Source: Ancylobacter koreensis (GTDB lineage Bacteria > Pseudomonadota > Alphaproteobacteria > Rhizobiales > Xanthobacteraceae). Taken from it: a DNA stretch of 64,000 nucleotides. Positions 1 to 64,000 of this stretch are shown piece after piece (within the stretch, counting starts at the first letter, position 1; each line of letters opens with the position of its first letter). The stretch covers positions 868,001 through 932,000 of the forward strand of contig NZ_JALKCG010000001.1 of assembly GCF_023016525.1 (NCBI RefSeq), given 5' to 3'. A program made the translations under genes and the position numbers. The notes under the pieces are model-generated. The model saw nothing but the letters and a program-made list of their open reading frames with translations, was not told the DNA's origin and searched no databases.

Positions 1-425
1 TCCCTCGTCTGGCTTCCCCGCATCCGCCGGCGCGGGCGCCTGCGCTGGCCCGCCCGCTCACTCTGTTCGAGCCGCCGCAGCCGGTCGAGGCGCTGGCCGA
101 GGTGCCGGACGGTCCGCCGCTGCGCTTCCGCTGGCGGCGCGTGGTGCATGAGGTGGCCCGCGCCGAGGGACCCGAGCGCATCGCTCCGGAATGGTGGCGC
201 GACGCGCGCCCGGACGGCACGCCGACGCGCGACTATTACCGGGTGGAGAACCGCGAGGGCCGGCGCTTCTGGCTGTTCCGCGCCGGCCTCTACGAGCGTG
301 CCGGGGAGGGCTGGCACGCCGGCGGATGGCGGGAGCGGGCGGGGCAGGCGAGCGTCGGGCAGGCGAGCGTCGCGACGGGTTGGACCGAGGCGCCGCGCTG
401 GTTCCTGCACGGGCTGTTTCCATGA
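1..425 (+). CDS. imuB: ImuB, Y-family polymerase-like protein, C-terminal fragment
   Basis: The reading frame is open from the left edge of the window and ends at 423-425, so only about the last 140 residues are present. The tail has the ImuB C-terminal pattern: a region rich in R and W, then RDYYRVENREGRRFWLFRAG and a final WFLHGLF. ImuB is the catalytically inactive Y-family partner that links DnaE2 to the replication clamp in SOS mutagenesis. The assignment rests on this tail and on the dnaE2 gene that follows 156 bases later in the same direction. A 5-residue motif, GQASV, is duplicated near the end by a perfect 15-base tandem repeat. imuA and the SOS promoter would lie outside the window. 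Confidence 0.85.
   Translation, partial: PRLASPHPPARAPALARPLTLFEPPQPVEALAEVPDGPPLRFRWRRVVHEVARAEGPERIAPEWWRDARPDGTPTRDYYRVENREGRRFWLFRAGLYERAGEGWHAGGWRERAGQASVGQASVATGWTEAPRWFLHGLFP
342..371. repeat. Perfect 15-bp tandem duplication inside imuB
   Basis: GGGCAGGCGAGCGTC occurs at 342-356 and again at 357-371. It stays in frame and duplicates GQASV in the ImuB C-terminus. Confidence 0.95.
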
Positions 426-581
426 GGCCCGCCATGAAACATGTGACGACGCCCGCGAGGGAATGCGTCACGAGGTTCACCCCCGGCTCGCCCCAAGGTG
501 CGCCCCGCGCGATGCGTGGGCGCGGCAGGTGGTCGGGGCGCGCGGCTTGCCGCGCGAAAGAGTCCGTTATGAGAGCCGCCC

Positions 582-611
582 ATGAGAAAGCCGCCCATGA
601 GAAAGCCGCCT
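582..611. repeat. 15-bp tandem duplication at the dnaE2 start
   Basis: ATGAGAAAGCCGCC plus one base occurs at 582-596 and 597-611, and a shorter related copy begins at 569. The first two copies are in frame and give MRKPPMRKPP, so the duplication provides two alternative ATG starts for dnaE2. Confidence 0.9.
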
Positions 612-3600
612 CCCTTCTTCGCGGAGATGGTCGCCGCCTCCAATTTCTCCTTCCTGCGCGGCGCATCGAGGGCGGAGGAACTGGTGCTGCAAGCGTTGCT
701 GCTCGGCCATGCGGGGCTGGGCATCGCCGACCGCAACAGCGTGGCCGGCGTGGTGCGGGCCTATGCGGCGCTGAGAGACATCAGGGAGCGTTTTTCCGGC
801 TTCTGGAGCGTACCGAAGCCGGAGAGGAGACCGCCGGGACAGGGCGAGGAGGACGCGGCCACGCGCCTCCTGCGCCAATGGGCGGAGGCGGCTGCCGATG
901 CCGGCCTTCCCGGCGAGCTGCCGCCCTTCACCCTGGCGGTGGGGGCGCGGCTCGCCTTCGCCGACGGCACGCCGGACATCGTCGCCCATGCACAGGATCG
1001 CGACGGCTGGGGCCGGCTGTGTCGCCTGCTCACCACGGGCAATCTGCGCGGCGCCAAGGGTACCTGCCGGCTCTTCCTTGACGACCTGCTCGCCGATGCG
1101 CGCGGCCTCTCGCTTATCCTGATGCCGCCGAACGATATGCCGGCTAAAAATATGACCACGCTCGCCCCGCCGCTCGCCCGCCTCGATGAGGCGGCGCCCG
1201 GCTCGCTCTGGCTCGGCGCCAGCATGGGCCGGCGCGGCGACGACCGCCGCCGGCTGGCGGCGCTGAAGGTGCTCGCCGCCGGGGCCGGCGTGCCGCTCCT
1301 CGCCACCAACGACGTGCTCTACCACCACCCCGACGCGCGCGACCTGCAGGACGTGCTCAGCTGCATCCGCGAGGGCGTGACGATCGAGACGGCCGGGCGG
1401 CTGCTGGAGGCCAATGCCGAGCGCCACCTCAAGCCTCCCGGGGAGATGGCCCGCCTGTTCCGTGACGCGCCCGAGGCGGTGGAAGAGACGCGCAACTTCC
1501 TCGCCCGCATCGATTTCTCGCTGGACCAGCTGAAATACGAATATCCCGAGGAACCGGTGCCGCCGGGCCATACCGCGCAGTCCCGGCTGGAGGAGCTGAC
1601 CTGGCAGCGCGCCCTCGTCCGTTATCCCGACGGCGTACCCGACAAGGTGGCGGCCCAGCTCATGACGGAGCTCAAGCTCATCGGCGAGCTGGGCTACGCC
1701 TCCTATTTCCTCACCATCCGCGACATTGTCGATTTCGCGGAGAAGGAGGGCATCCTGTGCCAGGGGCGCGGCTCGGCGGCGAATTCCGCCGTCTGCTACG
1801 TGCTCGGCATCACCGCGGTGGACCCGGCGAGCAGCAACCTGCTGTTCTCCCGCTTCCTCTCGCGGGACCGCGGCGAGCCGCCCGACATCGACGTCGATTT
1901 CGAACATTCCCGGCGCGAGGAGGTGATCCAGTACATCTATGAGCGCTACGGCCGGCACCGCGCCGGCATCGTGGCCACCGTCATCTCCTACCGTCCGAAA
2001 AGCGCGATGCGCGATGTCGGCAAGGCGCTCGGCCTCACCGAGGATGTCACCGCGCGCCTCGCCGGCACGGTGTGGGGAAGCTGGGGCCGCGACATCGAGG
2101 ACAGTCAGGCCCGCGAGGCCGGGCTCGATCCCGGCAACCCGACCGTGGCGCGCGCCCTCGCGCTCGCGTCCCGCCTGCTCGGCTATCCCCGCCACCTCTC
2201 TCAGCATGTCGGCGGCTTCGTGCTTACCCAGAACCGGCTCGACGAGACGGTGCCGATCGGCAATGCGGCGATGAAAGACCGCACCTTCATCGAATGGGAC
2301 AAGGACGATATCGACACGCTCGGCCTGCTCAAGGTCGATGTGCTGGCGCTCGGCATGCTGACCTGCATCCGCAGGTCGCTCGATCTGCTGAAGCAGCACG
2401 AGGAGACCGACTGGGGCCTCGCCGAGGTGCCGCGCGAGCAGCCGGACGTCTACGACATGCTGTGCGCGGGCGATTCCATCGGCGTGTTCCAGGTGGAGAG
2501 CCGGGCGCAGATCAACATGCTGCCGCGCCTCAAGCCGCGCGAGTTGTACGATCTCGTCATCCAGGTCGCCATCGTCCGGCCCGGCCCGATCCAGGGCAAC
2601 ATGGTGCATCCCTATCTGCGCCGGCGCGACGGCAGCGAGAAGGAGACCTATCCCTCGCCCAGGCCGCCGCATGATCCCGACGAACTGCGCGAGGTGCTCT
2701 CGCGCACAAAGGGCGTGCCGCTGTTCCAGGAGCAGGCGATGCAGCTCGCCATGACGGCGGCGAAGTTCACCTCGGAGGAGGCCAACCAGCTGCGCCGCGC
2801 CATGGCGACCTTCCGCAATCCCGGCACCATCGGCGGATTCCGCAGCAAGCTGGTCGAGGGCATGGTGGCGCGCGGCTATGAGCGCGCCTTCGCCGAGCGC
2901 TGCTTCGAGCAGATCAAGGGCTTCGGCGAATATGGCTTCCCGGAGAGCCACGCCGCCTCCTTCGCCAAGCTGGTCTACATCTCCGCCTTCATCAAATGCC
3001 GCTTCCCCGCCATCTTTGCGGCGGCGTTGCTCAACTCTCAGCCCATGGGCTTCTACGCCCCGGCGCAGATCGTGCGCGACGCCGCCGAACATGGGGTGGA
3101 GATCCGCCCGCCGGACGTCAATTACAGCCTGCACGACTGCACGCTGGAGCGCGACGCGCCCGGCGTGCCGCTGGCGCTGCGGCTCGGCCTGCGCCAGCTC
3201 GACGGTTTCAGCGAGGCGTGGAGCGAGCAACTCGCCCTCGCGCGGGCGGGGGGCTTCTTCGCCGACATCGAGACGCTCGCCCGCCGCACCCGCCTGCCGG
3301 CGGCGGCGCTGCGCAAGCTCGCCGATGCCGACGCCTTCGGCTCCATGGGGCTCGACCGGCGCGCGGCGGCCTGGGCCATGCGCCGGCTGCCGGACGACGC
3401 GCCGCTGCCGCTCTTCGTCGCCGCCGATGCGCGCGAACTGGGCGAGGATGCCGACGCGCATCTGCCGCTGATGCCGCTGCCCGAGCAGATCGCCGTCGAC
3501 TACCAGACCACGCGGCTGTCGCTGAAGGGCCACCCGATGGGCATGCTGCGCGCGCTCTTCGCGGCGGAGGGCGTCGCCTCCAGCGCGCAGGTGGCGGCGC

Positions 3601-4058
3601 TGCGCGACGGTGCCTATGTGCGCGCGGCCGGGGTGGTGCTGGTGCGCCAACGCCCGGGCAAGGGCAACGCCATCTTCATGACGCTGGAGGACGAGACCGG
3701 CATCGTCAACGTGCTGCTGTGGACCCGGCAGTTCGAGCGCTACCGCGCGCAGGTGATGGGCGCCCGCCTCGTCGTCGTCGAGGGCCGGGTGCAGAAGAGC
3801 CGCGAAGGCGTCGTGCATGTGATGGGCGAGCGGGTGATCGACCGCACGGCCGAGCTGGGCCGGCTGTTCGAGGATCCGCGCCATCTACCCTCGCCGCAGG
3901 CCGATCCGGGCGAGGACCCGCGCCTGCGGAAGGCGCGCGCCGGGCAGGGGGGCGCCGTGTCCGCCCCGGCGGCCGGCCATATGCTGGCGGGCCGCCGCTC
4001 CGGCCAGGGCCACCCCCGGCAGGTACGCATCCTGCCGAAGTCGCGCGACTTCCACTGA
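582..4058 (+). CDS. dnaE2: Error-prone DNA polymerase DnaE2 (ImuC)
   Basis: A 1158-residue C-family polymerase that carries out translesion synthesis and induced mutagenesis with ImuA and ImuB. The N-terminal PHP-like domain reads NFSFLRGAS and GIADRNSVAG, the metal-site-poor form expected for DnaE2 rather than DnaE1. The palm carries the catalytic acidic residues in PPDIDVDF and LLKVDVLALGM. An OB-fold with AIFMTLEDETGIVNVLLW lies near residues 1010-1060. The length matches the family. The start is ambiguous between ATG 582 and ATG 597 because of a 15-base duplication; the upstream sequence shows no strong ribosome site for either. Regulation is probably SOS through a promoter upstream of imuA, outside the window. 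Family assignment is secure. Confidence 0.97.
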   Translation: MRKPPMRKPPPFFAEMVAASNFSFLRGASRAEELVLQALLLGHAGLGIADRNSVAGVVRAYAALRDIRERFSGFWSVPKPERRPPGQGEEDAATRLLRQWAEAAADAGLPGELPPFTLAVGARLAFADGTPDIVAHAQDRDGWGRLCRLLTTGNLRGAKGTCRLFLDDLLADARGLSLILMPPNDMPAKNMTTLAPPLARLDEAAPGSLWLGASMGRRGDDRRRLAALKVLAAGAGVPLLATNDVLYHHPDARDLQDVLSCIREGVTIETAGRLLEANAERHLKPPGEMARLFRDAPEAVEETRNFLARIDFSLDQLKYEYPEEPVPPGHTAQSRLEELTWQRALVRYPDGVPDKVAAQLMTELKLIGELGYASYFLTIRDIVDFAEKEGILCQGRGSAANSAVCYVLGITAVDPASSNLLFSRFLSRDRGEPPDIDVDFEHSRREEVIQYIYERYGRHRAGIVATVISYRPKSAMRDVGKALGLTEDVTARLAGTVWGSWGRDIEDSQAREAGLDPGNPTVARALALASRLLGYPRHLSQHVGGFVLTQNRLDETVPIGNAAMKDRTFIEWDKDDIDTLGLLKVDVLALGMLTCIRRSLDLLKQHEETDWGLAEVPREQPDVYDMLCAGDSIGVFQVESRAQINMLPRLKPRELYDLVIQVAIVRPGPIQGNMVHPYLRRRDGSEKETYPSPRPPHDPDELREVLSRTKGVPLFQEQAMQLAMTAAKFTSEEANQLRRAMATFRNPGTIGGFRSKLVEGMVARGYERAFAERCFEQIKGFGEYGFPESHAASFAKLVYISAFIKCRFPAIFAAALLNSQPMGFYAPAQIVRDAAEHGVEIRPPDVNYSLHDCTLERDAPGVPLALRLGLRQLDGFSEAWSEQLALARAGGFFADIETLARRTRLPAAALRKLADADAFGSMGLDRRAAAWAMRRLPDDAPLPLFVAADARELGEDADAHLPLMPLPEQIAVDYQTTRLSLKGHPMGMLRALFAAEGVASSAQVAALRDGAYVRAAGVVLVRQRPGKGNAIFMTLEDETGIVNVLLWTRQFERYRAQVMGARLVVVEGRVQKSREGVVHVMGERVIDRTAELGRLFEDPRHLPSPQADPGEDPRLRKARAGQGGAVSAPAAGHMLAGRRSGQGHPRQVRILPKSRDFH

Positions 4059-4356
4059 GGGGGAAGGTCATTGAAGGGCAAGCCCATGCGAAGGGCAAGC
4101 CCATGCGGGTTCGCGATAGCCACCTTCCCGCCCTCATGGCCGGGCCTGACCCCGCCACGCGGACGTATCGCCGGCGCAGCGGGCAGAGTGCACGGGGCAG
4201 ATGGGTCCACCGGGCAGGTGGGTCCCGAGGCAAGCCCGGCGCCGGGGAAGGTGAGGTTTCGGGCCGGTCTCAGGAGTGCCCTGTCGCGCTTCCCGTTTTC
4301 GGTGTTAGTGATGCGCCGAAATGGCGCGGCGCGCCTTGAGCAACGAGGAGACATCC
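4059..4356. other. Intergenic region with a 17-bp tandem duplication
   Basis: No convincing gene lies here. GAAGGGCAAGCCCATGC is perfectly repeated at 4073-4089 and 4090-4106, just after the dnaE2 stop. The remainder is GC-rich with no clear promoter or terminator. Confidence 0.7.
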
Positions 4357-4635
4357 ATGGTCGGCCGTTTCGACGACTGGGAAAAGGACGAGAAGGGTCA
4401 TCTGAAGGTGTGGCCGATGCTGGCCTTCACCACGGCGCTGTTCGGCGCGGAGAAGGTGGGGCTGCGCGTCGAGATCGGCACCCAGCAGCCCAAGCCCGGC
4501 GAGCCGGTGCCCGCATTGCAGCTCGTGCTTGATCCCGCGCAGGTGCGCCAGCTCGCCGAGGCGCTGGCCGAGGCCGAGGCGCGCCTTGCCGACGTCCGCT
4601 TCTCCTCGGCCAGCCCGGTCGCGGGCAAGGCATAG
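4357..4635 (+). CDS. Conserved-looking small hypothetical protein
   Basis: A 92-residue soluble protein beginning MVGRFDDWEKDEKGHLKVWP. I do not recognise a named family. The middle looks like a beta-rich segment (VGLRVEIG) and the end like an amphipathic helix rich in Ala, Glu and Leu (VRQLAEALAEAEARLADVRF). I chose ATG 4357 over the in-frame ATG at 4321 because GAGGAG at 4345-4350 sits six bases before it. It stands alone between dnaE2 and the convergent yidB-like gene, so context does not suggest a role. Confidence 0.7.
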   Translation: MVGRFDDWEKDEKGHLKVWPMLAFTTALFGAEKVGLRVEIGTQQPKPGEPVPALQLVLDPAQVRQLAEALAEAEARLADVRFSSASPVAGKA

Positions 4636-4704
4636 CTCCGCTCTCGCACGGACGGCGCCGTCGGCAGCGGGTCCGCCGCGCCGGCGCCCTCCGAGGGCGG
4701 GTGG

Positions 4705-5217
4705 CTACGCGTCCTCCAACCGGCCGTTCGGCGTATAGGCATCAACCGCCTTCGGCAGGGTGCGCGACAGTCGCGCCAGCAGTTCCTCGCGCGACAGGCC
4801 GGTCTGTTCCGAGAGCGTCTGCAGCACGTCCGGGCCGATGGCATGCTCCAGATTGCGGTCATCGATCTCCCGGTTCTCGCCGGTGCCGACCCAGGAATCG
4901 GCCTCGTCATGGCCGTTCTGGCGGAAGCGGTCGAGCAGTTCCGAAAGTCCGTTCTGCAGCAGGTTGCCGGAGGCGGCGCCGCCGAACAGTCCGCCGAGGC
5001 CGCCAAGCAGCCCGCCGAGCCCGCCGCCGCCTTCTTCAGGCTGGGGCTGGCGGGTCTGGCCCGGCAAGCCGGACTGGTTGGGCAAGCCCGCCTCGTCTGG
5101 CCTCCCGCCCTGGGTGGCGCCTTTGATCATCTCGGCGATCTTGTCGCGGTTCTGGTAGCCGGCCATCGCCAGCAGGGCGAGAAGCGCCGTCATCGAGGGA
5201 AATGCACGGTTGCTCAT
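4705..5217 (-). CDS. YidB/DUF937-type protein
   Basis: A 170-residue protein. It starts [20 protein letters not shown], has a Gly-rich central stretch ([18 protein letters not shown]), and ends with the conserved YidB-like block containing [32 protein letters not shown] and a final LP.AVD..TP.G. The last block is the diagnostic part. YidB-family function is unknown. The gene is divergent from a GlsB/YeaQ-type gene, and an EcfG-like promoter element at 5277-5303 reads in both directions, which suggests a general-stress role; that part is inference. Confidence 0.85.
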
Positions 5218-5276
5218 GATCGTCCTCCGCTGCGTCAGTCCGGGCTTTGCGCCGGTCCAGCTCTACGTCAGTCTCA

Positions 5277-5303
5277 GGAACCAAATCGGGACGAGACGGT
5301 TCC
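5277..5303. promoter_or_regulatory. Symmetric EcfG-type promoter between yidB-like and glsB-like genes
   Basis: On the plus strand GGAAC (5277-5281) is followed after 16 bases by GGTT (5298-5301), close to the alphaproteobacterial EcfG consensus GGAAC-N16/17-cGTT. Because the site is GGAACC-N15-GGTTCC, the minus strand carries the same elements with the same spacing. The plus start codon is at 5333 and the minus start codon at 5217, both at suitable distances. Confidence 0.65.
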
Positions 5304-5332
5304 CCTTGCCGGCAGCCAAAAGGAGAAGGGTC

Positions 5333-5587
5333 ATGGGGTTTATCTGGACGATCATCATCGGCTTCGTCGCCGGCGTCGTCGCCAAGTTCATCATGCCGGG
5401 CGACAATGAGCCGTCGGGATTCATCCTGACGACCATTCTGGGGATCGTCGGCGCGTTCGTCGCCACCTATCTCGGGCAGGCGCTCGGCTGGTACGGGCCG
5501 GACGAGGGCGCGGGCTTCATCGGCGCCGTGGTCGGTGCGCTGATCGTGCTGTTCGCCTACGGCGCTCTGGCGCGCCGCCGCGCCTGA
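5333..5587 (+). CDS. GlsB/YeaQ/YmgE-family small membrane protein
   Basis: An 84-residue protein with three hydrophobic segments: FIWTIIIGFVAGVVAKFIMPG at the N-terminus, FILTTILGIVGAFVATYLG in the middle, and GFIGAVVGALIVLFAYGAL at the end. The GlsB/YeaQ family (transglycosylase-associated) consists of small inner-membrane proteins often induced by general stress; their biochemical role is not settled. ATG 5333 is chosen over earlier in-frame starts because AGGAG at 5321-5325 precedes it and because the family begins with this hydrophobic segment. The promoter is probably the EcfG-like element at 5277-5303. Confidence 0.92.
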   Translation: MGFIWTIIIGFVAGVVAKFIMPGDNEPSGFILTTILGIVGAFVATYLGQALGWYGPDEGAGFIGAVVGALIVLFAYGALARRRA

Positions 5588-5600
5588 CGCGCGGCACGGG

Positions 5601-6935
5601 TCAGGCCGCGAGGAACTGCGCGTCGGACTGGTCGAGCCTGCGGCGGATCTGGGTGACGATGAGCTGCTCGTCGGGCAGGCAGTTGTCATAGGTCAGCCGC
5701 TCGCCGGCCTTGACGGGCTTGAGCACCTTCGCCCGCTCGGCGAGGCCCAGCGGCAGGGCGAAGCTGTCGCGGGCGTCGCGCCAGCTCATGGTGAAGCCGC
5801 GATAGTCGTATTCGCCGATCTTGCCCAGCGTCTGGCCCGGCTGCAGATCGCGCTTGGCCACCGCCGTGCACTCGGCGACCGGATGGTCCAGCACCTCCAT
5901 GTCCGGCGTGCCGTGCAGCACGGCGCGGATCGCCGACAGCGGCACTTCCAGGCTGGTGAGGTGATAGGGGCGGATCAGCGCGAAGCACGGGCCGGGACCG
6001 ACCTTGAGGTCGGCCATGCGCTCCAGCACGCGCGGATGACGCGGCTTGACGATGCAGAACACGCCCGGCGCCACGCCCTTGCCGAGGGTGAAGTCGACCA
6101 CGCCCGGGCGCGAGAGGATGCCGCCATCCTCCTTCGTGCAGAGCACCTGTGCCAGCACGTCCTTGTCGGCCGCCGGCCCATGCATGCCCGGCACGTCGGG
6201 CACAAGCCCGGTGGCGTTGGCCAGCGCCGTCATCTCCACCATGGTCTTCGAGCCGTCGACGAACTCGACCAGCATGCGCGGGTTCATGTTGCGCGCCTTC
6301 GCCTCCTCGACGAACTCGTCGGGGATGGCGTCGGGCTTGAAGGCGTTGTTCTTGGCCTTCCCGGCGCAGACGATCTCGAAGCCGAGCGCCTGGGCGAAGC
6401 CGATCAGTTCCACCGTGGCGGCGGGCTCGTCGCCGGCCGCGCCGGTCAGCACCACGCCGGCGGCGCGCGCCTCCTGCTTGAGGAAGCGGCCGATGGTGAT
6501 GTCCGCCTCCACGCTCAGCAGCACCACGTGCTTGCCGTTGCGGATCGCCTCCAGCGAGACCAGCGTGCCGATGTTCGGGCTGCCGGTGGCGTCGATCACC
6601 ACGTCGATGCGCCCGCTCGCGCACATGGAGCGGTAGTCGTCGGTGATGACGAAGTGCCCCGCCTCGATGGCGCGGTCGATCTGGCTGGTGGAGGAGGCGG
6701 AAACGATGTCCTCGCGCCGGTGGCCGGCCATCAGCGCGGCGTCGATGGCGGCCTGCGCGTTGAGCTCGGTGACGGCGCCGATGCGCACGCCGGGCATGAG
6801 GGCGGCCTGCACGATGAGGTCGGTGCCCATCTGGCCGGCGCCGGCGAGGCCGATCGTCACCGGCCCGTGCGTGGCGGTCCACTGCGCCAGTTCGGCCGCG
6901 ATCCCCGTCCGCACCATCCCGCTTGCACCGAGCAT
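5601..6935 (-). CDS. NAD(P)-binding homoserine dehydrogenase-like oxidoreductase with C-terminal SAF domain
   Basis: A 444-residue enzyme. The N-terminal Rossmann motif is TIGLAGAGQMGTDLI near residues 27-41, followed by a NAD_binding_3-like region with VVIDATGSPNIG. The C-terminal 90 residues match an SAF fold (AKRDLQPGQTLGKIGEYDYRG and LKPVKAGERLTYDN). Proteins with this architecture occur in sugar-acid and polyol degradation loci, but I cannot name the substrate. ATG 6935 has GGAAGGG a few bases upstream on the minus strand; longer in-frame extensions are out of character. The next gene upstream in the same direction is a SorC-type sugar-responsive regulator, so the pair probably forms a small carbohydrate-related unit. 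Confidence 0.85.
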   Translation of the reverse strand: MLGASGMVRTGIAAELAQWTATHGPVTIGLAGAGQMGTDLIVQAALMPGVRIGAVTELNAQAAIDAALMAGHRREDIVSASSTSQIDRAIEAGHFVITDDYRSMCASGRIDVVIDATGSPNIGTLVSLEAIRNGKHVVLLSVEADITIGRFLKQEARAAGVVLTGAAGDEPAATVELIGFAQALGFEIVCAGKAKNNAFKPDAIPDEFVEEAKARNMNPRMLVEFVDGSKTMVEMTALANATGLVPDVPGMHGPAADKDVLAQVLCTKEDGGILSRPGVVDFTLGKGVAPGVFCIVKPRHPRVLERMADLKVGPGPCFALIRPYHLTSLEVPLSAIRAVLHGTPDMEVLDHPVAECTAVAKRDLQPGQTLGKIGEYDYRGFTMSWRDARDSFALPLGLAERAKVLKPVKAGERLTYDNCLPDEQLIVTQIRRRLDQSDAQFLAA

Positions 6936-7060
6936 ACGCTCAACCCTTCCCTGGCCTTCCGCAGCGCCCGCATCGCCGGCGCCGCCATTGTTCTTCTTCG
7001 GTACTCGACATTCGGCCGGAGGCAAATAGCGGCGATGCGTCCCTCCCGCCATTCCGGCGG

Positions 7061-8083
7061 TCAGTAGTCGGCGCCGACCTCTTCCAGTACCGCGGCCGCC
7101 GTCACCTCGTCGGTGATGAACACGGTCGGACGCAGCATGCGCAGCGCGGCGACCACGGCGTGGGTCTTGTCCGGCCCGCCGGAGGTCAGGATGCGCTCGG
7201 GCGTCGCCTGCAGCGTCTCGATCGGGATCGACATGACGCGGGTATTGATCGGGTGGTCGACCGGCCGCCCTTCGATGTCGATGAAATTGTAGCACACGTC
7301 GCCCACCGCGCCGGCGGCGATCAGCGAGGCCCAGTCGGCGTCGGAGAAGAAGCCGAAGCGCAGCGAGGTGCTCTCCGACTGCATCTCGCCGACGCTGAGC
7401 ACCACCGCGTCCATCTCGCGGGCGAGGGTGTAGACGGTGCCGAGCCCGCAGCGCTCGATCAGCGCGCGCTTGGTCTCGATGCTGTCGACGACGGCGGGGG
7501 CGGCGATCAGGTGGCAGTCGGCCTGGAACAGGCGCGAGAGCTGCCAGGCGAATTCGGAGGGGTTGTACTGCTTGGCCTTGGTGATGCCGCCCAGCAGCGA
7601 GATGACGGAGAGGTTAGAGACCGTCTTCTCGTCGATGAAGCCGAGCGCGCGCATCAGCGTGCGGCCCCAGCCGAAGCCGATCTTCATGTCGGAGCGGATG
7701 AGGTCGGAGATGAACTGGCCGGTCGCCGCGCCGATGGCGCTGGTCGGGTCGGCGAGCGGGCCGGAGAGCGGCGCCACCACCGCCTCGCGCAGGCCGAACG
7801 CCTTCTGCAGCCCCATTTCGAGGCGCGGCAGCTCGGCGATCTCGCGGCTGAGCGAGATCTTCACCTCGTTCAGCGCGCGCGCATCGGCCAGCAGGCGCAC
7901 CACGGTGACGCGGCCGATGTCCAGCGCGTCCGCGATGGCGCTCTGCGTCATGCCCTCGACATAGTACATCCACGCCGCACGCAGCCGCAGCCGTGCCGAG
8001 CGCCGTCCGGTCGGGCTCAGGTCGGCGAGCGTCTCCGGCTCGCTCAGGCCGCCCGGCCTGGTCGTCGCGGCTCCTCCCGACAT
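7061..8083 (-). CDS. SorC/DeoR-type sugar-binding transcriptional regulator
   Basis: A 340-residue regulator. The N-terminal helix-turn-helix is MTQSAIADALDIGRVTVVRLL, near residues 45-65. The C-terminal sugar-phosphate-binding domain carries the family signature segments IGFGWGRTL, VSLLGG-like VISLLGGITKAKQYNP, and a C-terminal VFITDEVTAAAVL. The family includes EryD and SorC, which respond to phosphorylated sugars or polyols. The start at 8083 has GGGGGAAG just upstream on the minus strand. The adjacent SAF-domain oxidoreductase, 125 bases downstream in the same direction, is the obvious target. The effector cannot be read from the sequence. Confidence 0.92.
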   Translation of the reverse strand: MSGGAATTRPGGLSEPETLADLSPTGRRSARLRLRAAWMYYVEGMTQSAIADALDIGRVTVVRLLADARALNEVKISLSREIAELPRLEMGLQKAFGLREAVVAPLSGPLADPTSAIGAATGQFISDLIRSDMKIGFGWGRTLMRALGFIDEKTVSNLSVISLLGGITKAKQYNPSEFAWQLSRLFQADCHLIAAPAVVDSIETKRALIERCGLGTVYTLAREMDAVVLSVGEMQSESTSLRFGFFSDADWASLIAAGAVGDVCYNFIDIEGRPVDHPINTRVMSIPIETLQATPERILTSGGPDKTHAVVAALRMLRPTVFITDEVTAAAVLEEVGADY

Positions 8084-8274
8084 CAGCACTTCCCCCGAAT
8101 GACGCGCACGCGCTGCTATAGAGGAGCGCGGCGCCAATTCAAACAATCCCGACGCACCCCGAGCACCGCCCGGCCGGGCCGGGGCAGGCGGGGCGGCGGA
8201 GTTTACGCAAAAACCCGCTTGTCGTCGCGTCACGCACGGGGCACGGTGCCCGCACAGGCACTCTTGGTCCCGGC

Positions 8275-8724
8275 ATGTCCAGCACCGACGAAACACTGAA
8301 GCTCGAGGATTTCCTCTGCTTCGCCGTCTATTCCGCCAACCACGCCTTCAACCGCGTCTACAAGCCGCTGCTGGACCGGCTCGGCCTGACCTATCCGCAA
8401 TATGTCGCCATGGTCACGCTGTGGGCGCAGGATGGCATCACCGTCGGGCAGATCGGCGAGCGGATGCTGCTGGAGACCAACACGCTGACCCCGCTGCTCA
8501 AGCGGCTGGAGGCGGCCGGGCTGGTGCGCCGCGTGCGCGATTCCACGGACGAGCGGCAGGTGCGCATCCACCTCACCGAGAAGGGCCGCGCCTTACGCGC
8601 GGAAGCCGGCAGCATCCCGCAGGAGATGGGCCAGTGCCTCGGCCGCGACCCGGCCGCCATCGGGGAACTGACGGGCGAGCTGACCCGCATCCGCGACCAG
8701 CTCCTCACCCACCTCAAGCCGTAG
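8275..8724 (+). CDS. ohrR: MarR-family regulator, OhrR type
   Basis: A 149-residue winged-helix regulator. The N-terminus LEDFLCFAVYSANHAFNRVYKPLL is characteristic of OhrR, with the reactive sensing Cys in FLCF. The recognition region follows (LLETNTLTPLLKRLEAAGLV) and then the wing DERQVRIHLTEKG. OhrR represses an organic hydroperoxide reductase gene until its Cys is oxidised. No ohr gene lies next to it in this window, so its target is either elsewhere or absent. It is divergent from the SorC-type regulator and overlaps the end of the convergent LysR gene by 11 bases. The gene symbol is by similarity. Confidence 0.85.
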   Translation: MSSTDETLKLEDFLCFAVYSANHAFNRVYKPLLDRLGLTYPQYVAMVTLWAQDGITVGQIGERMLLETNTLTPLLKRLEAAGLVRRVRDSTDERQVRIHLTEKGRALRAEAGSIPQEMGQCLGRDPAAIGELTGELTRIRDQLLTHLKP

Positions 8725-9694
8725 TCGTCTCCTCGCCGCCGCCGGCGGCCGGACCGGGTTCCGGTGCGGCGGGCGGATTCTCCACGAGCTGGCCCTCGAT
8801 GAAGCGTCGGTGGCGGGCGATCTCCGTCGCGAGGAAATCGAGGAAGGCGCGCACGCGCGGGGAGTGCCGCAGGTCCGGATGGGTCAGCAGCCACAGATCG
8901 GCGGCGTAATCATTGTCGGGCGGGCCGAGCCGGACCAGCGAGGGCCGCGCGTCGCCGATGAAGCACGGTATGTGGCCGATGCCGATGCCGTTCTCGACGG
9001 CCTCGGCAAGCCCGAGCACGCTGTTGATCTTGTAGGCCACCTTGTCCGGCGCGACGTGCTCCTGCACGAACTTCACCGTCTTCAGCGAGCCGAGGCTGTC
9101 GCCGAGCGACACCCAGTCGCGCGCGTCGAGCTGCTCGGGCGAGACGCTGCCGGGCTCGGGAAAGTCGATGGCGCGCCCGTAAAGCGCCCAGGCGATGCGG
9201 GCGACGCGCCGCCCGACGAGGTTCTCCGGCGGGTTGTCGGTGGCGCGCACGGCGACGTCGGCGTCGCGCTTGGAGAGGTTCAGCGGCTGGTTGCTCAGCA
9301 CGATGTCGAGCCGCACCTCGGGATATTTCTCGCGGAAGGTGGCGAGGATCGGCATCAGAAGGTGGATCAGCAGGGAATCGGGCGTCGTCACCCGCAACTC
9401 GCCCGAGGGGGCGGGCTCGCGCCCGGCGAGCTTGCGCCCGACGGCGGTGATCTCCTCGTCGAGCCGATTGGCCAGCGCCACCATCTCCTCGCCCGCCGGG
9501 GTGAGCGCGTAGCCGGTGCGGTGGCGCTCGAACAGCGGCGTGCCGAGCTGCTCCTCGATCTGCTTGAGGCGGCGGAACACGGTGGAGTGGTTCACCCCGA
9601 TGGCGGCGGCCGCCGCCGGCAGGCCCTTGGCGTCCGCCACCGCCTTGATGAGCCGGAAGTCGTCCCAGGCGAGGTTCTTGAAAGGTTCGGCCAT
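8714..9694 (-). CDS. LysR-family transcriptional regulator
   Basis: A 326-residue LysR protein. The N-terminal HTH is WDDFRLIKAVADAKGLPAAA with NHSTVFRRLKQIEEQLG, and the substrate-binding domain starts at about residue 90 (SGELRVTTPDSLLIHLLMP). ATG 9694 follows GGGGAG on the minus strand and fits the family start; longer frames add an unrelated tail. It is divergent from the dioxygenase gene at 9887. A palindrome with T-N11-A spacing lies between them, as expected for LysR control of that gene. The C-terminus is low-complexity (PAAPEPGPAAGGGEE). Confidence 0.92.
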   Translation of the reverse strand: MAEPFKNLAWDDFRLIKAVADAKGLPAAAAAIGVNHSTVFRRLKQIEEQLGTPLFERHRTGYALTPAGEEMVALANRLDEEITAVGRKLAGREPAPSGELRVTTPDSLLIHLLMPILATFREKYPEVRLDIVLSNQPLNLSKRDADVAVRATDNPPENLVGRRVARIAWALYGRAIDFPEPGSVSPEQLDARDWVSLGDSLGSLKTVKFVQEHVAPDKVAYKINSVLGLAEAVENGIGIGHIPCFIGDARPSLVRLGPPDNDYAADLWLLTHPDLRHSPRVRAFLDFLATEIARHRRFIEGQLVENPPAAPEPGPAAGGGEETTTA

Positions 9695-9787
9695 GCTGCT
9701 CCCCGGTCGCCCCCGACGAATTAAGTGCCTGCATGAGCAGCGAATTTGCCACCTGATGCAGGAGGCCACGATAACAGCAGAAGAGAG

Positions 9788-9803
9788 ATTGCGTCAACGC
9801 AAT
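9788..9803. promoter_or_regulatory. Probable LysR operator
   Basis: ATTGCGT-CA-ACGCAAT is a perfect 7-bp palindrome with a 2-base centre and satisfies the LysR T-N11-A rule. It lies in the 192-base divergent region between the LysR gene and the dioxygenase-esterase genes. A weaker inverted pair CCTGCAT (9728-9734) and ATGCAGG (9756-9762) is nearby. Confidence 0.65.
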
Positions 9804-9886
9804 TAAGTTGGAGTGGCATTGCGTCCGTGCCGGGCTATCTCTTGTCGCAGACAGAGCGCCGGTCGCGCTCGAAAGAGGGCAGGACA

Positions 9887-10819
9887 ATGAACCGCAACGG
9901 CATCCATCATGTGACGGCGATCGCTGGCAATGCGCGTCGCAACGTCGAATTCTACACCCGGACGCTCGGTCTTCGGCTGGTCAAGAAGACCGTCAATTTC
10001 GACGATCCGGGCACGTATCACTTCTACTACGGCGACGAGGCCGGCTCCCCCGGCACGATCCTCACCTTCTTTCCGTGGGACCACGTTGCCCCCGGTCGCC
10101 TCGGCATCGGCGAGACGCAGGAAACCTCCTTCCGCGTGCCGGAAGGTTCCATCGGCTACTGGACGCAGCGCTTCGTCGAGAAGGGCGTGGCGCACAGCGC
10201 GCCGGTGAAGCGCTTCGGCGAGACCGTGCTGGCCTTCAAGGACCCGCACGGCATGCGTCTTGCGCTGGTCGGCGTTCCCGGCATCGAGAACCAGCCGGCC
10301 TGGATCGGCACCGACGTGCCCGCCGAGAACGCCATTCGCGGCTTCCACGGCGTGAACCTTCTGCTCGCCGAGGCGGCGCCCACCGGCGCCATCCTCACCG
10401 ACGTGTTCGGTTTCACGCAGATCGGCCGCGAGGGGTCGCTGGTGCGCTTCAAGGCCGAAGGCACGGATATCGGCTCCATCGTCGACATCCACGAGGCCGG
10501 CGGCTTCCTGCCTGCCCGCATGGGCGGCGGCTCGGTGCACCACATCGCCTTCCGGGCGGCGGACGATGCGGCCGAGTTCGATATGGTCCGGAAGCTGACC
10601 GAGAACCACGGCATCCGCACCACGGAGCAGAAGGACCGCAACTACTTCCGGTCCGTCTATTTCCGCGAGCCCGGCCACGTGCTGTTCGAGATCGCCACCG
10701 ACGTTCCCGGCTTCGCCGCGGACGAGCCGCTGGCGAGCCTCGGCGAGGCGCTGAAGCTGCCCGGCTTCCTCGAAGGACGCCGTGGCCAGATCGAGGCGGT
10801 TCTCCCCGAGATCGCCTGA
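9887..10819 (+). CDS. Ring-cleaving dioxygenase-like VOC protein (MhqO/PcpA family)
   Basis: A 310-residue protein with two vicinal-oxygen-chelate halves. The probable iron ligands are His in GIHHVTAIAG (N-terminal), His in GGGSVHHIAFRA, and Glu in GHVLFEIATD; this His-His-Glu set fits a type I extradiol or hydroquinone-type dioxygenase. Relatives such as MhqO and PcpA/LinE act on hydroquinones or confer resistance to quinone-like electrophiles. ATG 9887 has GAGGGCAGG upstream. An esterase gene follows in the same direction, mirroring mhqO-mhqD pairs. The divergent LysR gene probably controls both. The substrate is not determined. Confidence 0.88.
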   Translation: MNRNGIHHVTAIAGNARRNVEFYTRTLGLRLVKKTVNFDDPGTYHFYYGDEAGSPGTILTFFPWDHVAPGRLGIGETQETSFRVPEGSIGYWTQRFVEKGVAHSAPVKRFGETVLAFKDPHGMRLALVGVPGIENQPAWIGTDVPAENAIRGFHGVNLLLAEAAPTGAILTDVFGFTQIGREGSLVRFKAEGTDIGSIVDIHEAGGFLPARMGGGSVHHIAFRAADDAAEFDMVRKLTENHGIRTTEQKDRNYFRSVYFREPGHVLFEIATDVPGFAADEPLASLGEALKLPGFLEGRRGQIEAVLPEIA

Positions 10820-10839
10820 ACCTAACCCGCCTGAACCCA

Positions 10840-10866
10840 AGGTGCCGCCCCGCGTGGGCGGCACCT
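10840..10866 (+). promoter_or_regulatory. Strong hairpin between dioxygenase and esterase genes
   Basis: AGGTGCCGCC (10840-10849) pairs perfectly with GGCGGCACCT (10857-10866) across a 7-base loop. No T-run follows, so it is not a classical terminator. It sits 24 bases before the esterase start and could tune read-through or mRNA stability. Confidence 0.5.
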
Positions 10867-10889
10867 CCCATTCCAACGAGGAGGCCGCC

Positions 10890-11522
10890 ATGACCGCTCC
10901 CGCGCTTTCCTTCGTGCATCGTTTCGAGCCCGCCCGCGAGGCGGGCGCGCCTCCGCTGCTGCTGCTGCACGGCACGGGCGGCGACGAGAACGACCTTCTC
11001 CAGCTCGGCCGCATGATCTCCCCGGGCTCGGCGCTGCTCTCCCCGCGCGGCAAGGTGCTGGAAGGCGGCATGCCCCGCTTCTTCCGCCGCCTGCGCGAAG
11101 GCGTGTTCGACGAGAACGACGTGCGCGCCCGCGCCGCCGAGCTCGCCGGCTTCATCGCCGAGGCGCGCGAGGCCTATGGGCTCGCCGCCCCGGTGGCGGT
11201 CGGCTTCTCCAACGGTGCCAACATCGCCGCCGCGCTGCTTTTGACGCAGCCTGACGCGCTCGCCGGCGCCGTGCTGCTGCGCGCCATGGTGCCGCTCGCC
11301 GATCCCCCGGCGGCCGACTTGGCCGGGCGTGGCGTGCTGCTGCTCTCCGGCGGCATGGATCCCATCGTGCCGGAGGAAAACGCCGCCCGGCTCGCCGGGC
11401 AGCTCCGCGCCGCCGGCGCGTCGGTCGACCACCGCACGCTGCCGGCCGGGCACGGCCTGTCGCAGGCGGATATCGCGCTGGCGCGCCAGTGGATTTCGGC
11501 GCCCCGGCAGGTCGCCGCCTGA
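10890..11522 (+). CDS. Serine esterase / carboxylesterase (MhqD-like)
   Basis: A 210-residue alpha/beta hydrolase of the phospholipase/carboxylesterase family. The catalytic Ser is in GFSNGANI, the Asp in SGGMDPIVP, and the His in LPAGHGLS near the C-terminus. The oxyanion segment is LLLLHGTGGDEND. Relatives are encoded beside MhqO-type dioxygenases and are linked to quinone and diamide stress. GAGGAG at 10878-10883 fits the ATG at 10890. The gene is 70 bases downstream of the dioxygenase and separated from it by a strong hairpin. Confidence 0.9.
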   Translation: MTAPALSFVHRFEPAREAGAPPLLLLHGTGGDENDLLQLGRMISPGSALLSPRGKVLEGGMPRFFRRLREGVFDENDVRARAAELAGFIAEAREAYGLAAPVAVGFSNGANIAAALLLTQPDALAGAVLLRAMVPLADPPAADLAGRGVLLLSGGMDPIVPEENAARLAGQLRAAGASVDHRTLPAGHGLSQADIALARQWISAPRQVAA

Positions 11523-11613
11523 TCGCAGGGGAACCCGACGCCACTTCCCGCATTGCCGCCACGGCGCGACTGCTTAAGTATCGCCGTGGCGGTCATGGTT
11601 CGGGGAGACGCAG

Positions 11614-12555
11614 ATGCGTTGGGAGGATTTTCGGCGCAGCAAGAATGTCGAGGACCGTCGCGGCGAGGGCGGCGGCCTCGGCGGGGGATTTGGCGGCGGG
11701 CTCGGAGGCGGGCTCGGGCGCGGCGGCCGCATTGGCGGGCGCGGCGGGCTGGGCATTGGCGGGCTCATCGTCATCGGCCTCATCGCCTGGGCCACCGGCA
11801 TCAACCCGGCCGTGCTGATCGGCGGCGCCGAGATACTGCTCGGCGACGGCGACAGCAGCGGCTATTCGCAGCCGCAGGGCCAGAGCGCCCCGCCGCGCAA
11901 TCTCAGCGCCGAGGACAAGAAGCTGGGCGATTTCGCCGCTGTCATCCTTGCGCAGACCGAGGACGTCTGGACGCCGATCTTCAAGGCGGAGGGCGCGACC
12001 TACCAGGAGCCCGGCCTCGTTCTGTTCGAGGGCGCGACGGGCTCGGCCTGCGGCAACGCCGATTCGGCGGTCGGGCCGTTCTATTGCCCGCGCGACCAGA
12101 AGGTCTATCTCGACACATCGTTCTTCAATGAGATGAGCCAGCGCTTCCGGGCGCCGGGCGACTTCGCCGCCGCCTATGTCATCGCGCATGAGGTCGGCCA
12201 CCATGTCGAGAACCAGATGGGCCTGCTCGCCAAGGTGCAGGCGGCGCAGCGCGGGGCCTCCCGCGCCGAGGCCAACGCGCTCTCGGTGAAGGTGGAGCTG
12301 ATGGCCGACTGCCTCGCCGGTGTCTGGGCGCATCATGCCGACGCCAAATGGCGCATATTGCAGGACGGCGATATCCAGGAGGCGATGAACGCGGCCTCCG
12401 CCATCGGCGACGACCGGCTGCAGAAGCAGTCGCAGGGCTATGTCGTGCCCGACAGTTTCACCCACGGCACCTCGGCGCAGCGGATGAAATGGTTCAAGCT
12501 GGGACTGGACAACGGCTCCGCGCAGCGCTGCAACACCTTCCAGAGCAACATCTGA
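11614..12555 (+). CDS. Neutral zinc metallopeptidase, YpfJ/KPN_02809 family
   Basis: A 313-residue protein. A short charged N-terminus (MRWEDFRRSKNVEDRRG) precedes a Gly-rich stretch and one membrane helix (GGLIVIGLIAWATGINPAVLIGG). The extracytoplasmic domain contains the zinc motif HEVGH in VIAHEVGHHVENQMG, and a downstream MADCLAGVWAHH that matches the family. The family is called neutral zinc metallopeptidase; no physiological substrate is established. GGGGAGACG precedes the start. The C-terminal Cys in QRCNTF may pair with the earlier Cys residues. Confidence 0.93.
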   Translation: MRWEDFRRSKNVEDRRGEGGGLGGGFGGGLGGGLGRGGRIGGRGGLGIGGLIVIGLIAWATGINPAVLIGGAEILLGDGDSSGYSQPQGQSAPPRNLSAEDKKLGDFAAVILAQTEDVWTPIFKAEGATYQEPGLVLFEGATGSACGNADSAVGPFYCPRDQKVYLDTSFFNEMSQRFRAPGDFAAAYVIAHEVGHHVENQMGLLAKVQAAQRGASRAEANALSVKVELMADCLAGVWAHHADAKWRILQDGDIQEAMNAASAIGDDRLQKQSQGYVVPDSFTHGTSAQRMKWFKLGLDNGSAQRCNTFQSNI

Positions 12556-12605
12556 CCCGCGCATATCCCAACGGGCGGCAACCCGCCGCCCCCACCGAGG
12601 CCGCG

Positions 12606-13166
12606 ATGACCACCCAGCCCGACCCGCCGCCCTTCGTGCCGCTCGCCATCGCCGTGCTGACGGTGTCCGACACCCGCACCCCGGCCGACGACCGCTCGGG
12701 CAACACGCTGGTGGAGCGGCTGGAGGCGGCCGGCCACCGGCTCGCCGCGCGCGATATCGTGACCGACGACGTGGAGGCGATCCGCGCGCGCGTCGCCGGC
12801 TGGATCGCCGACCCGGCGGTGGATGTCGTCATCACCACCGGCGGCACCGGCTTCACCGGCCGCGACGTGACGCCGGAGGCGGTGGAGCCCCTGTTCGAGA
12901 AGCGCATGGAAGGCTTCTCGACCGTGTTCCACATGGTGTCGTTCAAGAAGATCGGCACCTCGACCTTGCAAAGCCGCGCCACCGCCGGCGTCGCCAATTC
13001 GACCTACGTCTTCTGCCTGCCCGGCTCGCCCGGCGCCTGCCGTGACGGCTGGGACGAGATCCTCGTCCACCAGCTCGATATCCGCCACAAGCCGTGCAAT
13101 TTCGTCGAGATCCTGCCGCGCCTCGATGAGCACCTCAAGCGCGGCAAGCTGCGCGCACCGGCCTGA
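12606..13166 (+). CDS. moaB: Molybdenum cofactor biosynthesis protein B
   Basis: A 186-residue MoaB/Mog-type protein, probably adenylating molybdopterin for metal insertion. Diagnostic segments are AVLTVSDTRTPADDRSGNTL, the nucleotide-binding VVITTGGTGFTGRDVTPEA, and CLPGSPGACRDGWDEIL. The C-terminal DEHLKRGK is also family-typical. The ATG at 12606 fits the family length. It is 50 bases after the metallopeptidase gene and may share its transcript; no other molybdopterin genes are in the window. Confidence 0.93.
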   Translation: MTTQPDPPPFVPLAIAVLTVSDTRTPADDRSGNTLVERLEAAGHRLAARDIVTDDVEAIRARVAGWIADPAVDVVITTGGTGFTGRDVTPEAVEPLFEKRMEGFSTVFHMVSFKKIGTSTLQSRATAGVANSTYVFCLPGSPGACRDGWDEILVHQLDIRHKPCNFVEILPRLDEHLKRGKLRAPA

Positions 13167-13181
13167 GGCGGCGAGGGGGGC

Positions 13182-13778
13182 TCAGCCCTCGGGCAGCAGC
13201 ATCTGCGAGCGCAGCAGAACCAGCCTCCGCCGGCCGATGCGGGCGAACATGCGCCGTGCGGTGTTCGTCCCCGGCGCGTGCCCGCCCAGCGCCTCGTAGA
13301 AGCGGCGGTGAATCAGCAGCCCCTGCTCCGGGCGCGGCCGGCCGGTGAGCGCGTGGCCGAGCACGGCCGCCGCCTCCCTGAGGCGCGGCGCCACGCCGAA
13401 ACCGTCCAGCGCGAGGCGGAAGGTTGCCGCCCGCGCGCCCATGGCGCCGCTGCGCTCGGCCTGGTCGGTGAAGCTGCGCACCTCGCGCGTCCAGCCGTCC
13501 TGCAGCAGCCCCATCGGTTCGAGGAACAGCAGCCAGGGCGCCCGCGCCGCCTGGGCACCGGCGGCGAGCCGCGCGCCGGCATCGGCAGGGCCTTCCAGAT
13601 ATTCGCAGCCCGCCGCGTCGGCGATCTCGGCCACCTCCGGCCGTCCCCCCGAATCGACCAGCAGCACCTCGCGCACGATGCCGGCGGCGGCACCGGGCAC
13701 CAGCGAGGCGAGCGTGGGAATAAGGAGCCTGGAGGTCTCACCGGTGGGAATGACGACCGAGATCACGCGCGGAGGCAC
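13182..13778 (-). CDS. Small glycosyltransferase family 2-like protein
   Basis: A 198-residue protein starting with GTG. The N-terminus VISVVIPTGETSRLLIPTLASL and the following EVLLVDSGG are the nucleotide-sugar-binding start of GT2 enzymes (the usual DD motif is reduced to DS). A segment like ANYLEGPADAGARLAAGAQAA resembles the GT2 region that follows. The protein is shorter than typical GT2 enzymes and lacks an obvious DXD in the centre, so it may be a diverged or non-catalytic member. The GTG start has only a weak site (GAGG). It is convergent with moaB. Confidence 0.7.
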   Translation of the reverse strand: MPPRVISVVIPTGETSRLLIPTLASLVPGAAAGIVREVLLVDSGGRPEVAEIADAAGCEYLEGPADAGARLAAGAQAARAPWLLFLEPMGLLQDGWTREVRSFTDQAERSGAMGARAATFRLALDGFGVAPRLREAAAVLGHALTGRPRPEQGLLIHRRFYEALGGHAPGTNTARRMFARIGRRRLVLLRSQMLLPEG

Positions 13779-13927
13779 CCTCGACGATGTCGCTGGAACA
13801 GGCGGGAAGGCCTGATGGGGGAAGCGTTTCCCTGCCTATCGCACCGATCCGCGCGCGTACAGCCCGGTGGTCGCAATTCAGTCAATGTTCTTGCTATGTT
13901 CTCATTGTCCGGTTAGAGATTCACGCC

Positions 13928-15199
13928 ATGGAACGCCGCAGCACCGAGTCCGGATCGACCACCCCGCGCGCGGGCGCCGCCCCCGCCGTGCCGCGCCATG
14001 TCGGCCGGCTGGCGCAGGAGCGCCGGGCCCGGCGGGCGGAGGAGGCGGAAGCCGCCGCGCGCGACACCTCCACCCTGTCGGAGCTGGACGCGGCGCCCCC
14101 GCCCCCCGTCCCCGGCTGGATGGTGGAGGGCGAACGCCGGCGCGGGCGCGGCGCGCTCTCCAACGCCGCCGGCCGCTTCGAGCCGCATGCGCGCGAGGCG
14201 TTCGACGATGGCTGGCAGAGCCTCGACGACCTGCCCCCCTTCCGCACCAGCGTGACGGTGGAGAAGCCGCGCACCATCATCAACCGCAACGATTCGCCCG
14301 ATGTCGGCTTCGACCGCTCGATCAACCCCTATCGCGGCTGCGAGCATGGCTGCGTCTACTGCTTCGCGCGGCCGACCCACGCCTATCAGGGCCTCTCCGC
14401 CGGGCTCGACTTCGAGACGCAGCTCTTCGCCAAGCCGGACGCGCCGGAGCTTCTGGAGAAGGAGCTGTCGAAGCCGGGCTACGAGCCGCGCACCATCGCG
14501 CTCGGCATCAACACGGACGGCTACCAGCCGATCGAGCGCGACTGGCGGCTGACCCGGCGCATCCTCGAAGTGCTGAACGCCTTCGGCCACCCCGTCGGCA
14601 TCGTCACCAAATCGGCGCTGGTGCTGCGCGACCTCGACATTCTGGCTCCGATGGCGGAGCGTGGGCTGGTGAAGGTGGCGCTTTCCGTCACCTCGCTCGA
14701 CCACAAGCTCGCCCGCGTGATGGAGCCGCGCGCCGCCACCCCGCAGCGCCGGCTCGACACCATCCGGCGCCTCAGCGAGGCCGGGGTGCCGACGGCCGTG
14801 CTGGTGGCTCCTGTGGTGCCGGCCGTCACCGACGCGGAGATGGAGCGCATCCTCGACGCCGCTGCGGCGGCCGGGGCATCCGAAGCCGGCTATGTCATGC
14901 TGCGGGTGCCGCTGGAGATCCGCGACCTGTTCCGCGAATGGCTGCTGGCGCATTTCCCGGACCGCTACCGCCACGTACTCTCGCTTCTGAAGGAGATGCA
15001 TGGCGGGCGCGAATATGATTCCACCTTCGGCCAGCGCATGACCGGCTCGGGGCCCTATGCCTGGACCATGGCGCGGCGCTTCGAGATCGCGGCCGAGCGG
15101 CTCGGGCTCAACAAGCGCCACACGCGCCTGACCACCCGCCATTTTCGCCGCCCTCCGCGCAAGGGCGAGCAATTGTCGCTGTTCGGGGAGGAGACATGA
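13928..15199 (+). CDS. PA0069-family radical SAM protein
   Basis: A 423-residue radical SAM protein. The cluster motif C-x3-C-x2-C is in YRGCEHGCVYCFARPTHAY, near residue 140. Nearby INRNDSPDVGFDRSINPY and the later GLDFETQLF are hallmarks of the PA0069/Rv2578c group, whose reaction is unknown. The N-terminal 100 residues are low-complexity and Arg/Ala-rich. ATG 13928 is chosen as it lies at the family-typical distance before the conserved domain. The stop overlaps the next gene's start (ATGA), indicating translational coupling to a VOC protein. Confidence 0.93.
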   Translation: MERRSTESGSTTPRAGAAPAVPRHVGRLAQERRARRAEEAEAAARDTSTLSELDAAPPPPVPGWMVEGERRRGRGALSNAAGRFEPHAREAFDDGWQSLDDLPPFRTSVTVEKPRTIINRNDSPDVGFDRSINPYRGCEHGCVYCFARPTHAYQGLSAGLDFETQLFAKPDAPELLEKELSKPGYEPRTIALGINTDGYQPIERDWRLTRRILEVLNAFGHPVGIVTKSALVLRDLDILAPMAERGLVKVALSVTSLDHKLARVMEPRAATPQRRLDTIRRLSEAGVPTAVLVAPVVPAVTDAEMERILDAAAAAGASEAGYVMLRVPLEIRDLFREWLLAHFPDRYRHVLSLLKEMHGGREYDSTFGQRMTGSGPYAWTMARRFEIAAERLGLNKRHTRLTTRHFRRPPRKGEQLSLFGEET

Positions 15200-15807
15200 G
15201 CATCGTGGCTATCGAGAATCCGCCGGATGGGAGCGACGCTTCGCCCGACGGACCGGCGGGCACGCAGGCGGAGCCGGCGAGCGGCGGCAGCGAGGAAATC
15301 GGGGCGGGCGGGGAAGTCTCGGCCGGCCCGGCTGACGAGGCGGGCGCGTTGCGCCGCCGTGCCGCCGCCCGCGAAGTGCCGCCGCTCCGGCTCTGCCTGG
15401 TGACGCTCGGCGTCGCCGATCTGCCCCGCTCGGTCGCCTTCTACGAGGCGCTGGGGCTGGAGCGTCGCATGCCGCAGGCGCAGGGCGTCGCCTTCTTCGA
15501 CGCCGGCGGCGCCGTGCTCTCGCTGTATCCCCGCCACGAGCTGGCGGCGGATGCGGGCGTGCTGCCGGGCCGCGCGGGACAGTTCGGCGGCGTCGCGCTT
15601 GCCTGCAACCGGGCGAGCCGCGCCGAGGTGGACGCCACGCTGATCCGCGCCGTCGCGTCCGGCGGGCGGGCGCTGCGGCCGGCGCAGGCGACCTTCTGGG
15701 GCGGCTATTCCGGCTATGTCGCCGACCCGGACGGCCATCCCTGGGAAATCGCCCACAACCCCGGCTTCGGCCTCGACGCCGAGGGGCGGATCGTCCTGCC
15801 GGCGTGA
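15196..15807 (+). CDS. VOC-family (glyoxalase-like) protein
   Basis: A 203-residue protein. About 60 disordered N-terminal residues rich in Gly, Ala, Pro and Glu precede a single VOC domain beginning LRLCLVTLGVADLPRSVAFYEALG and ending YSGYVADPDGHPWEIAHNPGF. The DPDGHPWEI end is typical of glyoxalase-like proteins. It overlaps the radical SAM gene by four bases, so the two are probably co-translated. The long acidic leader is unusual for the family; an internal start cannot be excluded. Confidence 0.88.
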   Translation: MSIVAIENPPDGSDASPDGPAGTQAEPASGGSEEIGAGGEVSAGPADEAGALRRRAAAREVPPLRLCLVTLGVADLPRSVAFYEALGLERRMPQAQGVAFFDAGGAVLSLYPRHELAADAGVLPGRAGQFGGVALACNRASRAEVDATLIRAVASGGRALRPAQATFWGGYSGYVADPDGHPWEIAHNPGFGLDAEGRIVLPA

Positions 15808-15977
15808 GGGGGCTGACCGGACAAGGCGAGGAGAAGCCGGCGAAGAAAGGCGCAAGGTGAGAGGCGGAGAGGCAAGAGTTCGGGTAGTGTCTCAGTTTGA
15901 AATCTCGCGCCGTTGACGAGCCTGTCGTCACCGCGCCCAGCGCCCTATATGCTTAGCGAGAAGCATTGGAGCAGCCG

Positions 15978-16076
15978 ATGGCATTTTACAATTCCCACAT
16001 GTCTCCCGTGAAGCGCGCACGAATTCACAAAGGGACGTGTGTCCATTGCCGTGACGGCAAAGGGCAAGAGAACTAG
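15978..16076 (+). CDS. Putative 32-residue CxxC microprotein in an AT-rich island
   Basis: ATG 15978 opens a 32-codon frame, MAFYNSHMSPVKRARIHKG followed by TCVHCRDGKGQEN, ending at TAG. IHKGTCVHCRDGKGQ resembles the start of small alphaproteobacterial proteins that have an IHxxxCxxCNDGxG motif, here cut off after the motif. It could be a real zinc-knuckle peptide or the truncated head of such a gene. There is no strong ribosome site. Confidence 0.4.
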   Translation: MAFYNSHMSPVKRARIHKGTCVHCRDGKGQEN

Positions 16077-16102
16077 ATAGAACATTCGATAGGTAAATCG
16101 AA

Positions 16103-16432
16103 ATGGTAATGAAAAACTTTTATTCATTTTTATTTTATATATTATACAAACTATTAAATCAGTATAGATTTGTATTTTGGTGGTGCTTTGGAATTTTTGC
16201 GTTAAATTTAATTCGAGTGTCAATTTGGGAGGCGGGAAATATAATATATGCAATTGTTTGTTCGGTAATGGCTGCGTTGTCTCTTATTCTCTGGTTTGTA
16301 TTGTTGGCCATTTTTGTGTCCGTATATTACCTTTCTTGGTCGCATGCGCTGCGAGCTGAGATGCAGTTGCGGACATTTAGCCCTTCTCAGGCAGCGGAGA
16401 GATATTTCGGAACAGGCGGTCGCCCGAGGTGA
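16103..16432 (+). CDS. AT-rich membrane protein of unknown function
   Basis: A 109-residue frame with two or three hydrophobic helices: FLFYILYKLL, FVFWWCFGIFALNLI, and a long NIIYAIVCSVMAALSLILWFVLL region. It ends with a hydrophilic tail (ALRAEMQLRTFSPSQAAERYFGTGG). GC is only about 20-27% per 60 bases over its first half, against about 70% in flanking genes, so it looks recently acquired. I do not recognise a family. Start ATG 16103 is followed in frame by ATG 16109. AGG at 16091 is a weak ribosome site. Confidence 0.55.
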   Translation: MVMKNFYSFLFYILYKLLNQYRFVFWWCFGIFALNLIRVSIWEAGNIIYAIVCSVMAALSLILWFVLLAIFVSVYYLSWSHALRAEMQLRTFSPSQAAERYFGTGGRPR

Positions 16433-16601
16433 GGGCTAGGAATTTAGCGAAAGCCTGAAAGCCATTACTCATTACAGTAGCGTGTCTCTCTTCGAATTTT
16501 TATGGCGGCTTAATAACTCACTGGCGTCGCCAACCTAGTTTACATAGGGCGTATACGCGGTCTCACCCGACGGCGCGAAAGAATAGCTCGGGAGCCACAG
16601 G
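16433..16601. other. Island spacer with no recognisable gene
   Basis: Intermediate-GC sequence between the AT-rich membrane ORF and the microprotein pair. I see no promoter, tRNA or repeat in it. Confidence 0.5.
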
Positions 16602-16712
16602 ATGCTCGGAACCATTCGATACCTCGTCGAGGCTAAAGCCTATATGGCATCTCAGTTCGGCAAATACACAGACACTGGGTTATGCCAGCACTGCAAGCCC
16701 GGAGTTGACTGA
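16602..16712 (+). CDS. Putative 36-residue microprotein
   Basis: ATG 16602 opens a 36-codon frame (MLGTIRYLVEAKAYMASQF... LCQHCKPGVD) preceded by GGGAGCCACAGG. It ends with a CxxC pair like the peptide at 15978. Its TGA stop is directly followed by the ATG of the next short frame, in the same phase. The sequence composition is intermediate. It may be a genuine small protein or debris. Confidence 0.4.
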   Translation: MLGTIRYLVEAKAYMASQFGKYTDTGLCQHCKPGVD

Positions 16713-16802
16713 ATGCCTAGAGGTCGCAAAGGCGAGAAGCGCCCCACTGACGTGATCGGCAACGCCGTCCACGGCATGCGCATCGCCACCGGCGAGGATT
16801 GA
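16713..16802 (+). pseudogene. Truncated MPRGxKGEKRPxDVIGNAV-type small protein
   Basis: The 29-codon frame reads MPRGRKGEKRPTDVIGNAV then HGMRIATGED and stops. From memory this matches the first half of a common small proteobacterial protein whose full-length members continue into a basic, Lys/Arg-rich second half. Here a TGA ends it after ATGED. The likeliest reading is a decayed copy in the island, but I cannot run the comparison. Confidence 0.5.
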
Positions 16803-16852
16803 CGAGTCCGCCACGGCGCCTATGCCACGGCCGTCACTCCGGCGGTCCATCC

Positions 16853-17115
16853 AGCCGTCATCCCGGACGGCCCGCAGGGACGATCCGGGATCACATACGT
16901 CGCTTGCAGGACGGCGGGCGACTCGGCTCCGTCGCTTACAGGATGGCAGGGATCACAGCCGCTCCACGGCGGCCATCCTGTGGCCGGTGCTCCACGGTCG
17001 CCATCGCACAGTCGCACAGCCGTCATCTCGGACGGCCCGCCGGGGCGATCCGGGATCGCACTGTCGCTTGCAGGCCGGCCGGCGACCCGGCTCTGTCGCT
17101 TACAGGATGGCCGGG
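16853..17115. repeat. Two direct copies of a ~99-bp repeat containing a REP-like hairpin
   Basis: Copy A is at 16853-16951 and copy B at 17018-17115, about 85-90% identical by eye. Each begins with AGCCGTCATC and a hairpin of the ATCCCGGA...TCCGGGAT type and ends with GTCGCTTACAGGATGGC. Shorter repeats around GCTCCACGG lie between the copies. The hairpin matches palindromes found at 50930 and 58041, so this is a dispersed family amplified here. The rest, to 17318, has no gene. Confidence 0.8.
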
Positions 17116-17318
17116 GCCGCGGCTCCGCGCCTCAGGGAATATCGCTTTTCGCCAAGTCTGCTTCTCGCCAGACCTACTTCGCCAGACCTGCCCTCCCGGC
17201 GCCTGCCCTGCGCGAACCCGCGCAGCGCCGGCGCCTCGTAGCACCGGCCCTCGGGTCAAACGTAAGCCGGCCCCAAGGCGGGATGTCGTCCCGCTCCCGG
17301 CAGCGTCCGCGCGCCCGC

Positions 17319-17996
17319 TCAGTTGCCGAGCAGCGGCGCCAGTTCCTTGTCGAGATCGGCCGGGCTCATGGCGCCGGACACTTTCTTGCCATTGATGAAG
17401 AAGGTGGGCGTCGAATCGACGCCGAGCTGCGAGCCGAGCTTGGCGACCTCGTCGATCTGGCCGGCCAGCTTGGTGTCGTTCAGGCAGGCGTTGAACTGCT
17501 GCTCGCTCATGCCGCTCTGCTTGGCGATGGCGAGCAGCGCCTGCGCCGGGTTGTTGCCGAAGGCCCAGCTCTTCTGGGTCTCGAACAGCGTGTCGGTCAG
17601 CGGGTAGTATTTGCCCTCGCCGCCGCAGCGCGCCAGCATGAAGCCGGCCTTGGCCACGATGTCGAGCGGGAATTCGCGCAGGATGAAGCGCACCTTGCCG
17701 GTGTCGATGTATTTCTCCTTGAGCACCGGATAGGTGGTCTCGTGGAAATGCGCGCAGTGGCCGCAGGTCAGCGAGGCGTATTCGACGATCGTCACCGGCG
17801 CGTCGGCCTTGCCGAGCACCTGATCGGGCAGGGCGCCCGGCGCCATCAGCTTGGCGGCATCCACCGTCTGCGCCTCGGCGCGGCCGATCAGGCCCAGCCC
17901 GCCGGCCAGCCCGCCGGAGGAGGCGAGGGCGACGAGGGCGCCGGCCGTGAGCGCGGCGGTGCCGATACCTTCGAGGAAGCGACGGCGGTCGATCAT
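17319..17996 (-). CDS. DsbA-family thioredoxin-fold protein with Tat-like signal
   Basis: A 225-residue secreted protein. The N-terminus MIDRRRFLEGIGTAALTAGA resembles a twin-arginine signal and ends in AEA-Q around residue 42. The active site is CGHC in YASLTCGHCAHFHETTYP, with a cis-Pro segment in DSTPTFFINGKKVSG. It belongs with the DsbA/Com1-like oxidoreductases that act on periplasmic disulfides. ATG 17996 follows GGAG on the minus strand, whereas the upstream GTG at 18008 does not. It lies downstream of the DUF721 gene; dsbA-DUF721-mutY is a common alphaproteobacterial cluster. Confidence 0.93.
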   Translation of the reverse strand: MIDRRRFLEGIGTAALTAGALVALASSGGLAGGLGLIGRAEAQTVDAAKLMAPGALPDQVLGKADAPVTIVEYASLTCGHCAHFHETTYPVLKEKYIDTGKVRFILREFPLDIVAKAGFMLARCGGEGKYYPLTDTLFETQKSWAFGNNPAQALLAIAKQSGMSEQQFNACLNDTKLAGQIDEVAKLGSQLGVDSTPTFFINGKKVSGAMSPADLDKELAPLLGN

Positions 17997-18096
17997 GGTT
18001 TTCTCCACAGCAAGGCCGGGCGTCGCCGGCCCCAGAATGCATTAGCGCCTACAGCCAGCGCGCGGACATGGCAACGGGCGCGCGCCATACGCAGCG

Positions 18097-18630
18097 TCAC
18101 CGCTGCGTGAAGCGCGGGCCGGCGCGGCCGGGCGCGCGCGGCGGCTTGCGCATGTCGCGGGCGACGAGAACGCGGAGCCGGGCGAGCGCGTCGGCCAGCG
18201 CGGGGTCCTCGAAGGTGCCGACCTCGCGGTCGAGCCGGCGTCGCGCCTCGGCGCAGGCCCGCGCGTCCGGCTCGACGAAGGCCGCGCGGATGCGCGGGCG
18301 CGGCACCGGCCCCTGCCGCAGCGCGATGCGGCCGATGCAGCGCCAGCCGAAATAGCGGTTCACCCGCTCGATCACCACGGGCGCGTCGTGCTGCAACTCG
18401 ATGGCGAATCCGCCCTCGACCCGCACATGAAGCACGCCCGGCTCCTCGCTGTCGGCGCGTGCCGGCCAGGCGAGCTTGATGGGCACGGCCCGCGCGGCCA
18501 GCATCTCGCCGACGATGTCCGCCCAGCGGGTGACGATCTCCACCGAGGCGAGGCCGCGCTGGCGGCAGCTCTCGGCGATGGTGGCGTCGATCAGGTCGGC
18601 GAGCGGGCGCGGGTGCGAGCGTGGGGCCAT
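18097..18630 (-). CDS. DUF721 (DciA-like) protein
   Basis: A 177-residue protein. The N-terminal segment PLADLIDATIAESCRQRGLASVEI and the WADIVGEMLAARAVPIKLAWP motif are the DUF721 signature. Some DUF721 proteins are DciA helicase loaders that deliver DnaB at origins; whether this one does so is inference. The C-terminal half is basic and Arg/Ala-rich. ATG 18630 is used; an upstream frame exists but would run into the divergent mutY start region. Neighbours are mutY (divergent, 80 bases away) and the dsbA-like gene. Confidence 0.85.
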   Translation of the reverse strand: MAPRSHPRPLADLIDATIAESCRQRGLASVEIVTRWADIVGEMLAARAVPIKLAWPARADSEEPGVLHVRVEGGFAIELQHDAPVVIERVNRYFGWRCIGRIALRQGPVPRPRIRAAFVEPDARACAEARRRLDREVGTFEDPALADALARLRVLVARDMRKPPRAPGRAGPRFTQR

Positions 18631-18710
18631 GGGTCGGGAGCTGCGGAAAGCGGATGTCTTGCCGTAGGCGGCCGATGCGGCCACCTTGCGGATTCTTCGC
18701 AGAGGATCGC

Positions 18711-19790
18711 ATGCAAGCCGCCGCCAATCCAGCCGCGTTTCCGACTGAACCATCGCCCGCCGCGCTGCTCGCCTGGTACGACCGTCACCGCCGCCGCCTG
18801 CCCTGGCGCGCCGAGGGCGGCGCGCGGCAGGAGCCCTACCGCGTGTTTCTGTCGGAGATCATGCTGCAGCAGACCACGGTCGTGACGGTGGCGCCCTATT
18901 ATGCCGCCTTCCTCGCCCGCTGGCCGGATGTGGCGGCGCTGGCGGCAGCGCCGCTGGAGGAGGTGCTCTCGGCCTGGGCGGGGCTCGGCTATTACGCCCG
19001 CGCCCGCAACCTGCACGCCTGCGCCCGCGCCGTGGTGGAGCGCCATGGCGGGCGTTTCCCCGAGACGGAAGAGGCGCTGCTCGCGCTGCCGGGCATCGGC
19101 CCCTATACGGCGGCGGCCATCGCTTCCATTGCCTTCGAGCGCCGCGCCGCGCCGGTGGACGGCAATTGGGAGCGGGTCGTCGCCCGTCTCTTCGCGGTGA
19201 AAGCGGCGCTGCCCCGCGCGCGGCCGGCCCTGCGCGCGCTGGCGCTCACCCTGCTGCCCCCGGCGCGCTTTGGCGATTTCGCGCAGGCGATGATGGACTT
19301 GGGCGCTACCATCTGCACGCCGCGCAAGCCCGCCTGCGCGCTCTGCCCGTGGACCGAGGCCTGCGCGGCGCGGGCTTCCGGTGCGCCGGAGCGCTATCCC
19401 GTGAAGGCGGCCAAGGCCGCGAAGCCGACGCGGCGCGGCGTCGCCTTTCTCGCCGTGCGGGCGGACGGGGCGGTGCTGGTGCGCTCGCGGCCCCCGCGTG
19501 GCCTGCTCGGCGGCATGAGCGAGGTGCCCTCGACACCGTGGGAGGAGGAGCAGCCCGCCAAACCCGTCGTCCATGCCCCGCTCAGAGCTTCATGGACCGC
19601 GCTGAACGCGCCGGTGACGCATGTGTTCAGCCATTTCGCGCTGGAGCTGGAAGTCTGGCGCGCCGCGCTCCCGGCGGCCACGCCTGCACCCGACGGCCAT
19701 CGCTGGGTTGTGCCCGACGGTTTCGACGCGGAGGCGTTTCCGAGCGTGATGCGCAAGGTTCTTCGCCACGCCGGCTCCGGCGGCGAATGA
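18711..19790 (+). CDS. mutY: A/G-specific adenine glycosylase MutY
   Basis: A 359-residue enzyme that removes adenine mispaired with 8-oxoguanine. The catalytic Glu region is FLSEIMLQQTTV, the helix-hairpin-helix is LPGIGPYTAAAIASIAF, and the catalytic Asp lies in PVDGNWERVVARLF. The [4Fe-4S] cluster ligands are in CTPRKPACALCPWTEAC (C-x6-C-x2-C-x5-C pattern). A C-terminal NUDIX-like domain senses the 8-oxoG. Divergent from DUF721; an EcfG-like promoter for csbD overlaps its stop codon. Confidence 0.97.
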   Translation: MQAAANPAAFPTEPSPAALLAWYDRHRRRLPWRAEGGARQEPYRVFLSEIMLQQTTVVTVAPYYAAFLARWPDVAALAAAPLEEVLSAWAGLGYYARARNLHACARAVVERHGGRFPETEEALLALPGIGPYTAAAIASIAFERRAAPVDGNWERVVARLFAVKAALPRARPALRALALTLLPPARFGDFAQAMMDLGATICTPRKPACALCPWTEACAARASGAPERYPVKAAKAAKPTRRGVAFLAVRADGAVLVRSRPPRGLLGGMSEVPSTPWEEEQPAKPVVHAPLRASWTALNAPVTHVFSHFALELEVWRAALPAATPAPDGHRWVVPDGFDAEAFPSVMRKVLRHAGSGGE

Positions 19791-19812
19791 ACCTTCCCGC
19801 TCGTGGATCGTT
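19788..19812 (+). promoter_or_regulatory. EcfG-like promoter before csbD
   Basis: TGAAC (19788-19792), N16, CGTT (19809-19812) differs from the GGAAC-N16-CGTT consensus by one base in the -35 element. The -35 overlaps the mutY stop codon. csbD starts about 50 bases downstream. Confidence 0.5.
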
Positions 19813-19860
19813 ATTCCTGCAACCCGCGCTTACGCGGACGGAAATCAGGAGATGACCACC

Positions 19861-20049
19861 ATGGGCAGCACGATGGACAAGGCCAAGGGCCACGCCAACG
19901 AGGCCATCGGCAATGTGAAGCAGGCGGCCGGCAAGGCCACCGGCTCGGAGAAGCTTCAGGTCGAGGGCAAGGCCCAGGAGCTGAAGGGCGAGGGCCAGAA
20001 GGCCAAGGGCGAGATCAAGGATGCGGTGAAGAAGGCCGGCAATCTCTGA
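19861..20049 (+). CDS. CsbD-family stress protein
   Basis: A 62-residue hydrophilic protein with the CsbD pattern: MGSTMDKAKGHANEAIGNVKQ, then KLQVEGKAQELKGEGQKAKGEIK. CsbD-like proteins are general-stress proteins of unknown biochemical function. AGGAG at 19847-19851 sits nine bases before ATG 19861 and directly abuts ATG 19852, so I chose the second; the longer form would add MTT. A terminator follows at 20071 and an EcfG-like promoter precedes it. Confidence 0.9.
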   Translation: MGSTMDKAKGHANEAIGNVKQAAGKATGSEKLQVEGKAQELKGEGQKAKGEIKDAVKKAGNL

Positions 20050-20070
20050 GGCTTTCCCGCAGAATGTCGA

Positions 20071-20098
20071 AAGGCCGCCCCGACGGGCGGCCTTTTTT
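20071..20098 (+). terminator. Rho-independent terminator after csbD
   Basis: AAGGCCGCCC (20071-20080), loop CGAC, GGGCGGCCTT (20085-20094), then T residues to 20098: a perfect 10-bp stem with a T-run. Confidence 0.93.
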
Positions 20099-20117
20099 CA
20101 TGCGTACCGCGCGAGGC

Positions 20118-21299
<1,182 letters not shown>

Positions 21300-21433
21300 T
21301 CAACCCTACTCGCTACCGGACGCAACACTCACGCGGCCGCCGCCGGACCCGAGGGATGCGCGGCGGCGCCTGTCCACAATCTCCGTCGCGCAGGGTAAAG
21401 ACCGGGTAAAGGTAATCACCGGGGGAACGCGAC

Positions 21434-22510
21434 ATGGTCGAAACCATCGGTAAACCATCGCCACCGCCCGAAACGCCGCCCCCCGCAGCGCCGCTGCCGG
21501 CCGCCGGCGATCTGCCGCGCTGGCATGGCGACGGGCTGATCGCCCGCTCCGTGCGTTTCGCCCTCACGGTGATGGCGCCGATCGTTTGCGGCCTCGTCGT
21601 CGGCGTCGATACCTGGATGATCTACGCCATGCTCACCTGCATCCTCGGCTTTACCCTCGACAAGGGCGGGCCGGTGCTGGAGCGGCTCGTCTGGATCGGC
21701 GCGGCGGGTGTTGTGGTGCTCGCCGGCACCGGCATCGGCACGCTTGTGGCGCACCATACCGGCCTCGTCATCCTGGCCTTCGCACTCGCCGGGGCGCTCT
21801 ACGCTCTGGTGGAGAGCATCGACGCCGGCGCCGCCGCCGCGGCCCGCTTCCTGTGCCTGACGCTCGCCGTCGGCGCGCTCTATGCGCCGGTGCAGCCGCT
21901 CGACCTGCCCGTGGTGGCCGGCTTCGTGCTTTATGCGTGGCTGGTGTCGCTCGGATGGGACGTGGCGGTGCGCCTGTGGCGGCCCTCGGCGGCGCCGGAC
22001 CCGCGCGCGCTGCTGGCGCGGCTGCGCGCCACCGAGCGCGAGCGCTGGATTTTCGCGGGGGCGGTGGCGATCTCGGTGCCGCTCGCCCTGTTCACCAGCC
22101 TCGCCCTCGGCCTGCACCGGCCCTATTGGGCGCTGATCGCCATCGTGCTGGTGCTTCGGGCGGATTCGCTGGCGAGCCGGCAGCTCATGCGCCAGCAGAT
22201 CCTCGGCACCCTGCTCGGCATCCTCGCGGCGCTGGCCTTCGGCTTCCTGTTCACCGCCCATGCCGCACTGCTCACCGGCATGGCGGTGGCGGCGCTGCTG
22301 CGCTGGCCGGCGCAGCAGCTCAACGGTACGCTCGGCGCGGCGGCGCTCACCGCCTTCATCATGCTGCTGCTGGAAGTGGTCGCCGGCGGGGTCGGCGGGG
22401 CCGCCCGCGATATCGTCGAGCGGCTGGTCGACGTCATGGTGGGCTGCGTCTTCGCCTTCGTCGCGCTGGAGCTCGACCGGCTCGGTCAGCGCCTGCTGCG
22501 CCGCCGCTAG
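21434..22510 (+). CDS. FUSC-family membrane protein
   Basis: A 358-residue integral membrane protein. After a Pro-rich cytoplasmic leader it has two blocks of hydrophobic helices (residues roughly 37-180 and 205-345) with a soluble loop between them (AAPDPRALLARLRATERER). The second block carries the FUSC_2 signature PYWALIAIVLVLRADSLASRQLMRQQILGTLLG. FUSC relatives include aromatic-acid and fusaric-acid exporters; this protein is short and lacks an obvious partner, so the substrate is unknown. Divergent from ccrM. Confidence 0.85.
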   Translation: MVETIGKPSPPPETPPPAAPLPAAGDLPRWHGDGLIARSVRFALTVMAPIVCGLVVGVDTWMIYAMLTCILGFTLDKGGPVLERLVWIGAAGVVVLAGTGIGTLVAHHTGLVILAFALAGALYALVESIDAGAAAAARFLCLTLAVGALYAPVQPLDLPVVAGFVLYAWLVSLGWDVAVRLWRPSAAPDPRALLARLRATERERWIFAGAVAISVPLALFTSLALGLHRPYWALIAIVLVLRADSLASRQLMRQQILGTLLGILAALAFGFLFTAHAALLTGMAVAALLRWPAQQLNGTLGAAALTAFIMLLLEVVAGGVGGAARDIVERLVDVMVGCVFAFVALELDRLGQRLLRRR

Positions 22511-22517
22511 GCGTGTG

Positions 22518-23489
22518 TCAGGCCCCGCCTTCCGGCAGGCGGCGGTCGCGCAGGGCGAGGCCGGCCAGCACCAGCGCGAAGCCGAGGCCGTGATAGAGCT
22601 GCATCGCCTCGCCGATCAGCCCGATGCCGAGCGCGCCGCCGAATACCGGCATGAGCTGCAGGAACTGGCCCGCCCGCGTCGGGCCCAGCGTTGCGACCCC
22701 GCGGGCCCACAGGATGAAGCCGAGCGTCGGCAGGCTGCCGACATAGAGCACCAGCAACACGATGGCGCCGGGCCGCGCGGCGTCCGCCCCGAGCGTCGCG
22801 ATCTCCCACAGCGCCACTGGCGCCAGCGCGACGAGGCCGAAGGGAATGCTCACGGTGAGTGCAGCAGCTGGCGAGAGCGTGGTGGGGAAGCGCTTCAACA
22901 GCACGGCATAGAGCGCGAAGGCGGCGATGCCGAGGAAGAGCAGCACGTCGCCGCCATGCAGGTCGAGCCGCGCCAGCGTGGCGATGTCGCCGCGCAGCAC
23001 GATCAGCCCGACCCCGGCGGTGGAGACGGCGAGCGCCAGCCGCGAGCGGGCCGAGGTGCGCTCGCCGAGCAGCAGCCAGCCGAACAGGCCGACAAGGATC
23101 GGCGCCGCCGCCCCGATGATCGAGCCATTGACGAGGCTGGTATGGGCGAGGCCGGCATAGATCAGCACGGTGAAGACGCCGATGTTCAGTACGCCGCAGG
23201 CGAGCCAGAACGGCCAGCGCCGGGCGATCTCGCCGCGTTTGGCCAGAATCTCAGGGCCGGTGAAAGGCAGCAGCAGGGCGAAGGCCAGCGCCCAGCGGGC
23301 GGCGGAGAGGGCTGCCGGCGGCACGATGTCGGCGGCCAGCCGCCCGGCGAGGAAATTGCCCGACCACAGCAGGGCGGCGCCCGCCAGCGCCAGCGCGGCG
23401 AGATTGGCCGGCGTGCCGAGCCCGGCGGTGCGGAACGAGCCGGCCGTACGGGAGACCAGCGGGGTAAACGTGTCTGCCACCAATGCCAC
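22518..23489 (-). CDS. EamA/DMT-family transporter
   Basis: A 323-residue protein with ten hydrophobic helices in two EamA halves (start LAALALAGAALLWSGNFLAGR; second half GGDVLLFLGIAAFALYAVLLKRF). The family exports metabolites, often amino acids. It begins with GTG at 23489, preceded by GGGAGG on the minus strand. An Lrp-type regulator gene lies 128 bases upstream in the same direction, and a palindrome (23537-23557) occupies the gap, so Lrp control is likely. The transported compound is not known. Confidence 0.92.
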   Translation of the reverse strand: MALVADTFTPLVSRTAGSFRTAGLGTPANLAALALAGAALLWSGNFLAGRLAADIVPPAALSAARWALAFALLLPFTGPEILAKRGEIARRWPFWLACGVLNIGVFTVLIYAGLAHTSLVNGSIIGAAAPILVGLFGWLLLGERTSARSRLALAVSTAGVGLIVLRGDIATLARLDLHGGDVLLFLGIAAFALYAVLLKRFPTTLSPAAALTVSIPFGLVALAPVALWEIATLGADAARPGAIVLLVLYVGSLPTLGFILWARGVATLGPTRAGQFLQLMPVFGGALGIGLIGEAMQLYHGLGFALVLAGLALRDRRLPEGGA

Positions 23490-23536
23490 GACGCGCCTCC
23501 CGTGAGTGCCGAGCGGAACAGGGAAAGATGCCTGAT

Positions 23537-23557
23537 TAGGTCAGTGTAATTGACCTA
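23537..23557. promoter_or_regulatory. Palindromic operator before the EamA transporter
   Basis: TAGGTCA (23537-23543) and TGACCTA (23551-23557) are perfect inverted arms separated by seven bases. The site is AT-richer than its surroundings and 48 bases upstream of the transporter start. The neighbouring Lrp-type regulator is the obvious candidate binder. Confidence 0.55.
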
Positions 23558-23617
23558 GTTCGGCATGTCCTTGCGTTCTCGGGCGCTTGGAGCCCTGACG
23601 GCGGCAGATTCTGCCGT

Positions 23618-24166
23618 TCAGGCGGGCTTTTTCGGTCGCGTCATCTCGCTGCCTGTCTTTTCGGCAGCGGAATCGGTCGTCGCGACGGGGCGCAGATGGT
23701 CGAGCGGCAGATGCCCGCTTTCCTTCACCCGCTTGAGCGCCAGCGAGGAGCGCACGCCGCGCACGCCGGGCAGGCCCATCAATATGTCATGGGCGAAATG
23801 GGCGAAGCCGTCGAGGTCCTCGCACACCACATGCAGCATGTAGTCGCTGTCGCCCGTCACGCTGTAGCAGGCGACGACCTGTGGCAGCGCGAGCACCGCC
23901 GCCTCGAACGCGCGGGCGGCCTCCTCGACCTGCCGTTCCAGATGCACATGGATGAAGGCGAGCACGCCCAGCCCCAGCCGTCCCGGCTCCAGCCGCGCCT
24001 GATAGGAGGCGATCAGCCCCTCCTCCTCCAGCCGGCGTGTGCGCCTGAGGCACGGCGAGGGCGACAGGCCGATGCGCTCGGAAAGCTCGGCATTGGTCAG
24101 CCTGCCGTCCTGCTGCAGTTCACGCAGGATGCGCAGATCGAACATGTCGAGCGCTGGAGCGCGCAT
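23618..24166 (-). CDS. Lrp/AsnC-family transcriptional regulator
   Basis: A 182-residue regulator. The HTH is near the N-terminus (MFDLRILRELQQDGRLTNAELSERIGLSPSPCLRRTRRLE), and the RAM effector domain follows (FIHVHLERQVEEAARAFEAAV, VVACYSVTGDSDYMLHVVCEDLDGF). ATG 24166 has GGAGA upstream on the minus strand. It probably controls the downstream EamA transporter. The C-terminal tail after VKESGHLPL is longer than usual and basic. Confidence 0.93.
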   Translation of the reverse strand: MRAPALDMFDLRILRELQQDGRLTNAELSERIGLSPSPCLRRTRRLEEEGLIASYQARLEPGRLGLGVLAFIHVHLERQVEEAARAFEAAVLALPQVVACYSVTGDSDYMLHVVCEDLDGFAHFAHDILMGLPGVRGVRSSLALKRVKESGHLPLDHLRPVATTDSAAEKTGSEMTRPKKPA

Positions 24167-24361
24167 GATCTGTCTCCATAAGGCCATTTCGCGGCAGAAT
24201 CGGGCGGCAAGGCGCAGTGTGACGGCAGGAGCCGCGCGGCCGCAATAGGCCATTGGTCAGGCCGCCGGCAGGCGGTCGTGCAGCTCGCAAGCCGCAACAT
24301 GTCGTGGATCGCCACCCGCCATCCACTTGAACTTGTGGTTGGCCGGCGTCACCCTAGGGCC

Positions 24362-27300
24362 ATGAAGTTCACCCGCCTCCGCCTCGTCGGCTTCAAGACC
24401 TTCGTCGAGCCGACCGACATGCTGATCGAGCCCGGCCTCACCGGCGTCGTGGGCCCGAACGGCTGCGGCAAGTCGAACCTCGTCGAGGCGATGCGCTGGG
24501 TGATGGGTGAGAGCTCCTACAAGGCGATGCGCGCCGAGGGGATGGACGACGTCATCTTCGGCGGCTCCACCACGCGCCCGTCCCGCAACACCGCCGAGGT
24601 GGTGCTCACCGTCGACAACGCCGACCGCTCCGCCCCGGCGGTGTTCAACGACGCCGACTTCCTGGAGATTTCCCGCCGCATCGAACGCGAGGCCGGCTCC
24701 TCCTACCGCATCAACGGGCGCGAGGTGCGCGCGCGCGACGTGCAGATACTGTTCGCCGACGCCTCCTCCGGTTCGCGCTCGCCCTCCATGGTGCGGCAGG
24801 GCCAGATCGGCGAGATCGTCGGTGCCAAGCCCTCGGCGCGTCGCCGGCTGCTGGAGGAGGCGGCGGGCGTCGCCGGCCTGCATGCGCGGCGGCAGGAGGC
24901 GGAGATGCGCCTGCGCGCCGCCGAGACCAACCTCACCCGCCTTGAGGACGTGATCGGCCAGATCGCCGGCCAGCTCGACGCGCTGCGCCGCCAGTCGCGT
25001 CAGGCGGTGCGTTACCGCGTTCTCTCGACCGACATCCGCAAAGGGGAAGCCGCGCTGCTCTGGCTGCGCTGGCTGGAGGCGAATGGCGGGCTCAGCGAGG
25101 CGACCCGCGCGCTCGACCTCGCCGTGCGCGAGGTCGCCGCGCGCACGCTGGCACAGGGCGAGGCCGCCCGCGCGGCCGGTGTCGCCGCGCACGGATTGCC
25201 GGCGTTGCGCGAGGCCGATGCCGCCGCCGCCGCCGCCCTGCAAAGGCTGACGCTGGCGCGCGGCGAGCTGGAGCGCGAGGAGACCCGCGCGGGCGCCCGC
25301 CGCGAAGAACTCGACCGCCGCCTGACCCAGCTCGCCGGCGACATGGAGCGCGAACGGGCGCTCGCCGCCGATGCCGGTGCCATGCTGGAGCGCCTTGTCG
25401 AGGAGGCGGAGGAACTCGCCTTCGCGCAGGAGCAGGTGGCCGAGCTTGAAGCCGAGGCTGTGGCGCTGCGCGAGGAGGCCGCCGCTCGGCTGGCCGATTC
25501 CGAGCGGGACTTCGCCGAGGCGACCGCCGCCAATGCCGAGAGCGCCGCCCGGCGCGGGGCGCTGGAGCGCGCGCTGCGCGAGGAAGGCGAGCGCCTCGCC
25601 CGTCTCCAGCGCGAGACGCAGGCATTGGCCGGCGAACGTCGCCAGCTTGAGGAGGCCATCGGCGCCGCCCGGCTCGACGAGCGCCGCGAGGTCGCCGACA
25701 TGGCGCAGGAGGCCTTCTCCGGCGCCGAGGCCGCCGCGCTCGACGCCGAGAACGCCCACGCGGCCGCCCGCGCCGCGCTCGATCAGGCCCGCCGCCCGCT
25801 CGCCGAGGCCGAGCGCGCGGCGCAGCGCCTTGAGACCGAGGCGCGCACCCTCGCCAAGCTGCTCGACGTCGGCGCGCACCGGCAATGGCCGCCGGTGCTC
25901 GATTCCATCCGTGTCGCGCGCGGCTTCGAGAGCGCGCTCGGCGCGGCGCTGGGCGACGATCTCGACGCTCCGGCGGATGCCGAGGCGCCCGTGCACTGGG
26001 CGCTGGTCGACGCCACGGGCGACGCGTCGCTGCCCGAGGGGGTCGAGGCACTGGCGCTCCATGTCGAGGCGCCGCCGGAACTGGCCCGCCGTCTCGCCCA
26101 GATCGGCGTGGTGCTGGCCCATGACGGCCCCCGGCTTTCCGCGCTTCTCAAGCCCGGCCAGCGCCTCGTCTCGCGCGAGGGCGACCTGTGGCGCTGGGAC
26201 GGGCTGACCGCCGCCGCCGACGCGCCGACCGCCGCTGCCCGGCGCCTAGCCGAGCGCAACCGCCTCGCCGATATCGAGGCCGAGCTGGAGGGCGCGCGCG
26301 CCGAGGTGACGATCCACCGCGCCGCGCTGGAGATGGCGGAAGCCTCGCTGCGTGCCGCCGGCGCCCGCGAGAACGCTGCCCGCGAGGGCCGCCGCGCCGC
26401 GCTGCGCACCATGGAGGCCGCGCGCGAGGAACTCTCCCGCGCCGAGCGGGCCGCCGGGGAGCAGAATGCCCGCCTCGCCGCGCTCGCCGCCAATCTGGTG
26501 CGGCTCGATGTCGAGCGCGAGAAGGCGGAAGCCGCGCTTGCCGAGGCGAGCGAGGCCGTCGCCGCCCAGCCGCCCGCCGCCGAGGGCGAGGCGTGGCTCG
26601 CCGAGATTCGCGCCCGCGTGGCGCAGGACCGCGCCGTGCTGGCGGAGGTGCGCGCCCGCGCCGAGGCGCAGCTCCGCGAGCGCGAGCAGCGCGCCCGCCG
26701 CCTCTCCGCCATCGCCGCCGAGCGGGCCTCGTGGGAGGGACGCGCGGGCGGCACCGGCGAGCGCGTGGCGGCGCTGGAGACGCGTATCGTCGAGGCTGCC
26801 GGCGAGCGCGACGGCCTGCTGGATGCGCCGGCCCATTTCGCGACGCGTCGCCGCGCGCTTTTCGACGAGATCGCCCGTGCCGAGGAGGCGCGCCGCGCCG
26901 CCTCCGACGCGCTCACGGCCGCCGAATCGGGGCAGGCCGAGACCGAGAAGGCCGCCCGCGCCGCGCTCGACGCGCTGGCCACCGCCCGCGAGGAGAGCGC
27001 GCGCGCCGAGGCGCGCGTGGAGGCCGCCCGCCAGCGCCGGCAGGATCTGGAGCGCGAGATCGGCGAGGTGCTGGACGGCAACCCGGAGGATGCGCGCGAG
27101 ATCGCCGGGCTGGCGCCCGACGCCGCCCTGCCGGCGGTGGCCGATGTGGAGACCGAGCTCGGGCGCCTCAAGGCCGACCGCGAGCGGCTCGGCGCGGTCA
27201 ATCTGCGCGCCGAGGAAGAGCTCACGCAGATCGAGGGCCAGCACAAGGGCCTCGCTTCCGAGCGCGACGACCTGACCGAGGCGATCAAGCGGCTGCGACA

Positions 27301-27814
27301 GGGCATTTACGGGCTCAACCGCGAGGCGCGCGAGCGCCTCCAGGCGAGCTTCATCGTCGTCGACGGCCATTTCCGGCAGCTCTTCTCGACGCTGTTCGGC
27401 GGCGGCGAGGCGCAGCTGGTGCTCACCGATTCGGACGATCCGCTGGAAGCCGGGCTCGACATCATCGCCAAGCCGCCGGGCAAGAAGCCGCAGTCGCTCT
27501 CGCTGCTGTCGGGCGGCGAGCAGGCGCTGACCGCCATGGCGCTCATCTTCGCCGTCTTCCTCACCAACCCGGCGCCGATCTGCGTGCTCGACGAGGTGGA
27601 CGCGCCGCTCGACGATTCGAATGTCGAGCGCTTCTGCAACCTTCTCGACGAGATGCGCCGGCTCACCGAGACGCGCTTCGTCACCATCACCCACAACCCG
27701 ATCACCATGAGCCGGATGAACCGGCTGTTCGGCGTGACCATGGCGGAACGGGGCGTGTCGAAGCTGGTCTCCGTCGACCTCGCCACCGCCGAGAGCTACC
27801 GCGAGGCGAGCTGA
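24362..27814 (+). CDS. smc: Chromosome segregation ATPase SMC
   Basis: A 1150-residue SMC protein that compacts and segregates chromosomes with ScpA and ScpB. Walker A is GPNGCGKS at residues 31-38; the signature LSGGEQALTAMAL and Walker B ICVLDEVDAPLDD are near residues 1050-1080. Between them are two long Ala/Glu/Arg coiled coils and a central hinge (VARGFESALGAALGDDLDAP) that is short, as in alphaproteobacteria. Start ATG 24362 is directly at the conserved MKFTRLRLVGFKTF. Divergent from the Lrp gene and followed by the ATP synthase Fo operon. Confidence 0.97.
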   Translation: MKFTRLRLVGFKTFVEPTDMLIEPGLTGVVGPNGCGKSNLVEAMRWVMGESSYKAMRAEGMDDVIFGGSTTRPSRNTAEVVLTVDNADRSAPAVFNDADFLEISRRIEREAGSSYRINGREVRARDVQILFADASSGSRSPSMVRQGQIGEIVGAKPSARRRLLEEAAGVAGLHARRQEAEMRLRAAETNLTRLEDVIGQIAGQLDALRRQSRQAVRYRVLSTDIRKGEAALLWLRWLEANGGLSEATRALDLAVREVAARTLAQGEAARAAGVAAHGLPALREADAAAAAALQRLTLARGELEREETRAGARREELDRRLTQLAGDMERERALAADAGAMLERLVEEAEELAFAQEQVAELEAEAVALREEAAARLADSERDFAEATAANAESAARRGALERALREEGERLARLQRETQALAGERRQLEEAIGAARLDERREVADMAQEAFSGAEAAALDAENAHAAARAALDQARRPLAEAERAAQRLETEARTLAKLLDVGAHRQWPPVLDSIRVARGFESALGAALGDDLDAPADAEAPVHWALVDATGDASLPEGVEALALHVEAPPELARRLAQIGVVLAHDGPRLSALLKPGQRLVSREGDLWRWDGLTAAADAPTAAARRLAERNRLADIEAELEGARAEVTIHRAALEMAEASLRAAGARENAAREGRRAALRTMEAAREELSRAERAAGEQNARLAALAANLVRLDVEREKAEAALAEASEAVAAQPPAAEGEAWLAEIRARVAQDRAVLAEVRARAEAQLREREQRARRLSAIAAERASWEGRAGGTGERVAALETRIVEAAGERDGLLDAPAHFATRRRALFDEIARAEEARRAASDALTAAESGQAETEKAARAALDALATAREESARAEARVEAARQRRQDLEREIGEVLDGNPEDAREIAGLAPDAALPAVADVETELGRLKADRERLGAVNLRAEEELTQIEGQHKGLASERDDLTEAIKRLRQGIYGLNREARERLQASFIVVDGHFRQLFSTLFGGGEAQLVLTDSDDPLEAGLDIIAKPPGKKPQSLSLLSGGEQALTAMALIFAVFLTNPAPICVLDEVDAPLDDSNVERFCNLLDEMRRLTETRFVTITHNPITMSRMNRLFGVTMAERGVSKLVSVDLATAESYREAS

Positions 27815-27822
27815 GCGCGCCC

Positions 27823-27841
27823 CCGGCCGGCCGCCGGCCGG
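27823..27841 (+). terminator. Possible GC-only hairpin after smc
   Basis: CCGGCCGG at 27823-27830 and 27834-27841 can pair across CCG. There is no T-run, and the arms are self-complementary, so it is a weak candidate for stopping smc transcription. Confidence 0.3.
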
Positions 27842-28016
27842 CTCCTCCATCCGGCGTCATGGGGCGTTCGCCGTATTCCCGCGCCGGCTCTGGCATGCCA
27901 AAAACCCGCGAGCGGCTTCCCTTGGTGCGAAACAGGGCCTCCAGCGCCTGCGACAGAGCGTCCACGTCTCCCATTTTCTGTGTCATTTCAATGACTTGAA
28001 AGATGTGTTCACATCC

Positions 28017-28045
28017 TTGACACCCCATGGGGCGAACACTATGGT
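28017..28045 (+). promoter_or_regulatory. Sigma70-type promoter of the ATP synthase Fo operon
   Basis: TTGACA (28017-28022), exactly 17 bases, then TATGGT (28040-28045). The spacer contains the palindrome CCCCATGGGG. The predicted start is about 50 bases before atpI. Confidence 0.8.
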
Positions 28046-28100
28046 GCGCCCGGCTTTGGGGGTGGAGAAATCCTTCTCCTGTCAGGCTTGAGCGTGGACG

Positions 28101-28484
28101 ATGGGCGACCGGGACAAGGCGGACGACCAGAAGAGCTCGGGGCTGCCGGAGGCCTCCGAGGCCGAGCTTTCCGGCCGGCTTCACGGCCTCGGCAGTGCGC
28201 TGGACAAGGTGCAGGCCGAGCGCAGGGCCGAAGAAAAGGCGTCCAAGGTCGTCGACCGGACGTCCTCGTCGGCCGGCATGACGCTCGCTTTCCGGCTGGG
28301 GAGCGAGTTCGTCGCAGGGGTTCTGGTCGGTGCCGGCCTCGGCTGGGGGCTCGACCGCCTTCTCGGCATCGCGCCGTGGGGAATGATCGTGTTCATGCTG
28401 CTCGGTTTCGGCGCCGGGATTGTGAACATGATGCGCGCCGCCGGCGAGGGTGGCCGCAAGACGCCGCCGAAGGGCGGCGCATAG
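28101..28484 (+). CDS. atpI: ATP synthase assembly protein AtpI
   Basis: A 127-residue protein with a charged, disordered N-terminus and two membrane helices (LAFRLGSEFVAGVLVGAGLGWGLDRL and GMIVFMLLGFGAGIVNMM). The second helix ends in the family-typical FGAGIVNMMRAA. AtpI helps assemble the c-ring and may carry cations. It is the first gene of the Fo operon, about 50 bases after a consensus-like promoter, and is followed by atpB after 119 bases. Confidence 0.93.
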   Translation: MGDRDKADDQKSSGLPEASEAELSGRLHGLGSALDKVQAERRAEEKASKVVDRTSSSAGMTLAFRLGSEFVAGVLVGAGLGWGLDRLLGIAPWGMIVFMLLGFGAGIVNMMRAAGEGGRKTPPKGGA

Positions 28485-28603
28485 GATTTTCGGCGCCGGC
28501 CCTCGTGGCGGGCGCCCGGACGACAAGGCGGCGCCGGTTCACGGTGTCTTGGAATGGGGATGCGGTGCCTGCGGGCGCCGCGTGTTGAGGGCAGCGACCG
28601 GCG

Positions 28604-29368
28604 ATGGCCAGCGGCAGCGTGATCGATCCGATCCATCAGTTCCAGATCCACAAGATCGTGGAATTGGGGCAGCCCGGCGGCATCGAGCTCGCCTTCACCA
28701 ATTCCGCCGCGTTCATGTTCGGCATCGTGGCGCTGGTGTTCTTTTTCCTCACCTTCGCCACCCGCGGGCGCACGCTGGTCCCCGGCCGGCTGCAGTCGCT
28801 GGCGGAGCTCTCCTACGAGTTCGTCGCCAACACCGTGCGCAGCTCGGCGGGCAATGAGGGGATGAAGTTCTTCCCCCTCGTCTTCTCGCTCTTCATCTTC
28901 GTGCTGACGGCGAATTTCGTGGGCATGATCCCCTATGCCTTCACCGTCACCAGCCACCTGATCGTCACCGCCGCCCTGGCGCTGCTGGTGATCCTCACGG
29001 TCATCATCTACGGCTTCGTGCGCCACGGCACCCACTTCCTGCACCTGTTCGTGCCGTCGGGCGTGCCGGCCTTCCTGCTGCCCTTCATGGTCGTGATCGA
29101 GGTCATCTCCTTCCTCTCGCGGCCGATCAGCCTCTCGCTGCGTCTGTTCGCCAACATGCTGGCCGGCCACATCGCCATGAAGGTGTTCGCCGGCTTCATC
29201 GTGATGATGACCGCCTCGGGCGTCGCCGGCTGGTTTGGCGCCGTGCTGCCGCTGGCGATGGTCGTGGCGCTCACCGCCCTCGAATTCCTGGTCGCCGCCC
29301 TGCAGGCTTACGTCTTCGCGGTGCTGACCTGCATCTATCTCAACGACGCGCTGCATCCGGGCCACTGA
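28604..29368 (+). CDS. atpB: ATP synthase Fo subunit a
   Basis: A 254-residue membrane protein forming the proton half-channels of ATP synthase. The essential Arg lies in [15 protein letters not shown], near residue 180; a second conserved stretch is [22 protein letters not shown] at the C-terminus. At least five hydrophobic helices are visible. The N-terminus [15 protein letters not shown] is the alphaproteobacterial form. It is co-directional with atpI and atpE. Confidence 0.97.
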
Positions 29369-29432
29369 TCGGCGCGTCGCGGGACCTCATCCAGCCATTC
29401 AACCAGTCTGACTAATCCAACAGGAGAAGATC

Positions 29433-29660
29433 ATGGAAGCGGAAGCCGCCAAGTTCCTCGGCGCCGGTATCGCCACGCTCGGCATGGGCCTCGCCGGCAT
29501 CGGCGTCGGCACCATCTTCGGCAACTTCCTCTCGGGCGCCCTGCGCAACCCGTCGGCGGCCGACGGCCAGTTCGCCCGCGCCTTCATCGGCGCGGCGCTC
29601 GCGGAAGGTCTCGGCATCTTCTCGCTCGTCGTCGCCCTCGTCCTGCTCTTCGTGGTCTGA
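29433..29660 (+). CDS. atpE: ATP synthase Fo subunit c
   Basis: A 75-residue two-helix proteolipid that forms the rotating c-ring. The proton-carrying Glu is residue 58 in [20 protein letters not shown]; the polar loop is [18 protein letters not shown] precedes the ATG by a few bases. The gene is 64 bases after atpB. Confidence 0.98.
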
Positions 29661-29743
29661 CGCTTTCCGGTCGCGGGCGCACCCTTTCGGTGCGCCCGCG
29701 CCGCGCTGAGCCGACGTCCGCATCGATCGAGGAAGCCTGAACC

Positions 29744-30352
29744 ATGTCCGAGACCCAGGGTCCGGCCGGTATCATCGTCGTCGCGCAGGCGACGCCCGCC
29801 GGCTCGCCGCCGGCGGCAAACGGCGTGGAGATTGCGGTGCCACCAGCCGAGGCGCACGGCGGCGGCTTCCCGCCCTTCGACGTCCACACCTTCCCCTCGC
29901 AGCTCATCTGGCTGGTGATCGCGTTCGGCGCGCTCTACGTGCTGATGAGCCGCGTCGCTCTGCCGCGCATCGCCAACATCCTCGAAGAGCGGCACGACCG
30001 CATCGCCGACGACATCGAGGAAGCGGGCAAGCTGAAGGCCGAGAGCGAGGCCGCGGCGGTCGCCTATGAAAAGGCGCTCGCCTCCGCCCGCAACAAGGCG
30101 CACGGCATCGCCACCGAGACGCGCGACACGCTGGCGGCCAAGGCCGAGGCGAGCCGCAAGTCGCTGGAGGCCGAGCTTTCCGCCAAGCTTCACGCGGCCG
30201 AACAGCAGATCGCGGCGACCAAGACCGCGGCGCTCACCAATGTCCGCGGCATTGCCGTCGACGCGGCCGGCGCCATCGTCCAGACGCTCGTCGGTTCCAC
30301 GCCCGCCCAGCCGGCGGTCGAGGCGGCGGTCGACGCCGCCATCAAGAACTGA
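29744..30352 (+). CDS. atpF': ATP synthase Fo subunit b'
   Basis: A 202-residue stator subunit. A long Pro/Ala-rich N-terminus precedes one membrane helix (LIWLVIAFGALYVLMSRVALPRIANIL), then an extended charged coiled coil. The longer leader and LPRIANILEERHDRIADDI mark the b' (AtpG/AtpF2) form that pairs with b as a heterodimer in alphaproteobacteria and phototrophs. The gene is followed 11 bases later by the b subunit. Confidence 0.95.
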   Translation: MSETQGPAGIIVVAQATPAGSPPAANGVEIAVPPAEAHGGGFPPFDVHTFPSQLIWLVIAFGALYVLMSRVALPRIANILEERHDRIADDIEEAGKLKAESEAAAVAYEKALASARNKAHGIATETRDTLAAKAEASRKSLEAELSAKLHAAEQQIAATKTAALTNVRGIAVDAAGAIVQTLVGSTPAQPAVEAAVDAAIKN

Positions 30353-30363
30353 GGGAGCGCACC

Positions 30364-30846
30364 GTGGGTAGCGATACTTTCTGGGTTGCCGTCGCCTTCG
30401 TCATCTTCATGGGGCTGCTGGCCAAGGCCGGCGCCTTCTCCGGCATTCTCGGCCAGCTCGACGCGCGCGGCGACCGCATCCGCAAGGAGCTGGAAGAGGC
30501 GCGCCGCCTGAAGGAAGAGGCGCAGAAGCTGGTCGCCGAATTCAAGCGCCGCCAGCGCGAGGCCGAGGAAGAGGCCGAGGCGATCGTCAGCACGGCGAAG
30601 GCCGAAGCGGAGCGTCTCGCCGCCGAGGCGAAGCAGAAGCTCGAGGACCTCATCGTCCGCCGCACCAAGATGGCCGAGCAGAAGATCGCCCAGGCCGAGG
30701 CGCAGGCGCTGGCCGAGGTGAAGGCCGCCGCCGCCGACGCAGCGGTGAAGGCTTCCGAAACCCTGCTCGCCGCGCATGTCGTCGGCGAGACCGCCGACCG
30801 GCTGCTCAACGAGGCCGTCAGCGAGGTGAAGTCGAAGCTCAACTGA
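30364..30846 (+). CDS. atpF: ATP synthase Fo subunit b
   Basis: A 160-residue stator subunit starting with GTG at 30364. One N-terminal membrane helix (FWVAVAFVIFMGLLAKAG) is followed by a long Ala/Glu/Lys coiled coil. GAGGGAGCG precedes the start. It is the last gene of the Fo operon; the F1 genes are not in the window, as usual for alphaproteobacteria. A strong terminator follows at 30871. Confidence 0.96.
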   Translation: MGSDTFWVAVAFVIFMGLLAKAGAFSGILGQLDARGDRIRKELEEARRLKEEAQKLVAEFKRRQREAEEEAEAIVSTAKAEAERLAAEAKQKLEDLIVRRTKMAEQKIAQAEAQALAEVKAAAADAAVKASETLLAAHVVGETADRLLNEAVSEVKSKLN

Positions 30847-30870
30847 GCGAGTTCGCGATACTACGCTATC

Positions 30871-30900
30871 AAAAGGCCGGGCGATGCCCGGCCTTTTTTT
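30871..30900 (+). terminator. Rho-independent terminator of the Fo operon
   Basis: AAAAGGCCGGGC (30871-30882), loop GAT, GCCCGGCCTTTT (30886-30897), then further T residues to 30900: a perfect stem with T-run. Confidence 0.95.
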
Positions 30901-30910
30901 GTGCCGACTA

Positions 30911-31279
30911 TCAGGGGCAATCATCTCGCTGAGCTGTCGATTCGCACCAACAGTCGACGTTGATTGCGCCAAACTTCTCCCGTTGAAGCGTCGGCTGTCG
31001 TCGGGCAACTTCCCATTGCCGAGCGAGGCATTTCTTGGAATGAGACCTAACGGGATTGAATTCTTGACTACGAAGATGATCGGCAAGGAGCACTGCGTCG
31101 CAGTCAGCGACGGCTAAGTGATAAGCCCCTTGCCGGAACGCTATGATCGCGTGGCTCATAGCGTTGCTTCCCCATCCGTCCAATTCCTTGCCTTGCAGTT
31201 CCTGGAAGACGGATGAAATCAAACTCTCCGCATCCGCCCTGGCCTGCTCGGTACGAATACTAGCTTCGTCAGTCCGCAT
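30911..31279 (-). CDS. Hypothetical protein in a lower-GC patch
   Basis: A frame of 122 residues from ATG 31279, preceded on the minus strand by GAAGG. It could extend to ATG 31288 or to TTG 31342. The sequence (MRTDEASIRTEQARADAESL..., DGWGSNAMSHAIIAFRQGAYHLAVADCDAVLLADHL) has a natural amino-acid composition, with an N-terminal helix and a middle resembling a small helical repeat. I know no family. GC is near 50%, clearly below the flanking genes, suggesting acquisition. It is convergent with the Fo operon across the terminator. Confidence 0.55.
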   Translation of the reverse strand: MRTDEASIRTEQARADAESLISSVFQELQGKELDGWGSNAMSHAIIAFRQGAYHLAVADCDAVLLADHLRSQEFNPVRSHSKKCLARQWEVARRQPTLQREKFGAINVDCWCESTAQRDDCP

Positions 31280-31446
31280 GCACCACATCCTTCGAGGCGC
31301 CCAAAGATGCGCGCCAAATGGGATGTCTGTAGAAGAAATCAATACTCATAGCCGATTATCATGCCCACACTCGGCTTGAGTTCGCACAGTCTTCAATTAA
31401 TCCGCTTTGCCTGAGGTTCTCGTCTAATTTGACCAGATCCCCTACG

Positions 31447-32781
31447 TCAGCTCGTCCAGCGGCGCGGGCGGTAGAAGGTGTGCTCGCCGATGCGGTCGAG
31501 CTTGCGCATCTCGCGGATCCAGTTCGGCCGCACGGAACGCGCATGATAATGCGTCGCCCGCCCGACCTTCTCGTCCCACACCCGCCCGTCGAGCATGTCG
31601 GAGGCGATCTCCTTCGCCTGGTCCCACAGGCGCGGCTCGGTCACCACGTCGCGTATGTTGTCGCAGGCGAAGGTGAACTGGCAGGCGAAGCGCCGCTTGG
31701 CGTTCTGGTAGACGGCGCGGCAGATGTCGGAGGGGTAGTAGCCCGAGAACACCCGGTTCATCACCACCTGCGCCACCGCGATCTGGCCGCGCCTGGGCTC
31801 GCCACGGCTCTCGAAATAGACCGCCTCGGCGAGGCACTTCTCGGCGCGCTCGCGCCGTTTGCCGGAAAGCCCGAGGCGCTCGGCGGGGCTCGGCCCCTCG
31901 GCGAGGCGGGCGGCGTCGCCGCTGTCGGATTTCGGCGCCGTCGTGGTGCCGCTGTCGCCCGGTGCGGCGGAGGCGGAAGGCGCGCCGGGGGAGAGGTGGA
32001 GGAAAGGCTGCGGCGGCAGCGCCGACTGGTCGAGCCCGAAGATGAAGGCGTTCTGCCGGTAGAGCGGCAGCTCGGGGTCGGTCTCGTAATAGCTGCGGCC
32101 GGGCTCGTCCTCATCCTCGTCCATGGCGGCGAGGGCGCCGTCGCCCGGCACGTTGATGTCCACGAAGGGACCCTCGGCGCCCATCGCCTGCGCGGCCTGT
32201 TCGAGCTGCGTCGGGTCGCCCGTGGGGTCGCCGGCCGGCACCGAATAGAGGCCGTTGGCCTCCACGCTCGCCATGTCGGTGGTGTCCGCCTCGTCGCTGT
32301 CCTCATAAGGGTCCGTGCCGGCGCCGGCGGTGCCGTCCATGCTACCGGTACCCATACCGAACGCCGCTGTCGTCGTCGCGCCGGCGAGGCTGGCAGTACC
32401 CGCTCCCGCGAGGTTGCCGGGGGTCATGTCGCCGGCTGTGCCGTCGAGCGGATCGGCGTCGATCGGCTCGATGGAAGCGGGGGCGAGCCGGTCCGCCTTG
32501 CCGTCGCGGTTGACGTCGACGGCAAGGGCGGCGACCGGCGGGGCGGGAATGGCCGAGCCGGACATCAGCGCCGAGGCCGAGGGCCAGACGAAGGTGGCGG
32601 CCTTCAGCGTGTGCACGGGCCCCCCGAGGATGGAGAGCCGCGCCCGCTCGGCGACGCCGGGCTGGTGGGCCATGCGGCCGAGAATGTCCTGGTAGCCGAT
32701 GGTGGCGCTGCCGCCCGCCAGCATCACCAGCAGGAGCCCACCCTTCATCCCCCAGCTTCGAACGCGCGTAGAGACCCGCAT
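31447..32781 (-). CDS. SleB/CwlJ-type cell-wall hydrolase
   Basis: A 444-residue protein from ATG 32781. An N-terminal hydrophobic segment (GMKGGLLLVMLAGGSATIGY) is a membrane anchor or signal. A long low-complexity acidic linker follows. The C-terminal Hydrolase_2 domain starts at CLAEAVYFESRGEPRRGQIAVAQVVMNRV and continues to CQFTFACD and ATHYHARSVRPNW. The Glu of AEAVYFESRG is the likely catalytic residue of this muramidase-like fold. GGAGCGGG lies before ATG 32781; a 29-residue longer frame reaches 32868. The substrate would be peptidoglycan. TTAA-containing sequence lies about 100 bases upstream (32881-32902). Confidence 0.88.
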   Translation of the reverse strand: MRVSTRVRSWGMKGGLLLVMLAGGSATIGYQDILGRMAHQPGVAERARLSILGGPVHTLKAATFVWPSASALMSGSAIPAPPVAALAVDVNRDGKADRLAPASIEPIDADPLDGTAGDMTPGNLAGAGTASLAGATTTAAFGMGTGSMDGTAGAGTDPYEDSDEADTTDMASVEANGLYSVPAGDPTGDPTQLEQAAQAMGAEGPFVDINVPGDGALAAMDEDEDEPGRSYYETDPELPLYRQNAFIFGLDQSALPPQPFLHLSPGAPSASAAPGDSGTTTAPKSDSGDAARLAEGPSPAERLGLSGKRRERAEKCLAEAVYFESRGEPRRGQIAVAQVVMNRVFSGYYPSDICRAVYQNAKRRFACQFTFACDNIRDVVTEPRLWDQAKEIASDMLDGRVWDEKVGRATHYHARSVRPNWIREMRKLDRIGEHTFYRPRRWTS

Positions 32782-32962
32782 CCCGCTCCGACGCCCACGC
32801 AAACGCAACCACACATTCTGCGGCGTGCCCTGTCGGTGACAGGCAAGGCCCGCGCGCCCCAGCACCATGGTTGTCGCAAATTAACCTTGCGCGACCGTTA
32901 ATTCCGCACCGTCAAGCGGCGGGAAGCGCGTCTTTTCCGTGGGAAGGTGCGGGTGCCGAGGT

Positions 32963-33955
32963 TCAGCGCGGCGCGGCAGCCCGGCGCAGGCGGTCGGCGA
33001 TGGCCTCGCCGAGCCCGTGGCCGGGCAGCGGCACGACGGCGATGCCGCGCGCGCCCGCGCCGTCCAGCAGGCGCAGATACGCGTAGAGATTGGCTGCCGC
33101 CTCGACGAGATCGCCCGCCGGGCTGAGGTCGCGCTGCGCCACTGCCTGCCCGAAGCCGGGCGGGCGGGCGCCGGCAAAGGTGAGCAGCGCCTCGCCCGGC
33201 CGCACCTCGCGCGCGTCCAGCCGCACCGGGACGGAGGGCGCGTAATGCGAGGCGAGCATGCCGGGCGCCAGCGGAGCGGGATCGTCGTCATCCGTGCCGG
33301 CTAACGGCGGTGCGGCGCTGTCCAGCCGCGCACCGAGCACCGCCTCGATGGCCTCGCGCGCCAGCCCGCCGGGCCGCAGCAGCACGGGGGAGGGGCCGGT
33401 GCAGTCGAGAATGGTCGATTCTACCCCGACCGCGCTGGGTCCGGCATCGAGGATGAGGTCGATGCGTCCGTCAAGATCGGCGAGCACATGCGCGGCGCTG
33501 GTCGGCGAGACGTGGCCGGAGCGGTTGGCGCTCGGCGCCGCGATGGGACGCCCGGCCGCGCGCAGCACCGCCTGCGCCACCTCATGGGCGGGCACGCGGA
33601 TGGCGACGCTGGCGAGCCCGGCACGGGCGAGCTCGCTGGTCGCCTCCGCGATGGCCGGCACCACGAGCGTCAGCGGGCCGGGCCAGAAGGCGGCGGCCAG
33701 CGCCTCGGCGGCGGGGGTGAGGCGCCCAACACCGCGCGCGGCGGCGACGTCAGGGACATGGGCGATCAGCGGGTTGAAGCTCGGCCGGCCCTTGGCGGCG
33801 TAGAGGCTGGCGACGGCGTGCGCATCGGTGGCGTCGCAGCCGAGCCCGTAGACCGTCTCGGTCGGTATCGCCACCAGCCCGCCGCCCGCGAGCAGGCGCG
33901 CAGCCTCGGCGATGCCGGCGGCGTCCGCCGCGAGCACCCGTGTCTTTCGCGTCAT
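32963..33955 (-). CDS. L-threonylcarbamoyladenylate synthase (Sua5/YrdC/TsaC type)
   Basis: A 330-residue enzyme that makes threonylcarbamoyl-AMP for the t6A37 modification of ANN-decoding tRNAs. The YrdC domain fills the first 210 residues (GGGLVAIPTETVYGLGCDATD, KGRPSFNPLIAHV, FWPGPLTLVVP, APSANRSGHVSPTSAAHV). A C-terminal Sua5 domain follows (APGMLASHYAP through LPGHGLGEAIADRLRRAA). So this is the long Sua5 form. Start ATG 33955 fits the family; no strong ribosome site is visible. Confidence 0.95.
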   Translation of the reverse strand: MTRKTRVLAADAAGIAEAARLLAGGGLVAIPTETVYGLGCDATDAHAVASLYAAKGRPSFNPLIAHVPDVAAARGVGRLTPAAEALAAAFWPGPLTLVVPAIAEATSELARAGLASVAIRVPAHEVAQAVLRAAGRPIAAPSANRSGHVSPTSAAHVLADLDGRIDLILDAGPSAVGVESTILDCTGPSPVLLRPGGLAREAIEAVLGARLDSAAPPLAGTDDDDPAPLAPGMLASHYAPSVPVRLDAREVRPGEALLTFAGARPPGFGQAVAQRDLSPAGDLVEAAANLYAYLRLLDGAGARGIAVVPLPGHGLGEAIADRLRRAAAPR

Positions 33956-34210
33956 TGCGGGCCGCTGGCTCACGCGCTTTCCCTCATCCGGCGGGCTCGG
34001 ATAGGATGTCCGCGCCGGCGGGTCAACGGCGCGCGCGCAAGCCGGGCATGAAGGACGGGCGTGAGCGTTGGGCGTGCGGGAAAACGGCGCCGAGGATGCG
34101 TGCCATGCTGGCTCCGGGTGGAAACGTGGCATATCGTCCACCATCTCACCTCCAATCAGAAGAACACGCGCCAAGAAAATGCGCTCGCCCCGATCGACCG
34201 AAGGAACGCC

Positions 34211-35140
34211 ATGACCACGCTGCTCATCGCCCACGATTCCTGTCTCGAACACCTCACCCCCTCCGGCCACCCGGAGCGACCGGATCGCGTGCGGGTGCTC
34301 AACCGGGTGTTCGAGGGCGAGGCCTTCGCGACGCTCGCCCGCGAGCAGGCCCCGGTCGCCGAACGCGCCGATATTGTGCGCGTGCATCCCGAGGATTTCG
34401 TCGCGGCGCTGGAAGAGGCGATGCCGACCGAGGGGCTGGTGCGCATCGACGGCGACACGGTGATGTCGCCGGGCACGGGCGAGGCGATCTGGCGCGGCGT
34501 CGGCGGCTCGGTGCTGGCGGTCGACGAGGTGCTGTCGGGCAAGGTGGAGAATGCCTTCGTCTCCATGCGCCCGCCCGGCCACCATGCCGAGACGCGCACG
34601 CCCATGGGCTTCTGCCTGTTCAACAACGTCGCCATCGCCGCCCGCCACGCCCAGAAGGTGCACGGCATCGGGCGCGTCGCCATCGTCGATTTCGACGTGC
34701 ATCACGGCAACGGCACGCAGGAGATCTTCTGGTCCGACCCGAGCGTGATGTACGCCTCCACCCACCAGATACCGCTGTTCCCCGGCACCGGCTCGGCCGG
34801 CGAGCGCGGCACCAGCGACAACATCGTGAACGCGCCGCTGCGCTCGGGCGACGATGGCGAGCATTTCCGCGCCGCCTTCGAGAGCCGCATCCTGCCGCGC
34901 CTCAACGCCTTCGGCCCGGAGCTGCTGATCATCTCGGCCGGCTTCGACGCCCATGCGCGCGACCCGCTCGCCAACATCAACCTGCTGGAAGACGACTTCA
35001 CCTGGGTCACGCAGCAGCTCATGGAGGTCGCCGACAAGCATTGCGGCGGCAAGATCGTCTCCGTTCTGGAGGGCGGCTACGACCTCGAAGGGCTGGCGCG
35101 CTCGGCCTCCGCTCACGTGAAGGCGCTGATGCACGGCTGA
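34211..35140 (+). CDS. Histone deacetylase-family protein
   Basis: A 309-residue zinc-dependent deacetylase fold protein (class II HDAC/acetylpolyamine amidohydrolase-like). Conserved segments are [13 protein letters not shown] near the N-terminus, MRPPGHHAE at about residue 118 with the catalytic His pair, and [13 protein letters not shown] with the zinc Asp and His. A further zinc Asp is in [14 protein letters not shown]. In bacteria the substrate may be acetylated polyamines or small molecules. AAGGA precedes the ATG. xseB follows 67 bases later. Confidence 0.95.
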
Positions 35141-35207
35141 GAACCCGCGGGGTGGGCACCGACCGCCGACGCGCTATAAGGGGCGCGACACAGGACCGGA
35201 GGATGCG

Positions 35208-35453
35208 ATGAGCGATGCGGCGGATGTGAATGCGCTGAGCTTCGAGAGGGCGCTGGCGGAGCTTGAGGCCATCGTCGGCAAGCTCGAGAAGGGCGATGTT
35301 CCGCTTGAGGAATCGATCACGCTCTACGCGCGCGGCGAGGCGCTGAAGGCGCGCTGCGACGCGCTGCTGAAGGACGCCGAGGCGCGCGTGGAAAAGATCA
35401 CGCTCAGCGCCGACGGCCGTCCGGCCGGCACCCAGCCGCTCGACGGCGAGTGA
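35208..35453 (+). CDS. xseB: Exodeoxyribonuclease VII small subunit
   Basis: An 81-residue helical protein with the family core [21 protein letters not shown] and [30 protein letters not shown]. It binds XseA to form exonuclease VII, which degrades single-stranded DNA. xseA is not in the window. GGAGG precedes the start. It lies upstream of dxs, as in many alphaproteobacteria, but several genes intervene here. Confidence 0.95.
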
Positions 35454-35481
35454 TTCTTTTTCGCGCCGCCGGCTTCCTCCC

Positions 35482-35904
35482 GTGACCGTCCGGCTGCGCG
35501 CGCATCACCTGCTCTGCCTGCTGACCTATGTCGGCAAGGGCTACACGCCCGCCTTCGTCGCCAATTACGGGCGTGTGGTGGCGCGGCTGAACGCCGGGGC
35601 GCCGGTCGTACTGGTCGAGGGGCCGGACGAGATCTGCGCCCCGATGCTGGGCGAGCCAGACTGCCATTGCCGCAATGCGAGCGTCGTCGCCCGCGACGCG
35701 CAGGCGCTGGCGGACGTCGCCGCGCTGCTTGGCCTCCATCTGTCGGCGGGGTGCGAGGTACGGCTCGACGCCGTCCGCCTCGCGACGCTGCGGGCGGCTT
35801 TCGCCGCCGGCACGATCCGCGCCGCCTGCGCGAGCTGTCAGTGGTCGGGCCTCTGCACGGGCATCGCGGCTTCCAGCTTCGCGGGTGTCCGACTGACCGG
35901 ATAG
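35482..35904 (+). CDS. DUF1284 family protein
   Basis: A 140-residue Cys-rich protein starting with GTG at 35482. The N-terminus VRLRAHHLLCLLTYVGKGY followed by TPAFVANY is diagnostic of DUF1284. Cys pairs occur at CHC (PDCHCRN) and CASCQWSGLC, suggesting an Fe-S or zinc site. Function is unknown. It is 28 bases after xseB and may be co-transcribed; the convergent DUF1272 gene overlaps its end region by only a few bases of spacing. Confidence 0.88.
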   Translation: MTVRLRAHHLLCLLTYVGKGYTPAFVANYGRVVARLNAGAPVVLVEGPDEICAPMLGEPDCHCRNASVVARDAQALADVAALLGLHLSAGCEVRLDAVRLATLRAAFAAGTIRAACASCQWSGLCTGIAASSFAGVRLTG

Positions 35905-35907
35905 CGG

Positions 35908-36159
35908 TCAGCCGGCCTTGCGGGCCGCGCAGTCCGGATTGAACACGCGCGTCGTCGACGCCGGGTGACGCGCCAGCGCTGCCGGCGGGCGCACCGGTCG
36001 CCGCACCAGCTCGCCGCCGCAGTTCGGGCAGACGCCGTGCAGCACCTCGGCCGCGCAGGCGGCGCAGAAGGTGCACTCGAAGGTGCAGATCATCGCGTCG
36101 CGCGAATCGGGCGGCAGGTCGCGGTCGCAGCATTCGCAGCCGGGGCGCAGTTCCAGCAT
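35908..36159 (-). CDS. DUF1272 family protein
   Basis: An 83-residue Cys-rich protein. MLELRPGCECCDRDLPPDS, then CTFECTFCAACAAEVLHGV and CPNCGGELVRRP, match DUF1272, which looks like a small zinc-ribbon domain (eight or more Cys). GGAGGAGA precedes ATG 36159 on the minus strand. Function is unknown. It is convergent with the DUF1284 gene. Confidence 0.92.
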   Translation of the reverse strand: MLELRPGCECCDRDLPPDSRDAMICTFECTFCAACAAEVLHGVCPNCGGELVRRPVRPPAALARHPASTTRVFNPDCAARKAG

Positions 36160-36191
36160 GGTCTCTCCTCCTGCCGCCCGGCTCGTGCGCC

Positions 36192-36779
36192 TCAGTAGAC
36201 GCCGGGGATGAGGCGGGCCGTGCGCGCGCTGTAGGCGCGGTACTCGTCGCCGAAGGTGTCGAGCATCATCTTCTCCTCGCGGCCGATGCGGAAGAGATAG
36301 AGGATGCCGAAGCCGACGATGCCGGCGGGACCGGCGATCCAGTTGGGTATGAGGATGAGCTGCGCCAGCGCCCACAGGAAGAAGGCGGAGTACATCGGGT
36401 GGCGCACATAGCGATAGACGCCGCCGGTGATCAGCCTGTGGCTGTCCTTGATCTCCAGCGTCACCGACCAGTTCTTGCCAAGGTCCTTGTGGGTGCGGCG
36501 GAACAGCCAGAGCGAGAAGATGAAGGTGAGCGTGCCGAGCGCGAACTGCACCGGCGAATAGGGATAATTGGCGAAGTTGAACACCCTGGACGTCGCCCAG
36601 AGCAGCGGCGTGATGCCGAGCCCCAGCGTCGAGCAGGACAGCAGGATGAGCTCGCGCAGCCGGTCGCGCGCGTCCACCACCCGCTCGCGCTTCACCTTGC
36701 GCTCGAAGGGCAGGCGGATGAGGTACCAGCCGATGACACCGGCGGCCCAGACGATCTTGGCGGCGACGAGAAGCGACAT
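36192..36779 (-). CDS. Integral membrane methyltransferase (ICMT/PEMT-like)
   Basis: A 195-residue membrane protein with four or five hydrophobic segments. The C-terminal half carries the isoprenylcysteine/phospholipid methyltransferase pattern LITGGVYRYVRHPMYSAFFLWALAQ and the later IGREEKMMLDTFGDEYRAYSARTARLIPGVY. The substrate cannot be inferred. The stop lies 32 bases before the DUF1272 start, so those two genes may share a transcript; upstream is the membrane hydrolase. Confidence 0.88.
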   Translation of the reverse strand: MSLLVAAKIVWAAGVIGWYLIRLPFERKVKRERVVDARDRLRELILLSCSTLGLGITPLLWATSRVFNFANYPYSPVQFALGTLTFIFSLWLFRRTHKDLGKNWSVTLEIKDSHRLITGGVYRYVRHPMYSAFFLWALAQLILIPNWIAGPAGIVGFGILYLFRIGREEKMMLDTFGDEYRAYSARTARLIPGVY

Positions 36780-36794
36780 GAAGGGTCCGTTGGT

Positions 36795-38057
36795 TCAGGC
36801 GATCAGGGAGCCGTCCGGCGCGAAGCGGCCGACCGGCCCGTCGGGCCGTGAGGAGAGATCGGGGAAGCTGAGCGGGCCGAGCACGAACATGAAATAGTCG
36901 TAGGCGGCTGGCCGCTCATTCGCCAGCAGGAACTGATAGTGGAGCCGCATGGCGTGCCAGCGCAGCTTCCTGAGCTTCTCGTGGCTCAGCATCTGCTTGA
37001 TGCTGGCCTTGCGCAGAAGCGGCGCGGTGCCGGGCTGGTCGAAATCGGCCCGGCGCAGCGTCACGGGGTGGAAGCGGTAGAAATTGATGGCGTCGTGACG
37101 GGCCTGGTATTCGACCCAGGTGAGGCCCGGGGTCGAGGCGGCCCGTGCCGCCTGCCGGCGCACCTTGTCGCCCCGCCGGTGCAAGGCCAGCTTGGGGATG
37201 GTGGCGCCGCAGGTGAGCAGGCTGACCTGCGTGCGGCCGGCCGCCAGCCCCGGCTCGCGGTCCAGCGCGCGGTCGATGACGCCGAGCATCAGCGTCGCCC
37301 CGAGGCTGTGGCCGACCAGGATCACTTCGTCGTGCCGGCCCGAGCGCACCTCCTCCGCCAGCACGTCGGCGAAGCGGTCGAGCCGGGCGTCGAGCGCGGG
37401 CGTGCGGTCGGCGAGATAGTCGCGCGCCAGATCCCAGTCGTCGAGCGCCTGATGCAGCCGCCAGTCTCGCCCGGGATGGCGGAACAGCACGAAGAAGACG
37501 GCGACGGCTGCGAGCAGGCCGGCGGGCAAGGCCGCCCATTCCGGCAGGAAGAGGCTCGCGCCCCAATGGACGAGCCAGCCGGCGAGCGCGCCGGCGGCGG
37601 CGAACAGCGCGAAGATCACGTAGGGAAAGAAAAAGAAGAAGCCGTAGCGCGGGCTGGCGCGGAAATAGCCGCGCGCCGCGCCGCCGCGCAGAAACTCCCA
37701 CAGCCCGCCATAGCCGCGCCACAGCCGCACGGGGTCGGGGCGCTCGTCGAGCTCGACCACGAGGTCTTCCCAGCGCAGGATGCGGTAGTCGGTATGGGTC
37801 GCCCAGTTGGCGCCCTGCGTGTCGACCTCCCAGCGTGCATAGGGCTGGCGGCCATCGTCGAGGCGTTCGCTCACGGCGGTCCCGACATGCCACAGATCGG
37901 CGTAGCGGCCGGCCTGGTTGGCGAAGCGGCCGTGATGGTAGTCCATATCCGTCGGGTCGTGGCCCGGCAGGAACAGCGCCAGCCGCCGCCACGCCGGGCG
38001 GGCGGGGGAATGCTCCGCGGGGGCCGCTGCGGTCGCGGCGTCGGGCTGTTTCTCCAT
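36795..38057 (-). CDS. Membrane-anchored alpha/beta hydrolase-like protein
   Basis: A 420-residue protein. A soluble N-terminal region has a typical pattern LALFLPGHDPTDMDYHH, and a central pair of helices (FFFFFPYVIFALFAAAGALAGWL and AALPAGLLAAVAVFFVLF) splits it. The nucleophile elbow GHSLGATL appears in VILVGHSLGATLMLGVID. C-terminal residues are conserved-looking (HDAINFYRFHPVT). I know no named family with a TM pair inserted before the elbow. It is 15 bases upstream of the methyltransferase gene on the same strand. Confidence 0.75.
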   Translation of the reverse strand: MEKQPDAATAAAPAEHSPARPAWRRLALFLPGHDPTDMDYHHGRFANQAGRYADLWHVGTAVSERLDDGRQPYARWEVDTQGANWATHTDYRILRWEDLVVELDERPDPVRLWRGYGGLWEFLRGGAARGYFRASPRYGFFFFFPYVIFALFAAAGALAGWLVHWGASLFLPEWAALPAGLLAAVAVFFVLFRHPGRDWRLHQALDDWDLARDYLADRTPALDARLDRFADVLAEEVRSGRHDEVILVGHSLGATLMLGVIDRALDREPGLAAGRTQVSLLTCGATIPKLALHRRGDKVRRQAARAASTPGLTWVEYQARHDAINFYRFHPVTLRRADFDQPGTAPLLRKASIKQMLSHEKLRKLRWHAMRLHYQFLLANERPAAYDYFMFVLGPLSFPDLSSRPDGPVGRFAPDGSLIA

Positions 38058-38270
38058 GATGTTTTTCTAGAGGAAGCCGGGGCGCGAGGCCAACGCTCCC
38101 TCGTCTGCGGGGTGTTGTCTCCACATTCTGTTGCGTCCGGTATCCCGTTGCGGGCGGCGGGTTGTGCTTGCGTTGCGCCATGGCAAGCCTTTGTGTATGC
38201 CGTTGAACTTCGTCCGGGTCTGTCCGTTGGCCTGTACGTTGCCCGGACGACTGAGTTTTCGGAGCCCTGA

Positions 38271-40193
38271 TTGACCCGTCCCTCGACGCCGCTACTCGAC
38301 ACGATCCGCGAACCCGCCGATCTGCGTCGCCTGCCCGAGGAGCAGCTTCGCCAGCTCGCCGCCGAGCTGCGCGAGGAGATGATCGACGCGGTCTCCGTCA
38401 CCGGCGGGCATCTGGGCGCCGGGCTCGGCGTCGTCGAGCTCACCGTGGCGCTGCATCACGTCTTCGACACGCCGGAAGACCGGCTGATCTGGGATGTCGG
38501 CCACCAGTGCTACCCCCACAAGATCCTCACCGGCCGGCGCGAGCGCATCCGCACGCTGCGCCAGGGCGGCGGCCTGTCCGGCTTCACCAACCGGGCCGAG
38601 AGCGTCTACGACCCCTTCGGCGCCGGCCATTCCTCGACCTCGATCTCCGCCGGCCTCGGCATGGCGGTGGCGCGCGACCTCGAAGGGACGGCGCGCAACG
38701 TGGTGTGCGTGATCGGCGACGGCGCCATGTCGGCGGGCATGGCCTATGAGGCGATGAACAATGCGGGTGCGATGGATTCCCGCCTCATCGTCATCCTCAA
38801 CGATAACGACATGTCGATCGCCCCGCCGGTGGGCGCCATGTCGGCCTATCTCGCCCGGCTGATCTCCGGGCCGACCTACCGCACGCTGCGCGAGACGGCG
38901 AAGCAGCTCACCCGTGGCCTGCCACGCTTCCTCGGCAAGAAGGCGGCGCAGGCCGAGGAATTCGCGCGGGGCTTCTGGACCGGCGGCACGCTGTTCGAGG
39001 AACTCGGCTTCTACTATGTCGGGCCGATCGACGGGCACAATCTCGACCATCTCCTGCCGGTGCTGCGCAATGTGCGCGACGCGCCGACCGGGCCGGTGCT
39101 GGTGCATGTCGTCACCCAGAAGGGAAAGGGCTATCCGCCGGCCGAGGCCTCCGCCGACAAGTATCACGGCGTGCAGCGCTTCGATGTCGCGACCGGCACG
39201 CAGAAGAAGGCCGTCTCCAACGCGCCGACCTACACCAGCGTCTTCGCCGAGGCGCTGATCGAGGAGGCGCGGCACGACCCGAAGATCGTCGCCATCAATG
39301 CCGCCATGCCGGCTGGCACCGGGCTCGACCTGTTCGCCGACGTCTTTCCCGAGCGCAGCTTCGATGTCGGCATCGCCGAGCAGCATGCCGTGACCTTCGC
39401 GGCCGGCCTCGCCACCGAGGGCTTCAAGCCGTTCTGCGCGCTCTACTCGACCTTCCTGCAGCGCGCCTATGACCAGGTGGTGCACGACGTCGCCATCCAG
39501 CGCCTGCCGGTTCGCTTCGCCATCGACCGGGCGGGCCTCGTGGGAGCGGACGGGGCGACCCATGTCGGTGCCTTCGACGTGCCGATGCTGGCCACCCTGC
39601 CCGGCATGGTGGTGATGGCGGCGGCCGACGAGGCGGAACTCGTCCACATGGTCGCCACCGCCGCCGCCTATGACGAGGGGCCCATCGCCTTCCGCTACCC
39701 GCGCGGCGAGGGTGTCGGCGTCGAGCGTCCCGAACGCGGCGTGCCGCTGGAGATCGGGCGCGGGCGCGTGGTGCGCGAGGGGTCCAAGATCGCGCTGCTG
39801 TCGCTCGGCACCCGCCTCACCCCCTGCCTCGCCGCCGCCGACCAGCTTGCGGGCTTCGGCCTGTCGACGACGGTGGCCGATGCGCGCTTCGCCAAGCCCA
39901 TCGACCGTGATCTCGTGCTGCGGCTCGCCCGCGAGCACGAGGTGCTGGTCGTGGTGGAGGAAGGCGCGGTCGGCGGCTTCGGCAGCCATGTGCTGACCCT
40001 TCTCGCTGAAGCCGGCGCGCTCGACCGGGGCCTGAAGGTGCGCACGCTCGCTTTGCCGGACCGCTTCATCGAACAGGATGCGCCGGCCGGGCAGCTGCGC
40101 GAGGCCGGGCTCGATGTCGACGGCATCGTGGCCGGCGTGTTCGCCGCGCTGGGCCGCACGCAGGACGCCACGCCCGCCCTGCGGCGCGGCTGA
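38271..40193 (+). CDS. dxs: 1-deoxy-D-xylulose-5-phosphate synthase
   Basis: A 640-residue thiamine diphosphate enzyme that condenses pyruvate and glyceraldehyde 3-phosphate in the first step of the MEP isoprenoid pathway. The cofactor motif is [18 protein letters not shown] with NDNDMSI; catalytic regions include [10 protein letters not shown] (near residue 80) and [18 protein letters not shown]. It starts with TTG at 38271, with GGAG six bases upstream; no in-frame ATG nearby is better placed. tlyA follows 18 bases later. Confidence 0.97.
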
Positions 40194-40211
40194 GCGCCGC
40201 CGGGCGCGCCC

Positions 40212-40964
40212 GTGAAGCCGGATTCCCCTTCCACGGGACGAGGACGCGCCGACCGCGTGCTGGTGGAGCGCGGGCTGTTCGACAGCCGCGCGCGGGCGCA
40301 GGCGGCGATCGCGGCCGGCCTCGTCGTCGCCGACGGGCGAAAGGTCGCCAAGCCCTCCGACATGATCGCCGCCGATGCCGCCATCGAGGCGCGCGAGGCC
40401 TATGAATGGGTTTCCCGCGCCGGGCTCAAGCTGGAGGCGGCGCTCGATGCCGCCGGCCTGTCGGTCGAGCGGCTGGAGGCGCTCGATGTCGGGGCCTCGA
40501 CCGGCGGGTTCACGCAGGTGCTGCTGGCGCGCGGCGCCGCGCGGGTACATGCGGTGGATGTCGGGCGCGACCAGCTTCACGCGCGGCTGCGCGGCGATCC
40601 GCGCGTCGTCTCGCTGGAGGCGACGGACATACGAGACCTCGCGCCCGGCGCGCTGCCGGCGGCCGGCATCGTCACCATCGACGTCTCCTTCATCGCGCTG
40701 GAGCAGGTGCTGCCGGCGGCGCTCGCCCACGCCGCACCGGGCGCGCATCTGGTGGCGCTGGTGAAGCCGCAATTCGAGGTGGGCCGCGACAAGCTTTCCA
40801 AGGGTGGCATCGTGAAGGATGCCGCCGCGCGGGAAGCGGCCGCCGACCGCATCGCGAGCTGGCTGGCGGGGAACGGCTGGCCTGTGTCGCACCGGCTCGC
40901 CTCGCCGATCCTCGGCGGCGACGGCAATGAGGAGTTCCTGCTCGTGGCGGCGCGGGCGGAATAG
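40212..40964 (+). CDS. tlyA: TlyA-family rRNA 2'-O-methyltransferase
   Basis: A 250-residue protein beginning with GTG. An N-terminal S4 RNA-binding domain (RADRVLVERGLFDSRARAQAAIAAGLV) is followed by a Rossmann methyltransferase (LDVGASTGGFTQVLLARGA, then FVALEQVLP-like FIALEQVLPAAL and VKPQFEVGRDKLSKGGIV). TlyA methylates cytidines in 16S and 23S rRNA in mycobacteria; some relatives are annotated as hemolysins. It is co-directional with dxs, separated by 18 bases. Confidence 0.94.
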   Translation: MKPDSPSTGRGRADRVLVERGLFDSRARAQAAIAAGLVVADGRKVAKPSDMIAADAAIEAREAYEWVSRAGLKLEAALDAAGLSVERLEALDVGASTGGFTQVLLARGAARVHAVDVGRDQLHARLRGDPRVVSLEATDIRDLAPGALPAAGIVTIDVSFIALEQVLPAALAHAAPGAHLVALVKPQFEVGRDKLSKGGIVKDAAAREAAADRIASWLAGNGWPVSHRLASPILGGDGNEEFLLVAARAE

Positions 40965-41002
40965 CTCCGTCCGCGCCGGTCGTCCTCTCCGATAAGGCGG
41001 CG

Positions 41003-41539
41003 TCAGGCGCGGCGGGCCGCGCCGTCGCTGGCGACGAGCGCCCCGGCGACCTTTTCGGAGATGTAGCCGAAGGCGGCGCCGACGATCATCGACAGCACGA
41101 TGGTCACCAGCGGGTTGGCGAGGCTCGGCGCGGTTAGCAGCGCGAGCCCGTCCGTGGCCAGCAGCGCGTAGCCGGCGGTGGCCGCGTAGCCATAGACCAT
41201 CGCCGGAATGGCGGCGAAGGCCGGCAGGTGGCCGAGCAGGATCATTACCAGCACGCCGACGCCGACGCAGATGCCGGCCCACAGGGGCAGGCCGAGCGCC
41301 TCACCGAGGCCGCCGCGGCTGACCGCGAGCAGCGTGAGTGCCGCCATGACGGCGCCGGCGATGTTGGCGAGCATGGTGGCCTTGAGGCCGGCCTCCTTGC
41401 CACCGCAGTGGAAGAAGCAGGCCCAGGCGATGAAGGCGGCCCAGATCTGCAGGCCGCCGGCGAGAGGTCCGAGGAAGAGCCAGGTGGCGACGCCCCCCAG
41501 TACACCGACACTTATGGCAAGAGCCGAAACAAGTGACAT
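41003..41539 (-). CDS. DUF1097 membrane protein
   Basis: A 178-residue integral membrane protein with about six hydrophobic helices (SALAISVGVLGGVATWLFLG, LQIWAAFIAWACFFHCGGKEAG, TMLANIAGAVMAALTLLAVS and others). The WACFFHCGGK segment is the DUF1097 signature. Function is unknown. ATG 41539 follows GGGGGAAAG on the minus strand; a 12-base longer start exists at 41551. Confidence 0.88.
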   Translation of the reverse strand: MSLVSALAISVGVLGGVATWLFLGPLAGGLQIWAAFIAWACFFHCGGKEAGLKATMLANIAGAVMAALTLLAVSRGGLGEALGLPLWAGICVGVGVLVMILLGHLPAFAAIPAMVYGYAATAGYALLATDGLALLTAPSLANPLVTIVLSMIVGAAFGYISEKVAGALVASDGAARRA

Positions 41540-41726
41540 TCTTTCCCCCATTGCGTGCGCTTCAAGACTTATTATTATGTGCGCTTGCTAAGTAAACGAA
41601 GCTGACCCTTTGAAAAAAGAGGAATCAGCTTCGCCGTCACTATAACAAGTCCCGTGGTTCGGCGTGAGTGTGAAGGTTAGGTGATAAATTGACGCAGAGT
41701 ATTGCTTCATCAATACATAATATTGC

Positions 41727-43004
41727 ATGGCGTATGACGATCGCGTGCCGGCGATGAGCGTCTCGCGGCTGGACATCGGGCATATTGGCCACCGGGGCGA
41801 CGGCGTGGCCGACACGCCGCAAGGTCCCGTCTTCGTGCCGCTGACCCTGCCCGGCGAGGCGGTCGAGGCCGAGCGCGAGCACGATCGCGCGCGCCTCGTC
41901 GCCGTGCTGGAGCCGAGCGCCGAGCGCATCGAACCGGTGTGCCGGTATTTCGGCGTCTGCGGCGGTTGCGCGTTGCAGCATTGGGCGAGCGCGCCCTATG
42001 AGGCGTGGAAGCGCGAGCTGGTGGTCGACGCGCTGGCCCGCGCCGGGGTGGAGGCGCCGGTCGCGCCGCTGTTGCCCGCCCATGGCGAAGGCCGCCGGCG
42101 CGCCGTGTTCCACGCGCGCGGCACCGGCGGCGGCGCGCCGAAAGGCCGCGACCTGCTGAGCGTCGGCTTCGCCGGCCGGCGCAGCCATGCCATTGTCGCC
42201 ATCGACAGCTGCCCGATCCTCGCTCCCGGCCTCGACGGCGCGCTGAAGGCGGCGTGGGAGGTGGCGCAGATGCTCGCCCCGCTCGCCAAGCCGCTCGATA
42301 TTCAGGTGACCGCCACCGAGACCGGGCTCGACATGGATGTGCGCGGCAGCGGACCCTTGAAGCCGGACCGCGTCGCCGCGCTGGCCGAGATTGCCGGCGC
42401 GCATCGTCTCGCCCGGCTTACCCGCCATGGCGAGCTGGTGCTCCAGCGCGAGCCGCCGCTCGTCACCATGGGCCGCGCCCGTGTCACGCTGCCGCCCGGC
42501 TCCTTCCTGCAGGCGACCGCCGAGGGCGAGGCGCGGCTGGCGGCTTTGGTGGGCGAGGCCGTGGGGAAGGCCGGGCGCGTCGCCGACCTGTTCTCCGGCG
42601 TCGGCACCTTCGCGCTGCGGCTCGCCGAGCGGGCGCGGGTCGCGGCTTATGAGAGTTCCGCGCCGGCGATCGAGGCGCTGGTGAAGGCGACGCGGGGCGT
42701 GGCCGGCCTGAAGCCGGTGACGGGCGAGGCGCGCGACCTGTTCCGCCGCCCGCTGCTGCCGCTGGAGCTGAAGGCGTTCGACGCGGTGGTGTTCGATCCG
42801 CCCCGGCAGGGCGCGCAGGCGCAGGCCGAACAGCTCGCCGCCAGCAAGGTGCCGCTGGTAGTCGGCGTGTCGTGCGATCCCGTCACTTTCGCGCGCGACG
42901 CGGCCATCCTCCTCACGGGCGGCTACCGCCTCGAAAAGGTGACGCCGGTCGACCAGTTCCTCTATTCCGCCCATGTCGAACTGGTGGGCGTGTTCCGGCG
43001 CTAG
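41727..43004 (+). CDS. TRAM/RumA-type 5-methyluridine RNA methyltransferase
   Basis: A 425-residue methyltransferase of the RumA/TrmA group. The N-terminal TRAM domain ([21 protein letters not shown]) is followed by cluster cysteines C-x5-C-G-G-C ([15 protein letters not shown]) and a further Cys in IDSCPIL. The SAM site is [18 protein letters not shown]; the catalytic Cys is in [13 protein letters not shown]. It modifies a uridine in rRNA or tRNA; the exact site is not determined. The ATG at 41727 is used, with a second at 41754. Confidence 0.93.
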
Positions 43005-43022
43005 CGAGCGGCTGGGGCGAGG

Positions 43023-43844
43023 CTAGTTGCCCCAGCGCTCCGTCCACATGCGCTCGCCGATGGCGCACGACATGCGCGGCGCCTCGGCATTGGCGGGGCG
43101 CACCAGCGCGGGTTTCGGCGGCACCACGCCGGCGATCTCCAGCACCAGCTTGGTCTTGATGGCGTCGGCGAATTCATGGGTGCCGCGCACCGGGATGACA
43201 AAGGCGCCGGGTCCGCCGATCACGCAGTCCTCGTAATAGATGTCGAGCTGGCCGATATCGAGCATCGAGCCGGCCGTCTCCTTGAGCATCAGCGGCAGGC
43301 CGTTGATGGTGATGCCGCGCGCCACCACGGCGTCGCGCGTCGCGTCCACCAGCGGGCCCTGATTGTTGGTGCCGTCGCCGGAAATGTCGATGACGCGGCG
43401 CAGGCCCCGTATGGCGTTCTGCTCGATGAGGCCGGCGCTGAATTCCATCGCGCCCGAGATCGAGGTGCGGTAGACGCGGCGCAGCGGCGCGCTGCCGATC
43501 GCCTGCGCGAAGCGCTCGGCATCGCGCGGGCCGCTGATGAAGGTCCAGTCCACCACCAGCTTCTGCTCGTCGATGCCCGCCCATTCGACATAGGCGATGG
43601 CGACCCGGCCATTGGGGCCGAGCTTGAGGGCGTTGAGGAACTCGGGCGACGTCACGGCCTTCATGTAGCCCTCGCGCTGCAGCGCGAGCTCGTCGAGGTC
43701 CATGGAGTAGGAGACGTCGACCGCCAGCACCAGCTCGACGTCGACCTGTTCGCCCGCCTTCGAGGCACTCGCAGCGGAGAGGGCGCCGGGAAGAAGCCCG
43801 AGGCAGAGGGCCGCAAGGGCCAGCCACGCACGCACGCACGACAT
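43023..43844 (-). CDS. DUF1194 (VWA-like) secreted protein
   Basis: A 273-residue protein with a cleavable signal (MSCVRAWLALAALCLGLLPGALSAAS) and a VWA-like domain with the metal-site motif DVSYSMDLDE. The following TFISGPRDAERFAQAI, VIDISGDGTNNQGP and the C-terminal GTHEFADAIKTKLVLEI are typical of DUF1194. It is probably periplasmic; its partner is unknown. Confidence 0.93.
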   Translation of the reverse strand: MSCVRAWLALAALCLGLLPGALSAASASKAGEQVDVELVLAVDVSYSMDLDELALQREGYMKAVTSPEFLNALKLGPNGRVAIAYVEWAGIDEQKLVVDWTFISGPRDAERFAQAIGSAPLRRVYRTSISGAMEFSAGLIEQNAIRGLRRVIDISGDGTNNQGPLVDATRDAVVARGITINGLPLMLKETAGSMLDIGQLDIYYEDCVIGGPGAFVIPVRGTHEFADAIKTKLVLEIAGVVPPKPALVRPANAEAPRMSCAIGERMWTERWGN

Positions 43845-43992
43845 CGCGACCTCCGTCGGTGACGGGACCTCGACGTGTCAGAGACGCGTCACAATCATCG
43901 TGACACGCCCGGCGGGGGGTCAGAAGTCGAAATTGCAGGCAGGCCCGCCCACGCAATGCCGTTCGCGTGAGCGGCCGCTACCGGGGTAGAGA

Positions 43993-45294
43993 TCAGCCGT
44001 CCAGCGTCTCTGTGCCGGTTATCTCGATGCCGAAGCCGGCGACGCCGACATAGGTGCGTGCCCGCGAGGCGAGCAGGCGAATCGAGGAAATGCCGAGATC
44101 GCGCAATATCTGCGCGCCGAGGCCGACCTCGCGCCAGTTCTCGTCGCGCAGCTTTGCGGTCTCGATCTTCTCTTCGCCGACGGCGGAGACCGGTACGCCG
44201 GTGGTGCCGTCGCGCAGATAGACCAGCACGCCGCGCCCTTCCGCCTTGATGCGCTCCAGCGAGGCGCGGATCGCCTTGCCGCCGGTAAAGACATCGCCGA
44301 TCGGATCGGCCCGGTGCAGGCGCACCAGTACATCGCGCCCGTCGCCGATCTTGCCGTGGACGAGCGCGATATGGTTCACCGGCTCGAAGGGCGTGACATA
44401 GGAGATGCCGTGCATCTCGCCGACCACGGTCGGGGCGGCGAATTCGGCGGCGCGCGTCACCAGCTTCTCGCGGAGCTGGCGGTAGGCGATGAGGTCGGCG
44501 ACCGAAATGCGCGTCAGCTTGTGGGTGGCGGCGAAGTCGGCGACCTTCGGGCCGCGCATCACCGTGCCGTCGTCATTGACCAGCTCGCAAATGACGCCGA
44601 CCGGCTCCAGATTGGCGAGCCGGCACAGGTCGACCGCCGCTTCCGTATGGCCCGAGCGCATGAGCACGCCGCCCTCGCGGGCGATGAGTGGGAAGATGTG
44701 GCCGGGACGCACGAAGTCGACCGCCCCGGCATTGGGGTTGGCGAGCCCGCGCACCGTGGCGGTGCGGTCCTCGGCCGAGATGCCGGTGGTGGTGCCGTGC
44801 CGGTAGTCCACCGAGATGGTGAAGGCGGTGGCGTGCGGGGCGTCGTTGTCCGTCACCATCGGGTTGAGCCGCAGGCGCTTGGCGTGTTCGGCGGTCAGCG
44901 GCGTGCAGACGATGCCGGAGGTGTGGCGCACGATGAAGGCCAGCTTCTCGGGCGTGGCGAACTGGGCGGCGACGATGAGGTCGCCCTCGTTCTCGCGGTC
45001 GTCATCGTCGGTGACGACCAGCATGTCGCCGCGGGCGAAGGCTTCGATCGCCGCTTCGACGCGGCCCTGCAGATTGTCGGTCATGAATGCCACCTCGGCG
45101 CTTTCCAGGCCCAGGAAGTCATTGGGCGTGACCGCCCCGCCGGTGGCGGAGGCGATGCGCGCGCCGGCTTCCCGGGAGATCCAGGCTTGCTCGTCCTTGC
45201 ACAATGCGGTGATGCTGGCAGGCGACAGGCCGACGGCGCGCGCGAAGGCGCTGCGGGTCGTGCCGGTCATGGTGAGCCAGTCGGCGAGTTTCAT
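43993..45294 (-). CDS. ribBX: RibB-RibX riboflavin protein with N-terminal Cro-type HTH
   Basis: A 433-residue three-part protein. Residues 1-70 are a Cro/YdaS-like helix-turn-helix ([22 protein letters not shown], then [22 protein letters not shown]). Residues about 75-280 are 3,4-dihydroxy-2-butanone-4-phosphate synthase, with [11 protein letters not shown] and [12 protein letters not shown]; this is the RibB step from ribulose 5-phosphate. The C-terminal domain resembles GTP cyclohydrolase II but lacks the zinc Cys cluster ([19 protein letters not shown] where RibA has SECLTGD and RCDC), so it is the degenerate RibX type. An internal ATG at 45084 with GAGGTGG upstream could give a form without the HTH. 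No FMN riboswitch is visible; a 17-bp palindrome lies 53 bases upstream. Confidence 0.92.
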
Positions 45295-45346
45295 GACGGA
45301 ACGATAAAACCGCCCGCCTTCGGTGGCAATGAAAATCGCGACGATA

Positions 45347-45363
45347 TTTCAGTAATACTGAAA
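45347..45363. promoter_or_regulatory. Palindromic operator upstream of ribBX
   Basis: TTTCAGT-AAT-ACTGAAA is a perfect palindrome with 7-bp arms, 53 bases upstream of the ribBX start and just after the aroC stop. The arms resemble binding sites of Cro/XRE-type repressors. The ribBX N-terminal HTH is a natural candidate for binding it. Confidence 0.6.
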
Positions 45364-45378
45364 GTTGTGGCGATGCGC

Positions 45379-46491
45379 TCAGCGCGCGAACGGCCACATC
45401 GGCGGCGTGCCGACCTGTCCGCGATGGCGCAGGAAATGGTCCGCCAGCACGCAGGCCACCATGGCCTCGCCCACCGGCACGGCGCGAATGCCCACGCACG
45501 GGTCGTGCCGGCCCTTCGTCACCACGTCGGCGTCCTCGCCATGGCGCGTCACCGTGTGGCGCGGGGTGAGGATGGAGGAGGTCGGCTTCACCGCGAAGCG
45601 CGCCACTACCGGCTGGCCGGTGGAGATGCCGCCGAGTATGCCGCCGGCATGATTGGCGAGGAAGACCGGGCGGCCGTCATTGCCCATGCGCATCTCGTCG
45701 GCATTGCTCTCGCCGGTGAGCGCGGCGCTGGCGAAGCCCTCGCCGATCTCCACGCCCTTCACCGCGTTGATGCTCATCAGCGCGCCTGCAAGGTCAGCGT
45801 CGAGCTTGCCGCAGATCGGCGCGCCGAGGCCCGGCGGCACGCCCTCGGCCACCACCTCGATCACCGCACCGACCGAGGAGCCCGCCTTGCGGATGCCGTC
45901 GAGATAGTCCGCCATGCGCGCGGCGGCCTGCGCGTCGGGGCAGAAGAACGGGTTGCGGCCGATTTCGGCGTCGTCCCAGTTGGCCCGGTCGATGCTGATC
46001 TCGCCCATCTGCACCAGCGCGCCGGTGACGGTGACGCCGGGCAGCACCTTCGCCGCGATGGCGCCGGCGGCAACGCGCACCGCCGTCTCGCGCGCCGAGG
46101 AGCGACCGCCGCCGCGATGGTCGCGCAGGCCGTATTTCACGTCATAGGCGTAGTCGGCATGGCCGGGGCGGTAGCTCTCCGAAATCGCCGAATAATCCTT
46201 GGAGCGCTGGTCGACATTCTCGATCAGGAAGCCGATCGGCGTTCCCGTCGAAACCAGCGTGCCGTCCTCTTCCGCGAGCGTGCCGGAGAGGATCTTTACC
46301 TCGTCCGGCTCGCGGCGCTGGGTGGTGAAGCGCGACTGGCCGGGGCGGCGGCGGTCGAGCGCGCCCTGCACTTCCTCCAGCCGGAAGCGGATGCCGGGGG
46401 GGCAGCCGTCGATGACGCCGCCAATGGCCGGGCCGTGGCTCTCGCCGAAGGTGGTGACGCGGAAGAGCTGGCCGAAAGTGTTGAAGGACAT
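45379..46491 (-). CDS. aroC: Chorismate synthase
   Basis: A 370-residue FMN-dependent enzyme that makes chorismate at the end of the shikimate pathway. Signatures are [36 protein letters not shown], then [14 protein letters not shown] and [16 protein letters not shown] near residues 290-305. Full length. It is upstream of ribBX in the same direction, with the palindrome in the 84-base gap. Confidence 0.98.
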
Positions 46492-46648
46492 TGCGGTTCC
46501 GCTGCCGGAAATAAAGGGCCCGCGCGGCTTCTAGGCGCCCGCGCGGCGGGCGTCAAACGCCGTCCGCCCGGCCAATCTTGCCACAGGCCGTGGAGAATGG
46601 CGGCATTCGTGCTACATAGCACCAGCCAAGAGGCTTATCCCATCACCC

Positions 46649-47968
46649 ATGCCATTATTTGAAATCGCTGTCGTAATCCTGCTCGTGCTCATCAACGGCG
46701 TCCTCGCCATGGCCGAGCTCTCCGTCGTCTCCGCCCGTCCGGCGCGCCTGCGCGCCATGGCCGACAACGGCACGCGCGGCGCGCGTCTCGCGCTGCAGCT
46801 TGCCGCCGATCCGGGGCGCTTCCTTTCCACGGTCCAGATCGGCATCACGCTGATCGGCATTCTCGCCGGCGCCTTCTCGGGCGCCACGCTCGGCGAGATG
46901 CTGGGCCGCTGGCTCGAAACCCAGGGCGTTTCGCACGGCCTCTCCGATGGACTGGGCTACGCCATCGTCGTCGCGGCGATCACCTATATCTCGCTGATCA
47001 TCGGCGAACTCATCCCCAAGCGTCTGGCGCTGCAGAACCCGGAGAAGCTGGCGAGCCTCATCGCCCCGTTGATGATGCTGCTCTCGCGGGTCGCCGCACC
47101 GGCGGTGTGGCTGCTCGACATCTCCTCCCGCCTCGTGCTGCGCCTTCTCGGCGAGCATGGCCGCGCCGGCGAGAACAACGTCACCGACGAGGAGATCCGC
47201 GCCATCGTCGCCGAGGCGGAGACCGCCGGGGTGATCGACCCGGACGAGCGGCGGATGATCGCCGGCGTCATGCGCCTCGCCGACCGGCCGGTGCGCGCGG
47301 TCATGACACCGCGCACCGACGTCGACTGGATCGACCTCACCGACGATCCCGATGCGGTGCGCAAGACCATCCGCGAGACGCGCCACACCCGCATGCCCGC
47401 CTGCGAGGGCACGCCGGAGGAGAGCGTCGGCGTCATCGACATACGCGACCTGCTGGAAGCCTATCTCGACGGCGAGATGCCGGACCCCCGCCGCTTCGTG
47501 AAGCCCGCCGCCGTGCTGGTGGAGACGGCCGGCGCGCTCGACGCCATGAAGCTGCTGCGCCACGCGGAATCGCCGCTGGCGCTGGTGGTCGACGAATATG
47601 GCTCGATGGTCGGCATCCTCACCCCGGCGGACCTGCTCGACGCCATCGCCGGCTCGGTGGTGCTCGACGAGGCCGGGCAGGCCAAGCCCGACATGCTGGA
47701 GCGCGCGGACGGTTCCTATCTCATCGCCGGCTCGACGCCGATCGACGAGATGGGCGACCTGCTCGGCATCCGCATCCCCGCCGACGCCGATTTCCACACG
47801 GCGGCGGGCTTCGTGCTGCACGAGCTCAAGGCGCTGCCGCAGGAAGGCACCGTCTTCGAGACGATGGGCTGGCGTTTCGAGGTCGTCGACATGGACGGCC
47901 GCCGCGTCGACAAGCTGCTGGTAAGCCGCGCCGTGACGCCGCGGCGTCACGCGCCGCTGATGGGCTGA
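46649..47968 (+). CDS. CNNM/CorC-type hemolysin-family transporter
   Basis: A 439-residue membrane protein. The N-terminal DUF21 (CNNM) domain has about four helices (FEIAVVILLVLINGVLAMAELSVV, then GITLIGILAGAFSGATLGEML). Two CBS motifs follow (RAVMTPRTDVDWI, EDESP-like VVDEYGSMVGILTPADLLDAIAG), and a C-terminal CorC_HlyC domain (GDLLGIRIPADADFHTAAGFVL). The family is proposed to export Mg2+ or act in divalent metal homeostasis; the hemolysin name is historical. Confidence 0.94.
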   Translation: MPLFEIAVVILLVLINGVLAMAELSVVSARPARLRAMADNGTRGARLALQLAADPGRFLSTVQIGITLIGILAGAFSGATLGEMLGRWLETQGVSHGLSDGLGYAIVVAAITYISLIIGELIPKRLALQNPEKLASLIAPLMMLLSRVAAPAVWLLDISSRLVLRLLGEHGRAGENNVTDEEIRAIVAEAETAGVIDPDERRMIAGVMRLADRPVRAVMTPRTDVDWIDLTDDPDAVRKTIRETRHTRMPACEGTPEESVGVIDIRDLLEAYLDGEMPDPRRFVKPAAVLVETAGALDAMKLLRHAESPLALVVDEYGSMVGILTPADLLDAIAGSVVLDEAGQAKPDMLERADGSYLIAGSTPIDEMGDLLGIRIPADADFHTAAGFVLHELKALPQEGTVFETMGWRFEVVDMDGRRVDKLLVSRAVTPRRHAPLMG

Positions 47969-47983
47969 CCGGCGCGGTGCCTC

Positions 47984-48202
47984 TCAGCGCAGCGTCGCCT
48001 CGCCGGTGACGATCGGGGCGGGAGCCGGCACGCCGCCATAGCGCGTGCCGACCCCGACCACAACGGTGACGATGGCGACCGCGAGGGCGGCGGCGATGAG
48101 CCCGTATTCGAGCCCGGTGCCGTGCGAGCGGCGGGCGACGGCGGCGCGGCGCCGCGACGCCAGCCCCCGTCCCGCCAGATCCCGTTCCACCATTTCTCTC
48201 AT
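47984..48202 (-). CDS. Flp/TadA-type pilin-like short protein
   Basis: A 72-residue protein from ATG 48202. A basic 30-residue leader precedes GTGLEYGLIAAALAVAIVTVVVG, which resembles the hydrophobic start of Flp pilins (usually G-xxxx-EYGLIAA, with Glu at +5). Here the residue before the predicted cut would be His rather than Gly, and the leader is longer than usual. No tad genes lie nearby. Two CtrA-like half-sites are upstream at 48340-48371. A second ATG at 48193 gives a 69-residue form. Confidence 0.65.
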   Translation of the reverse strand: MREMVERDLAGRGLASRRRAAVARRSHGTGLEYGLIAAALAVAIVTVVVGVGTRYGGVPAPAPIVTGEATLR

Positions 48203-48339
48203 GGTCTGTCTCTGCCTGAACTCATCCGCAGGGCATCTGTCTGAACAGATTTTCTTGTGCGGCCACCGTGCGCCGCAGACCTTGCCCACGCGTTAAAACC
48301 CGCGCTCCCGACGGGGCGCGGCGTCCTGTGCTTCGGCCT

Positions 48340-48371
48340 GTGGTTAATGTTTGCCGCGCCGGAATGGTTAA
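48340..48371 (-). promoter_or_regulatory. Paired CtrA-like half-sites upstream of the Flp-like gene
   Basis: On the minus strand TTAACCAT (48364-48371) and TTAACCAC (48340-48347) are direct repeats 24 bases apart. TTAACCAT is a known CtrA motif in Caulobacter. They lie 138-170 bases before the pilin-like start and downstream of the hrpB stop, so only that gene is served. Confidence 0.5.
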
Positions 48372-48403
48372 TGCTTCGCGGCGGCGCCAGCGCCTGAGGC
48401 GCG

Positions 48404-50878
48404 TCAGCCGCGCGGCTTGGCGCGACGGGTCGGTTCGGCCTCGGCCGGGTTTTCCGGCCAGGGATGGCGGGGATAGCGCCCGCGCATGTCGGCGCGCACG
48501 TCGCGCCACGAGCCGGACCAGAAGGCCGGCAGATCGCGGGTGAGCTGGATTGGCCGGTGCGCGGGAGAGAGCAAGGCGAGAGTGAGAGGCACGCGTCCGC
48601 CCGCGATGGCTGGGTGCGTCTTGAGGCCGAACAGTTCCTGAACGCGCACGCTCAGGCTGGGCCCGCCCTCGGCGGCGTAGTCGATGGGCAGGCGCGAGCC
48701 GGTCGGCACCTCGAAATGGCTCGGCGCCTCCTCCGCCATGCGCCGCGCCAGTTCCCACGGCACCAGCCCGGACAGCGCGCGGCCCAGTACCTCGGCGTCG
48801 ATCTGGCCAAGCGCGGTGAGCCCGTCGAGCTGCGGCGCCAGCCAGCCTTCCACCTGCGCGGCGAGGGCGGGCCAGGAGAGGTCCGGCCAGAGATCGGGCG
48901 TGCTCGCATGGAGAAAACGGGCGCGGTCGAGCCACTGGCGCTGGTGATCCGACCAGTCCAGCCGTTCCAGCCCTCGCGCGGCCGCGGCGCGCGCGAGGGC
49001 GCGCGAGGTTTCGGGACCGGGCTTCAGCGCGGCGGTGCGCTCGGCGAGCACCAGCGAGCCCAGCCGGCGCACATGGCGCGCGCGCAGGGCGCCGGAGGCG
49101 GCATCGAAGCCGGTCTCGACGCCCTCGGCGATGGCGCCGCCGAATTCCGTCTCCAGCTCGGCCTCCGCGAGTTCCGCGGCGAGCAGGATGCGCGCCTCAT
49201 CCGCCGTTCCGGTGAGTTCGGCGACGGCGAGAGTGCGTGCGCGGGCGAGCGGCGAGGCGGGGTCGAGCGCCGCGCCGCGCCCGTTGGCCAGCACGAAACG
49301 CCGCCCGTCGCCGCGCCCCCGCGCGATGCGGTCGGGGAAGGCCAGCGCCAGCAAAACGGCCGGCGAGGGGCGTGGGCCTCCCGCGCGGCCGGCGGTCAGC
49401 CGCTCCGCTTCGGCTGCCCAGCGTTCCGCCAGCCGGCGGGCCTCCTCGGCGCGGCGCGAGCGGTCGCGGGCGAAATCGTCGAGCCGGTGGGCGAGGTCGG
49501 GCGCGTCGCCGCCGAGTCCGCGCTCGGAGACGAGGGCGGCGATCCGGGCCGCCTCCTCGCCGGCACCGCGCCGGGCACCCTCGATCACCATGCGGGCGAG
49601 GCGCGGCTCCAGCGGCAGGCGGGCCATGGCGCGCCCGTCCGCGCTCACCTGTCCGTCCGGCTCCAGCGCGCCAAGCGCGACGAGGAGCGCGCGGGCCTCC
49701 TTCACCGCCGCGTCGGGCGGGGGATCGAGGAAGGCGAGCGTCGCGGGATCGCGCGCGCCCCAGACCGCGAGGTCGAGCACGAGGCGGGAGAGGTCGGCAG
49801 CGAGGATCTCGGGCGTGGCGAAAGCCGGCAGGCTCGCCGTCTCCGGTTCGCTCCACAGGCGCAGGCACACGCCGGGCTCGGTGCGGCCGGCGCGGCCGCG
49901 CCGCTGGTCGGCGGCGGCGCGGGACACCCGTACGGTCTCCAGCCGGGTCAGCCCGACGCCCGGCTCGAAGCGCGGTACGCGTGCGAACCCGCTGTCGACG
50001 ACGAGGCGCACGCCCTCGATGGTCAGGCTGGTCTCGGCGATGGAGGTGGCGAGGACCACCTTGCGCCGTCCGGCGGGCGCCGGAGCGATGGCACGGTCCT
50101 GCTCGACGGGGGGAAGCGCGCCGTAGAGCGGGGCGATGTCGACGGCGGGGTCCGCGACGGCCTCGCGCAGCAGCCGCTCGGCACGGCGAATCTCGCCGGC
50201 ACCGGGCAGGAAGGCGAGGACGGAGCCGCTCTCGCTTCGCAGCGCCCGCAGCACCGCCTCGACGATCTGCCGCTCGACCGGCGCGCGCGGGTCGCGGCCG
50301 AGATAGCGCGTCTCGACCGGATAGGCCCGGCCCAGACTCTCGATCACCGGCGCGCCCGCGAGCAGGGCGGCGACGCGGGCGCCGTCGAGCGTGGCGGACA
50401 TGACGAGAAGGCGCAGGTCCTCGCGCAGCGCGCCCTGCGCATCAAGGGCCAAAGCGAGGCCGAGATCGGCGTCGAGGCTGCGCTCGTGGAACTCGTCGAA
50501 CAGCACGGCGGCGACGCCGGAAAGCTCCGGGTCGTCCAGCATCATGCGGGTGAAGATGCCCTCGGTGATCAGCTCGATGCGAGTGTTCCGCCCGACCTTC
50601 GAGCCGAAGCGGGCGCGGTAGCCGACGCTCTGGCCGGCGGCCTCACCCAGCGTTGCCGCCATGCGCTCGGCCGCCGCGCGGGCGGCGAGGCGGCGCGGTT
50701 CCAGCACGAGGATCTTGCGTCCCGCCACCCATGGCTCGCCGAGGAGGGCGAGCGGCACGCGCGTCGTCTTGCCCGCGCCTGGCGGGGCGACCAGCACGGC
50801 GGCATTGCCCGCACGCAGGGCGGCAGTCAGTTCCGGCAGGGCGTCGTCGATGGGGAGGGGGGCGAGTGGCGCGGGCAT
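48404..50878 (-). CDS. hrpB: ATP-dependent helicase HrpB
   Basis: An 824-residue DEAH-box helicase. Walker A is PPGAGKTT near residues 34-41, the DEAH-box variant DEFHERSLDADLGLA is near residue 130, and the RNA-helicase motif IAETSLTIEGVRLVVDSG follows. The HrpB-specific C-terminal region ends PAFWSGSWRDVRADMRGRYPRHPWPENP. The role is proposed in RNA metabolism but is poorly defined. The start is at 50878; repeats occupy the 280 bases upstream. Confidence 0.97.
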   Translation of the reverse strand: MPAPLAPLPIDDALPELTAALRAGNAAVLVAPPGAGKTTRVPLALLGEPWVAGRKILVLEPRRLAARAAAERMAATLGEAAGQSVGYRARFGSKVGRNTRIELITEGIFTRMMLDDPELSGVAAVLFDEFHERSLDADLGLALALDAQGALREDLRLLVMSATLDGARVAALLAGAPVIESLGRAYPVETRYLGRDPRAPVERQIVEAVLRALRSESGSVLAFLPGAGEIRRAERLLREAVADPAVDIAPLYGALPPVEQDRAIAPAPAGRRKVVLATSIAETSLTIEGVRLVVDSGFARVPRFEPGVGLTRLETVRVSRAAADQRRGRAGRTEPGVCLRLWSEPETASLPAFATPEILAADLSRLVLDLAVWGARDPATLAFLDPPPDAAVKEARALLVALGALEPDGQVSADGRAMARLPLEPRLARMVIEGARRGAGEEAARIAALVSERGLGGDAPDLAHRLDDFARDRSRRAEEARRLAERWAAEAERLTAGRAGGPRPSPAVLLALAFPDRIARGRGDGRRFVLANGRGAALDPASPLARARTLAVAELTGTADEARILLAAELAEAELETEFGGAIAEGVETGFDAASGALRARHVRRLGSLVLAERTAALKPGPETSRALARAAAARGLERLDWSDHQRQWLDRARFLHASTPDLWPDLSWPALAAQVEGWLAPQLDGLTALGQIDAEVLGRALSGLVPWELARRMAEEAPSHFEVPTGSRLPIDYAAEGGPSLSVRVQELFGLKTHPAIAGGRVPLTLALLSPAHRPIQLTRDLPAFWSGSWRDVRADMRGRYPRHPWPENPAEAEPTRRAKPRG

Positions 50879-50929
50879 GGCGCAGGGCTATACAGCCGGC
50901 TGGCCGATTGCGGAACTGTCGGGCGGGAA

Positions 50930-51020
50930 CGTCATCCCGGAACGGCCTCGGCCGTATCGGGATCTTCCGCGAATTCGGCGCGCGATCCCGGACATTGCCT
51001 GCGGCAATTCCGGGATGACG
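50930..51020. repeat. Palindromic intergenic element (REP-like) with 12-bp inverted ends
   Basis: The element is bounded by CGTCATCCCGGA (50930-50941) and TCCGGGATGACG (51009-51020), perfect inverted repeats. Inside are further complementary arms around ATCCCG and CGGGAT. It matches the hairpins at 16853, 17018 and 58041. Confidence 0.8.
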
Positions 51021-51037
51021 ATCTGAGCTTTCTAAGA

Positions 51038-51115
51038 CGTCATCCCCGGGCTTGACCCGGGGATCCATGAGTTTCGGTCAAGCTGTGGACGGCCGGGCCA
51101 AGCCCGGCCATGACG
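51038..51115. repeat. Second REP-like element with two strong hairpins
   Basis: ATCCCCGGG (51042-51050), loop CTTGA, CCCGGGGAT (51056-51064) forms one hairpin; GGCCGGGC (51091-51098), CAA, GCCCGGCC (51102-51109) forms the other. The element is bounded by CGTCAT and ATGACG. Together with the adjacent element it fills the hrpB upstream region. Confidence 0.85.
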
Positions 51116-51161
51116 GCGTGCCGCCGGAGAAGCTCCGCCGGGCGGCGTTTAGCCGGTCCGC

Positions 51162-52496
51162 TCAGAAGATCTTGTCGAGCACCCGGCCCATCTTCTCGAC
51201 GATCTCGCCCATCTGGCTCTCGCTGACGATGAGCGGGGGGCTGACGGCGAAGGTGTCGCCGGCGGTGCGCACCATCATGCCTTCCTCGTGGAACAGGCGC
51301 TCCATGCCTTCATAGGCGCGCCGGCCGACGCCGTCCGCGCGCGACTCGAAATCCACCGCGCCGACGAGGCCGACGGTGCGGATGTCGAGCACGCCGGGCT
51401 TGGAGCGCAGCGTGTGGAAGGCGTCCGCCCAGATCGGCTCCATCTGGCGGGCGCGCTCGAACAGGCCTTCCTCGCGGTAGAGGTCGAGCGTGGCGAGCGA
51501 GGCGGCGCAGGCCAGCGGATGCGCCGAATAGGTGTAGCCGTGGAACAGGTCGATGACCGGATCGTCGCTCTTCACGAAGGTGTCGTAGATGTGCTTGCGC
51601 ACCAGCACGCCGCCCATCGGCACCGCGCCCGAGGTGACGCCCTTGGCGAAGGTGATCATGTCGGGCACCACGCCGTAGCGCTCGGCGGCGAAGGCATAGC
51701 CGAGGCGGCCGAAGCCGGTGATGACCTCGTCGAAGATCAGCAGGATGCCGTACTTGTCGCAGATCTCGCGCAGGCGCTTGAGATAGCCGACCGGGGCGGG
51801 GATGGCGCCGGTGGAGCCGGCCATCGGCTCGACGATGACGGCGGCGATGGTCGAGGCGTCGTGCAGGGCGACGAGGTTCTCCAGCGCATCGGCGCGCTCG
51901 GCGCCCCACTCCGGCTCGCCCTTCGAGAAGGCCTGCTTCTCGCGGTTATAGGTGTGCGGCAGGTGGTCGATGCCGGGAAGCAGCGAGCCGAACAGCTTGC
52001 GGTTCGGCGACATGCCGCCGACCGAGATGCCGCCGAAGCCGACGCCGTGATAGCCGCGCTCGCGGCCGATGAGGCGGGTGCGCGTCGCGTTGCCCTTGGT
52101 GGCGTGGTAGGCGAGGGCGATCTTCAGCGCGGTGTCGCCGGCTTCCGAGCCCGAATTGCACAGGAACACGTGGTCGAGATCGCCCGGCGCCAGCGCGGCG
52201 ATGCGGGCGGAGACCGCAAAGGCCTTGGGATGGCCGTACTGGAAGGGCGGGGCGAAGTCCATCTCGGCTGCCTGCGCCTGGATCGCCGCGACGATCGGGT
52301 CGCGGTTATGGCCGGCATTCGCGCACCACAGGCCCGCGGTGGCGTCGAGCACGGCCCGGCCTTCCGGCGTGTAGTAGTGCATGTCCTTCGACCGCGACAG
52401 CAGACGCGGGCGCGCCTTGAACGCCCGGTTGGGCGTAAAGGGCATGAAGAAGGCTTCCAGATCGTTCGGGCTGGCGGCGGACGAGTAAGCGGACAT
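51162..52496 (-). CDS. Class III omega-aminotransferase (beta-alanine:pyruvate type)
   Basis: A 444-residue PLP enzyme. The N-terminus MPFTPNRAFKARPRLL and AGLWCANAGHNRDPI, then FLCNSGSEAGDTALKIA and the PLP Lys in ITFAKGVTSGAVPMGGV are typical of omega-amino acid:pyruvate transaminases. IFDEVITGFGRLG contains the PLP-pyridine Asp. It may act on beta-alanine or other amines; the substrate is inferred from family. ATG 52496 is followed by MSAYSSAASPNDLEAF. Upstream lies a hairpin at 52557. Confidence 0.93.
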   Translation of the reverse strand: MSAYSSAASPNDLEAFFMPFTPNRAFKARPRLLSRSKDMHYYTPEGRAVLDATAGLWCANAGHNRDPIVAAIQAQAAEMDFAPPFQYGHPKAFAVSARIAALAPGDLDHVFLCNSGSEAGDTALKIALAYHATKGNATRTRLIGRERGYHGVGFGGISVGGMSPNRKLFGSLLPGIDHLPHTYNREKQAFSKGEPEWGAERADALENLVALHDASTIAAVIVEPMAGSTGAIPAPVGYLKRLREICDKYGILLIFDEVITGFGRLGYAFAAERYGVVPDMITFAKGVTSGAVPMGGVLVRKHIYDTFVKSDDPVIDLFHGYTYSAHPLACAASLATLDLYREEGLFERARQMEPIWADAFHTLRSKPGVLDIRTVGLVGAVDFESRADGVGRRAYEGMERLFHEEGMMVRTAGDTFAVSPPLIVSESQMGEIVEKMGRVLDKIF

Positions 52497-52549
52497 GGAG
52501 AACTCCGGCTGAAACGGCTGGTGGGACGGGCCGCGCTTTTTTAGTCATG

Positions 52550-52577
52550 TATAATGCGTGAGCATCGGACGCTCACG
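52550..52577 (+). promoter_or_regulatory. TATAAT box followed by an inverted repeat
   Basis: TATAAT at 52550-52555 is followed by CGTGAGC (52557-52563), seven bases, then GCTCACG (52571-52577). The site lies between the divergent aminotransferase and TPR-protein genes. No good -35 partner was found on either strand. Confidence 0.4.
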
Positions 52578-52723
52578 AGAAATAATCATGATGTGATCAC
52601 TTTCCCTTCTGCCGTGTCGCAGGGCGCCTTGACCGCGCACCCCCTTCACGGCCATCAACTCGCCGCAAGCCGTGATAAAGTCACCTTGCGTCAGGATTCC
52701 CCGCCTCGCGGAGAAGGCCGCCG

Positions 52724-54700
52724 GTGCCCGTTCCGGGACCGGACCCAGCACAGGACCGCGCAGTGCCCGAGAGCACGACCGCCGGCAGCGCCGACACCGC
52801 CACGGTAACGGCCGCAGTCCCCGTCAGCGTCCCGCCCGAGACGGTGCGGCGGGCGCTCGCGCATGTGCTCGATTCCGAGGAACTGCGCTCCTCGCCCCAG
52901 CTCTCCAACATATTGCGCTTCGTGGTCGAGGCGACGCTTGAGGGGCGCAGCGAGGCCATCAAGGGCTACACCATCGCCGTCGAGGCGCTGGGCCGCGACG
53001 CCTCCTTCGATCCGCAGGCCGACCCCATCGTGCGGGTGGAAGCCACCCGGCTGCGGCGCGCGCTGGAGCGCTATTACGCCGGCGCCGGCGCGGCGGACGA
53101 GATCGAGATCGTGGTGCCGCGCGGCAGCTATGTCCCGCAATTCGTGCCGCGCGGGCTGGCCGCCGGGGAGCCCGTCGCCGAGCTTCCGATCGTGGAAGAG
53201 GGGCCGTCCGCCGAGGCGGTGCCCTTGCCGCCGCGCGGGTCCGCCCCATCTCCCGCCGCTCCCGTGCCGCCCGCCGCGCCGCGCCGCCGGCGTCCGCTGC
53301 GTGCCGCCGCGCTCGGCCTGTTCGCGCTGCTGGCGCTGATGTTCGTCGCCGGGCTGGCGGCGGAGACCTTCGACCCGCCGGGCTGGCGCGCGCTGATCAC
53401 CAGCGCCGCCTGGCAGCCCATCGAGCGGGCCAACCGGCTGGGCATCCCGCTGGTCGAGGTGCGCGCCTTCGACGCCACGGGCGGCGCGCCGCTGCCGCCG
53501 AGCGAGATCGCCCGCAGCGCCGGCGCGGTGAGCAGCGGCGATTTCACCGCGCGCGCCATCGAGGTGCGGGTGCGCGACGCTCTCGCCCGCTTCGACCTGC
53601 TCGACGTGCTGGCGAGCCCGGATGCGCGCCCCTCGCTGCGCTGCAGTGCCGAGGGCACCTCGCCCCATTCGGTGTTCGCGCTCGGCGGGCTGGTGGAGAA
53701 TCATGACGACGGCAGCCTCTCGCTGCTGCTGCGCCTCTCGGACCTGTGCGACGGCACCATCGTGTGGTCGCACGAATTCGACAGCCTGCGGCGCGGCGGC
53801 GACCCGAGCGCGGCCGAGGTGGCGCTGGTGCGCGACATCATGGCCGCCATAGCCGAGCCCTACGGCATCATCCAGGCCCGCGCCCGTGCCCGCGTCACCG
53901 CCGCCGGCGGGCCGGCCGTCGCCGGGCCCTATGGCTGCGTGCTGATGGCCTATTCCTACTGGCGCTCCTATGCGCCGGGCGAGCACGACCAGGCGCGCGA
54001 CTGTCTGGAGAAGGCGGTGCGCGCCGACGCGACCTTCGCGCTCGGCTATGCGCTGCTGGCCGAACTCTATCTCGACGAGGTGCGCGCCGGCGCCAATCCG
54101 CGCGCCGACGCGCCGGCGCTGAACCGGGCGCTCGCCGCCGCCGAGCAGGCGGTCGAGCTGGCGCCGACCAGCGCCTATGCGCGCCGCGTGCTGATGGACG
54201 TGCATTTCTTCCGCGGCGAGCGCGGCGCCACCGTCGCGGCCGGCGAGGCGGCGCTGGAGCTGAACCCCTACGACGTCGACATCGTGGCCGATTTCGGCGG
54301 CCGGCTGGTGGCGCTGGGCGAGGTCACGCGCGGCGAGGCGATGCTGGCGGGAGCGACGCAGGCGGCGCCCGGCATGCCGCCCTGGGTGGACTATCACCGC
54401 GTCATCGCCGCCTATCTCAAGGGTGACGCCCCGGCGGCGGCGGCGGCGGCCGACCAACTGATGGGCGAGGGCTATGCGCCGGGCCTGCTCGCCCGTGCGC
54501 TGGCCAGCCATATGTCCGGCGAGGACGAGGCGGCACGCACGGACCTGCGCAAGCTGGTCGCCGTCGCACCGGCGTGGAAGGACGAGCCGGAGGCGATGAT
54601 CCACCGCTTCTTCCCCGATCCGGCGATCGCCCGGCGGGTGCGGGCGGACCTTGCCGCCATCGGCCTGCCCCTGCCGGGCACGGCGGCGGCAGCGAACTGA
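52724..54700 (+). CDS. Large membrane-anchored TPR protein with conserved N-terminal module
   Basis: A 658-residue protein starting with GTG at 52724, preceded by GGAGAAGG. The N-terminal ~110 residues (LAHVLDSEELRSSPQLSNILRFVVE, EGRSEAIKGYTIAVEALGR, DPIVRVEATRLRRALERYYAG, GSYVPQFVPR) form a module I have seen in alphaproteobacterial and acidobacterial TPR or cyclase proteins. A Pro-rich linker, one membrane helix (LGLFALLALMFVAGLAAE) and a periplasmic half follow, with TPR-like helices (LDEVRAGANPRADAPALNRALAAAEQAVELAPTSAYA). No catalytic domain is visible. It may sense or scaffold; its target is unknown. Confidence 0.8.
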   Translation: MPVPGPDPAQDRAVPESTTAGSADTATVTAAVPVSVPPETVRRALAHVLDSEELRSSPQLSNILRFVVEATLEGRSEAIKGYTIAVEALGRDASFDPQADPIVRVEATRLRRALERYYAGAGAADEIEIVVPRGSYVPQFVPRGLAAGEPVAELPIVEEGPSAEAVPLPPRGSAPSPAAPVPPAAPRRRRPLRAAALGLFALLALMFVAGLAAETFDPPGWRALITSAAWQPIERANRLGIPLVEVRAFDATGGAPLPPSEIARSAGAVSSGDFTARAIEVRVRDALARFDLLDVLASPDARPSLRCSAEGTSPHSVFALGGLVENHDDGSLSLLLRLSDLCDGTIVWSHEFDSLRRGGDPSAAEVALVRDIMAAIAEPYGIIQARARARVTAAGGPAVAGPYGCVLMAYSYWRSYAPGEHDQARDCLEKAVRADATFALGYALLAELYLDEVRAGANPRADAPALNRALAAAEQAVELAPTSAYARRVLMDVHFFRGERGATVAAGEAALELNPYDVDIVADFGGRLVALGEVTRGEAMLAGATQAAPGMPPWVDYHRVIAAYLKGDAPAAAAAADQLMGEGYAPGLLARALASHMSGEDEAARTDLRKLVAVAPAWKDEPEAMIHRFFPDPAIARRVRADLAAIGLPLPGTAAAAN

Positions 54701-54799
54701 CGCCGCGCCGGCTCCGACGCCGCGTGGCGGGCCGGCGGCGAAGCGGTTATAGCTGTCTGCGCCTTTCCCCGCCTGACATTCGCTACTCGGGACCTTTCC

Positions 54800-55915
54800 A
54801 TGTCGGACAGCTTCGATCTCGCCATCATCGGTGCGGGCGTCGTCGGCCTCGGCCACGCCATCGCGGCGCGCCGGCGCGGCCTGCGCACCGTGGTGATCGA
54901 CCGCGACGCGCAGGCCAACGGCGCCTCGGTGCGCAATTTCGGCTTCGTCACCGTCACCGGCCAGCAGCGGGGCGAGTGCTGGCGGCGCGCCCGGCGTTCG
55001 CGCGACATCTGGGCCGAGGTGGCGCCCGCCGCCGGCATCGGGGTGGTTCATCAGGGGCTTCTCGTCGCCGCCCGCCGGCCGGAGGCGGTGGCGGTGCTCG
55101 ACGCCTTCCTCGCCACCGAGATGGGGGAGGACTGCACGCTGCTCTCCCCCGCCGAGGCGCGCGAACGCCTGCCGGGGCTGACCGGCGACGTTCGGGGTGC
55201 GCTGTGGAGCCCGCACGACCTGCGCGTCGAATCCCGCGAGGCGATCCCCAAGCTCGCCGCCTGGCTCGCCGCGCAGGGCGTCGCCTTCCGCCGCGAGACG
55301 GCGGTGACGGGCGTCGAACCGGGGTGCGTACACACCTCGTCCGGCAGCATCGACGCCGCCCGCATCGTGGTGGCGCCGGGCGACGATTTCCACACGCTGC
55401 TGGGCGAGCGCTTCGCACCCTACGGCCTCACCCGCTGCAAGCTGCACATGATGCGCGTCGCCGACCCCGCGCTCGGCCGGCTTCCCGGCGCCGTGATGAC
55501 CGACCTCTCGCTGGGGCGCTATCTCGGCTATGCGGAACTCCCCGAGGCCGAGCCGCTCAAGCGCCTTCTGGCCGCCGAGCAGGCCGAGCACCTCGCCCAT
55601 GGCGTCCACCTCATCGTGGTGCAGTCGGCCGACGGCTCGCTGGTGGTCGGCGACAGCCATCATTACGGCGCGACGCCCGACCCCTTCGCGCCGGAATTCG
55701 TCGACGCGCTGATCCTCGACGAATATGCCGCGCTGTTCGGCCGCCGCCCTGCGGTGGTGGAACGCTGGACCGGCACCTATGCCTCGGCACCCGACCGTCT
55801 CGCCTTCATCGACCGGCCGCACCCGCATATCCGCCTCGTGGTGGTGACGAGCGGCACCGGCGCCTCCACCGGCTTCGCGCTGGCGGAAGAAGCGGTGGCC
55901 GAACTGTTCGACTGA
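54800..55915 (+). CDS. TIGR03364-type FAD-dependent oxidoreductase
   Basis: A 371-residue DAO-like flavoprotein. The dinucleotide motif is DLAIIGAGVVGLGHAIAARRRGLR, then VRNFGFVTVTGQQRGE and a C-terminal GTGASTGFALAEEAVAELF. The VRNFGFVT segment fits the TIGR03364 group, members of which cluster with phosphonate-degradation genes. No phosphonate genes are adjacent here. It is 100 bases after the TPR protein and upstream of hisS. Confidence 0.88.
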   Translation: MSDSFDLAIIGAGVVGLGHAIAARRRGLRTVVIDRDAQANGASVRNFGFVTVTGQQRGECWRRARRSRDIWAEVAPAAGIGVVHQGLLVAARRPEAVAVLDAFLATEMGEDCTLLSPAEARERLPGLTGDVRGALWSPHDLRVESREAIPKLAAWLAAQGVAFRRETAVTGVEPGCVHTSSGSIDAARIVVAPGDDFHTLLGERFAPYGLTRCKLHMMRVADPALGRLPGAVMTDLSLGRYLGYAELPEAEPLKRLLAAEQAEHLAHGVHLIVVQSADGSLVVGDSHHYGATPDPFAPEFVDALILDEYAALFGRRPAVVERWTGTYASAPDRLAFIDRPHPHIRLVVVTSGTGASTGFALAEEAVAELFD

Positions 55916-55934
55916 GGCGCTTTTGCCGAAGGGT

Positions 55935-56038
55935 TTCTCCCGGGTCCCGGATCGGCGCTGCATTTCATGCAGCTTGTCCGGGAAACCCGTGCCCCGGACC
56001 AGTGACGCCGCAGGCGGAGCGCCGCTCCGGGACCCAGC
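55935..56038. repeat. Intergenic palindromic repeat, family 2 copy 1
   Basis: Two modules lie between the FAD oxidoreductase and hisS. Module 1 (55935-55986) has GGTCCCGGATCGGCG and CTTGTCCGGGAAA around the hairpin GCTGCAT-TTC-ATGCAGC. Module 2 (55990-56038) has GGCGGAGCGCCGC and CGGGACCCAGCG. Both recur near 58146 and 60924-61074. Confidence 0.75.
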
Positions 56039-56135
56039 GAAGACTCTTCCGCCGTGCCGGTTCCCCCGCGCGGCCATTGCCGCGCCGCGCCCCATCCTCT
56101 AAACCCGCGCCGACATTCGTGAAGGACGGCGCCAC

Positions 56136-57764
56136 ATGGCCAAGGACAAGCCCACCAAGCTCCGCGCCCGCATGCCGCGCGGCTTCGCCGACCGCGGCCC
56201 GGCAGAGCTTGCCCCGACGCGGGCGATGCTGGAGACCATCCGCAAGGTCTATGAGCTTTACGGCTTCGAGGCGCTGGAGACCCCGTTCATCGAATATACC
56301 GATGCGCTCGGCAAGTTCCTGCCGGATCAGGACCGGCCGAACGAGGGCGTGTTCTCCTTCCAGGACGATGACGAGCAGTGGTTGTCGCTGCGCTACGACC
56401 TGACCGCCCCGCTCGCCCGCCATGTCGCGGAGAATTTCGACCGGCTGCCCAAGCCTTTCCGCAGCTACCGCGCCGGCTGGGTGTTTCGCAACGAGAAGCC
56501 CGGCCCCGGCCGCTTCCGCCAGTTCATGCAGTTCGACGCCGACACGGTGGGCGCCCCGACCGTGGCGGCCGATGCCGAGATCTGCATGATGATGGCCGAC
56601 ACGCTGGAGGCGCTGGGCATCGCGCGCGGCGACTACGTGATCAAGGTCAACAACCGCAAGGTGCTCGACGGCGTGCTGGAGGCCATCGGGCTCGGCGGCG
56701 ACGAGAATGCCGGGCGCCGGCTCACCGTGCTGCGCGCCATCGACAAGTTCGACAAGGTTGGCATTGCCGGCGTGCGCGACCTGCTGGGTGAAGGCCGCTG
56801 GGAGAACCCCGAGGCCAAGAGCGGCGACTTCACCAAGGGCGCGGGGCTGGATGAAAATCAGAGTCTTAAGGTTCTTGCCTTCGTTTCTCTTCAAGCCGGA
56901 TCGGTAGAACTCCAGAACGTGACGTCGAGTGTTCAGGCTGGACTCGCTGTTGAGGGCGAAGTTCTGACGTTTCGCTCTGACGCCGGAAGAGAGTCGTACT
57001 TTATCGAGACCAGCAGGGGCGTGCTCGATGGCTTGATGGGGCACTTCGGCGACAACCTCACCTCTCGCGAAGGTATCGAAGAGTTGGCGGAGATCGCTCG
57101 ACTTACCGAGTCGGCGGGCTATGACCGTGACCGCATCCGCATTGACCCCTCCGTCGTCCGTGGCCTCGAATATTACACCGGGCCAGTCTTCGAGGCCGAG
57201 CTGACCTTTGAGATTCCCGACGAGAAGGGCCGTCCCATGCGCTTCGGCTCGGTGGGCGGCGGCGGGCGTTATGACGGGCTCGTCGGGCGCTTCCGGGGGG
57301 AAGCCGTGCCGGCGACGGGTTTCTCCATCGGCGTCTCGCGCCTCGCCTCGGCGCTTTCCCGTCTCCAGACCGAGGCAACGCCGGAGTTCGGCCCGGTCGT
57401 CGTCGTCGTCATGGACCGCGACCAGACCGCCCATTACATGGGCCTCGTGGCGAAGCTCCGTCAGGCGGGCATCCGCGCCGAGATGTATCTCGGCAACCCG
57501 AAGAATCTCGGCAACCAGTTCAAATACGCCGACCGCCGCAACTCGCCTTGCGTCGTCATCCAGGGTTCGGACGAGCGCGCCGCCGGTCAGGTGCAGATCA
57601 AGGACCTGATCGAGGGCGCCAGGGCCGCCGCCGCCATCACCGACAATGCCGAGTGGCGCGAAAGCCGCCCGGCGCAGTTCGCCTGCACCGAGGGCGAACT
57701 GGTGGAAAAGGTGCGCGAGCTGCTCGACCATCACGGCGTCCCGCACGGCGCCAAGCTGGCCTGA
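56136..57764 (+). CDS. hisS: Histidyl-tRNA synthetase
   Basis: A 542-residue class II synthetase that charges tRNA-His. Motif 2 ([29 protein letters not shown]) and the His-binding [17 protein letters not shown] are intact; motif 3 is [12 protein letters not shown]. The C-terminal anticodon domain starts near residue 425. Residues about 241-326 (56858-57115) lie in a stretch whose codon use (gta, gga, aga, gtt, gct) and GC (about 53-60% per 60 bases by my count) differ from the rest; it carries a longer linker than I expect. Start ATG 56136. A small membrane protein gene follows by 9 bases. Confidence 0.96.
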
Positions 57765-57773
57765 GACAGGGCG

Positions 57774-57998
57774 ATGGCCGGCCGATTTCCCCTCAGCCGC
57801 CGGACGCGCGGGGCGATCGCCGGCGGTGCCGGCGCCGTCGCCGGCCTGCTCACGGCGAATGCGCTGAAGGGCGCCTATGCCGATGTGCGCGACAGCGCGG
57901 TGCTCTACGCGCTGATCATGTTCCTCGCCTCCTTCTTCTTCATCTGGCTGCTGCGCGCCCTGCTGGACCGGCTGGACGCGGAAGATCGGCATCGCTGA
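57774..57998 (+). CDS. Small two-helix membrane protein
   Basis: A 74-residue protein with two hydrophobic helices (AIAGGAGAVAGLLTANAL and VLYALIMFLASFFFIWLLRALL) and charged ends (MAGRFPLSRRTRG and LDAEDRHR). It starts nine bases after hisS in the same direction, so it is probably co-transcribed. No family recognised. Confidence 0.7.
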   Translation: MAGRFPLSRRTRGAIAGGAGAVAGLLTANALKGAYADVRDSAVLYALIMFLASFFFIWLLRALLDRLDAEDRHR

Positions 57999-58040
57999 CC
58001 GGCCGGGCGGGCGCGGGATCGTCCTCCCTACCGGACAGGG

Positions 58041-58078
58041 CGTCATCCCGGACGGCCGGCAAGGCCGATGCGGGATCG
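58041..58078. repeat. Family-1 REP-like hairpin
   Basis: CGTCATCCCG (58041-58050) with later CGGGAT (58071-58076) and the centre GACGGCCGGCAAGGCC match the hairpin element at 16853 and 50930. Confidence 0.75.
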
Positions 58079-58145
58079 CATGCCGACCGTAGCGCCTCGC
58101 GCGCGATTTCATCGAAGGTGCCGGCGCCTTCGGCGGAAGGGTTTT

Positions 58146-58194
58146 CGCTGGGTCCCGGCGCGGCGCTCCGCCTCCGGCGTCGCTGAGCCGGGAC
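58146..58194. repeat. Family-2 module 2, inverted copy
   Basis: CGCTGGGTCCCGGCGCGG through CCGGCGTCGCTGAGCCGGG is the reverse complement of the module at 55990-56038, with some differences. Confidence 0.7.
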
Positions 58195-58705
58195 ACGGGG
58201 AAGCGCGCCCCAGCGCGAAAGGCCCCGCGCCGTTGCCGGCCGGGGGCATGCGCCGTTTGCCTCGCCCGGTGAAGGGCGCGCGGGGCGCCGGGGCGGAAAG
58301 CTCCGGCGGTCGCCTGCACCGTGTGGGAAAAGGTGGTGCAAGCATTCAGTCAACCGTCCGACGCGCCGCCTCCGGCGCCCCGCACGCGGTGTTTGAGGCT
58401 TGCTCCGCACGCCCCCCGGAGGACTTACCGTTTCTATCCTCCGCTGCGGGAGCGGGCACCGGCGGACCGGCACCCCTCTCCCAGTGAACCGCGGTGAGCG
58501 GCCCGGGAACGCACGGCTTGGGCCGCCGCGGGCGCGGGTGCGTTATCCCCCGTCCACGGCCACCGCCCCTTCTCCCGCGCGAGCCGGCCGCTCCGGTTGC
58601 GCCCCCTCATCGGGAAAAGGTGCGCCCATTGTCGCCCCGCCGGCCGGGGGTGCGGATAAACTTTTTCCGGGAAAGCGCCGCGCGCCCGCCGGGGACTCTC
58701 CGGCA

Positions 58706-58735
58706 CCATGCCGGCAACCATGCCGGCAACCATGT
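58706..58735. repeat. 12-bp tandem repeat upstream of hisZ
   Basis: ACCATGCCGGCA occurs at 58706-58717 and 58718-58729, then a partial ACCATG follows. It lies 80-110 bases before the hisZ start. Confidence 0.85.
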
Positions 58736-58814
58736 CATGCCCCGTGCATGGACCACGCCGCCCCCCTTTGCTAGAAGCGCGAAACCCGCCGCCCCGCAGA
58801 CCGGACGCACCCGC

Positions 58815-59933
58815 ATGCCCGCCGCCAACAGCCACGCCGAGGAACTGCTCGCGCTCTATGCGCGCGCCGGCTTCGCGCGCGTGGAGCCGCCCGTGCTCCA
58901 GCCGGCCGACGCCTTTCTCGACCTGTCGGGCGAGGAGATGCGGCGCACCATGTTCATCACCACGGACCCGGACGGGCGCGAGCTGTGCCTGCGGCCGGAC
59001 CTGACGCTGCCGGTGTGCCGCCTCTACATCGCCGACGGCGCCGCGCAGCCGCGCGACTTCGCCTATCTCGGCCCGGTGTTCCGCTCCGACGTGGCGCAGG
59101 GCGAGCTCTTGCAGGCGGGCGTCGAATCCTTCGGCCGTCCCGACCGCGAGGCGGCGGACGCCGAGCTGCTGGCGCTGGGGCTGGAGACGGCGGCGCTGTG
59201 GGGCGCGATCGACCCGACGATCCGGCTCGGCGACGCCGGGCTGTTCGCCGCGCTGCTCGACGCGCTCGACCTGCCGCCCGGCTGGCGGCGGCGGCTGATC
59301 AAGGATTTCGCCCGTTCCGGCGACCTCGGCGCCGACCTCGCCATGCTCAAGCGCGCCCCGGAGGCCGGCGGCGTCACCGCCCATGCCGGTGTGCTCTCGG
59401 CGCTGGCCGGCTCCGACCCGGCGGCGGCGCGCGCGCTGGTGACCGACCTGCTCTCCATCGCCGGCATCTCGACGGTGGGCGGGCGCTCGGTCTCCGAGAT
59501 CGCCGAGCGCTTCCTCGAGCAGGCGGCGCCCGGCGACGCCGAGGGGCTGGCGCCTTCCAAGGTCGCGGTGCTGGAGCGCTACCTCGCCATTCAGGGCAAC
59601 CCCGACGTTGCCGCGAGCGCGCTGCGGAGGCTGGCCGACGAGGCGGGGCTGGACCTTGCCGCCGCGCTCGATTCCTTCGAGAGCCGCACCAATTTCATCG
59701 CCGCGCAGGGCATCGAGCCGGAGCGGCTCTCCTTCGCCGCCGCCTTCGGCCGCCCGCTCGACTATTACTCGGGCATGGTGTTCGAGCTGCACGAGAACGG
59801 GGCCGGTGCCCCGCTGGTCGCCGGCGGGCGCTATGACGGGCTGCTGGCGCGGCTGGGCGCGGCCGAGCCGATCCCCGCGGTCGGCTTCGCGGTCTGGCTC
59901 GACCGGCTCGACGCGGTGGAGGCACGGCTATGA
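58815..59933 (+). CDS. hisZ: ATP phosphoribosyltransferase regulatory subunit HisZ
   Basis: A 372-residue HisS-like paralog without aminoacylation activity that supports HisG. The class II fold is visible: [57 protein letters not shown], and C-terminal [16 protein letters not shown] with [17 protein letters not shown] 58815 fits the family start. Its stop overlaps the hisG start by four bases, giving tight translational coupling. Confidence 0.94.
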
Positions 59934-60916
59934 GTTTCCCTTCCGCTTCCCCGCTCATCGTCGCCGTGCCCTCCAAGGGCCGGCTGCAGGAGAACGCCAC
60001 CGCCTTCTTCGGCCGCGCCGGCATGTCGCTGAACCAGTCGCGCGGGGCGCGCGACTATCGCGGCACGCTGTCGGGCGTCGAGGGGGTGGAGGTCGCCTAT
60101 CTCTCGGCTTCCGAGATCGCCAGCCAGCTTGCACAGGGCGCGGTGCATCTGGGCGTCACCGGCGAGGATCTGGTGCGCGAGAGCATACCGGACGCCGATT
60201 CCAAGGTGCTGCTGGTCGAGGGGCTGGGCTTCGGCCACGCCAATGTGGTGGTGGCGGTGCCGCAGGCCTGGATCGACGTGCGCACCATGCGCGACCTCGA
60301 CGACGTGGCGACGCATTTCCACGCCACGCGCGGCCGGCGCGTGCGGGTGGCGACCAAGTACCTGAACCTCACGCGGGCCTTCTTTGCCCGCCACGGCATC
60401 GTCGACTACCGTATCGTCGAGAGCCTCGGGGCCACCGAGGGCACCCCGGCGGCCGGCACGGCGGAGCTGATCGTCGACATCACCACGACCGGCTCGACGC
60501 TGGCGGCCAACGCGCTGAAGGTGATCGACGACGGCGTGATGCTGCGCTCGGAGGCCAATCTCGTTGCCTCGCTCAATGCGGACTGGAACGAGGGCGCGCG
60601 GGCGAGTGCGCGGGCGCTGCTCGACCGGGTGACGGCGGCCAAGCGCGCGGCGACCATGCGCGAGGTGAAGACGCGCTTTGCCGCCTGCGACGTGCGCGTG
60701 GTCGACGAGGCGGTCGCCCGCTTCCGCGCCGTGGCGCCCTTCGGCGCGCCGACCTCGTCCGGCATGGTGACGCTGCACTGCCCGCCGGACACGCTGCACG
60801 GGCTCGCCGTGTTCCTGCGCGAGCAGGGCGCGGCGACGGTCTCGGTCGGCCCGCTCGACTATGTGTTCGCCGCCGAGAACCCGCTCTACGAGAAGCTGGC
60901 GGCGCGGATCGGGTAG
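59930..60916 (+). CDS. hisG: ATP phosphoribosyltransferase HisG
   Basis: A 328-residue enzyme catalysing the first committed step of histidine synthesis. The N-terminal [32 protein letters not shown] and the [17 protein letters not shown] segment are typical. It overlaps hisZ by four bases. At 328 residues it has a C-terminal extension ([21 protein letters not shown] to [20 protein letters not shown]) although HisZ is present; HisZ-dependent HisG proteins are usually near 200-230 residues. Known relatives in some Hyphomicrobiales are also long. Confidence 0.96.
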
Positions 60917-60923
60917 GCCTCGC

Positions 60924-61074
60924 TGTCCCGGCCCAGCGGAGCCGAAGGCGAAGCGCCGCGCCGGGGCCCAGCGTGAAACCCTTTTGCCGTTCTCTCCGGA
61001 AGGTTCAGTCGCTGCGCGGAATCTTTCCTGGGTCCCGGATCGGCGCCGCGCGAGGCACGGCTTGTCCGGGAAAC
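60924..61074. repeat. Family-2 intergenic repeat, copy 3 (modules in reversed order)
   Basis: Module 2 (60924-60973, ending GGGGCCCAGCG) comes first, and module 1 (61030-61074, GGTCCCGGATCGGCGC then CTTGTCCGGGAAA) second, the opposite order from copy 1. It fills the hisG-cysG gap. Confidence 0.75.
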
Positions 61075-61079
61075 GGGTT

Positions 61080-62579
61080 TCACCCCCGCGCGGCCTGCGG
61101 GTCGTCGTCCTCGGCGGGCAGGGCGAACGCCGCCGCCTCGCCCATCGCATGGCCGAACAGGATGAGGCAGGGGCCGGAGGCTCCTTCCGCCACCGCGCGC
61201 TCCAGCGCCCCTGCCAGCGTGCCGACGGTGGCGGGGACCTGCCGCTCCTCCGGCCGTGTGGCGGAAAAGACGGCGATGGCCGGCGTCGCCGGATCGAGCC
61301 CGGCCGCCATCGCCTTGCCGGCAAGCTCGCCCCAGGTGCGCTGGGGCATGTAGACCACCGTCGTCGCTGCCCGGTCGGCCAGCGCCTGCCAATCGAGGTC
61401 GCGCGGCAGCTTGCCATCGCGGGCGTGGGCGGTGATGAATTGCAGCCGGCGGGCATGGTCGCGATGGGTGAGCGAGACGCCGAGCCGGCTCGACGCGCCC
61501 TGCGCCGCCGAGATGCCGGGCACCACCTCCACCGGCAGGCCGGCGGCACGGGCGGCGGCGATCTCCTCGCCGGCGCGGCCGAACACCATCGGGTCGCCGC
61601 CCTTGAGGCGGACCACGCGCTTGCCCTGCTTCGCCAGCGAGACCATCAGCGCGTTGATGTCGTCCTGCTTGCAGGAGGGGCGGTAGCCGGTCTTGCCGAC
61701 CAGCATCCTGCGCGCCTCGCGGCGGGCGACATCCAGCACGGCGGGGGCGACAAGGTCGTCATAGAGCACGACGTCGGCCGATTGCAGCACGCGCACGGCC
61801 TTCAGCGTCAGCAGTTCCGGGTCGCCCGGCCCGGCGCCCACCAGCGCCACCGAGCCGCGCGGCGCATCGGTGCGCTCGGCCTCGGCGCGGGCGAGAAGGG
61901 TTTCGCGAAGCGCGTCGGACGGCGCGGCCTCCGGCGTCTCCAGCGCGGCCTGGGTGAAGCGCTCCCAGAAGCGGCGGCGGCCCTGATAGGAGAGGGCGAG
62001 GGCGGCGACGGAGGGGCGCCAGCCGCGCGCGGCCTCGGCCCAGCGCTTGAAGCCCTGCGGGATCACCGCCTCGATCTTGGCGCGCACCGCCTGCCCGAAG
62101 ACCGGGGCGGCGCCGTCGGTGGAGATGCCGACCACCAGCGGCGAGCGGTTGACGATGGCGCCGAAGGCGAAGTCGCAGAAGGCGGGCTTGTCGACCACGT
62201 TGACCGGCACGCCGGCAGCACGCGCGGCGGCGGCGAAGCGCGCGCCTTCCTCGTCCTCCTCGACGGCGCCGATGGCCAGTGCCGCGCCGGCGAGATCGGC
62301 CGGGGTCCAGTCGCGGGCAATGAGCGTGAGCGTGCCGTCGGGCGGGGCGGCGGCGAGTGCGGCGAGGTCCTCGCAGAAGGCGGGGGCGAACACCTCCACC
62401 CGCGCCCCGGCGGCGCAGAGCAGCTCCGCCTTCCACGCCGCCGCCTCCGAGCCGCCGGCCAGCACGACACGGCGGCCGCTGAGCGCGAAGAACACCGGCA
62501 GCCGGGCGAGCGGCGCCATGCGCGCGGCGGCATCGGCGGCGCGGCGGTCGGCGGAGGGGAAGGAAGCGTCTTGGGTCAT
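61080..62579 (-). CDS. cysG: Siroheme synthase CysG (multifunctional)
   Basis: A 499-residue enzyme. The N-terminal half is precorrin-2 dehydrogenase/ferrochelatase (LSGRRVVLAGGSEAAAWKAELL, VGISTDGAAPVFGQAVRAKIE). The C-terminal half is uroporphyrinogen III methyltransferase (VALVGAGPGDPELLTLKA, VVRLKGGDPMVFGRAGEE, ARDGKLPRDLDWQALA). Together they make siroheme from uroporphyrinogen III for sulfite or nitrite reductase. Start ATG 62579; an AT-rich stretch lies upstream. It is convergent with hisG. Confidence 0.96.
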   Translation of the reverse strand: MTQDASFPSADRRAADAAARMAPLARLPVFFALSGRRVVLAGGSEAAAWKAELLCAAGARVEVFAPAFCEDLAALAAAPPDGTLTLIARDWTPADLAGAALAIGAVEEDEEGARFAAAARAAGVPVNVVDKPAFCDFAFGAIVNRSPLVVGISTDGAAPVFGQAVRAKIEAVIPQGFKRWAEAARGWRPSVAALALSYQGRRRFWERFTQAALETPEAAPSDALRETLLARAEAERTDAPRGSVALVGAGPGDPELLTLKAVRVLQSADVVLYDDLVAPAVLDVARREARRMLVGKTGYRPSCKQDDINALMVSLAKQGKRVVRLKGGDPMVFGRAGEEIAAARAAGLPVEVVPGISAAQGASSRLGVSLTHRDHARRLQFITAHARDGKLPRDLDWQALADRAATTVVYMPQRTWGELAGKAMAAGLDPATPAIAVFSATRPEERQVPATVGTLAGALERAVAEGASGPCLILFGHAMGEAAAFALPAEDDDPQAARG

Positions 62580-62683
62580 CGCGAGCAGGGGGGTGAGGCG
62601 GACGATCTTGTCCTTATCACATGATTTAAACGTCTAATGAAGTCAATAAACGGAGATCGTGCGGAAAATGGGTCGGCGCCCGT

Positions 62684-63181
62684 TCAGTGGGTCTTTTCCG
62701 ACAGCCGGTCGGTCCAGGCCAGCACCACGCCGGAGAGCACGAAGACGACGTGGATGATGACCAGCCACATGAGCTGCTTCTCGTCCACGCCGCGGTCGAG
62801 ATTCATGAAGGCCTTCAGCAGCGCGATGGCGGAGATGGCGACGATCGAGGCGAGCAGCTTCTGCTTGAGGCCGGAGAAATCGACCTTGGTCATCCATTCC
62901 GGCCAGTCCGAATGGCCCGACGCGTCGATCTTGGAGACGAAGTTCTCGTAGCCCGAGAAGATGACGATGATGACCAGGCTGCCGGTAAAGGTGAGGTCGA
63001 TCAGCGCGAGGATGCCGAGGATGGTGTCGCTCTCGTCGAACTGCGTCGCGTGGGTGACGAAGTGGAAGAGTTCGTTGGCGAATTTGAACAGCAGCACCAG
63101 CAGCGCGATCACCAGCCCGATGTAGAACGGCGCCATGATCCAGCGGCTGATGAAGATGAAGCGTTCGATGAGCTTTTCCAT
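62684..63181 (-). CDS. YqhA (UPF0114) family membrane protein
   Basis: A 165-residue membrane protein close in length to E. coli YqhA. The N-terminus MEKLIERFIFISRWIMAPFYIGLVIAL, then FESDTILGILALIDLTFTGSLVIIVIFSGYENF, and a C-terminal VIIHVVFVLSGVVLAWTDRL show four or so helices. The SGYENFVS segment is a family hallmark. Function is unknown. GGGGGCGG precedes ATG 63181. Confidence 0.92.
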   Translation of the reverse strand: MEKLIERFIFISRWIMAPFYIGLVIALLVLLFKFANELFHFVTHATQFDESDTILGILALIDLTFTGSLVIIVIFSGYENFVSKIDASGHSDWPEWMTKVDFSGLKQKLLASIVAISAIALLKAFMNLDRGVDEKQLMWLVIIHVVFVLSGVVLAWTDRLSEKTH

Positions 63182-63306
63182 GCCGCCCCCGTCCCGGTCC
63201 GCCGCATCTCGCGGCTGCGAGATGGGTGGCACGCCGGCACGAGGACGGCAAGGGGGGCGCCGCGCGGCGCCGGCGGCAGGGCGCGGGCAGCGACGGCCCG
63301 GCGCGC

Positions 63307-64000
63307 CTAGGGGGGCGGCAGCTTCTGGTAGGTGTTCTTGAGATCGTCCTGGATGACGATGGCGGTGCCGGAGGCGACCGCCAGCAGGTCCTGCGCCGGC
63401 GTCACGACCGAATAGCGCCAGCCGGCGGGCAGCTTCAGCCGCGCGCCCAGCGCCGGCAGGTCGGCATAGGCGAGCGCGGGATCGACGATCTGCGCGTAGG
63501 ACTGCATGACATAGGCGGCGCCGTCCGGCGCGATGAGCCGGAAGGTCGGCTTGCCGGCGTCGAAGCGATAGGTGGTGTCGCGCTCGATGGTCTGTTCGGT
63601 ATAGGCCGGCCCGGTCGCCTGATGCAGCGAGAGGCCGACTTCGGCGCGCTTGGCCATGGTGATGCCGCCGACCGTGATGATCTCGCCGGTCTTCGTCTCG
63701 CCGCCGGCGACGATGCCGTCCATGATGAAATGGCGCGGGCCGTTCATCACCACGGCGAGGGTGTCGAACTCCCGGAACAGGTCGCGGCGGGTCAGCGCCT
63801 CCCATTTGTCGGCGGGGCAGTCGTCGAATCCGAGCGTGTTGAAGACGTCGGCCTTCAGCCCGTCCAGCGTCACGTGGATCGCCACCAGCTCGCAATAGCG
63901 CGCGTCGCGCAGCACCGCCGGGAGGTGCGGCGTCGGCGTCTGCGCAGGGGCGGCGAAGGGGAACAGGACGGCGAGGAGGGGGAGAAGCGGCGCAAGGCGG
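63307..64000 (-). CDS. Secreted hypothetical protein, start beyond the window
   Basis: The frame ends at 63307 and is open on the minus strand to the window edge. The visible upstream part reads LAPLLPLLAVLFPFAAPAQTP, a signal peptide with a likely cut after AQ, so most of the gene is present. The mature part has VAGGETKTGEIITVGG, AYTEQTIERDTTYRFDAG and AYVMQSYAQIVDPALA. I recognise no family. Upstream of YqhA by 125 bases in the same direction. Confidence 0.8.
   Translation of the reverse strand, partial: RLAPLLPLLAVLFPFAAPAQTPTPHLPAVLRDARYCELVAIHVTLDGLKADVFNTLGFDDCPADKWEALTRRDLFREFDTLAVVMNGPRHFIMDGIVAGGETKTGEIITVGGITMAKRAEVGLSLHQATGPAYTEQTIERDTTYRFDAGKPTFRLIAPDGAAYVMQSYAQIVDPALAYADLPALGARLKLPAGWRYSVVTPAQDLLAVASGTAIVIQDDLKNTYQKLPPP

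What the first reader, a model, noticed from the sequence alone, without database searches (positions are those of the whole stretch)
43993..45294. RibB-RibX protein carrying its own N-terminal Cro-type helix-turn-helix
Seen: a continuous frame with an HTH of about 70 residues, an intact RibB domain and a cyclohydrolase-like C-terminus that lacks the zinc cysteines. Known: RibBX hybrids (RibB plus a degenerate RibA-like domain) are described in Proteobacteria. The added DNA-binding head suggests a metabolic enzyme that regulates its own gene, in place of an FMN riboswitch, which I do not see. An internal ATG at 45084 with GAGGTGG upstream could yield a second product without the HTH.
Basis: partly seen in the sequence, partly recalled or inferred. 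Interest (0 to 1): 0.7.

Follow-up and report, generated by a model that had tools for sequence, protein, structure and literature searches.

The report
Riboflavin enzyme carrying its own repressor
A vitamin B2-making enzyme of Ancylobacter-type bacteria carries a DNA-binding head whose matching DNA site sits on its own gene's promoter and, in some relatives, also on a riboflavin-transporter gene, so the enzyme very probably controls its own production, though this has not been tested at the bench.

Summary
In detail: window 45294..43993 (-) is one 433-aa frame with a Cro-type HTH, an intact RibB domain and a zinc-less RibX domain. The HTH is real protein: fused in 30 of 30 genomes of its genus that were examined and in 74 of 397 sampled genomes of the order, with pN/pS 0.23 in frame.

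It very probably reads its own promoter. A 7-N3-7 palindrome, TTTCAGT-N3-ACTGAAA, lies upstream in 88 of 89 fusions with this HTH type and in 0 of 15 unfused ribBX genes; the half-site becomes TATTAGC or ATTACAT where the recognition helix differs. In family f41 (Stappiaceae-type) the site also precedes the FMN riboswitch of a ribN-like transporter gene: 9 of 9, against 0 of 9 in unfused genomes of other families. A second, imperfect site overlaps the -35, and the ATG lies 6 nt after the -10, which predicts leaderless autorepression.

"In place of an FMN riboswitch" is not supported. An internal SD-led start is conserved in part of the families. Related HTH heads sit on CoaBC, MeaB and other enzymes. 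My searches found no paper on this; nothing was tested experimentally; the effector is unknown.

The parts
43993..45294 (-). HTH-RibBX gene, 433 aa, start ATG at 45294
45109..45294 (-). N-terminal Cro-type HTH, residues 1-62; recognition helix region [11 protein letters not shown]
44482..45057 (-). RibB domain (DHBP synthase), residues 80-271, DRENEGDL and GHTEAAVDL motifs present
44011..44454 (-). RibX domain, residues 281-428: GTP cyclohydrolase II-like without the zinc cysteines
45347..45363 (-). Operator O1, perfect palindrome TTTCAGT-ATT-ACTGAAA, -69..-53, centred at -61 from the ATG
45318..45335 (-). Second, imperfect operator-like element O2 (TTTTCATTGCCACCGAAG) that contains the -35 hexamer; judged by eye and by conserved columns
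45324..45329 (-). -35 hexamer TTGCCA
45301..45306 (-). -10 hexamer TATCGT, 6 nt before the ATG: predicts a leaderless transcript
45082..45096 (-). Internal SD-like GAGGTGG and ATG (45084) at the start of the RibB part; possible HTH-less product

Best explanation
The gene makes a RibBX enzyme that is also its own transcription factor. Dimers bind through the N-terminal HTH to the gene's promoter, at O1 (-69..-53) and at O2 over the -35, and repress transcription; the -10 lies just before the ATG, so the full-length protein is translated from a leaderless mRNA. In family f41 (Stappiaceae-type) relatives the same protein also represses a ribN-like riboflavin transporter gene in trans, upstream of its FMN riboswitch. 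An internal SD-led start probably gives some HTH-less RibBX, so that enzyme and repressor need not be made in equal amounts. Shown by sequence: fusion, purifying selection, O1, helix-operator co-variation, the second target site. Inferred: dimer binding, O2, repression, leaderless start, dual products. Unknown: the signal; a ligand of RibB or RibX is the likeliest, protein concentration alone the simplest.
For: HTH fused in 30 of 30 genus genomes and 74 of 397 sampled genomes of the order, 73 read and one (G314) by frame length only. HTH pN/pS 0.234 in frame, about 1.9 in the two shifted frames. TTTCAGT-N3-ACTGAAA with up to 3 of 14 mismatches: 88 of 89 type A (30 of 30 in the genus, 12 exact), 0 of 12 type B, 0 of 7 type C, 1 of 2 type D; shuffled upstreams 0.4%; unfused ribBX 0 of 15. 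TATTAGC: 10 of 12 B, 0 of 98 others. ATTACAT: 6 of 7 C (HTH-CoaBC), 0 of 103 others. Named genomes: of 196 relatives the 80 kept all have RibB and the operator, 26 exact; 27 of the 80 share a contig length with the first set. Exact site genome-wide: 29 sites in 26 of 57 type A genomes: 24 at the own gene, 4 at ribN riboswitches, 1 elsewhere; 14 of 14 exact sites in the 61-genome sample at the own gene. ribN leaders: 9 of 9 fused, 0 of 9 unfused. One promoter in 2 kb, 0.1 expected, with its -35 inside O2.
Against: No experiment. The genomes are related: on a tree of 52 RibBX proteins, of 4 independent pairs that differ in fusion on well-supported branches the operator goes the same way in 3.7 on average and never the other way, p 0.125 (there operator absence in unfused rows was taken). 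The pattern was counted on the data in which it was found, and type A was the default class. One of 89 type A (L077), 2 of 12 B and 1 of 7 C upstreams miss the site, each with 4 mismatches. Type C palindromes are weak: only 4 of 7 have 6 or more of 7 pairs, a level that 13-18% of shuffles reach. ATTTAGT of type D also fits 15 of 89 type A upstreams. Some Cro-type HTH domains in enzymes (HppE, HEPD are fold matches) are not known to me to bind DNA. The ribN link is seen in one family only, and the unfused ribN controls come from other families. Ancylobacter itself shows only its own site and a 2-mismatch site near a LysR-type gene.
Confidence: 0.8

Rival explanations
1. The palindrome is the operator of another, separate regulator, and the fused HTH is a structural or oligomerisation relic.
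For: HTH domains in some enzymes such as HppE are not known to me as DNA readers (one search lists HppE among fold matches). No binding data.
Against: Half-site changes with the recognition helix of the fused HTH across three types; site absent where the HTH is absent (0 of 15); site nearly unique in the genome and placed at the fused gene.
Confidence: 0.08
2. The HTH-RibBX activates rather than represses: O1 is centred near -61, a classic activator position.
For: O1 starts at -70 to -67 in 61 of 89 type A genes.
Against: O2 covers the -35; in 11 of 12 type B and 7 of 7 type C genes the best site starts at -26 to -24, over the -10 region; in four of the nine f41 ribN genes it lies within 30 nt of the riboswitch start or over it.
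Confidence: 0.12
3. Only the product from the internal ATG at 45084 is made, and the upstream frame is an old remnant.
For: Strong SD before 45084; the -10 leaves no room for an SD before 45294.
Against: Purifying selection on the HTH codons, intact HTH over several families; public records carry the long form (lengths and names).
Confidence: 0.03

Closest known systems
RibBX hybrids of Proteobacteria (RibB plus degenerate RibA domain)
   Same: Same RibB and zinc-less RibX domains. [quoted passage not shown]
   Different: Those passages mention no HTH; 15 unfused relatives compared here have none and lack the operator.
RbkR of Archaea (HTH fused to riboflavin kinase)
   Same: A flavin-pathway enzyme with its own N-terminal DNA-binding domain; a table passage in PMC8305020 lists HVO_0326 rbkR as 'bifunctional as gene regulator and enzyme' and MJ0056 as 'enzyme only; lacks an N-terminal HTH domain'.
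   Different: Different enzyme and step; archaeal; no common origin tested here.
BirA, NadR, PutA (bifunctional enzyme-regulators; recalled)
   Same: Cofactor or metabolic enzyme that is also a repressor.
   Different: Other enzymes and operators; effector known there, unknown here. Not compared here.
HigA, P22 c2, CylR2 and CapH-type HTH domains
   Same: Fold of the head.
   Different: Stand-alone or other partner domains; sequence identity 16-30% in those rows.

Membership tests
RibBX hybrid | intact RibB domain with catalytic motifs | tested here: met
   Pfam 6e-84; R100, E101, E103, D105 and H216, T217, E218 invariant in 53 fused proteins; that these are catalytic motifs is recalled
RibBX hybrid | RibA-like domain without zinc cysteines | tested here: met
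   alignment to 4i14 and 2bz0
RibBX hybrid | DHBP synthase activity, no GTP cyclohydrolase activity | not testable with these tools
   needs assay
Cro/CI-type HTH | helical Cro-type fold with helix 2-turn-helix 3 | tested here: met
Bifunctional enzyme-regulator (BirA/RbkR-like) | enzyme and DNA-binding domain in one chain | tested here: met
Bifunctional enzyme-regulator (BirA/RbkR-like) | cognate operator at the own gene or pathway genes | tested here: met
   by sequence only:
Bifunctional enzyme-regulator (BirA/RbkR-like) | binding shown and controlled by a pathway ligand | not testable with these tools
   needs EMSA and ligands
FMN riboswitch-controlled gene | RF00050 in the leader | tested here: not met

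The most novel reading that the evidence does not exclude
Alphaproteobacteria repeatedly put one small HTH module (MKLxxWL...AVTPNDF) on the front of metabolic enzymes, so that the enzyme becomes its own repressor with a private palindrome on its promoter: RibBX, CoaBC, MeaB, glutamine synthetase, aspartate/ornithine carbamoyltransferase and 2-oxoglutarate dehydrogenase E1 were seen. RibBX and CoaBC show matching operators here; MeaB shows TTAACCA-N3-TGGTTAA (one copy with a mismatch) just before the ATG in three genomes; the others showed no convincing palindrome in the few upstreams read.
Probability: 0.45. Interest if true: 0.85.

Novelty: new variant of a known kind. Interest (0 to 1): 0.74.

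Why it matters
How alphaproteobacteria without a riboswitch on ribBX control this step is, to my knowledge, open. This gives a concrete regulator, operator and second target, testable with one protein and one DNA duplex. In some relatives an enzyme-borne repressor and an FMN riboswitch seem to meet on one transporter gene. The natural variation of helix and operator is a ready specificity set. If the wider HTH-enzyme pattern holds, it is a simple recurrent way to make an enzyme limit its own synthesis.

Tried and rejected
FMN riboswitch replacement: fused genomes do carry fewer FMN riboswitches (15 of 74 against 134 of 323, Fisher p 5e-4, not corrected for kinship), but unfused ribBX genes rarely have one nearby either, so the simple swap is rejected. 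A wider regulon in Ancylobacter: at up to 2 mismatches the own genome holds the gene's own site and one site near a LysR-type gene. A third exact site in G363 (C8:567212; L137) was not explained. Riboswitches before ribH-like genes carry no operator: 0 of 10 in HTH-enzyme genomes (five type A, one type B, four HTH-CoaBC genomes) and 0 of 9 in unfused genomes. Single origin of the fusion: a tree of 52 RibBX proteins needs 5 changes of the fused state, gains or losses; not resolved. Operators for other HTH-enzymes: best palindromes of the carbamoyltransferase (L281) and 2-oxoglutarate dehydrogenase (L288) fusions have 5 of 7 pairs, of four glutamine synthetase-like ones 6, 5, 5 and 5, no better than chance (13-18% of shuffles reach 6). 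The full-length AlphaFold2 model is poor (mean pLDDT 68, much of RibB below 50) and was not used further. Literature: the listings of searches showed no title or abstract start about an HTH-RibB or HTH-CoaBC fusion; the library holds open-licence papers only. Of PMC4418817, PMC8305020, PMC3518464, PMC10012899 and PMC8536739 I saw passages, of the rest listings.

Rows dropped: G314 (frame near a contig end) was not fetched; L044 gave no motif and was dropped from the unfused control (15 of 16 used); 2 of 20 control riboswitch loci (L238, L241) could not be classed; type D (2 genes) was counted apart; the alignment for the full-length model used 53 rows out of a list of 82 proteins.

Full report
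What is there. The frame 45294..43993 (-) encodes 433 residues: a Cro-type HTH (residues 1-62), a linker, RibB (80-271) and RibX (281-428). Acidic and histidine residues of the RibB motifs are invariant in 53 fused proteins; RibX lacks the zinc cysteines. Neighbours are chorismate synthase upstream (45379..46491, -) and a DUF1194 protein downstream.

Is the HTH real. All 30 genomes of the genus in the 61-genome sample carry it from residue 1, as do G035, G030, G055 and G058. Over 61 HTH codons the median pN/pS is 0.234 in 435 pairs, against 0.144 in RibB and about 1.9 in the two shifted frames. In 397 genomes of the order, 110 have an HTH match; 74 have it on a RibB frame (73 read, G314 by frame length) and 7 on CoaBC. 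A protein search restricted to the HTH found 175 proteins; of the 120 listed, 119 carry RibB and RibA-like domains and one carries chorismate synthase. Names seen: Ancylobacter, Xanthobacter, Azorhizobium, Labrys, Bosea, Stappia, Roseibium/Labrenzia, Pannonibacter, Pseudovibrio, Pinisolibacter, Prosthecomicrobium, Aestuariivirga.

The operator. O1 (45363..45347) is a perfect 7-N3-7 palindrome. Three HTH types give three half-sites of the same geometry: type A (mostly helix SPAxxTALC; the default class) TTTCAGT; type B (family f23, Aestuariivirga-like, helix GR[VI]SQ) TATTAGC; type C (family f32, HTH-CoaBC) ATTACAT. With up to 3 of 14 mismatches within 120 bases upstream: TTTCAGT 88 of 89 A, 0 of 12 B, 0 of 7 C, 1 of 2 D; TATTAGC 10 of 12 B and none of A, C, D; ATTACAT 6 of 7 C and none of A, B, D. 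Base-shuffled upstreams reach 0.4, 0.5 and 1.0%; unfused ribBX genes 0 of 15 in 350 bases, best 4 mismatches. Type D (2 genes, helix SAGAITQFC) fits ATTTAGT in 2 of 2, but so do 15 of 89 A. As plain palindromes, 84 of 89 A, 11 of 12 B, 4 of 7 C and 1 of 2 D have 6 or more of 7 pairs, against 13-18% of dinucleotide shuffles. Of 196 relatives in named genomes the best 80 were kept: 80 of 80 fused to RibB and with the TTTCAGT operator, 26 exact; 27 of the 80 have a contig length already in the first set.

Genome-wide, the exact site occurs in 14 of 61 relatives, once each and always at the own gene. In 57 type A genomes of the order it occurs in 26: 29 sites, 24 at the own gene, 4 just upstream of an FMN riboswitch, 1 other. 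Type B: 7 of 12 genomes, one site each at the own gene. Type C with up to 1 mismatch: 5 of 7 genomes, 4 at the own gene, 1 elsewhere; the reversed control pattern hit 2 of 7.

A second target. I read 19 FMN riboswitch loci of HTH-enzyme genomes. Nine precede a ribN-like gene (EamA by Pfam for the eight tested; the ninth by similarity), all in family f41 (Pannonibacter, Pseudovibrio, Roseibium/Labrenzia and congeners); all nine carry the operator with 0 or 1 mismatch, starting 26 to 91 bases before the riboswitch or, once, overlapping its 5' end. Ten precede lumazine synthase genes and none carries it. In 20 riboswitch loci of unfused genomes, 9 ribN-like and 9 ribH-like leaders carry none (best ribN 4 mismatches); 2 were unclassed. 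That alphaproteobacterial ribN genes carry FMN riboswitches and that RibN imports riboflavin is in passages of PMC4418817.

Promoter and starts. The scan finds one promoter in 2 kb, 0.1 expected: TTGCCA at 45329, spacer 17, TATCGT ending at 45301, 6 nt before the ATG. So the mRNA should be leaderless, with the -35 inside O2. In 11 of 12 B and 7 of 7 C genes the best site starts at -26 to -24, over the -10 region. Position argues for repression; O1 at -61 leaves room for activation. At the internal Met the SD-like pairing has a genus median of -9.9 kcal/mol against -2.5 elsewhere; 20 of 30 genus members reach -9.7 or better, the other 10 do not. Over all families, the best start codon in the linker reaches -8 in 42 of 102 genes, against 5.7% of equal windows elsewhere; but 0 of 19 in f41 (12 of 19 reach -7.5), 2 of 12 in f23 and 1 of 7 in f42. 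This could be a kept ancestral start or a used second start.

Evolution. On a tree of 52 RibBX proteins the fused state changes 5 times; in 4 independent supported pairs the operator follows the fusion in 3.7 on average and never goes against it, too few for significance.

Wider pattern. In 385 genomes of the class, 57 have an HTH match. Besides RibBX in f94, Pfam shows the head on MeaB (f60), glutamine synthetase, a carbamoyltransferase, 2-oxoglutarate dehydrogenase E1 and a nitrate-reductase-delta (TorD-like) protein. Three f60 genes (MeaB by Pfam in two, by eye in the third) have TTAACCA-N3-TGGTTAA with 7, 7 and 6 of 7 pairs, ending 2-3 nt before the ATG; the enzyme fusions other than these showed nothing above chance in the upstreams read.

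Judgement. Enzyme-borne regulators are a known kind (RbkR; BirA recalled), and this is a new variant with strong comparative support for its operator. A passage of PMC10012899 reports that the X domain of another RibBX tunes RibB by an unknown mechanism, which makes RibX a natural ligand sensor; that is inference. Direction, ligand and the second product remain to be tested.

Noticed in passing
L116, L118, L121, L123-L126 (family f32): The same kind of HTH is fused to CoaBC, with an ATTACAT-N3-ATGTAAT site before the ATG in 6 of 7.
   Followed up: partly
L265/L278 (one genome), L279, L280 (family f60): HTH fused to the MeaB GTPase, with a TTAACCA-N3-TGGTTAA palindrome just before the ATG.
   Followed up: partly
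L281 (G620), L288 (G751), L266, L273, L285, L259: HTH heads on a carbamoyltransferase, 2-oxoglutarate dehydrogenase E1, glutamine synthetase and a TorD-like protein; no convincing palindrome where the upstream was scored.
   Followed up: partly
L133-L136, L146, L148, L149, L151, L152: A transcription-factor operator directly upstream of, or touching, an FMN riboswitch on ribN-like genes: two flavin-linked controls on one leader.
   Followed up: yes
L137 (G363 C8:567212): A third exact operator copy in a Pseudovibrio-like genome, not near a flavin gene that I recognised.
   Followed up: no
P0013: A 349-aa database protein with the HTH matched and a chorismate synthase domain; aroC is the upstream neighbour, so this may be a frameshift fusion.
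   Followed up: no
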